Below, piece by piece: positions 1-64,000 of a DNA stretch of 64,000 bases. Each line of letters opens with the position of its first letter. Positions within the stretch are counted from its first letter, which is position 1. The stretch spans positions 53,548,494 to 53,612,493 of the forward strand of contig NC_053045.1 of the NCBI RefSeq assembly GCF_003473485.1, written 5' to 3'. The translations under genes and the position numbers were made by a program. The DNA is from Medicago truncatula. Taxonomy: Eukaryota; Streptophyta; Magnoliopsida; Fabales; Fabaceae. The notes below the pieces were generated by a model. The model was not told the origin of the DNA. It saw only the letters and a list, made by a program, of their open reading frames with translations, and made no database searches.

Positions 1-400
1 ATGACCAAGATTTCTCTAATTCAAGAAAGAAAGAAAAAAAATCAGAATAGAGCAGAAAGGCTTCTGTTTAATTGGAAGACATGGAACACAACATAGCAAA
101 ATATAGATATAACCAACGTTATCCTGGCTACCTCAAATGTGTGAATTTAAAAAAGCACAGAATAATAAACAAGAAAATGGAAATATGAACAAATCAAGAT
201 AGCAGACCTTTTAATTTCATCTAAATTAACCACACTTAGTAAAGCAAAAAAATTGGAAGTAAAACAAGGGTTTTCAAGTTAACAAAACTGCTAAAACAAA
301 AACAGTATATCAGAACAGGTACAGCTACATACATATCTCAGTAGTCATGGCACAATACAGGAACAGAACAGGTTATTATATTATATTCATAAAAACATAC

Positions 401-2215
401 ATTTGGTTTTCTTCCTCTGGTTGAAAGTTTTGATCTGGGTTTTGTGTTCTTTGAAGTTCCTTTTTTATCAACAGGTTGATTTGAAATCTTCTTCTTATCT
501 CTACCCACCTGCTCATTCTCTTTACCGGCATTATCCTCATTTTCCTCAAAATATTGAGAACTAGACTCTTGTGCATAAGAATCACCATCTCCAATATTGA
601 TTACATTCTTCTCATATTTGCCATTAGTAGGCACATTAGTTTCATCCCCATTTTTCCCACCCTTCTCTTTCTTTGCTCTACGTTTCTTTTTTGCAGGCTT
701 TCGGTTGTTATATTCCATAGCACCAACCCCATCATTCTCATTCTCACTCTCAATTTGAGTCGGAGTTTCAGAAACCTCGGGCTTGTGTGTTGAAGCACTG
801 GGTTTTCTGCTCTTACGTCCAGCCAGCATTGCTTCAAGAACCCCAATTTCATCATCATCAACATCGTCATCGTTGCCATCATTCTCATCAAAATCAAACC
901 GGCCCTTGTGCCCAGATACCATTGTTTCAAGAACATCATTCTCATCATCATCGTCGTCATTAACAACAAAATCAACTGACGCACCAGTCTCCTCCCCATC
1001 TTTTGCATGCTCAGCATCAAAAAATTCATCATCGTCACCATCATCATTCAGCTCAACCCCATTTGCACTCTCCTCATCTGCAACATTAAGACTGTCTCGA
1101 ATCCTCTCCTCCAAATCATCAACCCTAACTCCATCCTCCTCACTTTCCAATCTCTCCTCATCAACTCCTTCTCTTTCACTTTCACCTTCCTCATCCACCT
1201 CAGCTTCTAACTCCTCTTCATCATCAAGTGAATCCTTGAACTCGGCAACTTTCTCCTTATGCTTCTTACTCTGCTCATGATTCTTCCATTGCTTCTCACT
1301 CTTAAACTTCTTCCCACACAACACACAATAAAACTCCTTCTCATCTTTCTTCTCAGACTCATCATCCTCGTACAAATCCTCAACCTCTTCCTCATCAACC
1401 TTAGCCCAATCAGGCTCCTCATAAGCCATAGCCCTCTCCTTCCTCTCCATCTCCAACTTCCTTTTCCTCTCCTTCTCCTCCTCTTTCTTCTTCTCCATCT
1501 CCAAATTCTTCTTCACCTTCATATCAATCACTCTCTTATCCCTCTTCTTCACAAAATCAGCCAACTTCCTCACAGTATCATTATACTCCCTCTTCGCCTT
1601 CCTCCTCACCTTATTATTCTCTTCCTCCATCAACCTCCGTGACTTCCTATTCGGACCCGCCATAGCATCATACTCATCCGCCCAACAAAAATCCATAACA
1701 GTCGAAAATCCCAACCAATAACTATAAAAGGCCGTAACCTGCGCATAAGGACTATCCAAGTTCCCCATAAGAGGAGCTTGTCTAACAGAATCAATCCCTA
1801 AACCTAATTTCTTAGCAAAATTAATCTCATTCGCCTGAATTTTATCAAACACATCAGAATAAACCTTATAGAAACCCTTACCGGAATCCGAAAACCCAGA
1901 ATAAACGGTATTCGAGAAAAACGAAAACAGGTCAGGGACAACGGAATTAGACTTGGAATTTGGATCGGAGAAGAGGATTTGAGAACGGTGGGAATCGTAC
2001 CAAGCTCGTTCCTTTGGATCGGAGAGAACCTCATAAGCGTGTTGTAGCTCCTGAAATTGAGCGGTGGCTTCGGATTGAGAGAGGCCTGATTTGACGAGCT
2101 TGTCGGGGTGGCGTTGGAGGGCGAGTTTCCGGTAAGCTGATCGGAGTTCTTCTGGTGAGCATTCGCGAGGTAGACCGAGAACTTCGTAGTGGCATCGCTT
2201 CGCCGTCGATGCCAT
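401..2215 (-). CDS. JJJ1/DNAJC21-type J-domain zinc-finger protein (3' end incomplete)
   Basis: The predicted product is a J-domain co-chaperone of the yeast Jjj1/human DNAJC21 type, which acts with Hsp70 in cytosolic maturation of the 60S ribosomal subunit. Seen: an ATG at 2215 opens a J domain (about residues 8-75, HPD at 36-38). A charged region with a long K/E helix follows (about 185-265), then a U1-type C2H2 finger (C297, C300, H313, H319) and a long Asp/Glu-rich tail. The open frame runs on to 338, but a good donor (AAT|GTATGT) sits at 401/400 and the last 20 codons past it look like intron. I therefore end the exon at 401 (605 codons, phase 0). The upstream extension of the frame uses only TTG, so ATG 2215 is chosen. 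Family members carry a second C2H2 finger at the C-terminus, which is absent here and should lie in an exon to the left. A telo-box sits just upstream of the ATG. Confidence 0.88.
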
Positions 2216-2233
2216 TGTTGCTTCGATGAACAA

Positions 2234-2242
2234 TTAGGGTTT
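2234..2242 (-). promoter_or_regulatory. Telo-box in the leader of the J-domain gene
   Basis: AAACCCTAA on the gene strand, about 20 bases upstream of the ATG. Telo-boxes are common in promoters and leaders of plant ribosome-biogenesis and translation genes. Similar motifs precede RPA70 and TOM5 here and, in the opposite orientation, the glycine-rich RNA-binding protein. Confidence 0.55.
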
Positions 2243-2494
2243 CGTATTTCGTGTGCTTTTCGTTTTCTCAAAGTTACCCTGAGGTTGACGACGACAGAAG
2301 TCGAAAACAAAACCGTTTTGGGTTTTTACCCCTAATATATATAAATTTTTCTTTTTTGATGAAATAAACATTAGTATAAATTATTACTATTATTATTTTA
2401 CAAAATTAGTACTATATAAATTATTTGTCTTTTTCCGGTAGAATATATATATATAAATTCCTTTCGTAAAAAAAATAAATAAATATAAATTTAT

Positions 2495-2712
2495 GAGAAA
2501 TGATGATTGTAGAACCACTTTTTTAACAATTTTTGGAACAATCATCTCTTTCATACTTACATGTGATTTTATTCTTTATCTTCTTCTTTCTCTCTCTATT
2601 TTTTTTTTTTTTGAATCAGCAAAATATTATTAACCAACAAGCCCGTGCAAGAAAGAGGAAAAGTGGATGTCACAAAAGTTGTTTAAAATTGGATGTACAA
2701 ATATCACTCCTC
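2495..2712. mobile_element. Mutator-like MITE, family A copy 1
   Basis: A 218-bp element with inverted ends (GAGAAATGAT... and ...ATATCACTCCTC) flanked by a perfect 9-bp duplication TAAATTTAT (2486-2494 and 2713-2721). A 9-bp duplication is typical of Mutator-like elements. Two related copies lie at 12679-12861 and 39874-40056; this copy is in the opposite orientation relative to their internal T-rich block. No coding capacity. Confidence 0.85.
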
Positions 2713-2721
2713 TAAATTTAT

Positions 2722-3476
2722 ATGGATTGACTTTTGTCCCACAAACTTATCTCACTTGGCACAACATGCATAATATATAACATGGGTTCAAGCTTCAGTC
2801 ATCTCACTTATTCATCTTAAAAATAAGAATTTTTTATTATGCACATGATATTTTGACTTTGATTTGACGCGTCCAATTTAACCACTCATTATGCGATTGA
2901 AACATGGTAAGATTAAGACTGCTTCCCATGTCCTTTAGTTGTAGAGTTTTTTTTTTTTTTTTGATATGTTTGGGACTCACATGTTTAAGAGTATTCGTTT
3001 AACTTCCTTTATTTTTTGGGTTTTACCTATTTTTTGCTTGAACTTATGGATAGTTTATAAATAACACTCAACCTAACATAATTTCATCTTTAAAAGAAAA
3101 AATTGTGATGACTTACACATGACCTATAACAAACAAATACTTCAAAAATGTAATATCATGTACTTGTGGTTGGAGTACCTGGGAAAAAAATTCATACTTT
3201 AAAATATGAAAAATATTTAAGTGATGTTAGGTTTTAGTGACTTTGGTAAAATATAATAATACATCTATGATTAAAATAAATTATTTTCATAAAAAATAAC
3301 AATTGGTTAAGAAAGAAATAAAGACAAAGTCTAATTTCACCAAAATTGAATGTCACCCCTAACCTAAGTAAAACCCATAAAATATCAAACTTATCTCCAT
3401 AAACCTAGCTTAAGCTTACTATTTATTTATTTATTTTGTAAATGGCAAGTATGTTATTCCATTGGCTTCCTCCACG
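2722..3476. other. Intergenic spacer between J-domain gene and GNAT gene
   Basis: AT-rich sequence with poly-T runs (near 2947-2962). It must contain the promoter and leader of the GNAT gene. I see no further gene or defined repeat. Confidence 0.5.
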
Positions 3477-4518
3477 ATGAAGCTAAGCCAGAACCTTAAT
3501 TTACAAACCAACCCACCAATCCAAACCAGAATTCATCGCCTCCCTCTTTCACCAAATATTACAACTTCCCATCTCTTCACACCTCCCCTTCAAAAGAACA
3601 GATTCAAATGCATTACTCTAAAAGCTATCAACGAATCAATTTCATTGCCAACCATGTCCGAAATACTAGAATCATCAAGTGCTCAAAAACTCAACCTTCA
3701 GCTTCAAACTCTAGGACCCTTTTTCAGAATCACAGCAAGGAGTTTGGTAACAGATAATGAGCTTGGAAAAGCTGAGGGATTGGTAAGAATGTGGTTTGGA
3801 AGAGGTAATATTCTTCACTTGGATTCTATTAAACTCCAAAGAGAAACACTTGGAATGGAGAAATCAATATTTGGAATTGGTTTGTATATTGGAGCTGTTG
3901 CTATTAGACATGGATTTGATTGTGGTTGCAAATCAGCTCAATTACTTGCTATCAATGATTCTGATCTTTACCATTCTAAGGTCCTCTTCTTTCCAACCTT
4001 ATCCTTAACTTCACTTTTTATTTTATTTTATTTTTTATTTTGCTATCAAATTTAATAATTATTCGGTTAAACATCTATTCTTTTTTTTAGCATAACTTTT
4101 ATTATAATTTTAAAATGGTTAACACAATTTAAATAAATGGTTAATTGTGTTCAGTAGATAATTAATTAATGTTACATTAATTTCACTAACCACGAAAATG
4201 GATGTGGTTAACCATAATTTGCAGGTGTTCAAACACTTGTAGATTTGAACACTTAATATGAGACGGAGGGAGTAGTATGATGGTACATGGGACTAGTCCT
4301 AGAAGAGTTATTTGATAGTTTTTTTTTTTTTTGTTGAAAAGCAGTTGATTAGGTTCTACACAAGACTTGGGTTTAAACCTGTGTATGAAGTAACTGGCTC
4401 ATCTGTTGGGGATCTAACTCACATGCTTGTCTGGGGAGGTGTTGGTACTCGCATGGATGCCAGTGTTGAAGAACTTATGATAAAATGGTGTAAAAGATTT
4501 AAAAAGACAAGTAAGTGA
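3477..4518 (+). CDS. GNAT-family acetyltransferase, plastid-targeted (two exons)
   Basis: Exons 3477-3980 and 4345-4518 join in phase 0 (donor AAG|GTCCTC, acceptor GCAG|TTG) to give 225 aa. The first ~50 residues are Ser/Thr/Asn/Pro-rich with few acidic residues, as in a chloroplast transit peptide. The remainder is an acyl-CoA N-acyltransferase fold. The segment before the intron (AVAIRHGF..CGCKSAQLLAI) and the one after it (LIRFYTRLGFKPVYEVTGS) form the usual acetyl-CoA-binding helix and the F/Y-x-R-x-GF motif. It resembles the plant plastid GNAT group, most likely the Arabidopsis AT2G06025 type, though that assignment is from memory. Members acetylate protein N-termini and lysines in plastids. 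The open frame extends upstream only to a TTG at 3462, so the ATG at 3477 is taken as start. The intron ends with what looks like a broken Stowaway MITE. Confidence 0.8.
4262..4276. repeat. Possible Stowaway terminus in GNAT intron
   Basis: GACGGAGGGAGTAG resembles the right end of Stowaway MITEs (reverse complement begins CTCCCTCCGTC). No matching left end is visible, so this is at most a truncated element within the intron. Confidence 0.35.
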
Positions 4519-4987
4519 TTCTGATATCATTTCTTATATATGTTGCATAAGATGGATGATGCATATGTCTGTAAAACATGTCTATTTCAATGATTATATA
4601 GCTATAGCATACAAAAGAATACATTATATATGTCAAGATATCTTTTAGCAAAGGATACTCATAATGTTTTCCTGTCCTAATTGTATATCATGATAATTAT
4701 CTTTGTAACATTTATTCATTGATCATTTTTACATTTGAAAGTTTGATCTGCTGCCTCAGGTGTACGCGAAATACCGAAGTAGCATGCATTATACACCCAA
4801 AATTACAAGTTACAATGATCAATGTGAAGGACTTCTATTGATGTATAGTTGTATATTCTTCCATTTTTCAATTGCCAAACCGCTCATATATATTTACAGA
4901 TTCTCTGGCAAAATAGAAAGGTAACTTCTCAAGATTCTGAAGGTACGCTTTCCTATTTGAGGAATTGATGCAATCCTTCAAAAATGT

Positions 4988-7900
4988 TTAGTAATTTTCC
5001 TTGTGGAAAACAAATCTAGTTGTGGTTTTGGTGGAAAATTTGGTGCACAAATTCTTCAACTCTGTTGCTAAGTTAGATGGTCCACAATAAAAAACTCCTG
5101 TAGTAGGAAATCCACATAGTTAGAACTTAAAAGATAATATAGAATGATGTCTATTTCAATCATTAACTTAAATAATATAGAATGATGACAAAGTATGCTA
5201 AGTTAATGACATGTATAATTTAGCATACTTTTTTAAATATACATAATGATATTTTTCTCACCAATCTTAGCTTCCACATGCTTGCGAGCCAATCTGGAAA
5301 ATATGTTGGACCAGTTTGGTCGAGCAAAATGTGTGTGAATCTGAAAATTCAGAGACAAAATCACTATATTTTTTCATAATTTGTCTGTACATATAATGGC
5401 CAAAGTTAAGGATAAGATGCACTTACAGGAGTCCTAGAAACTATGTCAGTGCCATTCTTAGCATGATGTAAAGCTTGAATGACACTTAGCAAAGCCGAAC
5501 GAACATCTCCCTCAGGATATACACTAGTCAGGAAATTATGCATCTCCACAACCGACTTAAACATTCAAGAAAATTATAATGGTCAGAAAATGATTGAAGA
5601 TTTTAATTATGCATCTTTATGATAAATTGCATCAGGAATACATACCTGCTGTTTTGTTGAATTTGCTATTTCCTTCATTACATCTCTAAACCAATCAAAG
5701 GAGTTTTGTTCTCTTGTAACCCAATATAAATATGCTTTTGATGGTGAACCTTTTGTTGAGCTGCATTCTCTGAGACCACTCTATTTTCAAATGCCCAAAT
5801 GTGTCATTTATTTCATGGAACAGAAGTGGAGCAATTGAATTTTAGTGAATGCAGTAAATATCACACACAAGAAGAAAAAAATATTATTAGCAAAACAAAA
5901 GAAGCTTACATGATTACTTTGTTGTGATGTCTGGACACCATTAGCAACATCTTTGAGGATGCTAATGAAAGGTGTAGCTCCTATGCCAAGACCAATAAGT
6001 ACTAGAATGTCATACTTTACATGGTCTTGAGAAGCAGAACCATAAGGGCCATCTATGTACAGTTTTGGACACCCTTGCAACCTGGACAACACTGCCTGCA
6101 GAATATTGCAGTAACAATTTTGAGACTGGAAAATTTTGAGAAACCTATAATTCTGCATTTTTTTTAAAATGTAAATTTCTTACCTCTTGGAATAGAGCAT
6201 ATATTTGGTAGCTCCAGTCACCAAGAGTTCTAATGTGCACACTCAGGTACTCGTCTTGTGGTCCTGATGTCAGGGAAAATGGATGCCTGAAAATTTAGGC
6301 AAAATAGATTCAAAAATTGAACATCAATCTTGATTAACTAGTTTCAAACTGCAAGAATGAATTGGATTAATATTAAATGAAAAGGTTGAACTAATACCAT
6401 TGAAAGGGTGAAATTTGGGGGCACTGAATGAATATATACATGCCACTTCTGTACTTAAAACCGTCTGGTTTTTGCATTTTGAGGTACAGAACTTTTCCTG
6501 GATAGAGACTTGCCTGCATGTAAAATCAAAGGAGAAGAACATACTAGTTAATATGAAAAAGAAACTCAAACCAGCAGCTTTTATGAATATTTTGAACATA
6601 AAAAAGTTGATAAAAATACCTTCATAACATCAACTTCATAAGATCCTGATCTAATGGCTCGAAAGATCCTCTCTCCAGCATACAATAAAACTGGAAAAGC
6701 AATGTACATCCATGTCTGCATGTAGTAAGATAAATATATAGGAAATGAAAATCTACACAAAAATTAGTGCTACTTTCAAGAGTTTTAGTAACATTTACTG
6801 CTGTCTTAGGCATGTTAAGTGGTAGACAGTAACAATCATGCAGTAGACTAGTGACGAGAAATTGAGAACTTTAATTAATTTAGTAAACATGATTCAACAA
6901 ATGAAAAATGTTGCATATACTTCAATATTCATTTGCTAAATTGGATGTCTTATAAAACACTAAGCTTGAATAATTCAGTTCTTTTAACCATGTTATAGGT
7001 GTAAATTATCACCTACTTCGTGGATGACTAATTTCTATCATAGAGTCTAACCGTATTTCGTAGAGTCTAGTCTCCCTTTCAACGTAATGTTAGTAATACA
7101 AACATTAGATTTTTATTTAGATCAAGCAAAGTGGCAAGGATGGAAAATGGAAAAAAGACAGAGAAGCTTACCGTTTTCTCGATCCACTTGTCGGCTAGGA
7201 ACAAGAACATGGAGTGAACAATGAGCAATACGTAGACAATGACAAACAAGTGGTGAGAATACCAAAAGGTGTTGTATCCGGTGACCCTTCTGATGGACAA
7301 GGGCAACACAGGTGAACGACGCCTTGGCCACTTTGTTGCAAGTGAAAATGCAATGGCCATTATCAGCACCATGCCAATCCCACTTGCAACTTCTGTTGTG
7401 GCCAAAATTTCCATGTAGGTAGGTTGGTGGTAGCCAAATCCTGCGGCTATTGTTTGTCGAAAAATTGATTTGTCTGAATCACTGATTCTTGGGAAATCAC
7501 ATGTAAGGTGTGTCCCTCCATGCAATATCACACCCACCACTATTCCTCCAGCAATAAGCTGCATATATATATCCCAGAAGCAAAATATCATGTACTTATG
7601 TTATTTTTCAAATGGATTTCAATTTCAATGTCACAATATATGGGTTTTGAGTTTCGACATATCTCACCAAAAATAATTGTTGTTTGTATATAACAGGAGA
7701 GGTTTTCACAACTCTTTTGTTGTACTTAAAAACGAAAATAGACTCGAAAGTTAATGTGTTGTACTACTAAATCTTACCAATATTTTATGTAGACGTTAAC
7801 ATAGTTTTTTAATAATAAAAATTAAGTGATGTTTAATATATAGATCTTGATTTGGTAAACATCTTAATTTGCAGCTTATAGCATAAATGTTTATCATGAT

Positions 7901-10483
7901 AAATGTTTATGTATAAGTTATTCCTATAACAAAAACTAAAATAAAGCTAAATTGTTTACGTAGAAACTATAAATTGTTTTCGTAAACTATTTTCAAATAA
8001 GTTTTTCCAAACAATTTCACAAAATTTATGTGAGTCAATAAATTCAAACAAGTCAACTCAGACATATACATAAACATAGTACATAAGTTGTACATTATCA
8101 GTTATAGTGTAAATATTTAAGGTTGTCTCATAGTGGTATATGGCCTAGACCAATTTTTCTTAATAAATAGTACGTACTAAATATTTTTTTAAAGTATATT
8201 TAGCTAAAAAAAAAATTATATATTAAAATAGAACTTAATCGTATTGGCCAATTAATTACATAGTCTATTCAAAAATATGTTACTAGTATATTGTTTGCTG
8301 CATTTAAATGTGTTTACATGAATGCTAACATGGTAAATAGTAGTTAGTCCACCCATACACAGCAATCAATTTTGTTGACAATTATTATTATTTTACACGA
8401 GATGGTGGATAAATTAGATCAAGCATGTACCTTATGAAAGTTAATGTTGTCATTAAAAGGAATGACATAGTTAAGACGGGGATCATTGCGAAGCCAAGTG
8501 ATTGTATTTCTACAAACAGGAAGAAGAATAAGAGCCATGTTGAGTTTCAATGTCTCAGCTGCACCTTTAGCTGTTGGAAGACAATAACCCATTACTTCAA
8601 ATCCTGATCTTTTACTATACTGATCAAATTTCCAACCAAACAAACCAAAGCAACCAACCAACCATAACACAACAACCCAACTACGTCGCCAGTATGTCCT
8701 AAACAACACTTCCACTTTTGACATTGGTTCTTGTTCTTGTTCTTCACAATCCTGATTTGTGCTTCCTTGTAATTTCATTGGAGAATATGCTTTTAATAAA
8801 CTTTCTTTGAATAGAGTCTCCATTTCAGATATCTACACATGTATATATGTCACGGACATAATAATTGATAGTATACATTTTTCATTAATCATTATTAACA
8901 GCTAGCATATGGTAAATTCTAATGTTGAGGCGGCTAAATTGGAGTAGTACTATAATATAATATAATATAATATATGGTACCTCAATGTAGCCTTTGTTTT
9001 TGTTGTCCACAGATTCCATTATCAAGGCTGCATAGTCTTCTGCTTCATCACGTGTCACCGATAGCTTATTTATGGAAGCGGTTAATAATATTGTCTGTAT
9101 AATATCATCAATTCAATTACTCTTAAAAACATTCAGAATAAGAACTGTATGTGTACACCCCACTTGAAATGATTTTAAAGTTTGTCTCCGGAAGTGCCAA
9201 ATGATCTACATGCTGAATATGACCAATGAACATATGATAATTGAAATGGTGTCAATTGCTACTATATGTTAGTAATGTTTATTAAATTAAATAATGACCT
9301 GCTTTATATCTGTCTCGGTAATTCTTCCGTCCATGTTTCTGTTACACCTATGGTAATTAAACAAAAACAAAGGAAAAATTACATATAGATTTTAGGAATT
9401 GTTAAAATTAATTGAAGTTTTAGTATAGATGATTTTTTTTACATGTCAAAGAACAATCGCATTCTTGAGTTAAAAGAATCATCATTCATCCGTAACCAAA
9501 AATTGTGCAAATCAGTTTTTGTGATATCTGATTTCCATTGCATGCATCCCCGTAGTGCCCTTAACAATTCTCTGGCCAACTCTGGTGATGATTGCATCCC
9601 TATCCCTATAATTAAAATAATGATATAGCCAAACTAAGAGTATAGATATGATTTATTTAAGAAAAGAAAAAATGGTAAAGGAGAATTAAAAATGAAGAAG
9701 TGTTAATTAACAACATTACTCATGATTGAAATAAAATAAAGTATAGGAAAATGAATAATTAAAATGATACAAGTTGTCTTATATAATGGAATTTTAGTGT
9801 ATGCTGAGAACATGGCTAAGGTGGCTAATTAAATTCCTCTATTCATTAATTATTATGGATTCTTATGTTACTTGAACGGTGCCACAAGGCAAACACAAAA
9901 GAACAGACCAAGGACACACATCGAAATAGACTTATCAACGACACCGTTTTTGTCAATCAGCAACGTTACATCAATATCATGCATTATAATTGTGGTAGTA
10001 TCATAATAATGTTAGCATATAAATTAAATGTTAACTTAATTAATTTCATATTTTCTCACCAATGCAAAAGCCAAATTGGGACCATGACACGACAGGTTCA
10101 GGACCATTCCCGGTCCAAGCTACTTGGTTGAACCGGTTTTCTACATCCTTCCACTCCATTATTCCACCTTGATCACCAACAATATCATTGATGAATTTCA
10201 ATCCCATCACTTCAAGTGCTTCATTTTCTGCCACGTGTCCGCATTTTTCAGCTTCATGCAAACCCTTGGACCCGGTTTGAACCGGATAAAATGAATCAAT
10301 GTCATTTTCAACGGTGCAAGAAGAAGAAGAAGAATGAGAATAAGAATAGGAAGATGAATAAGATGATGATGAAGAGGATGGTGATGATTTAAAGAGAGCT
10401 AAGAGAGAAGTTTTGGACTTGACCATGTGTTCATCCATTGATGGGTTTTGAAGAATGAAGTTTTTATGATCACAAGTTAACAT
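4988..10483 (-). CDS. RBOH-type NADPH oxidase, 14 exons
   Basis: Respiratory burst oxidase homologue, a plasma-membrane enzyme passing electrons from cytosolic NADPH through FAD and two hemes to apoplastic O2. Exons: 10483-10060, 9599-9443, 9347-9299, 9094-8981, 8832-8431, 7558-7172, 6715-6620, 6513-6398, 6286-6184, 6095-5910, 5780-5646, 5555-5427, 5340-5262, 5097-4988. All phases agree and give 828 aa. Seen: a Ser/Tyr-rich N-terminus; an EF-hand region (141-250) whose best loop ([12 protein letters not shown]) lacks the usual first Asp and last Glu; first membrane helix near 297-315; heme histidines in NFHK and ILHGGTH (381, 395, 399) and in [11 protein letters not shown] motif HPFSLTS (583-589); NADPH motifs GPYG (632-635), GLGIGATPF (651-659), [21 protein letters not shown]-terminus FHKENY. 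The N-terminus is shorter than in most RBOHs (~850-950 aa). The exact subgroup is not settled. It is convergent with the GNAT gene. Confidence 0.93.
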
Positions 10484-10545
10484 GGAAAGTGAAGTTTTGT
10501 TTTCAACATTTTCTCAATAAAATGTGAAGTGTAATGGTGTAATAA

Positions 10546-11281
10546 AGTTTCTTCCATGGAAAGATCAAGTTAATAGAATTTTTTTTAAAAGGAGCTAGCA
10601 TAGAGTCAATTGAATAATTGCATTCAAGTTTGACCTTGAAGCAGTTAGATGTTAGCTGGAATTTGCAAAATGGATTTGTTTAAAATTGCCTACTAATTCA
10701 AGAACAAGAAAGTAGGCAATTTTCTTTCCATTTCTTTTATACTCTATCTTTTCATGAGTGTATACTTTTATTTTATTTTGTTGGAATTGAGTGGTTGAGT
10801 ATAAGGGAATAGAAAAAATACAAGTATGTTATTGGTTTAATCAAAAGAATAATGTATTATGTGTAATGGTTTGGTGAGAGGGTGTGGAATATGCCATATT
10901 GTTAATTCAAGCTAATTAAGTAGAATTTTTGGTGGATATTAGTCAGATTGTGAATATGGAGAATTAAGTAAGGGCAGGTGAAAGGTTAACAAATCCACTG
11001 CAATGGAAAGCCTGTGATGATATCATGTATGTGCATTCTTGTGTGTTGGTTGATATGTTAGGGGAAAAAGATACTTTACAAAGTTACCATATCATTTTCG
11101 TAACTGCCACTATCAAGAACAGCTCACGGTATTACATAAGACTAAGAATGAAAGAGATAATAATATGTCAAAGTATTCTTTCTATGGGTTTCTAAATGCA
11201 ATTTGGAAGGATCAAATCGGCATAAATGCTATTATTTGGTTAAGAAAGAAACTGTCTTATCGAACTAGTAGTGTGTCACTA
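10546..11281. other. RBOH upstream region
   Basis: AT-rich spacer 5' of the RBOH gene, expected to hold its promoter. No gene or clear repeat seen. Confidence 0.4.
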
Positions 11282-11444
11282 GGGTCTCTTTCGTAACATC
11301 CAAAAAAGAGTTTTTAGCTCTTAGCTTATAGCTTATAAGCTCGTTTAATAAAAAAAAATCTGTTTAGTAACACTTCAATTAGCTTATCAGCTAAAAGCTA
11401 TCAGTTAGCTTATCAGTTATCCGCTATTTTTACCAAACAGAGCC
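11282..11444. mobile_element. Tourist/Harbinger-like MITE, family B copy 1 (decayed)
   Basis: The ends are related to GGGTCTGTTTGGTAA: left GGGTCTCTTTCGTAA, right TTTACCAAACAGAGCC. The interior is built of repeated AGCTTATAGC/GCTTATAAGC palindromes. Larger copies with the same ends lie at 40852-41576 and 51102-52619. The left end and the 3-bp duplication are degraded here. Confidence 0.6.
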
Positions 11445-11587
11445 TATGTCTCCAGACTTTTATGCTTGAATGTTTGACTAAAATACTCCTACTCATCACA
11501 TAAGATGCATGCATATGCTAACAGGTGTCTAATTCTCTGGTGCACTGTTAACATCTTAAATAGTACTAAATTTTATGAAAATTTATA

Positions 11588-11867
11588 CTCTATGTTTCAC
11601 AATGAGTATCGTTTAAAGTTTTGACGCATAGATTAAGAAATGGAATAAAATAATCATTAGACATAACACTTTTACTAAGCTGCCCTTACATTATAAGAAT
11701 AAGACAAACTTAAAGTTGCATTAAAAATTGTATGAGAGAAAAGTTTGAGTATTTATCAAGGATAAAGTTGGAAGAAAAAATTAAAGTTGTATTGAAAATG
11801 TAAAGTGACATTCATTTTAAAATAAATTATTTTGGTTAAAATGACACTCATTTTAAAACGGATGGAG
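11588..11867. mobile_element. Stowaway (Tc1/mariner) MITE
   Basis: A 280-bp element flanked by TA. Left end CTCTATGTTTCACAATGAGT, right end ACTCATTTTAAAACGGATGG, then AG. The two ends are imperfect inverted repeats matching the Stowaway CTCC(C)TCCGTTTC type terminus. Non-coding. Confidence 0.7.
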
Positions 11868-11971
11868 TATAATTAATAAATTGAAATCAAATTATTTGAC
11901 TTTTTTAAACAATAAATTTTAAATTTAGAATCTTTAAAAGATGTCCTACGATGATTATGAACAAAACTATT

Positions 11972-12985
11972 ATTATATATTTTCAATACGAAAATGGAAG
12001 CCGTAATATGGACCTTAATTTTAAGGGACCATTGATGAACCTCATTAGTTTACCTGCTATAACATGTCGATAGTTTTTTATTATATTTTTTGTGAACCAT
12101 TGAACCATTGTGGGTCTCTTCCCTCTTCTTCTCCTTCCATGAGATTGACTCCTCATTTGTCTCACCCTTTACGTAATTAACATGCGTGAGGCTTTCATTT
12201 ATGTGTCACTGTTTATATTTTGATTTTTATCTGTTTCTATGGAAGCATTAACATTCAATTGGGTAACTTTTATCATCAACTACAACCACCATACACCACA
12301 CTTGTGTTTTAACTCCTTTCATTCAACCCAAAGTTTCAAAATTTCAATCACAACTACACAAACTACAACCACCCAAAATCAAATTTCTTCTCTTTTTTTT
12401 CTTCCATTTTTTGCTTGAAGGCATGCAATCGACAAACAATTATTTTACTCTGGTTACTCTTTCTCTTTGAGAAATGATAAATTAATCACAGAAATTAAAA
12501 GCAACAAAAAAAATTAAACTTTATTGTCCGAAAAAGAAGAGAGTATTGAGATCTGTCAGGAAAAAAACGTGCAAGAGTATTGGGGAAGTGGATGCAACCA
12601 TAGATGCTATTATTGGAGAAATGGGGAAGGAGATGTCGTTAATGTTTCATCATCAAACCCAAAATACCTTAATAGTTAGAGTAATGATATTTGAACAACC
12701 TTTTAGTGACAATTTTGTGACAACCTACCTTTTTTCTTTTTTTATTGGTCAAAAACAATAGAGAAATAAAAAGAAAGAGAGAGAATAAGAAGATAATATG
12801 AGTATGAGAGAGAAGGTTGTACAAAAGTTGTCATAAAATGGATGTACAAATATCATTTCTCTAATAGTTAATATAGGAAGAAGAAAAAAACACCAAAAAA
12901 TAGTTGACTAGCTATAATGGGCAAATTAATGAGGTCCACCAATGGTCCCTTAAAATTAAGGTTCATATTAGGGACTTCCTGAAAA
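11972..12985. mobile_element. Long inverted-repeat element with ~100-bp arms, carrying a nested MITE
   Basis: The stretch around 11975-12080 and the reverse complement of about 12890-12985 are near-identical. Both contain CCTTAATTTTAAGGGACCAT followed by CTCATTAGTTT / CTCATTAATTT. The interior of about 0.8 kb holds CT/CA-rich, leader-like sequence (12200-12430), a short open frame (12546-12761) and the family-A MITE at 12679-12861. I could not define a target-site duplication, so whether it is a MULE, a foldback or a Pack-MULE-like captured fragment is open. Confidence 0.6.
12679..12861. mobile_element. Mutator-like MITE, family A copy 2
   Basis: A 183-bp element with inverted ends GAGTAATGATATTTG / CAAATATCATTTCTC and a perfect 9-bp duplication TAATAGTTA (12670-12678 and 12862-12870). 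The interior has complementary blocks around TTTTATTGGTCAAAAACAAT and GTTGTACAAAAGTTGTC. It is nested in the long inverted-repeat element. Confidence 0.88.
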
Positions 12986-13685
12986 TATATCATTGGCACT
13001 TTTGAAATGAGGTAAATATAAATATTTTTATCATAGTTATATTAAGTTAAGATATTTTCTTATTTGACGTCAAAAAAAAAAAAGATATTTTCTTATTTTG
13101 GATTGAGACATTTTCCCTTCGCCCAAAAATTTTCCTATGATGACAAAATATGAATTTTATAAATTGCCTTTGTAATGTGAGAGCCTCCTATGACAATAGC
13201 TACTGCGACCGCTATCAATTTCAAGGTACGAAACTCTTAGTGTCCAAACTCTCCACCGCATGTGCCTCGACAGTATTTGTGAAGGATGCCGCATTGTAAC
13301 GTTACCTTGTTGGCTTGTTTTATTTATTTTAAGGAATGTTGCTTAAAGAAAAAATAAATCAACGAAATTGCTTGTAAAGTGGATATTTATAGATTAATGA
13401 CAACATTCTTTGACTTATATCATACTATCTTCTTTATGCACGTTCTTCACAACTTATTTTTAATATTTTTTTTTAAGATGTTTTAAGAGATGAAATATTT
13501 GGATTAAAAGAGTAAAAAGGTAAACACATTATTTTTCCATCCTATTAGATTTCTCACACACCATATACATTTTAGAATATGATTCGAATAGCATAAACAT
13601 CTCATAAAAACCTCTAAAACATGTTAAAGTACTTCAAAATTTAGAATTCAAATACGACACGCGAGAAAAGGTAACATACAACCGG

Positions 13686-14150
13686 TAGAGCTGTCAAAAT
13701 GGGTCGGGCCGTAAGGGCCGGCCCGAAAGCCCGAATAAAATGTAGGGCTTGGGCCGAATAATTGGAGCCCGAAATTGAAGAGAGCTTTTTAGCCCGGCCC
13801 GTAAAAGCCCTTGGCCCGTTAGGGCTAGCCCGTCCGGACTTCGGGCTGCCCGGAAGCCCGCAAAAAATACAACTTTTTTTTTTTGTGGTCTGTGTGTGTG
13901 AGAGACTGATACGGGCCCGGGCTGGCCCGTTAGCCCGGCATATTTATGTATGTTCCGTACTTAAAAGAATGGAAAAGGGAAGAAAAAAATACGGGCCAGG
14001 GCCGGCCCATTAGCCTGGGAGCCCGTATAGGGCCGGGCTCGGGCTCATTTTTTGCAATCCATATTCAAACCGGGCTTTTTAGCCCGGCCCTTAAAAGCCC
14101 TTGGCCCGGCCGGGCCTAAACGGGGCGGGCCGCCCGTTTTGACAGCTCTA
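13686..14150. mobile_element. GC-rich hAT-type non-autonomous element
   Basis: A 465-bp element beginning TAGAGCTGTCAAAA and ending TTTTGACAGCTCTA, with 8-bp flanks ACAACCGG (13678-13685) and ACAACTGG (14151-14158), 7 of 8 identical. The TAGAG terminus and 8-bp duplication fit hAT. It is strikingly GC-rich for this window, packed with GGGCC/GGCCC and AGCCCG words. The open frame in it (13762-14013) is not a gene. Confidence 0.82.
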
Positions 14151-14957
14151 ACAACTGGTGTGTGATGGTCTAAAAAGTTTTGTTGTTTATGTATGTGAAT
14201 ATGAACATTGATAAGTAACAGATAATTGTTTTTAGAAATTAAATTCAGGTTCTCTAAATAAATTGTTTAAATTAGAAATTGAATTCAAGTTCTTTTAAAT
14301 AATTCATCCGTTAATAAAGTTGATTAATTTAGTTTGTTCGATATAAACATTGAGAAAAAGCAACTCATCTAAAAAAAATTATATAAAAATAAAGTATATA
14401 GATTTCACGTGTAGAAATAGATATATATGATTAATAACCATGAAAGATCCTCCTGTCTTTCAAAAAAAAAATGGAGTGAAGGTTATCCATCCTGTCTTTC
14501 AAATTTTAAATGAGTTTGTCTAAGAGGTACCTATACTTAACCGAACTTTGGGTAATTTACCAAAAAAATATATATACTTGCATATTTCACATCCGCTACA
14601 AAACGGACTTAAAATGACAATTTGAAACGGAATCTTTCGTAGTAATAATAATAACTTCAAAATAAACTACTCATGTAAAATTTCCACATTGCAACAATTC
14701 ATTGATTTACATGCTATTTAAGTATCTCAATTTAGTGAAACGATAAATCACCTCAAATTAAGCAATAAAAATAAGATGATCCACTCTTACGGAGATAGGG
14801 AAAATTGATGCATAAGATTGATAACATTCTTTGCCATGTTTTGTTGGTCAAAATGTCATGCCTGAAATCGGTTTCCGGCTGATTCCTCAAAATTTATGAG
14901 GGAGTAGGCTAGAGGCAGGGGTACATGGATAATAGAAAACTACCAGCTAAGCTTCCA
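14151..14957. other. Intergenic spacer 3' of the glycine-rich RNA-binding protein gene
   Basis: AT-rich sequence; must hold the polyadenylation region of the minus-strand gene. No other feature recognised. Confidence 0.4.
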
Positions 14958-17201
14958 TCAGGCCCTTTTAGCAAAATCATCAGTATCATCATTGCCATTG
15001 ATCGAGTCCTCAACATCATCACCATCGCTAAAATTTCCATGGATCGAGTCTCCGTCACCTCCCAAGTCCTCATTTACATTACCACAGTCTTTGCTATCAA
15101 ATTGGGCACGGCCGCCATATTCCATCCCCCCACTTCCATCATATCCACCAGCAGAGCCAATGCCGCTACCTGCATAGTCAATAAAGTAATCACGAAAACC
15201 ACCGTTAGCATCATAATAATTCTTAGGGATACGAAAAGAGAAATGCTAACACTTTCTTTCTAAAACTCTCTTAACACTTACTCTCTCTTTGGATGAAATT
15301 ATTGTGGATCCCACATAAAGTGGTGGGATTCATATGGATTTTATCCAATGAGAGAGCGAGTGCTAGAGAGAGTGTTGCTAGCACTCCTTAGTCATCATAT
15401 GAAAATACTTGGAGCTTTCCGTATTTCCTGCATTCATTATTTTTACATTTTCAAAGCCCTCACTTATACATCTTAGTCAAACAAGAGTAAGGGTCCCTCA
15501 CTTATATAGCCCTTACCAGCATTGCTAGTTCCGAAACTATTAGGAGCAGAATAGTTACTACCCCCATAATTGGCACCTGGTCCAGAGCTACCTCCACCAT
15601 AGCCACCACCCCCATAACCTCCATCTACATTTCCACCGCCACTTGAAGCACCACCGTATGGAGAGCCACCATAAGCACCTGCATACCCAGCTCCACCACC
15701 GTATGACGCATTACCATAAGAACCGCCGCCGCCGCCATATACACGAGGCCTTTCATTAGCGTAATTTACCCTAACCCGACGACCATGAAGATCCTGAAAG
15801 TTCAAAACAGATAAAGAAACACTAGATTAAGAGGGATAACATAGTGCCAGTCATTAAATTTGCAAAATGACAAAAAAGGGTTAATAGATGAATCAATTGA
15901 TAAAACTACACAACGATAAACAAAGCCAAGAAAAAAATACATTTGCGCACATCACCTACTATAAGTTAAAAATGTATCCACGTACAACAGAAGTAGAATT
16001 ATCCTACTTAAAACTTGCTATCATGTGAAGGAAAACTAAGAAAGCTCAGAGAAAGGTTGCCAGTTTCTTTGGGTTTTCTAGCAATCGACTAAATATCTGT
16101 CTTTAGTTTGAAAAAATTAAGTAAAGCTACAATGTTATTACTTTCATCAAGACCCGTACTCTGACACGTAAAATAAAAAAAATAAATTATAAGCAACGTA
16201 AAATTAAATGATTCCAGAATACAACAGTGATAGCCAATGAGACAGTCCAAACAGACATCGACCAGCATCTAGATATGCCAAAATAAGGCTAATAAGTATG
16301 TATAGCATGGTTTCAAATTGTGCTTGCGATCGGGATGCAGTTGCCGCCACTGCAATTGCAGGTATTGCGGTTGTTGTGGTGTGACTTATCTTTAAAATCT
16401 CAAATCTCATATTTTCCCTCGGATATCTCACCTCTCGCTCTTCACCAACATAATGTAATATGAAGATTAGAAAATCATTTTCATGAGCACTATAAAGCCC
16501 CTCGCAGCCAGATGCAGGCAACAATGTGATGGGGACTTAATAGTAATTAGCAAAACTACTACAATTGTGGTGTTATTATGCAATTCAGATGCATTGCATG
16601 ATGAAGTCCGCAATTTGAAACCATGATCTACACATAATAAATAACCGAAGGAATTTTAAAAGGATTCTATAAATTGGTCCACATTACTTGTTAAGGACGA
16701 AGTACTAAAGAACAACGTTAATTCAAACTATCAACAGGTTAAAAGAAAAACTGCATATACAGCCCTCATATTCCCACAAATCAAACGGCTTAAATATTTA
16801 GCTTCAGCAAACGGACGTGATCAGTTGAAATGGCCGGCACAATATTGCTATGAAAGCATAATTCTTATAATAACAACTCTATATTACCTGACCATCCAAG
16901 GCCTGAATGGCACTAGATGCTTCCTCAACTGAATTGAATGTGATAAAGCCAAATCCTCTAGATCTACCAGTTTCACGATCCATAATTATCCTTGCTACAA
17001 AGAGCATGATATTAAAGAGATCATTACCAAATAAAAAACAATTGCAATAATTAGACAAAAAACTCATTATACATGACAAAAAGAAAGCATTGAGTCAAAC
17101 TATATTTACCGTCAAGAACTTCACCATATCTTGAAAAAGCTTCCCTCAAACTATTTTCATCAGTTGAATATGAAACACCTGCAACGGACAGATGTAAAAT
17201 A

Positions 17202-17243
<42 letters not shown>

Positions 17244-17719
17244 ATTTTGATGTTTTAGTTATGTCTGTGGGTAAGCTTTTTTATAAAACCATTTTGATAC
17301 AAATAATTTAGAGAGTATATTTTTAGAGATTTCTAACCAAAGTATGCTATATTGTGTTTGTTAATTTGTTTAAAATTATATGTAGAGATTTTGTATTTCT
17401 CCCTCCAGTTGAAGATGATTTTCTTCAAAAGCTAATCCAATTAGCTTTTCATTTTCAGCATAAAAATCACTTTTTAAAAAAAATAGTTTTTAAACACAAA
17501 CATAACTAAGACATAAAAAATGATATTTTAAAAATCTGAAACAAGGAATCAAACATAATAAGGTCTTTCAAACGCACCCCCTATAAACAGCTTTGTGGTT
17601 GGAGCAGAACACATGCATCTTATAGCCTGGAGAGCAGATGGGGCCGGACGCAATTCCAAAACAATCTTCCGGTTTACCCCTTGTCGTAGAATATTCCCAA
17701 GTTTACCAAAGAAAGCCAT
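14958..17719 (-). CDS. Glycine-rich RNA-binding protein, mitochondrial type (GR-RBP3-like), last exon interrupted
   Basis: Exons 17719-17578, 17178-17110, 16994-16888 and 15793-15517 join cleanly. They give a mitochondrial-type presequence (start [13 protein letters not shown], residues 1-40), one RRM with RNP2 (LFIGG) and RNP1 (GFGFITF), and a Gly/Tyr/Ser-rich tail. The last exon ends at TGA 14958-14960 after an acidic stretch and the terminal AKRA. This is the domain order of Arabidopsis GR-RBP3 (AT5G61030), an organellar RNA-binding/RNA-editing-associated family. Exon 4 ends in phase 1. The natural next acceptor at 15428/15427 opens an in-frame exon, but a MITE (about 15227-15389) interrupts it and brings a TAG. 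The next in-frame acceptor, TGCAG|GTAGC at 15170/15169, would give a 268-aa protein that skips the damaged part. Intron retention would end it at a stop shortly after 15517. A 5' leader intron (18170-17736) is also supported. Confidence 0.85.
15227..15389. mobile_element. MITE inserted in the last exon of the GR-RBP gene
   Basis: A ~160-bp element with related inverted ends (GAGAAATGCTAACACTTTC and, reverse complement of the other side, GAGTGCTAGCAACACTCTC) and CTCTCTTTGG / CCAATGAGAGAG inside. The flanks on the gene strand are ATGACTAAG and ATCCCTAAG, 7 of 9 identical, consistent with a decayed 9-bp duplication of the Mutator type. The exact left boundary is uncertain by some bases. Confidence 0.7.
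17204..17239. repeat. (TA)n microsatellite in GR-RBP intron 1
   Basis: An uninterrupted TA dinucleotide run of about 36 bases, ending roughly 25 bases upstream of the exon-2 acceptor on the gene strand. Likely length-polymorphic. Confidence 0.9.
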
Positions 17720-17734
17720 TGTTGTAACTTGTAA

Positions 17735-18171
17735 CCTGAAGAAAACCAGAAACATCAGTGGCTATATTCTGTACAAATTAATCAATATCCAAAAAATCAC
17801 AAAAACCCTATTTTTACTACAACATCGAAAAACAGAGTGAAGAGAAAATCAAAAACCTAGAAACAGTTATTCGATTTAGTTCATAACACTAATTTCAAAA
17901 CGAATTAAAATCTTCTACTCTATGATCTCTTAATTAAGCTAAAACAGTAGAAAAATTAAACCATTGAATTTAAACAGAAAAACAAAAATTAAACAGATTA
18001 AATCAGTTAATAGCTCGATTAACAGCAGAACGAAGCATGGTAAAAAAAAAAAAAAAAAAAAAAAAAAGGGATCGATTGGTCCAAAATGAGACGAATCAGA
18101 AAAATTGAAACAACGGTAGACATGAACGGATAAAGAGAAACACGATGAACATTGTGCGTTCGAGAATTACC
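17735..18171 (-). other. 5' leader intron of the GR-RBP gene
   Basis: Donor ACGCAG|GTAATTC at 18171/18170 and acceptor TTCTTCAG|GTTACAAG at 17736/17735 bracket a ~435-bp AT-rich intron in the leader, with the ATG at 17719. It contains a ~27-bp poly-A run (plus strand, from about 18041). Leader introns are common in this family. Confidence 0.6.
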
Positions 18172-18201
18172 TGCGTTTTCTTTTGAGCTTGTCTGTGTCT
18201 T

Positions 18202-18210
18202 AAACCCTAA
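18202..18210 (+). promoter_or_regulatory. Telo-box in the GR-RBP leader
   Basis: AAACCCTAA on the plus strand, in the putative first leader exon of the minus-strand GR-RBP gene, so inverted relative to the gene. Confidence 0.5.
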
Positions 18211-18235
18211 CCAAGATATTTGTATTTTTTTCTGG

Positions 18236-19012
18236 TTAAGGAAATGGGTTTATGTAGATGCAGAAAAGCATTTCAAAATGCACCCATGTTTCTTCTCTTT
18301 TAAGAAAGGTAGGCCTAGGCCCATCGTCACTGCAGAGTTGCTATTTGTACCCACCAGAAGTGTTTATTCACCAAAAACAACAAAGGAAAAACATACTACG
18401 AAAAGAACACTTTAATGAGATGGTAAGGGATCTCTTACGACTTAACTAGTGGTCATGGGTTCGAAGTCAGCTTTGTGAATGCAGCATTGTAAAATCTCTT
18501 GAGGACAAGATTTGTCTGGATTAATATTTATAGTTGCACACAGAGGAAAGGATATTTGGTTCACACCAAAAAAAATGAGTTTAAGCTATATGCATTGTCC
18601 CTATAAACTAAAGGATATAAGGTTTACTTGGTGGTTAGGTAGGGACGCTCACGGGTTGATTTGGATCTATTTTGGTTGAGTGAAAAAAAAATGTATTTTT
18701 TATGTCAAACCTGAAAAAATTCAATCCGATAAGAGTGTGATACTAGTCATTGAACTTAACTTTAAAAATAAAATTAAAAAAATTAATTAAATTACATTCT
18801 ATGGAATGGAGATGCAGTTTACTAACTAAATGTGGTATATTTGTTTGCAAATCTCTGCGCAAGCTTGCATAGAGAGGTGCAAATAGTAACTATCCATATA
18901 TGTCTTGTTTCGGCCCGACCCATTATTGGAGAGTCAAGGAAGAAGCATCCATAACAGATTAACAGTAATACAACACTTTCTGCTTTCGATCTGAACTCTT
19001 CGTTTCGCAACA
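18236..19012. other. Divergent promoter region between GR-RBP and presenilin genes
   Basis: An ~780-bp spacer between head-to-head genes, expected to contain both promoters. Short open frames here show no recognisable domain. Confidence 0.5.
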
Positions 19013-20389
19013 ATGGCAGAAACCCGAAGAACTTCATCATCTTCAACAACCGTTCTCGATAGTTTAGGCGAAGAAATCGTTAGAATTATCACTCCTGTTT
19101 CAATCTGCATGTTCCTCGTTGTAATCCTAGTCTCAATTCTCAACACAAACGATTCTCCAACAATCTCCACCATAGCCAACATAGCATACGACGAAACAAC
19201 ATCAGATTCTTCCTGGGACAAATTCCTCGGCGCACTTTTAAACTCTCTCTCCTTCGTTGTTGTCGTAACTTTCGCCACTTTCTTCTTAGTCCTTCTTTTC
19301 TATTTCCGATGTATCACGTTCTTAAAACTCTACATGGCTTTTTCTTCCTTTGTTGTATTAGGTTTTCTTGGAGGTGAAATTTCGATTTTTTTGATTCAAC
19401 ATTTTAGTGTTCCGGTTGATTGTATAACGTTTTTGGTTGTTTTGTGTAATTTTGCTGTTGTTGGTGTTTGTGCTGTTTTTATGTCTAAAATGGCTATTTT
19501 TGTTACACAAGGGTATTTGGTGGTTATTGGAATATTGGTTGCGTATTGGTTTACTATGTTGCCTGAATGGACAACATGGGCTATGCTTGTTGCTATGGCT
19601 TTGTATGATCTTGCTGCGGTTTTGTTGCCTGTTGGTCCTTTGAGGCTTTTAGTTGAACTTGCTATGTCGAGGGATGAAGAAATTCCGGCTTTGGTTTATG
19701 AGGCTAGGCCGGTGAGTAATGATTGTATGGATCCTAGGATTATCGAGGCTCGGAGGAGGTTATGGAGAGAGAGAAGGATTGAGAGTGCAATTCTGATAAC
19801 TGAGAGTGGAAATTCAGTGTTGGGTAGTGGTGGACTTAATGTTGAACAATCATCACATTCCAATTCAGACGCGAATACTGTTCTAAGTACAAATTTAAAT
19901 GAGAATTTGACTCCTGAAAATGGTTCAAATTTGAATTCTAGTAGCACTTATGGCACACGTAATTTGGTTAGAGCCGAAGAGGGGCGAGCGAGGGTTCAAG
20001 AAATTGATTCAGATCTTGCCACACCCTTGATTGATCATGGTGTGAACGTACGGGTTCCTAGAGGAGAAGATGCCACGTCAAATGAGAATTTGATGTTGGA
20101 AGGAATTGGGCTGGCTTCGTCCGGTGCAATCAAGTTGGGGCTGGGCGATTTTATCTTCTATAGTGTTTTGGTTGGCAGAGCTGCAATGTATGATTTTATG
20201 ACAGTGTATGCATGTTATCTTGCAATTATTGCTGGTCTTGGCGTAACTTTGATGCTTTTGGCTTTATATCAGAAAGCGTTGCCTGCTCTACCTGTGTCAG
20301 TAGCACTCGGTGTGTTATTTTATTTCTTGACCAGATTGTTACTTGAAGTATTTGTGGTACAATGTTCCTTGAATCTCTTGATGTTCTAA
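19013..20389 (+). CDS. Presenilin-like aspartic intramembrane protease
   Basis: A single uninterrupted 458-codon frame encoding the catalytic subunit type of gamma-secretase (GxGD protease). Seen: hydrophobic segments at about 23-44, 78-98, 103-128, 134-155, 160-180 and 186-208. The TM6 catalytic Asp lies in ALYDLAAV (D199). A long hydrophilic, Asn/Ser-rich loop (about 232-372) follows. The second catalytic Asp is in GLGDF (D379), and the PALP motif is at 424-427 before the last helix. Plant presenilins are intronless, as here. They reside in endomembranes; beyond protease activity their plant roles are poorly defined. The ATG at 19013 is the first in frame and sits in a leader with ordinary context. 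Confidence 0.96.
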   Translation: MAETRRTSSSSTTVLDSLGEEIVRIITPVSICMFLVVILVSILNTNDSPTISTIANIAYDETTSDSSWDKFLGALLNSLSFVVVVTFATFFLVLLFYFRCITFLKLYMAFSSFVVLGFLGGEISIFLIQHFSVPVDCITFLVVLCNFAVVGVCAVFMSKMAIFVTQGYLVVIGILVAYWFTMLPEWTTWAMLVAMALYDLAAVLLPVGPLRLLVELAMSRDEEIPALVYEARPVSNDCMDPRIIEARRRLWRERRIESAILITESGNSVLGSGGLNVEQSSHSNSDANTVLSTNLNENLTPENGSNLNSSSTYGTRNLVRAEEGRARVQEIDSDLATPLIDHGVNVRVPRGEDATSNENLMLEGIGLASSGAIKLGLGDFIFYSVLVGRAAMYDFMTVYACYLAIIAGLGVTLMLLALYQKALPALPVSVALGVLFYFLTRLLLEVFVVQCSLNLLMF

Positions 20390-20524
20390 AATTATATTGC
20401 TTTGGCTCAGTTTTTTGGCTATAAAGCATATTACATTATTATAGCCAAAGGTTTGGGCTTAAAGTTTCGCCTTTTGTTGTAAGTCTCTCTAAACCTGTAA
20501 TCTTTTCTTAAACTGCTAGTTGTT

Positions 20525-22720
20525 TTGTACTCTTTTCTGTTTGTTAACTAGAAAACCCATATTTAGGATCTGTGACCACAAATATTTCATTCCTTCCTAT
20601 AATCCCCGTTTGTAAAGTACCAGTGACGAATAACCCAGAATATACTGTCTTTAGCTATTGTGTTATTGTGTACTCTATCTCCAAATATATAGCATTGGTA
20701 GACCAACTGATCTTGTAACATAACATTTATATCGCCTTGTTGAAACTCCTTACTCTTAAAACATGTTTTTTCTTGTTTGAAATAACTATAGTTTGGTATA
20801 TAATTTGAATGCTCGGTAAATATTTTACTTACAAAAGAAGAATGCTACTACAAAATAGGGATATAATTGCACCTAGTCTGAGCTAGTTCGTTATTGATTT
20901 AAAAGACTGGAGATATTTGCTATTCGGATAGCAGAAGCAAAATAGAGAGGAGGTAGGAATGCCTTTGAGTTATAAATGTAAAGCATGTGATATATTTTTT
21001 ATATTTCGTTTCATCAACTTGAATCATTAGGTTCCGAAAGCAGATTTATAGTTTAATTGCCTAGTTTGAGGATTAACATGTTGGAATTTTGATGTGCTGG
21101 TCATGGGAAACACGTTAACATTGACAGTTACAATTAGCTGATATTTAAGCTTGTTTTAACTAATAGTGAGCTTTTTCTTTCATTCTACTACAGGGAAGTA
21201 TTTGTGACAACTACTTGGTACAATAATCGTATCTATATGTATTAGATGCAATTCTGAATTCACCTTAACCGTCCTACTATTATATTGCGTTTTCTCTCCT
21301 CCTCGCCGCCAACCCCCATCCTCTTACATAAGTTGGTACCATAACGTTGTATATTTGCTCAAACCATTGTTGCAGACTATTGAAATTTCAAACCAAGTGG
21401 TTAGACTCAAGTAGTTATTGAGCTTCAGGTAAGGTTGAATTGATGAAGAGTACTTGAGTTCAATCCCTTATTTGAACTATCATTGGTCAAACTTGCCTTG
21501 AGGCCAAACTCCGAATCACCAATGCAATCCCCTTTTTTCTGAGAAACCTTCTGAGCTATGATCAGTAGTTTGCTTTTGATGGCATTTATTAAACCGGTTG
21601 TTATGCATCTTTTTCTTCTCAATAATTGTTAACTAGAAAACATCTAGCTTACTGCAGATTTAGGATCTGTGACCACACACATTCCATTCATTTCTCCTAT
21701 ACTATTTTTGAAGTAGAAGAAGTGACAAATAACCCAAAATATATTGGCTTTAGCTATTGAAATCAATTTAGTGTGTGCTTTATCTCCAAATACATACCAT
21801 TGCTTGATCAGTTGCTCGTGTAACACAACATAACTATTGCTCTTATGAAACTCCTTTTTACTCTTAATAATGTTTTTTTCTTGTTGAAATAGCTATAGTT
21901 TGGTAAACGATATTGATATATAACCGTTGCTAGTCTGAACTAGTTCTTTGTTGATTCAAAAGCCTTGGGATATTGCTTGACAGATAGCAGAAGCAAGTTG
22001 AATGAAGTTTGGAATCTGTTTTTATTTTCCTTTCTGAAAGCATATTTTTTATTTAGTTGTGTAGTTAAAGGATTAACATGTAGGAATTTCTCTGTGACCC
22101 AACAAAAAGAAGACTTATAGGGGAAACGTTAACATTTACAATTACAGTTACTAGGGAGTTTTGTGGTGGATTCAGGTGCCACCAGAGTTTAAATTTGTTT
22201 CCTTTAATTAATGGTGATATTTTGCTTTCCTTCTAAAAGCGCATGGAAGTATTTGTGATTACTACGTTATGGTATAGTTGTATCCTTATATTAGAAGCAC
22301 TTCTGCGTTTACCTTATATTTGGTTGTGCATTGACTCGTACATTCCATTACAGCTTATGGCTTTTCTTTAACTAGAGTAGTTAGATAACTCCTCTCTTTA
22401 GTTAATTCAGTTTAGGAATCTGTTAGAGCAGTTAGCATGTGTAGTTGGTTAGTTATCCTTCATGATAACTACTTTGCTTGTATAAATAGAGTTTAGTTGC
22501 ATCATTGTAATGCTTTCTGAGAATATTGAATTCATTGGTCCCATTGCTCAGTATACAAGATGATTTCTCATTTCCCTTCGATCTATCTCTCTTCTACGTT
22601 GACACTTGACACTTGAAACATTCTTAATATCGTACTGTTCTTTTCTCTCTTCCCCCAACCCATTTCCTTTTCCTTCCATTATGTTGTATATTTGCTCAAA
22701 ACATTGTGTCAAACTACGCA
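20525..22720. repeat. Tandem duplication of presenilin 3' flank (~1 kb units)
   Basis: Unit 1 (about 20525-21400) and unit 2 (about 21625-22720) share colinear blocks in the same order: TTGTTAACTAGAAAAC, TTTAGGATCTGTGACCACA, GGAAGTATTTGTGA and GTTGTATATTTGCTCAAA, separated by diverged stretches. No coding potential. Unit 2 carries an extra block (about 22330-22620) absent from unit 1. Confidence 0.75.
22330..22620. mobile_element. Possible LTR fragment inserted in unit 2 of the duplication
   Basis: Present in duplication unit 2 but not in unit 1. It contains TGTTAGAGCAGTTAG, a TATAAATAGAG core and CATTGTAATG further on, an order typical of a short plant LTR. I could not find matching ends or a duplicated target site, so the boundaries are guesses. 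Confidence 0.35.
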
Positions 22721-23199
22721 AATTCACTACTGTGATGGAATGAAAATATGTCTCGTTTTGCATGTGGTTGACATGAGACACACAATCTGAACTCGTGAAG
22801 ATTTATTTGTGAGGATAATTCCTGCTTGTTAACTCGGTTTACGAGTTATTATTGAAGTATTAATGGTACATGAGAAAAAAAACTCACATTGAATTGAGGT
22901 TGGAGTGGTTTATAAGAAAGGGTTTGTCTATCCAATGCAATATTTGCATAAGTGAAGACAACTAAAAACTGTAATTTTTAATCATAAGAAAAGTAAGGAC
23001 AATTGTCTTAGATACTGTATTTTAGGCATGATTAAATATCAATTAATGAATCGGTATACATGGAAGAAAACATTTCATAGTCATGTATGGAAGAGATAGA
23101 AGAGAAATTTCAACATAAAAAAGGGTTAGATGTCACTAAAAAAATTATCATATTGAAAAAGTCATTCAAAATTATCATAATGAAAAAGTCATTCGTCAT

Positions 23200-23245
23200 G
23201 ATCACATAACTTCTAATTTTCATTTTAACTAGAAGTTATGTGATC
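23200..23245. repeat. Perfect 15-bp hairpin
   Basis: GATCACATAACTTCT (23200-23214) and AGAAGTTATGTGATC (23231-23245) are exact inverted repeats with a 16-base loop. It may be a remnant of a small MITE; nothing else supports a function. Confidence 0.6.
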
Positions 23246-23787
23246 ACTTTTAACTCGTTTTCATTTTCATCTAATTTTTTTTTTTAACGGCCAATGAAAA
23301 TATGTTGTTAACTAAGGTAAAATAAAGTACAAGTACCGCCAAAAAATAAACCAAACACCTTAATAGAGAAATTATCTAAGAATACAGTTTCGGGGTAAGT
23401 CATCCAGTCGTAATAGATACAGACAAGGAGCCATTGGTTTTTTTTGCTACAAGTCATTTTCAAAACCATTTTTTCATCGCCTCTACCACATCTAAGAACT
23501 ACACCGTTTTAGAGGGGGGAAATAGACCTCTAACCTTTTTTATTTTTTCAAATAGGTTAGTAGCTAGAAATTCATGGTTAGTTCCTGAACAAATGGGATA
23601 TCCAGTGTTCGAACCCCAACCTTACATATATTATAGTGTCTCACTTTTCTAATCGAATACATAACCATATTCCAAACTAGAGGTAGTCCTTTAGACCAGT
23701 AATCATGGTTAGTTACTTTATTTGTGGCATAGTTTTCGTGTTGTATTGCATCTCTAATAAAAATGTATGAAATATTAACATGCTGCA

Positions 23788-23947
23788 CACTATTAGAAAA
23801 AGCAAAATTAACGAGGGAAATTAGTGACGGAAAAAATGAAATTCCTCACAAATTTCTTGATCGCAAAATTTAATGACGGAATTAGAGAGGGATTTTACGT
23901 TTTCCCTCACTAAATTTCCCTCACTAAATTTAGTTTTTTTAGTAGTG
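23788..23947. mobile_element. CACTA-type MITE
   Basis: A 160-bp element starting CACTATTAGAAAAAGC and ending with the complement of CACTACTAAAAAAAC. It is flanked on both sides by the 3-bp duplication GCA (23785-23787, 23948-23950). Subterminal GAGGGAAATTAGTGACGG-like words recur inward from both ends. This is a textbook CACTA (En/Spm) signature. Confidence 0.88.
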
Positions 23948-24109
23948 GCATCAAGCATTTTTTCTTTTTTTACTCCTTCAGTTCTACCAGATATTAAACT
24001 CGAATCGTCCTTGCAGAATTCATATGTATATATGTAATCCAAATGCAAAGAATGCCAAGTGTAATTAAATATGATAATGAATAGGCTAAAATATGATTTT
24101 GGTCCCTGT

Positions 24110-24540
24110 TGAGAGGGTTATTTGGGTCGTGTTGTAAATGCCCTAGCTAAACCTATTGATGGTAGAGGAGAAATTTCAGCTTCGGACTCTCGGTTAATCG
24201 AATCTCCCGCTCCCGGTATTATCTCCAGACGTTCCATGTATGAGCCTCTTCAAACGGGACTTATTGATATTGATTCTATGATCCCTATAGGACGTGGCCA
24301 GCGAAAATTAATTATTGGGGACAGACAGGTAAAACATCAGTAGCAACAGATACAATTCTCAATCAACAGGGACAAAATGTAATATGTGTTTATGTAGCTA
24401 TTGGTCAAAAAACATCTTATGTGGCTCAAGTGGTAACTACTTTACAAGAAAGAGGGGCAATGGAGTACACTATTATAGTGGCTGAAACAGCAAATTCTCC
24501 AGCTACATTACAATACCTCGCTCCTTATACAGGTGCAGCT
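24110..24540 (+). pseudogene. atpA: Plastid atpA fragment in nuclear DNA (NUPT)
   Basis: The translation matches the ATP synthase CF1 alpha subunit over roughly residues 110-255: [39 protein letters not shown], then after a frameshift [37 protein letters not shown] and [10 protein letters not shown] short deletion inside the GDRQTGKT nucleotide-binding motif shifts the frame, and the gene is truncated at both ends. It is a non-functional plastid-to-nucleus transfer. It lies inside the left arm of the MULE, replacing the stretch that the right arm still has. Confidence 0.93.
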
Positions 24541-26247
24541 TGGGTTTTGATCCCTGGTAAAAAAAAATGAAATTCATTCCTGCAAAATTTTTTGTTTTTT
24601 AAAATAGTCTCTGAACCCACTTTCTTGCTTATTAGTCTCGTTTATGCCTATGTGGCAGATGCTGACAACTCACACACATGGCATTTAAGTATTTTATAAA
24701 TCATTTACTAAAATAAAATCAAAATACATAAAAATAAAAATAAAATGGTTTTATTTAATATGTTTTATCTTCTTCTTCGTCGTGTGTTCGTTCTTCTATA
24801 CCACCACCATCATGCCCTTCATCGCAAAATGAAAAAACACACATATCTCCATCTTCTTCACATGAATCTTCAACCAAAAACATCTTATCATCTTTAAACC
24901 AACACTCCATTCCAAACTCATAAACTAATTTAATTTTAACCCAAATCCAACAACTCATCAATTCTTTATCCCTAGAATCAAAAAACTCAGAAATTCATAC
25001 TCTTCGTCCGTCGTCGTCCTCCTTCCAACCTTCAAAGTTACAAGATCCTTCTCTAACATGTCTCTGAAAATAACTTTTTCACTGTGTATTGTGGCAAACA
25101 TGAATAGTTTCGTTTCAGATCCAACTTTATAGTGTTGAATGGAAAAATTTGAGATATGGAATTGGGTAATTTGAAATTGGCTATTGAAAATTGAAGCAAT
25201 TAAAACCTTGTTATGCTTCAGTTTAATTGTTGGGTGGCATTTAGGGTGGGTAGGGGGAAGATTTTCCCACCATAAGAAAGTTATATTTAACGACTAGATC
25301 AAATAAAGTACACACTCTTATTATACTCCGACAAACATAGTATTATTTTTACACTATCTTTCATCATCCTGTCCTTCATGCCCCATTCCAACACCACTTC
25401 CAAGTTCCTCACTATCACACTCTGCACCTCTACTTTTCCCCATTCTGCAGAAACAAAACTCTCTTATAATTCACATGTTCTCATTTCTACTTAAATTCTT
25501 AACCTTTGTTAAAAATAACATAACCGCATCAAGTTTTACACAACAAATCCCATTGTGTTCATAGATTCAAAACAATCAAACATAAAAAAAAAAAAAAAAA
25601 AAATAATAATGCAAATGCAAATGCAAATGATTTACATTTAGCCATTATTTACAAATCTCATATTCTATTTCAATTTAAACTGCATTTTTTAGAAAATCAA
25701 GGATTTGGATAATTGCAAGAGATGAACTTTGAAGGACAAGCACACATCATGGTGCTTTGAACTTCCGAGCATCGTTTTTAAGGGATTTTACAAGAAACCC
25801 AAATGAAAACTCTTGTCTGAGACTTTGCAAATCTGTTCTAATATACATTCCATTGCTACTAATTGTTTTTGACATTGAATTTCTCCTATGAATCGTTTCA
25901 ATAAATGTCTAATTTTAATGCTCAAACTCTTAGTGGGGAGGTGTGGAATTGAAACACAACAATAAATTGAGAAAATGAGGTGTGGATGTTTGTGATTTAA
26001 TTTGGGGATCAGAGGGAGCTATGGGGAGAGGAAGAGACGGTGGCAGGCCATGATACACTGAAAGAGAAAGGAAAAAAATATAATGTAGGCAGACCATAAT
26101 AAAATCAATGTTCCTCTCTAATCTAACAGTTAAAATCAACTTTTCAACTTTTCTAGGAAGCTTCCTTTTGACTGGTACGAGGAAGAAGATGAAAGTAACA
26201 CGAACTCTAATTTCAATTCTTCTCCCTTTATATTTTAATAAATTTAA

Positions 26248-27794
26248 GGCTAAATTAATCAAATAGTCCCTCAACTAATTCTCAGTTTTCATTTTGGTCC
26301 CATAAGTCTTAAAATCATCAATCGAGTCCCTCAACTTTTGCTCTGTTATTCAAAAAGTTCCTGACCGTTAACTTTAACTTGAAATGTCTAAAGTGAAACA
26401 CAAACAATGTTGGTCCACCATAGATCCTATTAATTTTTTAATTTAAACTGTTTGATCTTTTATTTAAAAGGATAACTATTGGATTACGCGTGTCTATTTT
26501 ATCTTACAGTGAGTCAACAACAACTAATTAATTCTCTCCTTTTTCATCTTCATCCTCACTCTTCTTCATCATCTTCAACATCACATTCATCAACACCATC
26601 ATCATCTTCATATTTTTTTTTTCCATAACTCACGAAATCAAAATCTTCACTTTTATACTATGTCCATCTTCTTTATATTAACATCATTCATCTTCTTCAA
26701 ATCAATCCTTATATGTACCAAAACCCCCAAATCAAACACCATAAATTCAAATACTCATCGGGATTTTTTTTTTTGAAGAAATAAAAGGAATGGATGACGT
26801 TGCTGTTGTTGTTAATGAAATTCAACAACAGCAACAATGAAAATTCAAACCCCTTTCTACAAACTCTTCTTCTTCTTCCATCTCTTTCTCTAACCATCAA
26901 AGGCAATCAACACCATCACCATCTTCCTCATTTTGCAGAAAATTCAGAAACATAAAAAAAAAAAAATTAAAACTCTCGAAACAAATTTCAACCACCATTA
27001 ATCCATTAATGAGACATTTAAGAACAAATACTGGAAGTAAGAGTAGAAGGTCAAGTTAAAGCCAAACCCTCTAAATCAAAATCCTCCGAAAAACGCTTTC
27101 CAATTAACGCGGTGTAGATCTGCACCATACAAATCTTCATCTCTTGAAAGTAGGCATCCACTTCAAATCTAAACCAGAAGAAGAAATACAAAGTATGGTG
27201 GCCGGAAAAGCCCCTTACCGCGGCGGAGGAAGAAAAGGGTCGACCAAAAAGTTGTTCCTTTCGTAAAATTAATTGGACCAATGGAAAGCCCTCGTCGAGA
27301 GGATAAAGAAAATGGTCTTACTTTTTCCGATCGGTGCACGTGGTGGTCAAAGCGACGCCGAGAATAGGGTGAGCGGCGGTGGTGATTTTTATGAGAAAAG
27401 AAGGAGCTGCATGCGAGAGAAGACAAGAAGCTCTAAACCTTTGTTTTTTTATTAATTTTGTTTTAGTATAGATATATATGTATATATCCCCTATCAAAAA
27501 AATTGTTAATATATATATTACAATAATTTTGATATAGATTGAGGAGGAAGAATAAGAAGAGAGAAGATGATGAAAAATAAAAAAAATTAGATGCTGACGG
27601 TTCACTATAGATACAATGGATATTCAATCGAACGGTTAAAATCAAATCAAAAAACGGCACAGTTACTTATTCGACGGAAAGGACGTTTTTGAATTCTGTT
27701 TCAGAAATTGAGGGACCCGATTGATGATTTTAAGACTTATGGGACCAAAACGAAAACGAAGAATTAGTTAAGGGACCAAAAGGTTAATTTAGCC
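26248..27794. mobile_element. Second Mutator-like element nested in the first
   Basis: A 1,547-bp element with perfect 9-bp duplication TAAATTTAA (26239-26247, 27795-27803). The inverted arms are about 130-160 bp: GGCTAAATTAATCAAATAGT on the left, reverse complement GGCTAAATTAACCTTTTGGT on the right, both followed by TTTTGGTCCCATAAGTCTTA. The interior (26500-27600) has CTTCTTCATC-rich tracts and a GC-richer stretch near 27180-27430 that could be captured host sequence, but no protein domain is recognisable. Confidence 0.88.
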
Positions 27795-28102
27795 TAAATT
27801 TAAAATATATAAAATTAATACAAAAAATAAATAAAAACATTTTCAGATTTATTAATTTAGTTAATTCCTTTTAAATTCCACGTATTAGCCATGTGGTCAA
27901 CTTTACACAATCAGCATCTGCTACATAGGTGGAAATGAGACAAATCAGCAAGAAATTAGGTTCGAAGACTATTTTAAAAAACAAAAAATTTTGTAAGAAT
28001 GAATTTCAATTTTATTTTTTTTACTAGGATCAAAACTCAAACTTGTCACATTTACATGGACCAAAATCATATTTTAGTCTAATGAATAACTTAAGATACA
28101 AA

Positions 28103-28168
28103 TCCGTTGTAGTCTAGTTGGTTAGGATTCTTGGCTCTCAAGACCCGGTTTCAAGTCCCGGCAAAGGT
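28103..28168 (+). pseudogene. Decayed tRNA-Glu (CTC) relic
   Basis: The 5' half TCCGTTGTAGTCTAGTTGG (A box) and the T arm TTTCAAGTCCCGG (B box) match plant tRNA-Glu. The anticodon region GGCTCTCA is followed directly by AGACCCGG, about 6 bases short, so the anticodon stem cannot close. The acceptor stem pairs at only 5 of 7 positions. It starts 15 bases after the target duplication of the MULE. A tRNA-derived SINE head is the alternative, but no SINE body is evident. Confidence 0.75.
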
Positions 28169-31100
28169 ATTGTTTTTGTCCTTCAGTTCATGAACCGGAT
28201 GCTCTTGCTTAGGTAGGTAGTGCTTTCAAATTAAGAAATTAATCATTTTGCATGCACAAAAGAATCGTATAGAAATAGATAAATGTTTTTTTTTTTTTCT
28301 GGGGAAAAGATAAATGATTTTTTTTTTTGAAAGAAAGATAAATGAATTTTGACATCAAGCTGTTTATAACAAATATAGTATCATTTGATTTTTGTGTGAT
28401 TTAAAATGTAGTAGGTTGTAAAAAAATTAAAAAGTGAAATTATATTTATATAGCTATTTTATGATAATTTTTGGATCACTTTCTCATACTTTCGTTGTAT
28501 TTTTACTCTTTTTCTTCCTCTTTCTATTGTATTTTTTTCAACGGAAATGGAGAGAAAATTATTGTGATGTCATATAAAATAAAAATTACAAGGTGTGAAC
28601 TACATGAATATATATTACAGGTGTGCAATGGCCGACCAATTTGTGAGATTTCTTCAAATAAAATAAAAATTATAGTAAAAATCATTTGTAAAATTGAATA
28701 TATGGTAATTTGAGATCCTTACGAACAAATAGAAATTTATAGTTCAAAAACATTGACATCCTTACGAACAAATAGAAATTTAATATTTAATTTTTGTCTA
28801 ATAGTATAAAATTGAATTAATTAAAGACGGTCCAACTGTGTTACTTTTGCAATTATAAGTTTGTAGTTCTTTCTCCTTCAAAAAAAAAAAAGTTTGTAGT
28901 TCTTTCCTTAAAAAAAAAAAAAGAATTGTAGTTCTTAAAAGATCTCTAGTAATTTGAGATTTTTAACAAAATTAAGCTAAAAATCTATCTAAATGCTTTC
29001 AATTGATTTGACATTGATTGAAACTATTTAATCACTTGGGCTAAACTATTTGATTCTCAGCTAAAAACAAAAAACATTTTGATTTATTGCAAACATAATA
29101 AAAAAAAATTGATTTGTATTTCATTGAAATTATAAATCAAAGAACCAACAAATTGCTATGTAAATACTCCATTCAATTTTGATTATAAGTAAAAATAAAC
29201 AACTTTGCAAATATTAAAAAATTCAGTTAATTTTTTTTTAACCCGTTGATTCTCAGGAAAAATGGGTCCTAACAGAGGCGGATCTGAACTTTCAATATTA
29301 GCGAGGCAAAAAAAATTTGTCAAATAATTAAATAATATTAAATTCAATAAGAAGTTATATTAAAAATAGTTGTAGCAACCAAAATTTCAAAGAAAACAAA
29401 TATATTTTACATTTGTTGAAAATGAACTAAAATTATATCATTACTGATTGTTCTAAGAACATCTCCTTCTATATAGGTTACAAGAGATGTAAATGCCCTA
29501 GTAGGATACCCGTGCATACAAACAGGTTAGCGCATTACGCTCTTTTTTTGGAAGCAAGTCGCAATTGCATAGAAATTATATAAAAAAAAAAAATTATGTA
29601 TTGATATATGAATAAAAATACAGACATATGTACAAACTGTACAAAAAATTATTTCCGTATTAAATATGAGTAAAAATATAAATGTGTATAAATTAAAAAA
29701 AAATGGGTCTCCGTATTAATATATAAGTTAAAATATAAAAACATGTATGAATTAAAGAAAAATAGGTTATTGTAAACATATAGACACGTAATAATTTATT
29801 TATTTCAATTATAAAGTTTTGTCTTTTAGTACGCCATGTGGCGTGTCATGATTGGTCAATATGGCATACCGTTAGTTTTTCTTTTTTTTAACTGCGATTT
29901 AACATAATGCCTAAAATCAAAAGTTTTACAAACTGCAGGGACCAATACCAAATAAAAAAAAATGTAGGGATCAATGCCAAAATTAGGTGAAAGTACAGGG
30001 ACCAAACACAAATTTAAGTCATCTTTATTGATAGAAAAAAAGTGGTAATCGTATGTTGAAGGTTGTACATAGTAAAAATATACACTTATAAATTTGAATA
30101 TTTTAACATCTAATGTAATGTCTTACCACCTTTGAATGATATCATCTAAAAAAAAATAAGTTGTATTATATGATATGAATGAAGACATTGAATAGTAAAT
30201 TTTCCGAGTTAAATAACCACGTATAAACTAAGTTTGTCCTTAAACTTGAATGATCAAATAAGAGGAGGCCACATCACGTCGATACAACACATGATGAGGT
30301 CAACAATTGATATAACTTTATTATTTAGAAGATAATAGTTGAAGTTTGTTAATTATTTGATACTTGATGAATATGAGAAAATTTAACCCCTAAATTTATG
30401 TATCACCGTATGTTTTATTTCACCTTTTTTAGATTTCCAATTCATCACTTTGTTTTTTCTCTATCTTTCCATCTGTCATGTTGTTCAATATAACTTTTAC
30501 CCTAATATCTTCGACAACATTTCTATTTGTTAGTTCTTATGAGAAATGGGACTGCTGATTTCTTGGTCGTATATGGCATGATTGATTTTAGCAGCGGCCT
30601 GGTCAGCAGTCTCGTTCAATTTTTCAGATGCATTGATTTTGTATGTAACATTGTTATTTTCTCCACATGTTTTTAAATAAATTGTTTGGCAGGCTTGTAT
30701 GGTGTTTTATAATTTCATTGTATGCATGGATGAATTTTGTTATTGAATTGTTTGAGAGACTTAATCTTTAAATAATTATGTGTTATGATTAGATAAATAA
30801 TTGGATTTTTTCTATGTTTATTTCTTTTTGAAACGTTTTATTGAAAAAGTATTTGTTGAATTTGAATATTTCATACATTTAATGTTGTAATATTTAGCGG
30901 AGATGCACATATTGAAGATATAAATACTGCAGTTTGTGTCTTTTCTATTACGATTGTATATGATATCAACAATGTTATAAAGGGCATGAAAGAATTGGAA
31001 GCTTGTGTGAATTTGTTTATAGTTATTGACATATATATTTGAGTGTGTTTGTATGCAAGTTTAGTATTTTTCTTGTCGTGATGGAGTTTCGCACCTCTTT

Positions 31101-31413
31101 TCCTTGATTACCTTTTTATTGTTTATCTTATATGGTTATGTAAAGTTAGTGTATGCTATCTAAATTACAAGTCATTTGAAATTTTTATTTTTCATCTCTA
31201 CTTGAATCAGAGTATAATACATGCATTTCAAATTCAAATGAGTTTGAAAGTTTGTTAGTTCGAAACAAAATGTGTTTTTCCTTAAACTTTGACATGATTT
31301 TTTGTTTTTGTGGTATGGTGTTTTAACGGGTTCTTGTTGTAACATTTGATTTTACAGCTTACCATAATTTCCATCGGAATCTTCAAACCTTGTTCACTTG
31401 ACGTTGTTAGCCG
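28169..31413. other. Intergenic spacer with repeat debris
   Basis: AT-rich sequence with short poly-A/T runs. Near 29272 there is CAGAGGCGGATCTGAACTTT, resembling one end of a hAT element without a partner. Near 29935-30010, GGGACCAA(T/A) phrases repeat. An acceptor-like TTTTACAG at about 31350-31358 suggests a leader intron for the downstream gene. No other gene seen. Confidence 0.45.
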
Positions 31414-32956
31414 ATGGAAGTTAAAGGTGACAACAAAGTCAATATTGATTTACGAACTGGTCATGCCACAAATGCTTATCAACCACCACCTCCGTTAACA
31501 GAACAAGAGCTTGGGAGAGCATCTAACAATCCTTTGGAAGCTCATTCTCATATACCAGACATCAACCAAGCCCCCGTGACATCATTGTCGTCATCGTTCC
31601 AAAATCCATTCATAGGACCAAGTGAGGCAACCAACGACACTGTTGAGGATGACACAAACATTGGTAGTTCAAATACACATATTTATAATTCTCCGAACGA
31701 AATACATTCTTCAACTAATGTTATTTCAAATCTCAATTCACCAACATCCACATATGAATTGTCGCAAGAAAGTTCATTCAATGAGAAAACAAATACAAAT
31801 AACAGTGACTCCGATGATGTAGTTAAATCATGGCAAACCCAGCCATCTCCATGTGATATTGTATCAACAAATGTTGAATCACATCACCCCTTTAAAGAAA
31901 TTGAGAAAGGACAACAGGGAGTGGATGATACTATCCATACAGGGACATCATCTTTTCCAACTTTAGAATCATTAAACCAAGAACAAACGTGCGCTTCTAT
32001 AAATGTCACAAGTAATGCAAATCAAGATCTGGGACTGGCTTCCCGTATGGTTGGGGAGTCCAATAATAACGAAGTTGCAACTAAATCCGAGCCCAATCAT
32101 CAACATTCAGATGTAGCAGAACACTCCACGCCAACTTCGTCTAATCAAAACATAGAACACCACAAAATTAAAGGACCAGAGATACAAAACCCGCCGATAC
32201 AATTGATGGAGCGTCCAAGTGAAAATGTGACTAATGCCCAATATGTCTTTCCATCTCATGTATTTGCTAGAAACAATACAAATGCCCCAGTAGAATGGAG
32301 CACTGCCTCTAACGAATCACTCTTCAGCATTTATATGGGAAATACAAGTTTCTCAAGTGAACTAGCTTGCTTCAAATCTTCTGATTTAGATAAGTCTGGT
32401 GATGTATGTATGTCCGATCAGTATATTGCTTCGCCAAATCATCAACCTCCAGTACCTGTGAATAAATTCAACGCTATTAGCAAGGGAACTGCCGAACTTC
32501 ACGAAGAAGGTTTGAAGGTAACTGAAGCAAAAGCTGCTGAGACAATGAGAGAGGTCATAATGGAGAGTAGTCAAACTACAAAGTATGTTGTTAAAAAGGA
32601 AGATAAAAAATCTAATTCTCGACATCAGTCACATGGTAGCACAGGATCCTACGCTTTTAAAACGTAAGCTTCAATCACTTACCACCTTTTTGTATGTATT
32701 ACAATTGCATGATATGCTTAGTTGAGTTGCCATTGGGCAAACTATTTAATTTTTTTTTTTGTGTTCATTATTTTGAAGATCGAAAGATGGAGATAAAAGT
32801 GTCTCATCCAAGGGTGTTGGAGAGAATAACACACCAAATATGAAATCAGAGCAAAATGAAAAAACAGAAGAAGTTGATCAGACACAAAAGTCAAACACAG
32901 ACGCACCTCCAAATAGATGGCTAAGCTGCTTTTCGTGTTGTACATTTTGTCACTAG
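31414..32956 (+). CDS. Unrecognised low-complexity protein with Cys-rich tail (two exons)
   Basis: Exons 31414-32663 and 32779-32956 join in phase 2 (AC|GTAAGC, TTTTGAAG|A) to give 475 aa. I do not recognise the family. The protein is hydrophilic and rich in Ser, Asn, Thr and Gln, without a signal peptide or membrane segment. It opens with MEVKGDNKVNIDLRTGHATN and PPPPL, has a charged Lys/Glu stretch near the exon junction, and ends NRWLSCFSCCTFCH. Five cysteines in the last 11 residues could be a palmitoylation or metal-binding tail. The conserved splice junction in frame with a sensible second exon argues for a real gene. It is probably largely disordered. An upstream acceptor suggests an untranslated first exon. 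Confidence 0.65.
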
Positions 32957-35574
32957 CACTCGCAGGGTGATCATCAAGTAGGGTCTTTTGCCAAGCCAAC
33001 TTCCATTTTTATTGTATTATATACATGTGCATTACAAAGTAGATTTAGTCAGTTAGTCTTAATTTTTTATTTTTTTTTGGGATCTTGTTCACTTTGTACA
33101 CCCTAGCTGGGAAATAAGAGACAAGATTTCAAATTAACATCCTATAATAGAATGTTAGAGTAATTGTACTTTCAACATGTTAGCAAATGAATGACAGAAA
33201 CAGTCATCGATATATTCCATGCAGCGCATGCACTTGACTATCAGACACACTTATTAGTTAAATAATACACTTCAGCAACTAAAACGTATCTTATTTAGCT
33301 GCCCACAAAAAACAATGACAAGTTTTGAAGAGAAGATTTTATATATAATATTTTGTTATCACAAAAAAGGACATAAGATGAAATACTAGAAAACATGGAT
33401 TTAGCGACGGCTGTTTTCCGTCGCAAAAACGTTAAAATTCAGTAGCAAACGACTTTCTGACAGGTTTTGCGACGCTTCAAAAATCCGTCGTAATAATGGG
33501 GGTCGAGAAATTGACCGACGGAATATCAACTCCGTCGCTAATTACGGCGGCACAGACACGGTCGTAAACACCAAAATGCTGTCGCTAAACCTCCCGCAGT
33601 ATGGATATATGTAAGCCAGTTTTCCGTCACAAAATACTGACGTTAAAATTTTCCGTCACAAATCACTGAGGGAAAAAACCGTTGCAAATAACTGAGATAA
33701 CAATCCCCTCGCAAAATATATGGGAATTTGAATAGCGTCGTTATATTATCCGACGCTACACTGCAAGACAACATTTTTGTGACTTTCATATTTTCCGTCA
33801 CAAATAAGTTTTTTTTTCCCTTAAAATTAGTTTAAAAAATTTCTCAATTATTTCTCAAAACACTTTTGGAATATAAAACAAGGTGATGAAAAATCACAAG
33901 ATAAAATACATTAATACGTGTTTGTTTTTACCACTGAACAGAAAAGTCAGTAGGAGGTAATGTGAAGCAACCATTGTGGCGGTTCACAGTGGTTGGAGCA
34001 GATCCTTTACCGGTGCGAGAGGTGTGCTTGTAAAGACACTCCAATGCTTGAGTCAGTAAGGTTTGGATGAGCTATGAGGAAATTTATGAGAATGTGTACC
34101 TTGTTTTTTATGGCACGCTCTATTCATAGACCCTTATTACATGGATATGTCGGATTTACCCTTGAGGCGTAATGGTCGGATGATCATTAGATCTAATGAA
34201 GGGTCGTAAGTGCTATGGACGTATGATTTACAGCAACATCACTTTTTACCGTTGCAAGTAAACCATAGTAGTGTGTTGATGCCTTGATGGGCGATAAGTG
34301 TGATAGTGAACTAAATACCTATAAGATTGGACATCCAGACCATTATTTTATATAATCAATATGCTACGGCGAGTTCGTTATCTGTATGAATTATTATTAT
34401 TTGGCCGTTAGATTCATGAAATGCAAAAAATAGTGGGTAGAACGATTTAAATCGTAAAAGCCCAGCGAAACATAGGATTTAAGTTGTAAATTTTTGCTTT
34501 TAACAGCAGAAAAGGTAAAGGAAGAGAAAAACAAATAAAATCACTTGTTGCCTACCCCAAGGTCTAACAAGTAGGGTAATATGTAATTAGGACGGAGGAG
34601 ATTTCTATAAATCAATATTAGTAGCATCAAACTCAACCAACCACTCAACACATTCATTATTTACTCTCAAAATAAAAACACGTTTAAAGGAGACAACCTA
34701 AGGAAGAGAAAATACCTCTTTGATTAGAGAAAGCAAGGTTGCACGAGGATGAAAATCATTATTACCGATATATATATAATATGATCAAAAGTGGTATGAG
34801 AGTTAGATTACATGATGATAATCTGCTAAATTAATACCCCAATCCACTTAAAGCCCTTTACAATTGCCTGGAAATTCAACTAATAAGTTATAAGCTGAAT
34901 CAATAGATTCAAAAAGTCTTGAATTCAAATTCGTCTATCGTTTCTCAAGAAGCCTTCAAAACCCGCATTATCATAATTCTTATAAGAAGATCCATCTACA
35001 TTAACTTTAATATAGTCTCAAAGAGATTCCATTGAACTCACAACTAACACGATGTTTACCAATGATACCAAAAATGTGAACCATATAGACATTGCAACAC
35101 CTTACGTCATCCAAATAACTTTCCTCACAATCTAAAAAATATATTCATCTACATTCCTTCAAATTTCAAAACAAATCACTATAAACTTAATTCATTTTTC
35201 CATAGTAGCATGAAACTTAAACCAAATACAACAATCCTACATGTACTTTTTTTTAATATAAGTAAGCTATAAAATTTGAGTCGAAATAACTTTTAAATGC
35301 ATTTTTAATCAAACATGATAGTAAAGTATTTTACACCTAAAATTGACTAAAACGTGGCTTGGCGCCATTAGTTTTTAGGGGCAGAGAGTGAAAAAGTAGC
35401 GCCACAAAACAAGTGAATTGAAAACCGAAAGAATGAATAATCCGCGGGCCAAAACATTTCAAAGTCAAATTCCCGCCACAACACTCTACAAAAACACACT
35501 CTCACGCCTCTTTCTCTTCAACCTAATTTTCACTTTCCCTCTCGAACCCTAATTTCTCACTTCACAATCTCCAA
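32957..35574. other. Intergenic spacer with CACTA-like and other repeat remnants
   Basis: From about 33385 to 33800 there are many CGTCGC / TTTTCCGTC(A/G)CAAA phrases in both orientations after a start like TACTAGAAAACATGG. This is the subterminal-repeat style of CACTA elements, but no clean pair of termini was found. The part 33900-34560 looks like further retroelement debris. The last ~150 bp hold the RPA70 promoter and leader. Confidence 0.45.
35545..35552 (+). promoter_or_regulatory. Telo-box-like motif upstream of RPA70
   Basis: AACCCTAA, about 22 bases before the RPA70 ATG (8 of 9 bases of the telo-box). Confidence 0.4.
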
Positions 35575-38500
35575 ATGGCGAAATCCGTTTCCCCAAACGC
35601 CATCTCCACCCTGCTCTCAAATCCATCTCCTGATTCTTCATCAGATCTCCCTGACATCGTTGTTCAAGTTCTTGATCTCAAAAGTTCCGGCAACAGATAC
35701 TCGTAATTTTGTTCTTCTTCTTTTCTTTCTCGTTTTTGTTTTTGGTTTCAGATCCGTAACAGTAGAATGTTTATTGATTTTTTTTTATCTTGGATTAGGT
35801 TTTCTGCCAGTGATGGAAAAAAGAAACTAAAAGGGATTATTCCTTCAAATCAGTACTCAGAAGTTCTATCTGGGAAGATTCAGAACCTTGGTTTAATTCG
35901 AATCCTTGATTACACTCTCAACGTTATTCCCAACAAATCCGAGAAGTAAGCCCTAATTTTGATGTTGTGCTATTGTGTTCATAGTGTTCCGATCTATAAT
36001 TTTTTTAAAATTAATTAAATTATTTTGCGATTTGTATTAGGTATCTTATGTTGATCAAGTGTGAACCAGTTTCTCCTGCTCTTGAAACGGAGATCAAGAG
36101 TGAACAATCTGGCATCACCTTGAAGCCGAAGGAAGATGATGTAGTCAAGCGTGAAGGTTCTACTGCTGGGATTGTTTTGAAGCCGAAGCTGGACATGGTT
36201 TCAAAATCTGCTGCTCAGATCTTGCACGAGCAACATGCAAAGTGAGTAGTTTTCTGTAATTCGTTTTTGTTTTCATAAATTTTAGGGTTTCGGTTATATT
36301 TGTTGATTTTGTATACATTTGTTTATTTATTTGTTGGTCTTGTCCTTGTTATTTACTTGTTGTTGGTATTTGTCTTCAGAAATTTTAGAATTTGAGTTTT
36401 TGTTTGTTTTGAAATGTATTTTTGGTGATTATTTATTTATTTAATTAATTCAATGGCGTTTCAGTTCTGCTCCTGCGAGATTGGCCATGACCCGTAGAGT
36501 GCGTCCTCTTGTTTCACTGAATCCTTATATGGGTGGTTGGACAATTAAGGTCAGTGTCACAAGCAAAGGAACTATGCGTACCTATAAGAATGCTAGAGGA
36601 GAAGGTTGTGTATTCAATGTTGAACTGACTGATGAAGATGTAAGGAACAGAATATTTGATTTTTTTTTTTTTTTTTTAATGTTGTTTTAGTTTTTAAGTT
36701 TAGTGGGTAACATGTTCTGTGTTTTTGTTTTGAAATATTTTCAGGGTACTCAGATTCAAGCAACTATGTTTAATGATGCTGCAAGGAAGTTTTATGACAA
36801 ATTTGCTATGGGAAAGGTGTATTACATTTCAAAGGGATCTTTGAAAGTTGCTAACAAAAATTTCAAAACTGTGGTAAACGATTATGAAATGACATTGAAT
36901 GAGAATTCTGAGGTGGAAGAGGTTGCCAATGAAGCTGCTTTTGTTCCAGAGACTAAATTCAATTTTGTCCCAATTGATCAGTTGGGTCCTTATGTGAATA
37001 AGTCTGAGCTTGTTGGTGAGTGTTTGTTAGACATTGTTTGTGTTGCTCTTATTGTTGTCATCTTATTGTTTATTTGTTGTGGATTTCAGATTTAGTTGGA
37101 GTTGTTAAGAATGTGTCTTCAACCATGAGCATCCGTAGAAAGAGCAACAATGAGACTGTTCCAAAGCGTGACATTACTATTGCCGATGAAACGTTAGTGT
37201 TTTCGATTCTCTTTTACAGTGTTAGGCAAGTGTTATTTTATAATGTGTTTTTGATCAATCCCTATGCTTGACATTGCAGCAAGAAGACAGTTGTTGTGTC
37301 TTTGTGGGGTGATCTTGCAACTAACATAGGACAAGAGTTACTTGACATGGCTGATAAATCTCCAGTAGTTGCAATCAAATCCCTCAAGGTTGGGGATTTT
37401 CAAGGTATTGCAATGTGAAAGCTTTGCTTATTATTGTATAACACTGATGTAAAAAAAGGCTCATATATCTCATTGCTGAATGTTTTCTGTGTCAGGTATT
37501 TCTTTGTCAGCTATAAGCAGAAGTTTAGTTCTGGTCAATCCAGAAGTACCTGAAGCTCAGAAGCTCAGATGCTGGTATACCAATGTCTCCTAGGTTATTG
37601 TTCCCTTTTTAAGTTAAGTCTATGATAATCATATTTATATGTTTATTACTTGGGTTGCAGGTATGATTCTGAAGGTAAGGATGCTGCAATGGCTGCTATA
37701 AGCTCTGGTTCAATTTCATCATCTAACAGTGGAAGTAGATCAGTTTACTCTGACCGTGTTCCACTCTCTTACATAACCTCTAACCTCTCCTTGGGGGCTG
37801 AGAAGGTATTCATTGTTAACTACATTTTTTTTGGTCTACCAATGCATCCCATATTTAGTTTATAATTTTAATTTTCTGGCGTTGCTAAGATAGTTTCAAC
37901 TGGCTATTATTTGATATTAATGTTCAATATAACCATTTTTTAATTCTTGTAAATTACAATGGATTGCAATCTTAGACACTTGTTTAATCTATATTATCTT
38001 TTCATACTTTGAGCAGCCTGCATTCTTTAGCATCAGAGGGAATATCAGTTTCATAAAGGCAGACCAGGCAATGTGGTATCGTGCCTGTAAGACTTGTAAC
38101 AAGAAAGTTACTGAAGACATGGATGCTGGGTACTGGTGTGAAAGTTGCCAGAAAAATGATGCAGAGTGCAACTTCAGGTAATGTAACTGGTCCAATTAAC
38201 TGGTAGTTTTGTAGATTTTAGCATAGCAGTATTTGAACCTTTCAGATTGCTTCTCAGATATATTATGGTTGCAAAAGTTTCTGATGCAAGTGGTGAGGCT
38301 TTCGTTTCTACCTTCAATGAGGAAGCTGAGAAGATCATTGGGTGCCCTGCTGAGGAGCTAGACAACCTTAAATCACAGGTAACATATTGGATACCATTAT
38401 TTTAATGTTCGAGAACGAATCATGCATGCCAATTGTCATTTATGTTTTTTTTTTCAGGATGGAGAAGAGAATCCTTATGACATGAAATTGAAGAAAGCTA

Positions 38501-38658
38501 CATGGATTCCACACCTCTTGCGGGTCAGTGTTTCTCAGAATGAGTATAATGGTGAGAAGAGGCAAAGGATAACAGCACGGGCCGTTGTTCCTATTGACTT
38601 TGCTGCTGAGTCTAAATTCCTCCTTGAAGACATATCAAAGATGGTAGCCTCTCATTAA
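35575..38658 (+). CDS. Replication protein A 70-kDa subunit (RPA70B/D class), 12 exons
   Basis: Large subunit of the single-stranded DNA-binding RPA trimer, acting in replication, repair and recombination. Exons: 35575-35702, 35799-35945, 36041-36241, 36465-36639, 36745-37015, 37090-37192, 37280-37404, 37496-37574, 37661-37805, 38017-38177, 38258-38378, 38458-38658. Phases agree throughout, giving 618 aa. Domains in order: N-terminal OB domain (~1-110), linker, DBD-A (MTRRVRPLVSLNPYMGGWTI onward), DBD-B (LGPYVNKSELV ... KKTVVVSLWGDLAT), then DBD-C with a C4 zinc ribbon (CKTCNKK...GYWCESC). The length and sequence resemble Arabidopsis RPA70B (AT5G08020) more than the shorter-linker types, though B and D were not separated here. 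A decayed copy of exons 7-12 lies downstream. Confidence 0.95.
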
Positions 38659-39590
38659 GATGGAAATGCTGGTTTGATGTTTTCTAGATCTTTTAGTTCA
38701 CTGCTCTTCAAGTAGATGTTGCTGCTTGTAATTATTAATCCTCGGGTGGTTTATTACATATTTTGTCTGACTCAAGAAACATCAACGGAAATTTCTTGCC
38801 TTTGGTTACATTTAAAGTTAATTATTATTTGTTACTGCAACTTTGGATGTTAATATTCATTATAATTCATGACAATGGTTTCGTTAGGGTGTATTACCTT
38901 ATAGCTCTTACGATTAGGCTGATGTGAATCTACATCTACAGGGTAGGTAGATTTCTGTAAAAAGAAAACACCAACTTTTATCACTTGGCACGATTAAGGT
39001 TTTGTTTTGAAATTAAGAGAGAAAGAGAGTGGAAAAATTAGGATCGTGAAGTAGTGAAGGGAAGGGTGAGTAAGTTTTCTAAATCTTGTAAAAAAAGCTC
39101 AAATGAAAAAGAAACTCAATGCGTTTAAAGATTGAAATTTCTCTAAATCTTGTTTTTCTGAACAAGGCCAATGAAAACTAAAACGAGTCTTTTGTAAATA
39201 ATTGAACTTGAATTCAAACTTGAACATCAAGTCTGTTTGTGTCTTCAATCTTTTTTAATTAAATAAAAGCCTAAAAGTTATATTGATACTTAGTTTCTAA
39301 TATTGAAAGTAGCTTTTGTAGTATATTTATTTGTAATAATAGTTTCTTAAAAAGTAAAAGTAGTAACACAAAATCACTTGGATGGTCTTTATCATTGCTA
39401 AGTAAGTGGAGCGCTTCTAATTCATTCGTTGACAAGGGTTTTTGAATCTCAAGCGACAACTGATTGATGATTAATCTCAGCTTAAGTAACTTAGGCTTCA
39501 CATAACGTGCTTTCTTATTTTCTAGCTTTTAGAGGCTTGTGCGACAGTGTCTTGTTTCATTACCACTATTAGTCTGCCTAAAAACAATTC

Positions 39591-40709
39591 GATTTTGCTC
39601 TTTTCCCATCATATTTCGCTCTCATCGAAGCAAACTGACCAAAATACCTATGCGCTAGTTAACTAACGCATAACATAATTTAAAATTTTGTTTATTTAAC
39701 ACAAACGTGACTTAAGTCACGTTGCATGAGTTAACTCACGTAGGAATTAACACCTCACGCTGGTATAAAACCATTCAATTTTTCACTTTTTTGCACTATT
39801 ATGCACACGACAACAAACCAACTCCAAGTCACACATGATACACTTTTTCTCCCACTCTCACACATATTGATTAGAGCAATGATATTTGTACATCTATCTA
39901 ATGACAACTTTAGTGACGACCTTGTTTTTTTCTATTTTTATTGGTTGAAAACAATAGAGAGACAAAAAGGAAGAGAGAGGATAATGACATCATGTGAGTA
40001 TGAAAGAAAAAGTTGTCAAAAAATTATCACAAAATGGTTGTACAAATATCATTTCTTATTCATTATACTCGTTGGTTGTAAATGACTTGTCAAATCCATC
40101 ACTTCTTTTATTAAATTCAAGTCAAGCATCCTTGTAAGTGACTAAAACCATCCACAACATATCACCCTAAATTAGGTGTTTATATTTATTTTATATGTCC
40201 ACATCACTCATTTTACGGTAATACTTAATAAGCACCACTTTTCTCCAACCCAGCACCTTAAAATAAATTATTAAATAAGTCCCCAAGATAATTTTATATC
40301 ATTACATTTTAACAACATTTATTTATTTTATTAAGATTTATTAATTGGGACCCATGAAAAATGAAGAGAGGGTGCTTCCATAGACACCCATATATTATTC
40401 TCTACAATGGAGGTGTCTATTTAATGTGGTGCTAAATAGGTGAAACACCCACCATGGTTTAAGAAAAGTGAATGACATCCATCATATTATTTTATTAATA
40501 TGACTTAACTCCACCCACACATATGCATATAGTGCAAAAAAGTGAAAAATTGAATGATTTTTAACAGCGTGATTTAAGTCACGCATGTGTAAAATAATCG
40601 AAATTTTAAGTAATGTTAATTTTACATTTATGTTAGTTAACTAGTGCATGAATATTTTGGTCAGTTTGGCTGGATGAGAGCGAAATGTGCCGGAGAAAGA
40701 GCAGAAATC
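39591..40709. mobile_element. Mutator-like element with ~200-bp arms (third MULE)
   Basis: Perfect 9-bp duplication AAACAATTC (39582-39590, 40710-40718). The ends are GATTTTGCTCTTTTCCC and the complement of GATTTCTGCTCTTTCTCC. The arms share TTTCGCTCTCATC, AAACTGACCAAAATA, CTAGTTAACTAAC and ATTCAATTTTTCACTTTTTT. No transposase. It carries the family-A MITE at 39874-40056. Confidence 0.85.
39874..40056. mobile_element. Mutator-like MITE, family A copy 3
   Basis: A 183-bp element, ends GAGCAATGATATTTGTA / TACAAATATCATTTCT, flanks TATTGATTA and TATTCATTA (8 of 9). It shares its interior (TTTTATTGG, AACAATAGAGA, GTTGTACAAATATC) with the copy at 12679-12861. Nested in the MULE 39591-40709. Confidence 0.83.
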
Positions 40710-40851
40710 AAACAATTCAATGCGTTAGATGAAGTGAGTTACATTTGATACTTGGACTAATGATGTAAATATATTATACTAGAAGATATAAAATAATGAA
40801 GAAAAGGAAAAAAGTCTCATACGAGTAATACAACGACTTTTGTAACACTTC

Positions 40852-41576
40852 GGCTGTGTTTGGTAACACAAAAAAGCTAGCTTATAGCTTGTTGGGCTAG
40901 CTTATAAGCTTGTTTTGATAAAATGAAATGTGTTTGGTAAAAAGCTTTTCTCACTAGCTTATAGCGCTTTTTAAGAAGCTAATCCAAATAGCTTTTTAAC
41001 TTATAGCTTGTAGCTTTTTATACTTTCTTCCCATTTTAACCTTTTCTTAATTTAATTTAATTTTATTATAATAAAAAAAACTACCCACTATCTTCTTAAA
41101 CTAATCATGTTTACCATGTATGGCTTTTTAAATTTTTATTGTCCACTTTTTTTTTTTTTTACTTTGCTCATAATTTATATAATATATAATTTTATATAAA
41201 ATTTATAATAGTGAAGCAAGTTTAGTTAAATAAAATTCATAAAAATAAAATAAAAATTGTTAAATAAAAAAATTCGATTGAATTCATAAATACATTTATT
41301 ATTTTGGAGATGAAAATAATTTAAAATATATTTAAATATTTAAAAATAAATGCGTTAAGTAATAAAAATTATATATATGATATTAAAAAAATTAAACAAG
41401 CATGTCCTTTTATGTCTTTTTATATTTATAGTCACTTCAAGAGCTAATTTTACCAAACACTTTTAATTTTAATCAGCTAACTTTTCAGCTATAATCTATC
41501 AGCTATCAGCCATCAGCTATAAGCTAGCTTTTCAGCTATCAGCTAGCTTATAGCTTTTTTTTAACCAAACACACCC
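40852..41576. mobile_element. Tourist/Harbinger-like element, family B copy 2
   Basis: The left end GGCTGTGTTTGGTAACAC and the right end complement GGGTGTGTTTGG form inverted termini. Next to both are tracts of AGCTTATAGC and CAGCTATCAGCTA. Flanking triplets are TTC and TTT. The interior is very AT-rich and non-coding. Confidence 0.7.
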
Positions 41577-41599
41577 TTTGTGTACGAGTATTTTAAAGT

Positions 41600-41831
41600 T
41601 TTTTTTTTTTTAAAATTATGCCACGTAGAAATTAAAAAAAATAAAGAAATATCGTGTCAGCACGCCATGTCATCAAATTTATCCAGTCAGATGTTGACAG
41701 TTGGCTGCAGGGGGTAAACCAAAAAATCTTTATTTTACAGGGGGAATCTCCAAGTTTTTTTTTCTACAGGGGGTAAACCAAAAGACTCCCAAATGACAGG
41801 GAGTAAAACCCTATTAAGTATTAACCCAAAT
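41600..41831. repeat. CAGGGGGTAAACCAAAA repeat block
   Basis: The phrase CAGGGGGTAAACCAAAA(A/G) occurs twice (near 41707 and 41767), with related CAGGGGGAATC and CAGGGAGTAAA between and after. It probably belongs to a retroelement or MITE remnant. It directly abuts the start of the RPA70-like copy. Confidence 0.45.
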
Positions 41832-43650
41832 AACTATGCTTGACATTGCAGCAAGAAGACAGTTGTTGTGACTTTGTGGGGTGATCTTGCAACTAACATT
41901 GGAAATGAGTTACTGGAAATTGCTGATAAATCCCCAGTAGTTGCAATCAAATCTGTCAAGGTTTGGGACTTTGGAGGTATTGCAAAGTGAAAGTTTTGCC
42001 GATTATTGTCTAGCACTGATTCAAACAAGGCTCATTATCTCACTGTTGAATGTCTTCTGTTTCAGGTGTTTCTCTGTCAGCTATGCACAGAAGTTTAGTT
42101 ATGATCAATCCAGATGTACCCGAGGCTCGGAAGCTCAGAAGCTCAGAAGCTGGTATACCATTGTCCCCTAGGTTATTGTTTCCTTGTTATGATATGTTTA
42201 TGTTAATCATATTTATATGTTTATTATTTGGGCTGCAGGTATGATTCTGAAGGTAAGGATGCTGCAATGGTTGCTTTAAGGTCTGGATCAATTCCATCAT
42301 CTAACAGCGGAATTAGATCATTGTACTCTAACTGTGTTCCACTTTCTCACATAACCCTCTAACCCCTCCTTGGGGGCTGAGAAGGTATTCATTTCAAAAT
42401 ATTGTTTTTACCGGTCTAATAATGCATCCCGCTATGATTCTAATTTTTCATTCTCTAGCATTGCTACCTGCTAAGATAGTTTCATCTGGTTAATAATTGA
42501 TATCAACCTTCAATGAATTTTAATCCTAGACACTAGTTTAATCTACAGTCTCTTCTTGTACTTTGAGCAGCCTGCATTCTTCAGTATCAGAGGATATATC
42601 AGTTTCATAAGGCCAGATCAGGAGATGTGGTATTGTGCCTGTAAGACTTGCAACAAGAAACTTACTGAAAGCATGGGTGATGGGTACTGGTGTGAAAGTT
42701 TCCAGGAAAACGACGACGAAACAATTTAAGGTAATGAAGATGTTCCAATTAATCTGGAAGTTTTGTAGATTATAGCATAGCAGTGTTTGAACTTTTCAGT
42801 CTGCCCTTTCAGATATAGTATGATTGTAAGAGTTTCTGATGCAAGCAGTGAGGCTTATATATCTATCTTCAATGAGGAAGCTGAGAAGATCATTGGCTGC
42901 TCTGCTGATGAGCTAAACGACCTTAGATCACAGGTAAGATATTGGATACCTGTTTCTTAGTGTTTGGGCTTGAATAATACATGCTAATTTTGTTATTAAG
43001 CTTGTTTTTTTTTTTTAATCCAGGAGGGAGAAGAGAATCCATATCTAATGAAATTGAAGAAAGCTACATGGATTCCACACCTCTTGCGGGTCAGTGTTTC
43101 TCAGAATGAGAACAACAACGAGAAGAGGCAAAAGATTACAGCCGTGGCAGTTGTTCCTGTTGACTTGGCTGCGAATCTAAATTTCTCCTTGAAGATATAT
43201 CGAAGATGACAGCCTCTCAATAAGATGGAAATGCTGATTCAATCTTTCTAGATCTTTTGGTTCACTGCTTTTTCAAGTAGATGTTGCTGCTTGTAAATAT
43301 TAATCCTTAGACGATTTAGTATATATTTTGGCTGATTCCAGAAATATCAATGGAAATTTCTTGGTTTTAGTTACATCTATAAGTTTAAATTACCATTTGT
43401 CACTGCAGCTTTGTTCAAGCCCTCTTAAAATTAACATCTAATATTTGTCATTAAATAACAATAGGCTGAAGTGAATGGACTACCTACATGGAGTATGTAG
43501 ATCTCTTTGAAAAGGGAATATTGTCTTTATCTAATATTAAGATGTACTACATTGCTACATGGGGAGAGTAAGGTTTTATATGAGAGTTAGGATTAGGAGA
43601 GAAAGGGAGAAGACTTTGAGAATTGAGGAAGGAGTAAATGGAAGAGTGAG
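41832..43650 (+). pseudogene. Truncated RPA70 copy (exons 7-12 plus 3' flank)
   Basis: Homology to the intact RPA70 gene starts in its intron 6 (CTATGCTTGACATTGCAG) and runs through exons 7-12, the introns, the 3' UTR and beyond. This indicates a DNA-level segmental duplication and not a retrocopy. Lesions seen: a repeated AGAAGCTC stretch at the exon-8 donor; an extra C in exon 9 giving a stop (HITL*); loss of one zinc cysteine (CESF instead of CESC) and a stop at the end of exon 10; and a frameshift in exon 12. The N-terminal domains are absent. Confidence 0.93.
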
Positions 43651-44906
43651 TAATAGACATTGCATAATCATAATTCTTCATCATTAAAGTCTTAAATATA
43701 GAAGAATGCTTTAAATGCAACGGGCTAGTACTTCAGAGAATTTTGAATAATTTTTCACAAGTACGGTCAAGTATCATCACCTATCTTCCATAATATTAAA
43801 CCAAAAAATTGAGTTTCACCTGTCTTTCCTTTTTTCTTCTCCCCTATGAAGTCCTCCTCTCCGGTAATGTTGACTTTTTAAGCTATTCCTCTGTATCAAA
43901 TTGGTCCGTATTTTTTCCTTTTTAGAATGTCTCCAAGTTTTGTTTTGTTACATCTACAGTTGGTCAGTTACTCCTTTTAAGTTCTTATAAAAAAACACAT
44001 GACTGTTTAGTGTATTACGTTGGTTGAAAAATATAGTCATTCATGTGAGCTTCATCTCCTTCCTTCTCCAGTTCTCCCCCTACTTTCTCTTTACATTTCA
44101 TATTGAAAAACCGAAGAGCCATATAAATGATTTTTTTTTTTTTTTTTTTTTTTGTAGCAAAAGCTTTATTCAATTGGTCGAATTCACGACGTGAGAACAC
44201 TAGGCATGACAAAATGCAAGTGTTCACATAACTGTTGGAATTGTTGCTATGAAATTAGGAAGTCGTTTGCTAAGTCATGGAAACAGAACCTTTGCAAATG
44301 CAATATAATAATAATATTGTAAATACAGCAAATAGGGCAAAAGGGTATATTCTTCAATCCTCACATCAGGACCCTGAACATTTAGGAGGACATAGTCACA
44401 CAAGCGGGGCATGAGCATGAGACTAACAAACTGCTTGCCATTGTTTTCATCACAGTTTTCATTACGACTTCTAACAAACTCACTATTGGAACATCTTATG
44501 ACAAGCCGTTTCTAGAAGCTCCCAAGTAACAACTTAGAAGTTACTAGACAGTCAAGTGCTCGAAAGAAATGATCAACTGAAATTTCTCAGTGATATAAAA
44601 GTGACCTGAAAAGGAACCTAGGCACACTTTTTTAGAAATAAAAAGAGGGGGGGATTAGATGTCCACTCGGTAATCCTAGCTTCAATATTTTTCATGTAAA
44701 TGCAGTCGAGAATCCGCAACACTAGTTTAAACTTATGAATTTATTATCTGAAAAAAGAAATAGATTTGAATTCGATTTTTCCTTAGTATGTAGACAAAAT
44801 AGCTTTTCAGTCAAACATTCTCTTGAACATGTTGATATATAAGCTTCTGAACACAATAAATTAATCCAAGCACATGCTTTTTACACACAATCTGACACCT
44901 CAAAAA
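43651..44906. other. Intergenic spacer between RPA70 pseudogene and GDPD gene
   Basis: AT-rich sequence with a ~26-base poly-T run ending about 44153. It should contain the GDPD polyadenylation region at its right end. No other gene seen. Confidence 0.45.
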
Positions 44907-47900
44907 TTATTCATAAGCGGATGCTAACACAGCAATTTTATGCAATAGCTCGGATGCAGTCTTGTCATCTTGACGGTTAGGGGTTGTCCATTCCTGAAAA
45001 TTATGAAGACTGCCAGTGAAATCTGTAAACAGACCATCAATTCCCATTTTGTTGATCCAGTAATCATACTCCTTGTAAGGATCTTGACTAAAGTTGAAAT
45101 GCAAAAACTTGTTCTCATTTCTGTACGTGTATGGATGCACCTGCATCATCATCAACAATCATATTGTCATTTGTATAGCTCTAAAAACATTCATTTATGA
45201 CACTTGAGCACTGTTGTCATAAATTCATTTATGATGATGCGCTTGCATCATCATCAACAATCATATTGTCATTTGTATAGTTATGACACTTGAGCAGTGT
45301 TGTCAATATTGGACCGCGGAAAATAGTGGTTTGCTCAAATTCTGCCATGCTACAGTGCTGTAGCGCCACTATTTGGCAACACTAAATGGCAAGCTATTTT
45401 TTAAAATTCCGTTATGATATCATGCCTTGATAGCTTCTATTTGGTAACACAGCACTCTAGATAACAAATTAAAGGTGGGTAAATATCAGCCAATTCTCAC
45501 AAAACATGCAAGACAATGAAATAAAGAATACATCCATGCAATCTTTTTAAGATTGGCAATTTCATGTAATCATATGAAGAGAAACAAGGTTCAATCAAAG
45601 ACGTGTACCTGCAGATTATGAGCATGTGCCCTGGCAACAAGATCCGAAGGAGTCATCACATAGTTGTTAACCTCAGGTACTATAGTATCCTTCCAAGGTC
45701 CAATTCCTACAACATATTGCTTTATGTAGTCTAGGTATGTATCAGATGTAATTTCCCAATATGACTGCACATAATCATTACAGTACTATTTTGTTAGGCT
45801 TTGGAATAGACAACTTATAAACACAAAACAACATTGTATAACATTAAACGGATTATTTCTCAAAAAATAAAATAAAATTTAAGACAGTACATCAATTTGT
45901 GGAAGATCAAGGGATATGACAAGGTAAAATACATTACTAACCTGATTAGTGTCTTGTGTTGAAATATCAACATTATCGATTAAAAAAATCTTAGGCAAGT
46001 CCGTTTGATTTGATATATACACAAGTGAAGTTGGAGCAAATGACTGTATAAATGCAGGTTGTTTCAACCAATGTTTTGACAGGTATGAACCCTTGTATCC
46101 ATATTTCCGAAGTGTTTCAACAAACCTGTCCTCAAATCTTTTGCCGTCCGACCATTTCACCTGTTATTTATATCAATTTAATGAAAAGAAAGCAGACAGC
46201 CTCTAAGGAAATGGACTACAAATATATTAATAACTAATCTGAAATTATCAAGCATGAAATTTAAGACCTTTGGAATAAACATTCCAACAGGTGATAAAAA
46301 TCCTCTCTTAGTACAATCCAGATCTTTCGAAACTTCCAAAAATATAACATAATCTCACCCTTACAATAATCATTATCCTAAACTTAAGCTAAAGTGACAG
46401 TTTAGTTCCTTGATTATAAAACATATCATCAGCATTAACCATTAGATGCATATGCACAATAAAAATGCTGGATTAAATATATTCTTCCGTTACAATATCA
46501 ATTCATGGATTGTTCAAGATATTACAAGCACCAACCATCACATTCATACAATAAGATTGGAGGGTTAAAATAAATCATTTTGTTAACTATATATCGATTG
46601 TTCTGCCACAGAAGAAGTTTATCGGATTCTAATGAGAAATACTCACATGCTGATTGATAAGTACTGGATTTTTTATCTCAGGATATATTCCAACTACTCT
46701 GGGTGCATCCAATGCTATGGTAATGAACTCTTCAAAAGTGATTATTTGAAATTTTCCTGAAAGAGATTCCAAATATAAGGTAATAGACTTAGCCTTTTCA
46801 ATGCGGGCCAAAGTAAATAATAGTTTCATGTAATAATCACATGAGAGAAACAAGTAATCAGCAGACGGTTCCAGTAAAAATGATCATTGAACCGTTTTAA
46901 AATCTGACGGAGCTTTGACACATGTATAAGAGAAGAAAAGGAGAGTGTCCTTGTAAAGGATATTTCCACCTTTACTTCTATCTTATTCTCAACATCAATA
47001 CCAATTCTTATTAAAATCTGTCATGAACTAAGAATCTTATTTACAATGAGTTTAGAAGTACAAAGTGGCCACAAAATAGTTCACAATTAATGCATAACAA
47101 TTCAAAGAAATGAGGAAATTACACAGAATAGAATGATGAAAAGCTACTATGAGTAGAAAGGGACTAACCGTTAAACTGTTGATCCCTAAAGCAGTACCTC
47201 TGATTCACCCTCAGCGACTTTAATTCCTTTAATGTGAAATCAACTGCAAATATGTAAAGAGTACAATTACTTTAGCAAATTATATTCACTTGAAAGTGAT
47301 GAAAAAACTGGATGAAAGAATGGAATATTGTTTCTGGTTTTGTTCAACTAGATTTAGAATTATAGACTAACGTACATAAATCCTATTGACAAATAAAACG
47401 TCTTAGAACCCTACAATTAAGAAATACGTCTGTACAAAGCAAAATGGTAACTCAATAAATTAAGGAAAGAAAAATTTAAGTAATACATCAGATTCTTTCA
47501 AAAAGAACCAAATTTGTTAAGATGCCCAAGAGGACGTTCAATACAAGTAGAGAACTTGAAACATGAGCTGACTATCCAGAATACGCATCACTAGAAATGA
47601 AAATTTCGAGTTTATGAACATATGTCTCAAACTCAAGCAATAGACAACATTCGATCTGATTAACCTCCCAATATAATTTACGAAGGAAATTTGAAAAGAA
47701 GCTTAACAAAGAATAGCATCAGTACCGACAAAAAATCCAGTGATATTGACCCCTTCGACTTCATATGTTCTTTTACGATCAGTAAACTCTTTGTATTTTG
47801 CTATGTCAGTAGTATTATCAAGAGTAACGTCGTGGAAACATATAAGAACACCATCTTTGGAAGATAATATATCTGTTTCAATGAAGTCTGCACCTTCCTC

Positions 47901-48768
47901 AATAGCTCTCTACAAAAAACAAATATCATTTTTAGGCAAGTATAAATAAACCAAAGTTGAAAATGACGTCCATTATGTTATCTGCATCGTACCAAATACT
48001 AGTTTGTGCATAAGTGTAGCATGGTTTCATTTGATAATAAGAATCAACAAGATAAATGAATATATTTAAAATAGAATCTAGAACACAGATAAAAAATAAA
48101 AATATTGAGCTAATCAGTGTATGGTCAATGGATATATGCAGCACAGTGAACCAGGGGCACCTTACAAACTATTGACACATCATTTTTACACATATAATTT
48201 TGGCAAATTTCGATGCAGACGTAATGAGAAAGGAATGCAATTTTGCCAGAAGAGTAATGTAGATTCACCAGATATGCCTCGCGAGTTTCTTCAGGAAGTT
48301 CTCCATTTGAGCCCCTATGTGCAACGTTATATGGGCGAAAAGTTTGAAGAGGCTGCTTAGTACCATGGTCACCTTTGCCAGGAAGTGGATACAAAGGCCT
48401 AGCCGTGCCCCCAATCACGAGCAATAGAAAAACAAAAGGTGCAAAACCTGTTCCATTACATGTATGATTTGTTACACCATTACTAAGTTAATTTTGATTC
48501 CTGAATAACTTAATCATGACTAATAAATCATAAAGACATTCCTTTCACAATTGAAAATGACATAGATGAGAAGATTATGAATGCATGCATTTTGAAATGA
48601 AAATTGGGTTTCCCTTGGCCACTTAATCTATCTATATTATATTACTAACAAAATTGAAGGAAGTTGGTTGGTCCAATGATCCATTTATACAGTAAAAACA
48701 GAGGCTAATAAACGAAGATAGATTCTTATTAATAGTGAAAAAGCAATACCCGATAATGAAGAAGACAT
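44907..48768 (-). CDS. Glycerophosphodiester phosphodiesterase (GDPD), secreted type, 8 exons
   Basis: Hydrolyses glycerophosphodiesters (deacylated phospholipids) to glycerol-3-phosphate and an alcohol; plant members contribute to phosphate remobilisation. Exons: 48768-48750, 48447-48269, 47909-47726, 47243-47169, 46756-46647, 46160-45942, 45764-45609, 45140-44907. All phases agree, giving 391 aa. Seen: a signal peptide (start MSSSLSGFAPFVFLLLVIG) encoded partly by a 19-nt first exon; the catalytic NVAHRGSNGELPEET; GADFIETDI and CFHD; and VGIYPEIKNP and GIDGLFTDF towards the C-terminus. The residue set (His-Arg, Glu-x-Asp, His) is complete. It resembles Arabidopsis GDPD5/6; GDPD6 (AT5G08030) is the neighbour of RPA70B there, as here. 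A short duplication straddles the exon-8 acceptor. Confidence 0.95.
45141..45284. repeat. Direct duplication beside the GDPD exon-8 acceptor
   Basis: GCATCATCATCAACAATCAT followed by ATTGTCATTTGTATAG occurs at about 45143-45178 and again at 45247-45282, each followed by ...ATGACACTTGAGCA. On the gene strand each copy ends in GATGATGATGC, so only the one at the exon boundary gives the used acceptor. Confidence 0.75.
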
Positions 48769-49298
48769 TGAGATAGAAAAGAAGTGCTTCGATGTGTTGT
48801 GTTCCTCACTCAGGTCAGGTCATTGTTAAGTCTTCGTATCGTAGGAGCGTGAAAATGGGTAAATTATTGTTGTGGAAACAAATTAAAGTCGTTGCTTGCC
48901 GCGGAAATAGGGTCCACAAACGAATATTCCCCGCATTTCTTTGTTTCCAACCTTTCAATTTCATCTTCAATTATCATGACAACCTGGAAAAAAAAGGTTG
49001 TCATATGTGTTTTTCTTAAAATAAAATTACGACCGCGGAAATATCTTCAATTATCATGACAACCTGAAAATAAAATATGTGCTTTCAATCAACGTCGTTC
49101 AAAAATTTTAAGAGTTTAAGGATAATTAAACAAATGCTGTAGTAACAAGCACTAAAATTAGTAGTAATTCTTTTTTGTATGGACTAAAAACCTATTAAAA
49201 TTAAGTAGGGTTTAAACTTAAAAACTCCCAATTTTATAGGGACCAAAAACATATTTAACCTTGAGATCAATTGCTCCCACAAAATAATTTTTCCAACT

Positions 49299-49565
49299 TC
49301 AGAATATTCCAATAAAATCTCTTGGTAAAAAAACATTGCAAACAACTTTACTATTGTTATACAAATAATCTGTAAACATAGTCTTAAGGTTCGGTTTAAG
49401 AGAGTGCCGAAACAATTCCAAAAAATCATCAATTAAAGATTGATGTTCAAATCGTTTGATTCGTTCGTCGTAGTCGTTAACGTAATCATCCTCGTGCTCG
49501 TCCTCTTCCTCTTCCTCTTCCTCTTCGTTAATTTGATTAATAGATTCACGAAGCTCACTCAACAC
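49299..49565 (-). CDS. Small acidic open frame of unknown significance
   Basis: An 88-codon frame starting MLSELRESINQI with a run of nine Glu/Asp-rich residues, encoded by a (CTCTTC)n-like tract on the plus strand, then DDFLELFRHSLKPNLKTMF. No domain recognised, no intron evidence, and it lies in repeat-rich DNA. It may be a gene fragment or chance. Confidence 0.2.
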   Translation of the reverse strand: MLSELRESINQINEEEEEEEEDEHEDDYVNDYDERIKRFEHQSLIDDFLELFRHSLKPNLKTMFTDYLYNNSKVVCNVFLPRDFIGIF

Positions 49566-51101
49566 ATCAATGCAGAACGAAATATAGAATAAGGTTTCAT
49601 ATTCTTTCAGATTTTATGTGCATGTGCAGCTGGTGTGTCCTAATTTAACGTGAAAATGATAAGGTCCTTGTTATTAGAAATAACTAATGTATAAATGGTC
49701 TATATAATACACTATTTGATGAGTTTAAAAATTGTTTACTATATTAAGGACTGTAGGGAGTAATAAACATATGATCATGTCATTCTAAATATATTTTTGA
49801 TTTATTATCTTATCAACATATTTTCTAATACACGTTGTAACACGCTCTCTTTTATTGTTTCAAATGTATAAACTCCACCAAATTATATGGATTCCATATA
49901 AATTTTCCGAGACTCATACTGTTACTCTATTAAAATCAATGTATGTTGGTTAAAAAATAATATTAAAATCAATGTCCATCAAATGTATTGACGGTTGGTC
50001 AAAAAACAAATGTATTGACGTGTCCTCGGTCAATTTCTTAATAGCCTTAATTTAATGTGCTGCATGGTCATTTGGGATACATGATCTTTAAAAATCGATT
50101 ACAAACTTAGAAAAATGAGCAATTTGTTTTTTTTTCTTCTCATAAAAAGTGGAGTAATTTGATATTATTAAAAAACAGTTATAGCTGAAAAATTAACAAT
50201 TTATTTTTTTGTTTCATAAAAAGTGAAGCAATTGGATATGATAAAAAAAGTCGATAAAAAAACGGTTATAATAGAAAAGAAACATTTTTTTTTTGTTTCA
50301 TAGAAAATGAAGTAATTGTTTTAATAATGAGAAAAATGGAGCAATTCTCATTTCTTATTTCTTATTATAACCAAAAAAATCGATCCTTCAAAAAAAAAAA
50401 AAAAACGATAACAAATAAAAAAACTCACAAAAAGGAGTGCGAATTCCATATAACAAATCTATTACTATTACTATTACTTAATATAAAAAAGGTAATGTCC
50501 GCCAATATTTTTAATATGTGCCCTGTTAATCTTTTAATCTCACGAATTTGGAGACTACATGGTAATTTGAGAGGGATAGTTAGAGCATTTCAGAAAAATT
50601 GTTAACAAACTCACAAATTGATGTTGTGGTTGTCTAAAATTATGAAGAAAAGATAAAGATTGAGTTTGAAGCAACTTTAGACAAATTCTTAAAAATCCAA
50701 CACATTATTTTGCTGTGATTGTCTAAAATTATGAAATAAAGATTAAAACGCGTAAATGGATTTTACAAAAAAAACAAAAAAAAAAGTGTATAGGGATTCA
50801 ATTTTGTTGACAATTTGACCAAAAAAACTTCAGTATTTAAAAGATTGAAATATGAGCTTAACACATAGACGACAATGAATTACGACATGAATGAAATCAT
50901 AAAAAAGCTAGATTGATAGATCTAGAAAAGTATGAACAAATTACACTCCAACAAAGAAAAAGATGAGCGTACACATCATCCCAAGTAATCCTAACTCTAA
51001 TTCACTTAGAAATAGTATTCATGTTCATCTGTTGAGAAGATGAGATGAAATGAAAACTCTAGCAACGGCTAACCTAGCTGGATTTTGGCCGTTCAATTTA
51101 A
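49566..51101. other. AT-rich intergenic spacer
   Basis: Many poly-A/T runs and (AAAAAGTGAAGCAATT)-like phrases repeated loosely at 50150-50340. No gene seen. Confidence 0.4.
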
Positions 51102-52619
51102 GGTTCTGTTTGGTAAAAATAAACTATAAGTTAGCTGATAGTTGAAAAACTAGCTGATAGCCGATGACTGATAGTTGAAAAGCTTACTTATTAAAAATAA
51201 TGTGTTTGGTAAAATTAGTTGTTGAAGTGGCTGATAAGTATAAAATGACATAAAAGGACATTTTTTTTAATATATACAGGGCCGTCCTTAAGTATTCGGA
51301 GGCTCGGCTCTCATGTTAAAATAGGCCCTTAATAAAATAAAAACGTAAATTTTTAAAAGAGCAATTATCTATTTAAATTTAAAACAAGAACCGCAAAGAT
51401 AAAAAATAAAAGCCTTTATTGTAACTAACACATAAAAGATCAATATTCTAATCAATAATATAAAACTACAATTTAAGCGAATATCTATATTGATTTTCTA
51501 TGTTATATTTTTCCTTAGTTTGTACAAAGCCGATAATAAAAGGTTTACACTGTTTTTTAGAGAATAATTATTATGTTTGTTCTTTCAAATGAAAAATTTA
51601 TAATATTTGTTGTTAGAGTTTAACTACCTTATACAATAATTGTGGACAAAAGATTACAAGATATGTTCTAACAAAAGAAGAAGAAAAAAAATTATATTAT
51701 GTTTTGATTAGTAAAAATATTAATTAAAGAAACAAAAAGGAAAAGAAAAGAAGAAAAAAGGAAAATCATAGGTGATTGAAGAGTGTTGAACCCAAGACCC
51801 ATGGAATCCCAACTTGCTTTTAAACCACTACGCCACTTCAGCAAACTCTTCAAAATAATCACGCTAGTTGTTTTTATTACTTATTTACTGGGCTTTAATT
51901 TTTTTTTGAGGCCCATCTTTGAGGGAGGCCCAGCTCGTTTGAGCTGTTTGCACCCCCTCAAGGACGCCCCTGAATATATATATATATATATATAGACACA
52001 CATTTTTTTAATGTATTTATTTTTTAATATTTTTAATTATAGTTAAATATGTTTTTGGTCCCTATAAATATTCAAACTTTTGGTCTTAATCTCCATAAAA
52101 AAATTCTTCGACCTTTAATCCTAAAAAAATATTCACCGACAGTTTTGATCTCTGTTTTATGAATCTCAAAAATAAGAGAAAGGTGGAAACAAAATGTGAG
52201 CTAGAATATATAAAATTTTACAACGTACAATAGACTAGTTATTTTTTATGTGGTGTATCATGTATGACAGGTTAGTTATAGCATAATATAAAGCATTTCC
52301 TTATATATATATAAAGTGCTCCTTAAAAAAAAACGACGTGACATTTTTTTTTAAGGGACAAAATAGAGCGGTTATAAAGATGAACATGGGTAGTTGTTTA
52401 ATTAAAAAAATAATTAATTTAAATTAATAGGGTTAAAGTTGGAAGAAAATATAAAAAGCTACCAGCTATAAGCTAAAAAGTTACTTGAAATAATTTTTCA
52501 AAAAACGCTATAAGCTCATGAAAAAAGCTTGTTATTAAACACGCCACGTTTTCATCTAACGAGCTTATAAGCTAATCCAACAAGCTATAAGCTAGCTTTT
52601 TGTGTTACCAAACACAGCC
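51102..52619. mobile_element. Tourist/Harbinger-like element, family B copy 3, interrupted by a hAT
   Basis: Ends GGTTCTGTTTGGTAA and the complement of GGCTGTGTTTGGTAACAC, with a perfect TAA duplication (51099-51101, 52620-52622), as expected for PIF/Harbinger. The subterminal AGCTGATAG / AGCTATAAGC tracts match copy 2. A complete hAT lies inside (51277-51972). Confidence 0.82.
51277..51972. mobile_element. hAT-type element nested in the Harbinger element
   Basis: A 696-bp element, left end CAGGGCCGTCCTTAAG and right end CTCAAGGACGCCCCTG, with a perfect 8-bp duplication AATATATA (51269-51276, 51973-51980). The interior is AT-rich with a short frame (51783-51995) but no transposase domain. 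Confidence 0.9.
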
Positions 52620-52622
52620 TAA

Positions 52623-53789
52623 CTAAGCAAATTTCGAAAACAGTGCAATGTTACAACTATTTATGACTACAGAGGACGCACGATTGTGCTTGCATTCAAA
52701 ACCGTTGATCTTCTGCAAACTAGAAAGGGCGAACGATCGTGCTAGACAGGTGCACAAACCATCTCAACTTTCGACAATTTTGCCTCCAATTTATTCAAAC
52801 AGGGCACACGGTCGTTGAAAATTCTTTATTTGCTTCATTATTTATCTTGAAAATGAAAACTAGTTGCAGTAAAATAGCTCTAGAGTAAGACCAAAGTTGC
52901 ACAAATATTATTGAATTTATTTATGTTCCAATTTTGTTGGATGCTCCGATGAAATTGAAATGATATAGAGAATATTAGCATGACTCTTGAGCAAGAGCAA
53001 GAATGACACACAAAAATATGGTTCAAATCATACAAGTGAGATTCTAATTGAGAGATCATATCTAAATTTTATCTGAAATGTAGAATCACAAAACTTAAAC
53101 AACGGTATCACACACAATCAACTAAGCAAATTTATAAGTCTAATTTTAACACTAATATTTTGTCAGAAATAAATATTTAAATAATTTAGTTTTGTGGATT
53201 CAAAAAGACAAGCTAATTGTAACAAAAAAAGAAGAAGACATTAATGCCCTCACTGCCAATTATTATTTTTTGAATAAATGCCCTCACTGCCAAATATCCA
53301 ACCACTTGCACCAAATATAATTTAATTTATATATTTTGATTGACAGTTATAGAAAATTTGATTTATATTTTCATAATTTATTTTATTAAATTGTAGAATC
53401 AAATATAGAATAAAAATGCCATACTACCAATTCTTAATTTGCTTTATCAAAACAACCGCAACTAGATTACTCCCTTAAAAAAGATAAACACCTAGACAGT
53501 CAGACTCGATAATTGTGATATACAATAGGAGATTACTAACATTGCTCTTCATTTAAGCCTCTTAACAATTTAAGAATGCTAAAATAGTCTATTGCTTATC
53601 AAAAGATAGTCATCTCAGCACAAGGAAATGTGAGACACAAAGTCAACATAACCAAATTGAAAAAGCATGAACATCGCTCCTCAAAAGCCTAAAAATAATC
53701 CAGCTCATTTTAGATTGAAAAAACTACAGCCAAGACATTATGGTTTAAGTAGATAATAGCAGTTCATTACAGATCAAATAGTCTTCTAC
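52623..53789. other. Spacer 3' of TOM5
   Basis: AT-rich; CCCTCACTGCCAA repeats at about 53247 and 53281. It contains the 3' flank of the minus-strand TOM5 gene. Nothing else recognised. Confidence 0.4.
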
Positions 53790-55766
53790 TCAGATTGCCA
53801 TGAGGTCACCATAATTTCGCATCAGCACTATTGATCCTGCAAACAATCCTGCAGCACGAAGCAATTTCTGCAAGGAAATAAAGGCAATCTCAATACTCAT
53901 GCTGAACTACGTCAAGCTACAAGATATAAATATGAATTAACAGGGTGACACAGTACTTAAATTATGTAAGAAGCACTAAATAGCTTAATGTTGCAACATT
54001 ATTATTCATGCAATTAACAGCAATTCCTCTAAATTAAGATCACAGTTAACCTTCATAACCAAAAGCTCCTCGATAGGTTATTTTAAGTGGGTAAATTATT
54101 TCTGCCTACTCGCTTTCCTTGGATAATTAATTTGTGTTCAACAGACTATCATGTAACTTCTACAGTAGTTAGAAATCAAGCACAAGTTCCAAAATTAAAA
54201 CCGGTCACAGCCAATAATGTTTCACACTTTCACATGAGAATGCCTGAATTCCAATATGAAACTAAAGGCATTGCAATCATGGCTAAAGATGCAAGAAACA
54301 TAATTAGTTTCTAAACACAACAAAAGTCTGTTGACACTAGATAAGAGCAACTATATAGATCAAACAGCGGCAAGTGCATGAAATCCTATTTCAAAACATA
54401 TGTATAATGATGAATCACTAAATTCTAAATCCTTCTTAATGGTTTTTCTGTCGCATTCTACATTGTTAATAATATTAATCGCATTGATATACTTTTCTTC
54501 TTACAAGGACTTATCTAGGTTTTCTCTACACAAGACAGAACAACAAAAAGTGAGATTTTATCATCTTTTACATGATGTGTTAAACCCAACTTTCACACTA
54601 ACATATTTATGTTAATATCTTGTGTGTCAATTAATCAACCATAACACTCTAATCTCTACAACATTGAGCATTATGCAACATTCTGGCACAAATAACACGC
54701 ACACTCTTCTATTTGACAAACCCTCTTGAATCATATATCTTCCACTATTACTCTACTATTTCATACAACAGACCTAAAATACTCAAAAAAATGTTACTTT
54801 TGATTTGGACAAAAAACAAAGCCATAAGTCATAATATCATTAACACTACTTGGTTAAAACTTAAAAATGCTTACATGTAGGAATACAATCAGCGGTTAGA
54901 CAAGCCACAAGGATCCGTAACCTCACAAAGGCTAAACAAGTTTAGCAATTAAGGGATTTTCGAGTCCATAAAAAATTGAAACTCATCCATAATAATAAAC
55001 CAACACACTCAATATAAAAAAATATCAATAAAACCATGGGTTTAACACATGAGATATTTTTCATGTGATGGATATATAGTTAAGGGTCCATTCTGCTACT
55101 CTATATAAGTGATGAATATAGTTAAGAGTCCATTCTGCAAGAAAAGGGTTGAACACAGGAGAAACTTTTGTAGGTTACCTCTCTTTCCGAGTAAAAACAA
55201 CTTATATTGAAAAAGAGAGCTCCATTTTGTAGTTTTCGTGTCTTGAGACACAAAATCGCCACAATTCCAGTGTGATTTTTGTCTTACAGCAGTGAAAACT
55301 GATTTTGATTGTGTAAAATTGATTTAAGTTAAAATATGATTTACGTTTGAAAGCATAAACTATCTACAAATCATAACTTCAAGTTATAATCAATTTTATT
55401 TGCAAAGTTTCTTCAAATATGTACCAAACACACCCGTACTCCACCGCATCATATAAAATTGTGAAATTCAAGCTCATGAATCTCATAGGGCAGACACATA
55501 ATTATCTAATCAATCCCAGAACATAACAAATAATCAAAATACACATAGTATTCAATCAATCACATACTAACATAAATCAAAATCGTTTTAAAAAATCGAA
55601 ATCGAAATCGAAATCGAAAAAGCAGAATACGGGGAAAAAAAGAATCGAATAGGAGAATACGAAAGAGAGAAAAGTTTACCACGTTGAAGTCCCATTTCTC
55701 GTCGTCATGGATTTGAGAACTGATGAAGTTTTTGAGGTACTGAATCGAGAAGATTGAGTCGGCCAT
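53790..55766 (-). CDS. TOM5: TOM5 homologue, mitochondrial outer-membrane import subunit
   Basis: Small subunit of the TOM complex, which receives precursor proteins at the mitochondrial surface. Exons 55766-55680 and 53867-53790 join in phase 0 (GTG|GTAAAC, TTGCAG|AAA) to give 54 aa, the same length as Arabidopsis TOM5. Seen: N-terminal MADSIFSIQYLKNF, the conserved HDDEKWDFN, then KLLRAAGLFAGSIVLMRNYG forming the single membrane anchor and DLMAI at the C-terminus. The coding sequence is split by a ~1.8-kb intron, so neither exon stands out on its own. Short frames in that intron (e.g. 54087-54314) are chance. A telo-box lies upstream. Confidence 0.94.
55596..55620. repeat. GAAATC hexamer array in TOM5 intron
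   Basis: About four tandem copies of ATCGAA on the plus strand, starting shortly after the exon-1 donor. Possibly length-polymorphic. Confidence 0.75.
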
Positions 55767-55801
55767 TGATGCGAGAGAGAGAGAGAAAGCAAAAGAGGGT
55801 T

Positions 55802-55810
55802 TTAGGGTTT
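55802..55810 (-). promoter_or_regulatory. Telo-box in the TOM5 leader
   Basis: AAACCCTAA on the gene strand, about 36 bases upstream of the ATG, in the presumed 5' leader. Confidence 0.55.
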
Positions 55811-56329
55811 TTGGGTTCTCTTGTTTTGAGCACACCCACAAGTAAGGACGTGGGGTTTTAACTTTGCGACCTGTGTACGTACACGTGCCAAATGCTTTTT
55901 ATTTATTTTTTTGGTACAAACTTGTTCACCACGCTTTTTATTTTTCTCCCCTCAAACATTTTTATTTTAGATAAATTATCGATACAAAATATACATCAAC
56001 TTTACCAATTAGTAGTTTTCATTTCATCGGAAAATTTAATGGTGTTTATCTGACATAAAACTACAATTTTACTTAAGGAATCTGAGTCCAGTTTCATTCA
56101 CACCAATAACTGTTCGTAAAAAACATTAATTGAAAGTAAAATATTTTTCTGTTAAAAAAGTAAAGTTATTTGAAGGAAAAAAAAAAAGTCATGTGAAATA
56201 TAGATCTTCAATTATTATATTAGATTAGATCATGTAGATTAAAAACAGAAATTACATACATCCTAAACATTATTGGGGTTTTTTAAAGAGAAAAATCCAT
56301 TAGAAATTGTATCAAAGTTACCTTAAAGC

Positions 56330-57610
56330 ATGATATGGCTGAATTCTTACTCGTTCTTAGTCCTATCAATAATGCATTCCTTTGATAGACCCAATTCACC
56401 AAGCCATAAAATACCCTCTTTTAATCCAAACGCCTCTGCTTCTAGGGAAGGAGGGGAACATTCATACCATTTTGTAAGTGCTTTAAGAAAATGGCCATGA
56501 GAGTTCCAAATACACGTACCAATACTGAAGCAATTTTAATTGCCAAACAACATCGCGTCAACGTTGCATTTTACATAACCGTCTTTGGGTGGCTGCCATC
56601 TAGAATTCTACTGTACTGTACCCTGATGTTTGCCTTGTGTTTGCTTCTTTCGGACTGTTTCCCACTGATATAAAGCTTCAGGTGCACGCTGGACAGCACC
56701 TGCGCCTCTGCTAACTGAATCCCACAGATCAGCCTCGCACCATATTTGTTTTGCCGCTTTACATCCAATCGTTCTCATAGTTTGTTTCACAATGGGGACA
56801 TCCATTTGAACATGGAACTCCTCTCTTTTGAAGTCTCATAAGAGTAGGAAGAATACCTCCAAGCACACTTCAAAGAAAAACTTTGATCTGTTACAGAATT
56901 CGCAAACCCCACATTCTCATCCATTCACCGAACATCATCTCTTTGCACGCAGAATTCATAAAATAGGAGCTAGCAACCACGTAAAGTTCATGTTGCGCCA
57001 CAACCAAAGTCCTATCATCTTTCTTCAAGTTTGTAAAAGTATTGCATCATCTCTTTGCACTCGCCATGGCTTGAAAGAATCGCGCATTGGTATCACCATC
57101 CTTAAGCCAAATCACCTTTGCTATTTGTTTCCAAAATGCTTCTGCTTGTGCCAATAATCCTCTCATTCAAATATGTACCTCCTTAGAGCGCGCAATTTGG
57201 GAAGCTTGCACGCTGCCCCTAAATCTCTCTAACTCATCCCGACATTCATCAATGGAAACTCGATACTTACTTTGGAGCTTTCTTCCCCGTTCGTTCATAT
57301 CCTCTGTACAATTCTTCAGCCTGAGCAAAATCCCTCCATCCTGACTTTTCTCCTACCCCCCCAACTACAATTCCATCTAATTCCTCCTCCAGCAACCACG
57401 AGTTCTCAAAAGTATAGGGAAATGATCTGAACGGTGTGAAATGACATCATGAAGTTGTCATTGTGGAAAAATATCATATTAAGTTTGTGTGACCACTGCT
57501 CGGTCCGGTCTCTCCTCCTAGAAATTTTGCCTACCAAGACCTTTAACCCAAGTAAACGGATAATCAGCAAGGGAAATGTCATTTAAATTACTGTCTTGAA
57601 ACCGTCTCTT
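56330..57610 (-). mobile_element. Decayed non-LTR retrotransposon (LINE): endonuclease end, partial RT, RNase H
   Basis: Reading the minus strand, degraded frames give DISLADYPFTWVKGLG followed by EERPDRA and RSDHFPILL (C-terminal endonuclease motifs). Then come ARFFQAMAS-like and other RT-region pieces, and then PPKDGYVKCNVDAMLF and ALTKWYECSPPSLEAEAFGL (RNase H-type domain). Stops and frameshifts occur throughout and most of the RT is missing. Confidence 0.72.
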
Positions 57611-59425
57611 TAAATATTATCAAGGGATTTAAAAAGACCTCATATTAAATTCTCAAACAGGATTAGCTTCTCCGCTTTCATTCTAAGATTTGCATCCTTC
57701 ACTACTTAACTTCTACACAACTCTTACAATGCCATCAATCAAACACAATTACTGTAGTAAAAAAGAATCAAACATGATTACATAATTAATTTTTTTTATC
57801 AACTAGCATATTGACCGAAAATTCACTCTAATAAATGGGGAATCTGAGGTTGAGATGCTAGCGCCTATCACGGGACTAAAATTCAATTATCTATAACATT
57901 TTAAACAAAAGACATACAAATGATACAATTGATGCCCAAAATAGGACCACAACATTCCCCCAGTAGGAAGCTTGCCTAGGTGAAAGCAGTAGAGTTGGCT
58001 GGTTGTGATTGGATTCATGATGATGTTATGGATGTCGCTTTTTGTTCAAGATATTACAATAGAAAGTCATGTTTAGTGTTCTGATAATCTGAAAATATTG
58101 GCAGCTATACTTTATAAACAGAATAGAAAGTGTGTTATTTGTTAATTTTTATGCAAAGCGTTACTTTCAAATGTATTCACCAAAATATTTTGTTTCGGTG
58201 AATTACACTTGACCCTTGTTCAGAAAGTTTGAAAATTCAGACATCTGGTTTAAGTTTAAACTTTCATTCCACTAGTTATTACACGTTTCTACAGTATGTA
58301 CTAATTAGCTTACTGTCCAATTTGGTGTCCTTAAGTCCATGAAAGTCAAGGTGGTATTTTTTTATTATTTTTTTTGTAAATTCTGGTGCTAAAATAAATT
58401 GGAAAAGCAAATTATGTCAATTTTAATTTCTCTATTCATTTCCGATTGTAGTATATTGAGTTGCATATTTTTTAAAGTTCTTATAGCAACTAAAACAAAA
58501 AAACTCACAATCTTAGTGTGGTGCTGCCAGTGGTTGATTTGGTCTTAATTACGTCCCTAAACCCAGGCTTTGCATGTTTGTACCATCAAGGTTTCTCAAT
58601 TAAATTTTGACATTTCAGTTTATGATTCAACGGTTGCACTCTAGAAGATCATAATTGCAGAGTTTTCTTCCAATCTGGTTTAATTTCAATATTATTGTAT
58701 CATAATGTTTAAATTTTCAACTCAATTGTTTCGAGCAAGATCTCAATCTACTGCTGATTTTACTGTGTTTGAACCTGACAGACGTTCATGGCAAGCAGAA
58801 TCATTAGGCATGGCTTGGCTTGCTATCACCACCAGGCATCAGCAATTGCTTCTCTCTGAAATTAGCTAGAAAATCAGTCATGTAATGCTTCTGCTGTGAA
58901 TGCATTATGCATATTTGTGTATAATCTCTTGGAGTATCAGAACAATCTTTAATTCAAGACAAAGCGATTTACTGTCTATCAGCTGGTAACTTACAGTTGT
59001 GTTGCTTTTTGACATTATGTGAGGTTGAAAGAAAACCAGCTACAATTTTTCTATGTTCTTCCTTGAAACATCCCTAGCTCTAAGACAGGCAATAGAACCT
59101 CTGATATTGTCCTCATCAGGATTCAAACGTTGTGTCTGTAATGACCAATATTCTTTAAATATGAGATAACTGGTCCGTTAAGACAATTTAAGACCTGTTA
59201 ATTAACCAATTAAGACACGAGGAAAAAAAAACTGCATCTTCTCAGCGGTCCATTTGCTTTTCAAATAATTTCTTATTGATTAAATTAACACTATCCTCCA
59301 AGACTCAAATAGGGATAATGAAAAATTGTGGCAAGTATCGGTGCAAGCAATTACTCTATAAATGTACAAAAAACTAATTAAAACTAAATTAAGGGTATCT
59401 AACAATCCTCTGTCTTCATGTCCTT
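57611..59425. other. Intergenic spacer
   Basis: AT-rich sequence. A 53-codon frame starts at ATG 58705 (plus strand) and includes FEPDRRSWQAESLGMAWL; it has no recognised domain. No other gene supported. Confidence 0.35.
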
Positions 59426-60055
59426 CTAGATCATATGGTGCAGTAGCTTATTCAATGAATCCCCTGACAATCCTCTGGATGCTACTAAGCTATGAACATC
59501 ATGAATCTCATTGTAACCAGTGTAATTAGCAATTCCTACCTGCTCATACTAAAACAAATGATAACAATATGTTAAAAACTGTATTTGTGCTACAAATGAC
59601 AACATAATGAACTCCCAGCCCATGATGTACAAAAGACTTCTAAAACGGTAAAACTCTAGATGTAACACTTATAACCATATGGAATTACGGAACAATCAAC
59701 ACAACAAACATTTTCAGAACTTCATTGTAGCTGCATGTTAATAAATCTTAAAATGGTCTACAATCTACATTGAGGTTATCAAAACAAACAAGGAAAATCA
59801 GAATGAGACGCATATGATCATTGTTATTAATAGCATAAATTGCAATTAGAAATGAACATCAACATCTATTTTAAAAAATACAGAAAAAGATTAAAGATAC
59901 ACATGCAGCACCGGTGTATACATAGCTCAATAACTTTTACAAAACAAGCTTTTGGCTGTCTCTTTAGTTCTTGCCTTACCATTTGTTAAATAATGTTCTT
60001 GGATCCTAGTTTTTGCTTCCTTTTTCTTTTGTTTCTCTCTCCACTGTGTTTTAAC
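59426..60055 (-). CDS. Possible 3'-terminal exons of an unidentified gene
   Basis: Two exon-like stretches on the minus strand. The first, 60055-59975, follows a T-rich tract and TTTGTAG and encodes VKTQWREKQKKKEAKTRIQE and so on. The second, 59548-59426, follows TTTGTTTTAG and encodes YEQVGIANYTGYNEIHDVHS and so on to a TAG. They join in phase 0 only if the first uses a GC donor (AAG|GCAAGA). A GT donor five bases earlier would break the frame. I do not recognise the protein and found no upstream exons, so this may be a relic. Confidence 0.28.
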
Positions 60056-60221
60056 CTACAAAAAAAAAAAAACTGTTCAAAATCAAAGATGAACTTTAAA
60101 TTTGAAAATTTAAAATAAAACATGAAAATAAATTATGCAATTTTGTCTAAAAAAATGAATTTTGAAGTATAAACATGTACATGAGAATAATCGAAAATGA
60201 ACATGACATTAATCGAAAATG

Positions 60222-60620
60222 AACAAACAACAACAACAAGCAAAATCTTATCCCATTTTGGTTCAAACGAAGCATAAATGTTCTATTATCATATCTCTAT
60301 CCAACTCATTGATCTCTAGATTTTTCTTAATAGTTTCTCTTATAATGTTTCTAGGTCTTCCTCTGCCTCTAGTGATTCGACACTATCTCCGCCAGGTATA
60401 CTCTCATTACTATAGAAACTACAAAACTTTTGTCTGCATGTCAAAACCATCTAAGCAGAATTTTCACCATCTTCTGTACGATAGTCGATAGGTGCTACCA
60501 CAACTCCTATTGTAGTAATTTATAATACTATTTTGTCTAGTCTTACCACACATCCTCATCTCCGCTATGCTTATTTTATTCTCGTGTTGGTTCTTCGCCA
60601 AAAACGAGCATTATTATGAT
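60222..60620 (-). mobile_element. RTE-type LINE 3' fragment
   Basis: The sequence begins (plus strand) with the CAACAACAACAA tail. On the minus strand it encodes traces of the C-terminal region (VAPID ... MVLTCRQ) that in plant RTE LINEs precedes the 3' end. The phrases CTAGGTCTTCCTCTGCCTCT and AAACCATCTAAGC are characteristic of that region as I remember it. Heavily decayed. Confidence 0.6.
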
Positions 60621-61462
60621 TTCAGACCAACTTGGCTTTAAGTAATTTTTTTTCAACAATCCAAAGCAAAAACTTAATAGGAGAAAAAGGTTACACTTGA
60701 GTACAAGCAGTGCACAAGATGAGCTACTAATAAGTCTGAAAGCAACAAAAATCTAGGTAAAGTGGCTGGGGACAAGTTTGGTGTGCGGCAGCAGCTTGTC
60801 AACTTCTCTGTAAATGAAAGCATCTTAGCACAATATGAGGATCCCCTTCCAAGAAATGACAACAACACCTTTGCTATCATTGATTGCTCCCAAATTTCCA
60901 CATCCTACTACCAGCAAGTAATTTATGCAGCGAACTATTACATAAAAAGCAGAAGCCAGTGGACTTCACACTATCTTCCTGTATGAAAATATTTTGTTTC
61001 CAATGTCATTACAGCCCAATTTAGTATACCAATTTCAACTGAAGCAAAGGCAGAAAACATGCACAAAAACTCTTCCTACACTCACCTCATCAATCAAAAT
61101 ATTTCCATTTCCTTTGAGCTTATTACAGAGAAAAAAATTACAAGGTAAACTTTTCCACATTGGAAATTTATGTTAACAACTCAATTGGAGGAACACTCTT
61201 GCTCAATAGTCTCTTTAACATAATGAGAAACCCAAGAGAAGTTGAAAAAATATTACATGACCGATACAAAACACTTCGGCAAGGGCGGGTGAATCCACTC
61301 CTCTTCTATTTGAGTAATTGCAAATTGCAATGATGAAATTCAGAAACCTGCACTTGTGCCTAAACAAGGGAAAACAAAGAGGTTTTTGTGTTTGGTTTAT
61401 AAAAAAAATTATCAACCAGCAGCGTTTGCTTTGTTTTCTTCTTTCTTTATTAACCAATATTC

Positions 61463-64000
61463 TCACACTGGAGTAGATGGTGTAACATTATGGTTCCCCA
61501 CACCATGGCGCCCACCACGCCCACCTCCATTTTGACTTGTCCTGTGAGAACTCCTAGGTCGTCCTGAGAACTCCCCTTGGTTTCTGAATTCATTTCTTCC
61601 AAAACCTCGTCCACCACCAAATCTCCCACGCCCCCGGAAACCCTCGCCTCGGAAACCACCTCTTCCCGAAGGATGCCTCCCTCTTCCGCCATCACTTACT
61701 AGAATAAGATTAAAAGATACAAAAAAGAACATGATCAACATATATCTGATAAACCTTGGTAATATGATTAAAAAATGACAATATCAGCATACCTCGTGTG
61801 CTCGATATCTTTTCCTCAATAACAGCTTGCCGCTCACCAACAGTGATAGGTGAAGCCTGAAAATGAAATTAAATTTAGTAGGATCTACTGCACAAATAAC
61901 TAAACTGTCAACAGGTCATGATATGCAATCACACATAAGTACAAAATATCATGAATCTACTTCAGAATAATTTGAATGGCCTGTGGTCATGGTTGCTATA
62001 TGCGAGTACATATAATATACTTATGTAAGTGTCTATCCCTCCACCCTCAGCATCTGATTCAAATCAGAAACTCGATATAGGGAAAGCACAAAGTAAAAAA
62101 CATACAAAAAAACCACTGGTTACCCTCTTTAGTGTACATTCTGAAAAGCAATAGCACAGTACCAAGCTACTTCCCAATAACGTTTTCTCAAATCAAATAG
62201 GCCCATATCTTTCTTCAGACACAAACACATTCTGCTTCCCACTGGCATTACAAAGGTAACGCCGTATCTACTTTCCAATAAACCTAATTGCTTCCTAGGT
62301 GCAACTGGATTTTCTGAATATGATTGCTGTAAATGAGTAGCCATTGCATTATTAATCCCCTTCTGCATAGTATTATTATGACCGATTGTCATGGCCATAC
62401 TGCAACCATAATACAACCCGGCACCAGCACCTGCTTTGCATTTGTCACCACTCACTAAACTCCGACCACTTCTGTTAGAAACCTTTCTTTTGGTATATGG
62501 AAATTTTTTCCAAAACAGGGCAGACATGAATAGACAATAGAATGACTCTAACTAGGATGAAGATTGATCAACAAAATTGAGAAAAGAAGATTTTTTTTCA
62601 ATATCTTTCTGTTACCATCAATTGAATGGGATAATATTATTTAAAGAGAAGATACAGAATGTTTACAATGAATATGATAACCTTGCACTTAAGGCTACCT
62701 CAAAGGAGCACTCTCCTTTCACATTAGAGCAATCTCTGGTCACGAAATTTAATTATTCAAAGCTATCTTTTACTTTACCAACTGAGGACTATTTAAAGAC
62801 TTCCCAAGAATAACCAAAATAACAACTCTTAAGAACCACCTAACAAACTTATCAACTTACCAACTAACTTCTACTAAGTCTTAACTACTCTAATTAACCT
62901 ATACTCTATATCCTAACAAATTGCATGGCATTTTAGTCATCATATTTACCATTGGTCCCAACATGATAATAAATAGAAAGAACAATGATGCAATCATTAC
63001 CATTCTATTGTCTTGACTATCATAATCAACTTGTCAACATCTTACTCCTCCACCCTTGAATCATAATAATCATGAACTACCTGCTGAGTGCTGGTCCTAC
63101 CATCAGTGCAACACTGCTATGTCATATCCAATTACCATTTTCTAAAAAGCAATTCATTTCATTCAGCTTCACGGTGACACTGTTAATTAATGTTTCCAGC
63201 TTTAAGATGACAAGAAACAAGTGGGAAATAACTAGACTTTTGAAGTATAAGTTTTACAAGAAAAAGACAGGAGAGTATTCAGTCGAGGATAGCTTGTTCT
63301 TTTGAAAGAAACAATATTGACCAAAAACAGAACAAAAAGCCAAGCAACTTGAAGCAAGTCTCAAATTCCTAATTGACTCAACTACCTGTATCTACATCAC
63401 AGGAATAACATGCCATGTGAGAAGACACAAATCTAGAATTTTGTTGAAGCATCACTGACATGATAAAATCAAAACAATCTGATTGGGCATCAATCATGAA
63501 CAGACATCTCATATTCCTTCAAACCAGAAAACAGTTTATGTTTTTTCACACAATCATTATAGCTTAATCATCTTCATCCAACAATCTAGCAAGGTACCGA
63601 TACAGTAAATACAAAAACTTAATCTCATTTCAAACGAATTTCTAGCAAGACATTCCAGTTCGAAAGCATACACAATGTTTTACAATCAGAGGCTGCAAAG
63701 CTCATTCAACTATTGAACGTTTAAGACCCAGAACCGCTGCTTTCAGAAGTTGGAACTCAGGAACTACAGAGGGAATATCGATAGAAGCTAGTTCCGTACC
63801 ACTACTTATCAATTCAAAAGTTTTACAGTTTATTGAAAATTAAAGTTAATCTTATCTTATGTGTAATAAATAGTTCTTTCTTGGCCAAATATACATACAG
63901 CACTTCCAAACTATAATCAACAGTTGAAAAGAACAGTCTGTACCTTAAGTGCATTTTGCACAGAACTCAATTCCTCATATTCAACAAAGCCAAAACAGAA
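61463..64000 (-). CDS. NTF2/RRM protein (G3BP-like), C-terminal exons, runs off right edge
   Basis: Three exons are visible: 64000-63944 (partial), 61856-61793 and 61698-61463, all joining in consistent phase. The first ends the RRM (GFVEYEELSSVQNALK). The second gives ASPITVGERQAVIEEK, the conserved segment after the RRM in plant NTF2-RRM proteins. The third is an RGG/GRG-rich tail ending PSTPV. Plant G3BP-like proteins combine an N-terminal NTF2-like domain, an RRM and RGG repeats and act in RNA binding and stress granules. The NTF2 domain must lie beyond the window. The 2.1-kb intron holds retroelement-like DNA. Confidence 0.85.
62129..62930 (-). mobile_element. Possible LTR-retroelement remnant in the G3BP-like intron
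   Basis: On the minus strand the stretch starting TGTTAGGATATAGAG near 62925 has LTR style (CTTTAAATAGTCC core, later A/T-rich leader). It is followed by a 132-codon frame (62527-62129) with PVAPRKQLGLLESRYG that matches no host gene I know. No primer-binding site, second LTR or target duplication identified. Confidence 0.35.

Follow-up and report, generated by a model that had tools for sequence, protein, structure and literature searches.

In a plant gene whose product is probably a mitochondrial glycine-rich RRM protein, intron 4 (15516-15170, minus strand) probably harbours an ordinary non-autonomous foldback DNA transposon (MITE), which would have left all exons undamaged. In the mechanism that we favour, the MITE would have inserted into this intron of a nuclear gene and the spliceosome would join donor 15517 to acceptor 15169, with a CTAAC branch-like site and a U-rich tract, both located between the element and 15169, serving that acceptor. 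With such splicing the element, transcribed within intron 4, would therefore leave the transcript together with the intron, and the protein of 268 amino acids would remain intact. Before the insertion the intron might have measured approximately 180 nt, and the hairpin of the element in the pre-mRNA may bring donor and acceptor closer to each other; a minimum energy of -112.8 kcal/mol was predicted for 366 nt, a value without control. The intronic position is preferred because acceptor 15169 looks native, because the 31 residues encoded by the disputed stretch are poor in glycine and because exons are the least frequent location of MITEs according to a survey (PMC12550479). The weights assigned to this reading and to the two exonic alternatives considered below are a matter of judgement.

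Under the preferred reading, the gene consists of five exons on the minus strand (17719-14958) of the window, that is, of the whole stretch of 64,000 nucleotides analysed. Exon 1 (17578-17719), with the ATG at 17719 and the donor GGG/GTGCG, encodes the N-terminus including a presumed mitochondrial transit peptide; exon 2 (17110-17178) and exon 3 (16888-16994) encode the RRM, as judged from the translation and the RRM_1 match; and exon 4 (15517-15793) provides the end of the RRM and a glycine-rich tail up to the donor CTG/GTAAGG. Intron 4, of 347 nt and in phase 1, encloses the foldback element and is followed by the last exon (14958-15169), the frame of which specifies a Gly/Asp-rich tail ending with DDFAKRA and a stop codon. 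A gene for a glycine-rich RNA-binding protein had already been proposed in the initial annotation, and translation of the spliced exons agrees with this assignment, as 17719-17578, 17178-17110, 16994-16888 and 15793-15517 join in frame and residues 44-114 of the spliced protein match Pfam RRM_1 (E 1.5e-22). The layout of plant GR-RBPs, a single RRM followed by a glycine-rich tail, was thereby found, with glycine fractions of 0.44 and 0.24 in the two parts of the tail.

One N-terminal RRM, a glycine-rich C-terminal tail and a likely transit peptide are equally features of the plant mitochondrial GR-RBP/RBGA proteins, ORRM3, ORRM4 and ORRM5. Unlike in this group, the best-scoring PDB matches are here general RRM proteins, among them poly(A)-binding protein, nucleolin and hnRNPs (102 sequences at E <=1e-12, the best 60 of 102 being examined). 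The alignment to PDB chain 9evs_k (mS86) begins at query residue 4, and the mS86-type matches are presumably plant proteins. A transit peptide at the N-terminus, and with it mitochondrial targeting, is likely, and the N-terminus together with the similarity to mS86 suggests that the gene product is a probable mitochondrial glycine-rich RRM protein. The searches for relatives covered prokaryotic and viral collections and are uninformative on plant orthologues or plant copies: among prokaryote contigs 177 relatives of the spliced protein were found, the best 80 of which are bacterial by title and matched mainly over the RRM, and among viral contigs none; equally, pattern matches to the 70-amino-acid tail occurred in 16 viral stretches, none of which was confirmed as a relative.

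Pfam matches of the neighbouring genes comprise DnaJ, a respiratory burst NADPH oxidase with ferric reductase and presenilin; these neighbours and the introns would fit a plant nuclear region. The presenilin of 458 amino acids (19013-20389, plus strand; Pfam E 6.3e-124) is encoded by a single uninterrupted ORF, and a DnaJ/zuotin-like protein with zinc-finger matches (338-2233, minus strand) equally occupies one ORF. The arrangement of a DnaJ gene near a mitochondrial GR-RBP gene is, we assume, similar to Arabidopsis At1g74230-At1g74250, and the DnaJ neighbour leads us to take At1g74230 as a candidate Arabidopsis counterpart. An ORF at 36703-37095 (plus strand) showed sub-threshold matches to an OB-fold (24.3 bits, cut-off 27) and to DUF223 (19.9 bits, cut-off 24.6), domains known from replication protein A-like and Helitron-related proteins.

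Read-through of donor 15517 soon meets a stop codon. Among the 27 AGs between 15496 and 15132 only 15169 leads to the stop codon behind AKRA, with a product of 268 amino acids, which upholds the initial proposal that this downstream acceptor keeps the phase. Joining of 15517 to 15255 results in 258 amino acids in a different frame without AKRA, while 15427, as had also been predicted, leads to TKEC and then to a TAG just inside the element (214 amino acids). Both 15427 and 15169 possess the sequence TGCAG/G in the same phase. Acceptor 15169 is preceded by a U-rich tract (T 0.56 in 16 nt) and, 36 nt upstream, by CTAAC with the A at 15205, the only CTRAY in the 347-nt interval. Upstream of 15427, the U tract is poor (T 0.31 in 16 nt), no CTRAY is present within the intron, and the best branch-like match is a TTGAC at 50 nt. 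Against the preferred reading count the TGCAG/G at 15427 itself and the sequence 15516-15428, which shows no enrichment in T (T 0.29, G 0.26). On a home-made splice score, built on plant preferences instead of a trained model and ranked against all 6,896 AGs of the window, real acceptors included, 15169 is placed within the top 0.2% and 15427 at 7.3%, with the three other acceptors of the gene at 3.7%, 2.5% and 0.3%. By its features 15169 would be a native plant acceptor, and the function as a rescue site attributed to it initially is less likely. If 15427 were used in the present allele, a protein lacking the acidic AKRA tail would result; some such use is possible, since MITE-associated alternative 5' and 3' splice sites are reported for mulberry in a review (PMC12595863). 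As a separate observation, a direct repeat of 12 nt (plus-strand sequence CCCTCACTTATA; 15457-15506, start-to-start spacing 38) is located just inside the donor of intron 4 in a G-rich region (0.26), and might be the footprint of an older insertion.

The foldback element (15226-15389, minus strand), as delimited by its inverted self-match and its DNA fold, comprises approximately 160 bp with ends uncertain by about 12 nt. A MITE-like element of about this size had been recognized initially, and the foldback is confirmed by the inverted self-match (nhmmer E 2.1e-11; blastn 74.8% over 115 nt) and by the folding of 15400-15210 as single-stranded DNA, which yields -28.3 kcal/mol vs a shuffle mean of -14.0 (z -5.27), with 0 of 200 shuffles as good. 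Terminal inverted repeats as in MITEs are present, with the outermost bases pairing poorly. Like plant foldback MITEs in introns, the element is about 160 bp long, consists almost entirely of an inverted repeat, has no coding capacity seen and is situated in or beside a gene; we infer that it represents a copy of a non-autonomous foldback DNA transposon, of which this single copy was seen. Exact patterns of the element gave 0 matches in viral or prokaryote collections, which are unlikely to contain copies from plants. In the literature, no report of this insertion was found among the matches listed, as judged by title or abstract start, and the matches to the string gtgctagcaac were, by title and abstract start, not about plant transposons.

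It is very unlikely, in a judgement separate from that on the exon and intron readings, that the hairpin is no transposon copy but an inverted repeat of local origin or a precursor of small RNAs. Such an origin would be consistent with the occurrence of one copy in the 64-kb window, where otherwise only short weak matches were found, with the lack of a clear target-site duplication and with the weak likeness of the inner hairpin (15289-15348, plus strand) to Rfam MIR5269 (39.6 bits vs a gathering score of 60); however, the length and the imperfect arms are typical of plant foldback MITEs, and several miRNA models give weak matches of a kind that a long hairpin can produce (12 rows at E <=1 in a 241-base stretch), with none at gathering score. 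No Rfam family reached its gathering score anywhere in the 64-kb window, and with this best score below gathering a miRNA identity was set aside as hairpin shape. With respect to the transposon family, the G(N)5GTT motif was used to mine PIF/Harbinger elements, according to a Medicago study (PMC2213677). Unlike in a PIF/Harbinger MITE, the ends of the element (GGAGTGCTAG on the left), as read by eye, do not display G(N)5GTT combined with a 3-bp TAA or TTA duplication: TAA is present inside both CTAAG flanks, and GTT at the required spacing in neither end.

The duplicated flank that had been described initially does not go beyond chance. Three flank repeats compete around the element, namely an exact 5-bp CTAAG pair (15391-15387 and 15226-15222), one copy of which abuts the left inverted repeat and the other of which lies about 11 nt past the right one; the pair TTTTCATATG and TTTTCGTATC, which adjoins the right end, not the left; and a TATGATG pair, the longest exact flank pair in the scan. 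When the element was placed at random 5,000 times within the window, an exact 5-bp repeat occurred by chance in 37.7%, and a 9-bp repeat with <=2 mismatches in 40.7%, of cases, with ends left free by up to 6 and 12 nt, a slop chosen by the analyst. The claim that excision of the element with one flank restores a continuous frame is arithmetically correct for the flank selected initially and holds for some of these choices: the frame from 15427 is open through to AKRA after removal of 165 bp (15386-15222, CTAAG) and likewise of 168 bp (TTTTCATATG), but is broken after removal of 184 bp (TATGATG).

The disputed stretch, 15427-15170 minus the element, consists of the supposed start of a broken exon (15387-15427, minus strand), behind which the TAG follows inside the element, and of a supposed exon part beyond the element (15170-15221, minus strand), which is here considered the 3' end of the intron with the branch-like site and the U-rich tract. 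With 165 bp taken out, the stretch measures exactly 93 nt and is open in the right phase. Among 1,447 AG-preceded stretches from presumed noncoding parts of the window, 205 are open at 93 nt and 25 are both open and at least equal in codon score, a frequency lowered to about a third by the requirement for a multiple of three. On open frame and codon usage together, coding is favoured roughly tenfold (rough likelihood ratio 10.5). An earlier form of this test found an open frame in 11.8% of 20,000 intron-like Markov sequences, 0.5% of these reaching the score of the stretch, and in 80 of 492 real stretches. The codon score of the stretch matches or exceeds 55% of the windows from presenilin and 42% of those from DnaJ, but falls short of 85% of the 34 windows taken from the first four exons of the gene and of all eight (8/8) tail windows. 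The training set of the model, drawn entirely from this window, comprised six coding pieces and seven segments presumed to be noncoding; those noncoding segments outside this gene may contain exons, and the model is weak on the coding pieces 7079-7591 (mean -3.43) and 31414-32667 (mean -0.36), one of which may run into an intron.

The amino acid composition of the 31 disputed residues differs from that of the adjoining tail, with three glycines, one of them the junction codon, vs 49 in 143 residues, and 11 bulky hydrophobics vs 23 in 143 (Fisher P 0.008 and 0.023). Beside the 15517/15169 junction, glycine occurs 11 times in the 31 residues before and 11 times in the 31 residues after, and a scan of the joined tail in 113 windows of 31 residues found none with <=3 glycines and a maximum bulky count of 6. 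The GC content of the stretch (0.33) does not decide between exon and intron, as introns 1-3 show 0.24, 0.25 and 0.34, exon 2 shows 0.35 and the flanking exons 0.52 and 0.48.

These observations bear on two exonic explanations. In the first, two acceptors 93 nt apart would both have been used before the insertion to produce two in-frame isoforms, and the element would have removed the longer one only, with 15169 keeping the short one. This scenario is unlikely: the identical TGCAG/G sites in the same phase, the open 93-nt interval without the element and the rarity of open and coding-like stretches in presumed noncoding sequence are in line with it, but 15427 possesses the poor U tract and the distant TTGAC described above instead of a CTRAY, the stretch is glycine-poor and the explanation depends on a flank choice obtainable by chance. 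Less probable still is the original proposal, in which 15427 was the native acceptor, the last coding exon was hit and a formerly silent 15169 rescues the frame with a shortened tail. Length, open frame and codon score of the 93 nt as well as the TAG just inside the element agree with it; however, a silent coding stretch would have needed, by luck, a branch site and a U tract that outscores the other acceptors of the gene on the home-made score, in addition to the right phase. Equally, the stretch is glycine-poor, and exon insertions are the least frequent class in the survey, which for the species studied in three plant families describes exons, with few exceptions, as the rarest MITE site (PMC12550479). 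An insertion within the last exon is thus the less likely reading, weakened by the glycine-poor composition of the supposed lost exon and kept alive by open frame and codon usage. Only tentatively can it be suggested that the insertion, by hitting a 31-codon exon part, eliminated the longer isoform of two, or the sole one, that a shortened protein is rescued through an in-phase acceptor within the coding sequence left over, and that empty alleles persist in relatives.

If an exon had indeed been broken, the locus would constitute a small natural test of the function of the glycine-rich tail, with ORRM5 sharing the layout. For Arabidopsis ORRM5, a study reports that most editing defects were restored by the RRM on its own, with averages of 77% for one site class and 43% for another, but that the morphological defects were not (PMC5853588). 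If the element is intronic, as preferred here, it would be one among very many intronic MITEs and might serve as a caution for gene predictors, which could pick 15427 and call a truncated protein.
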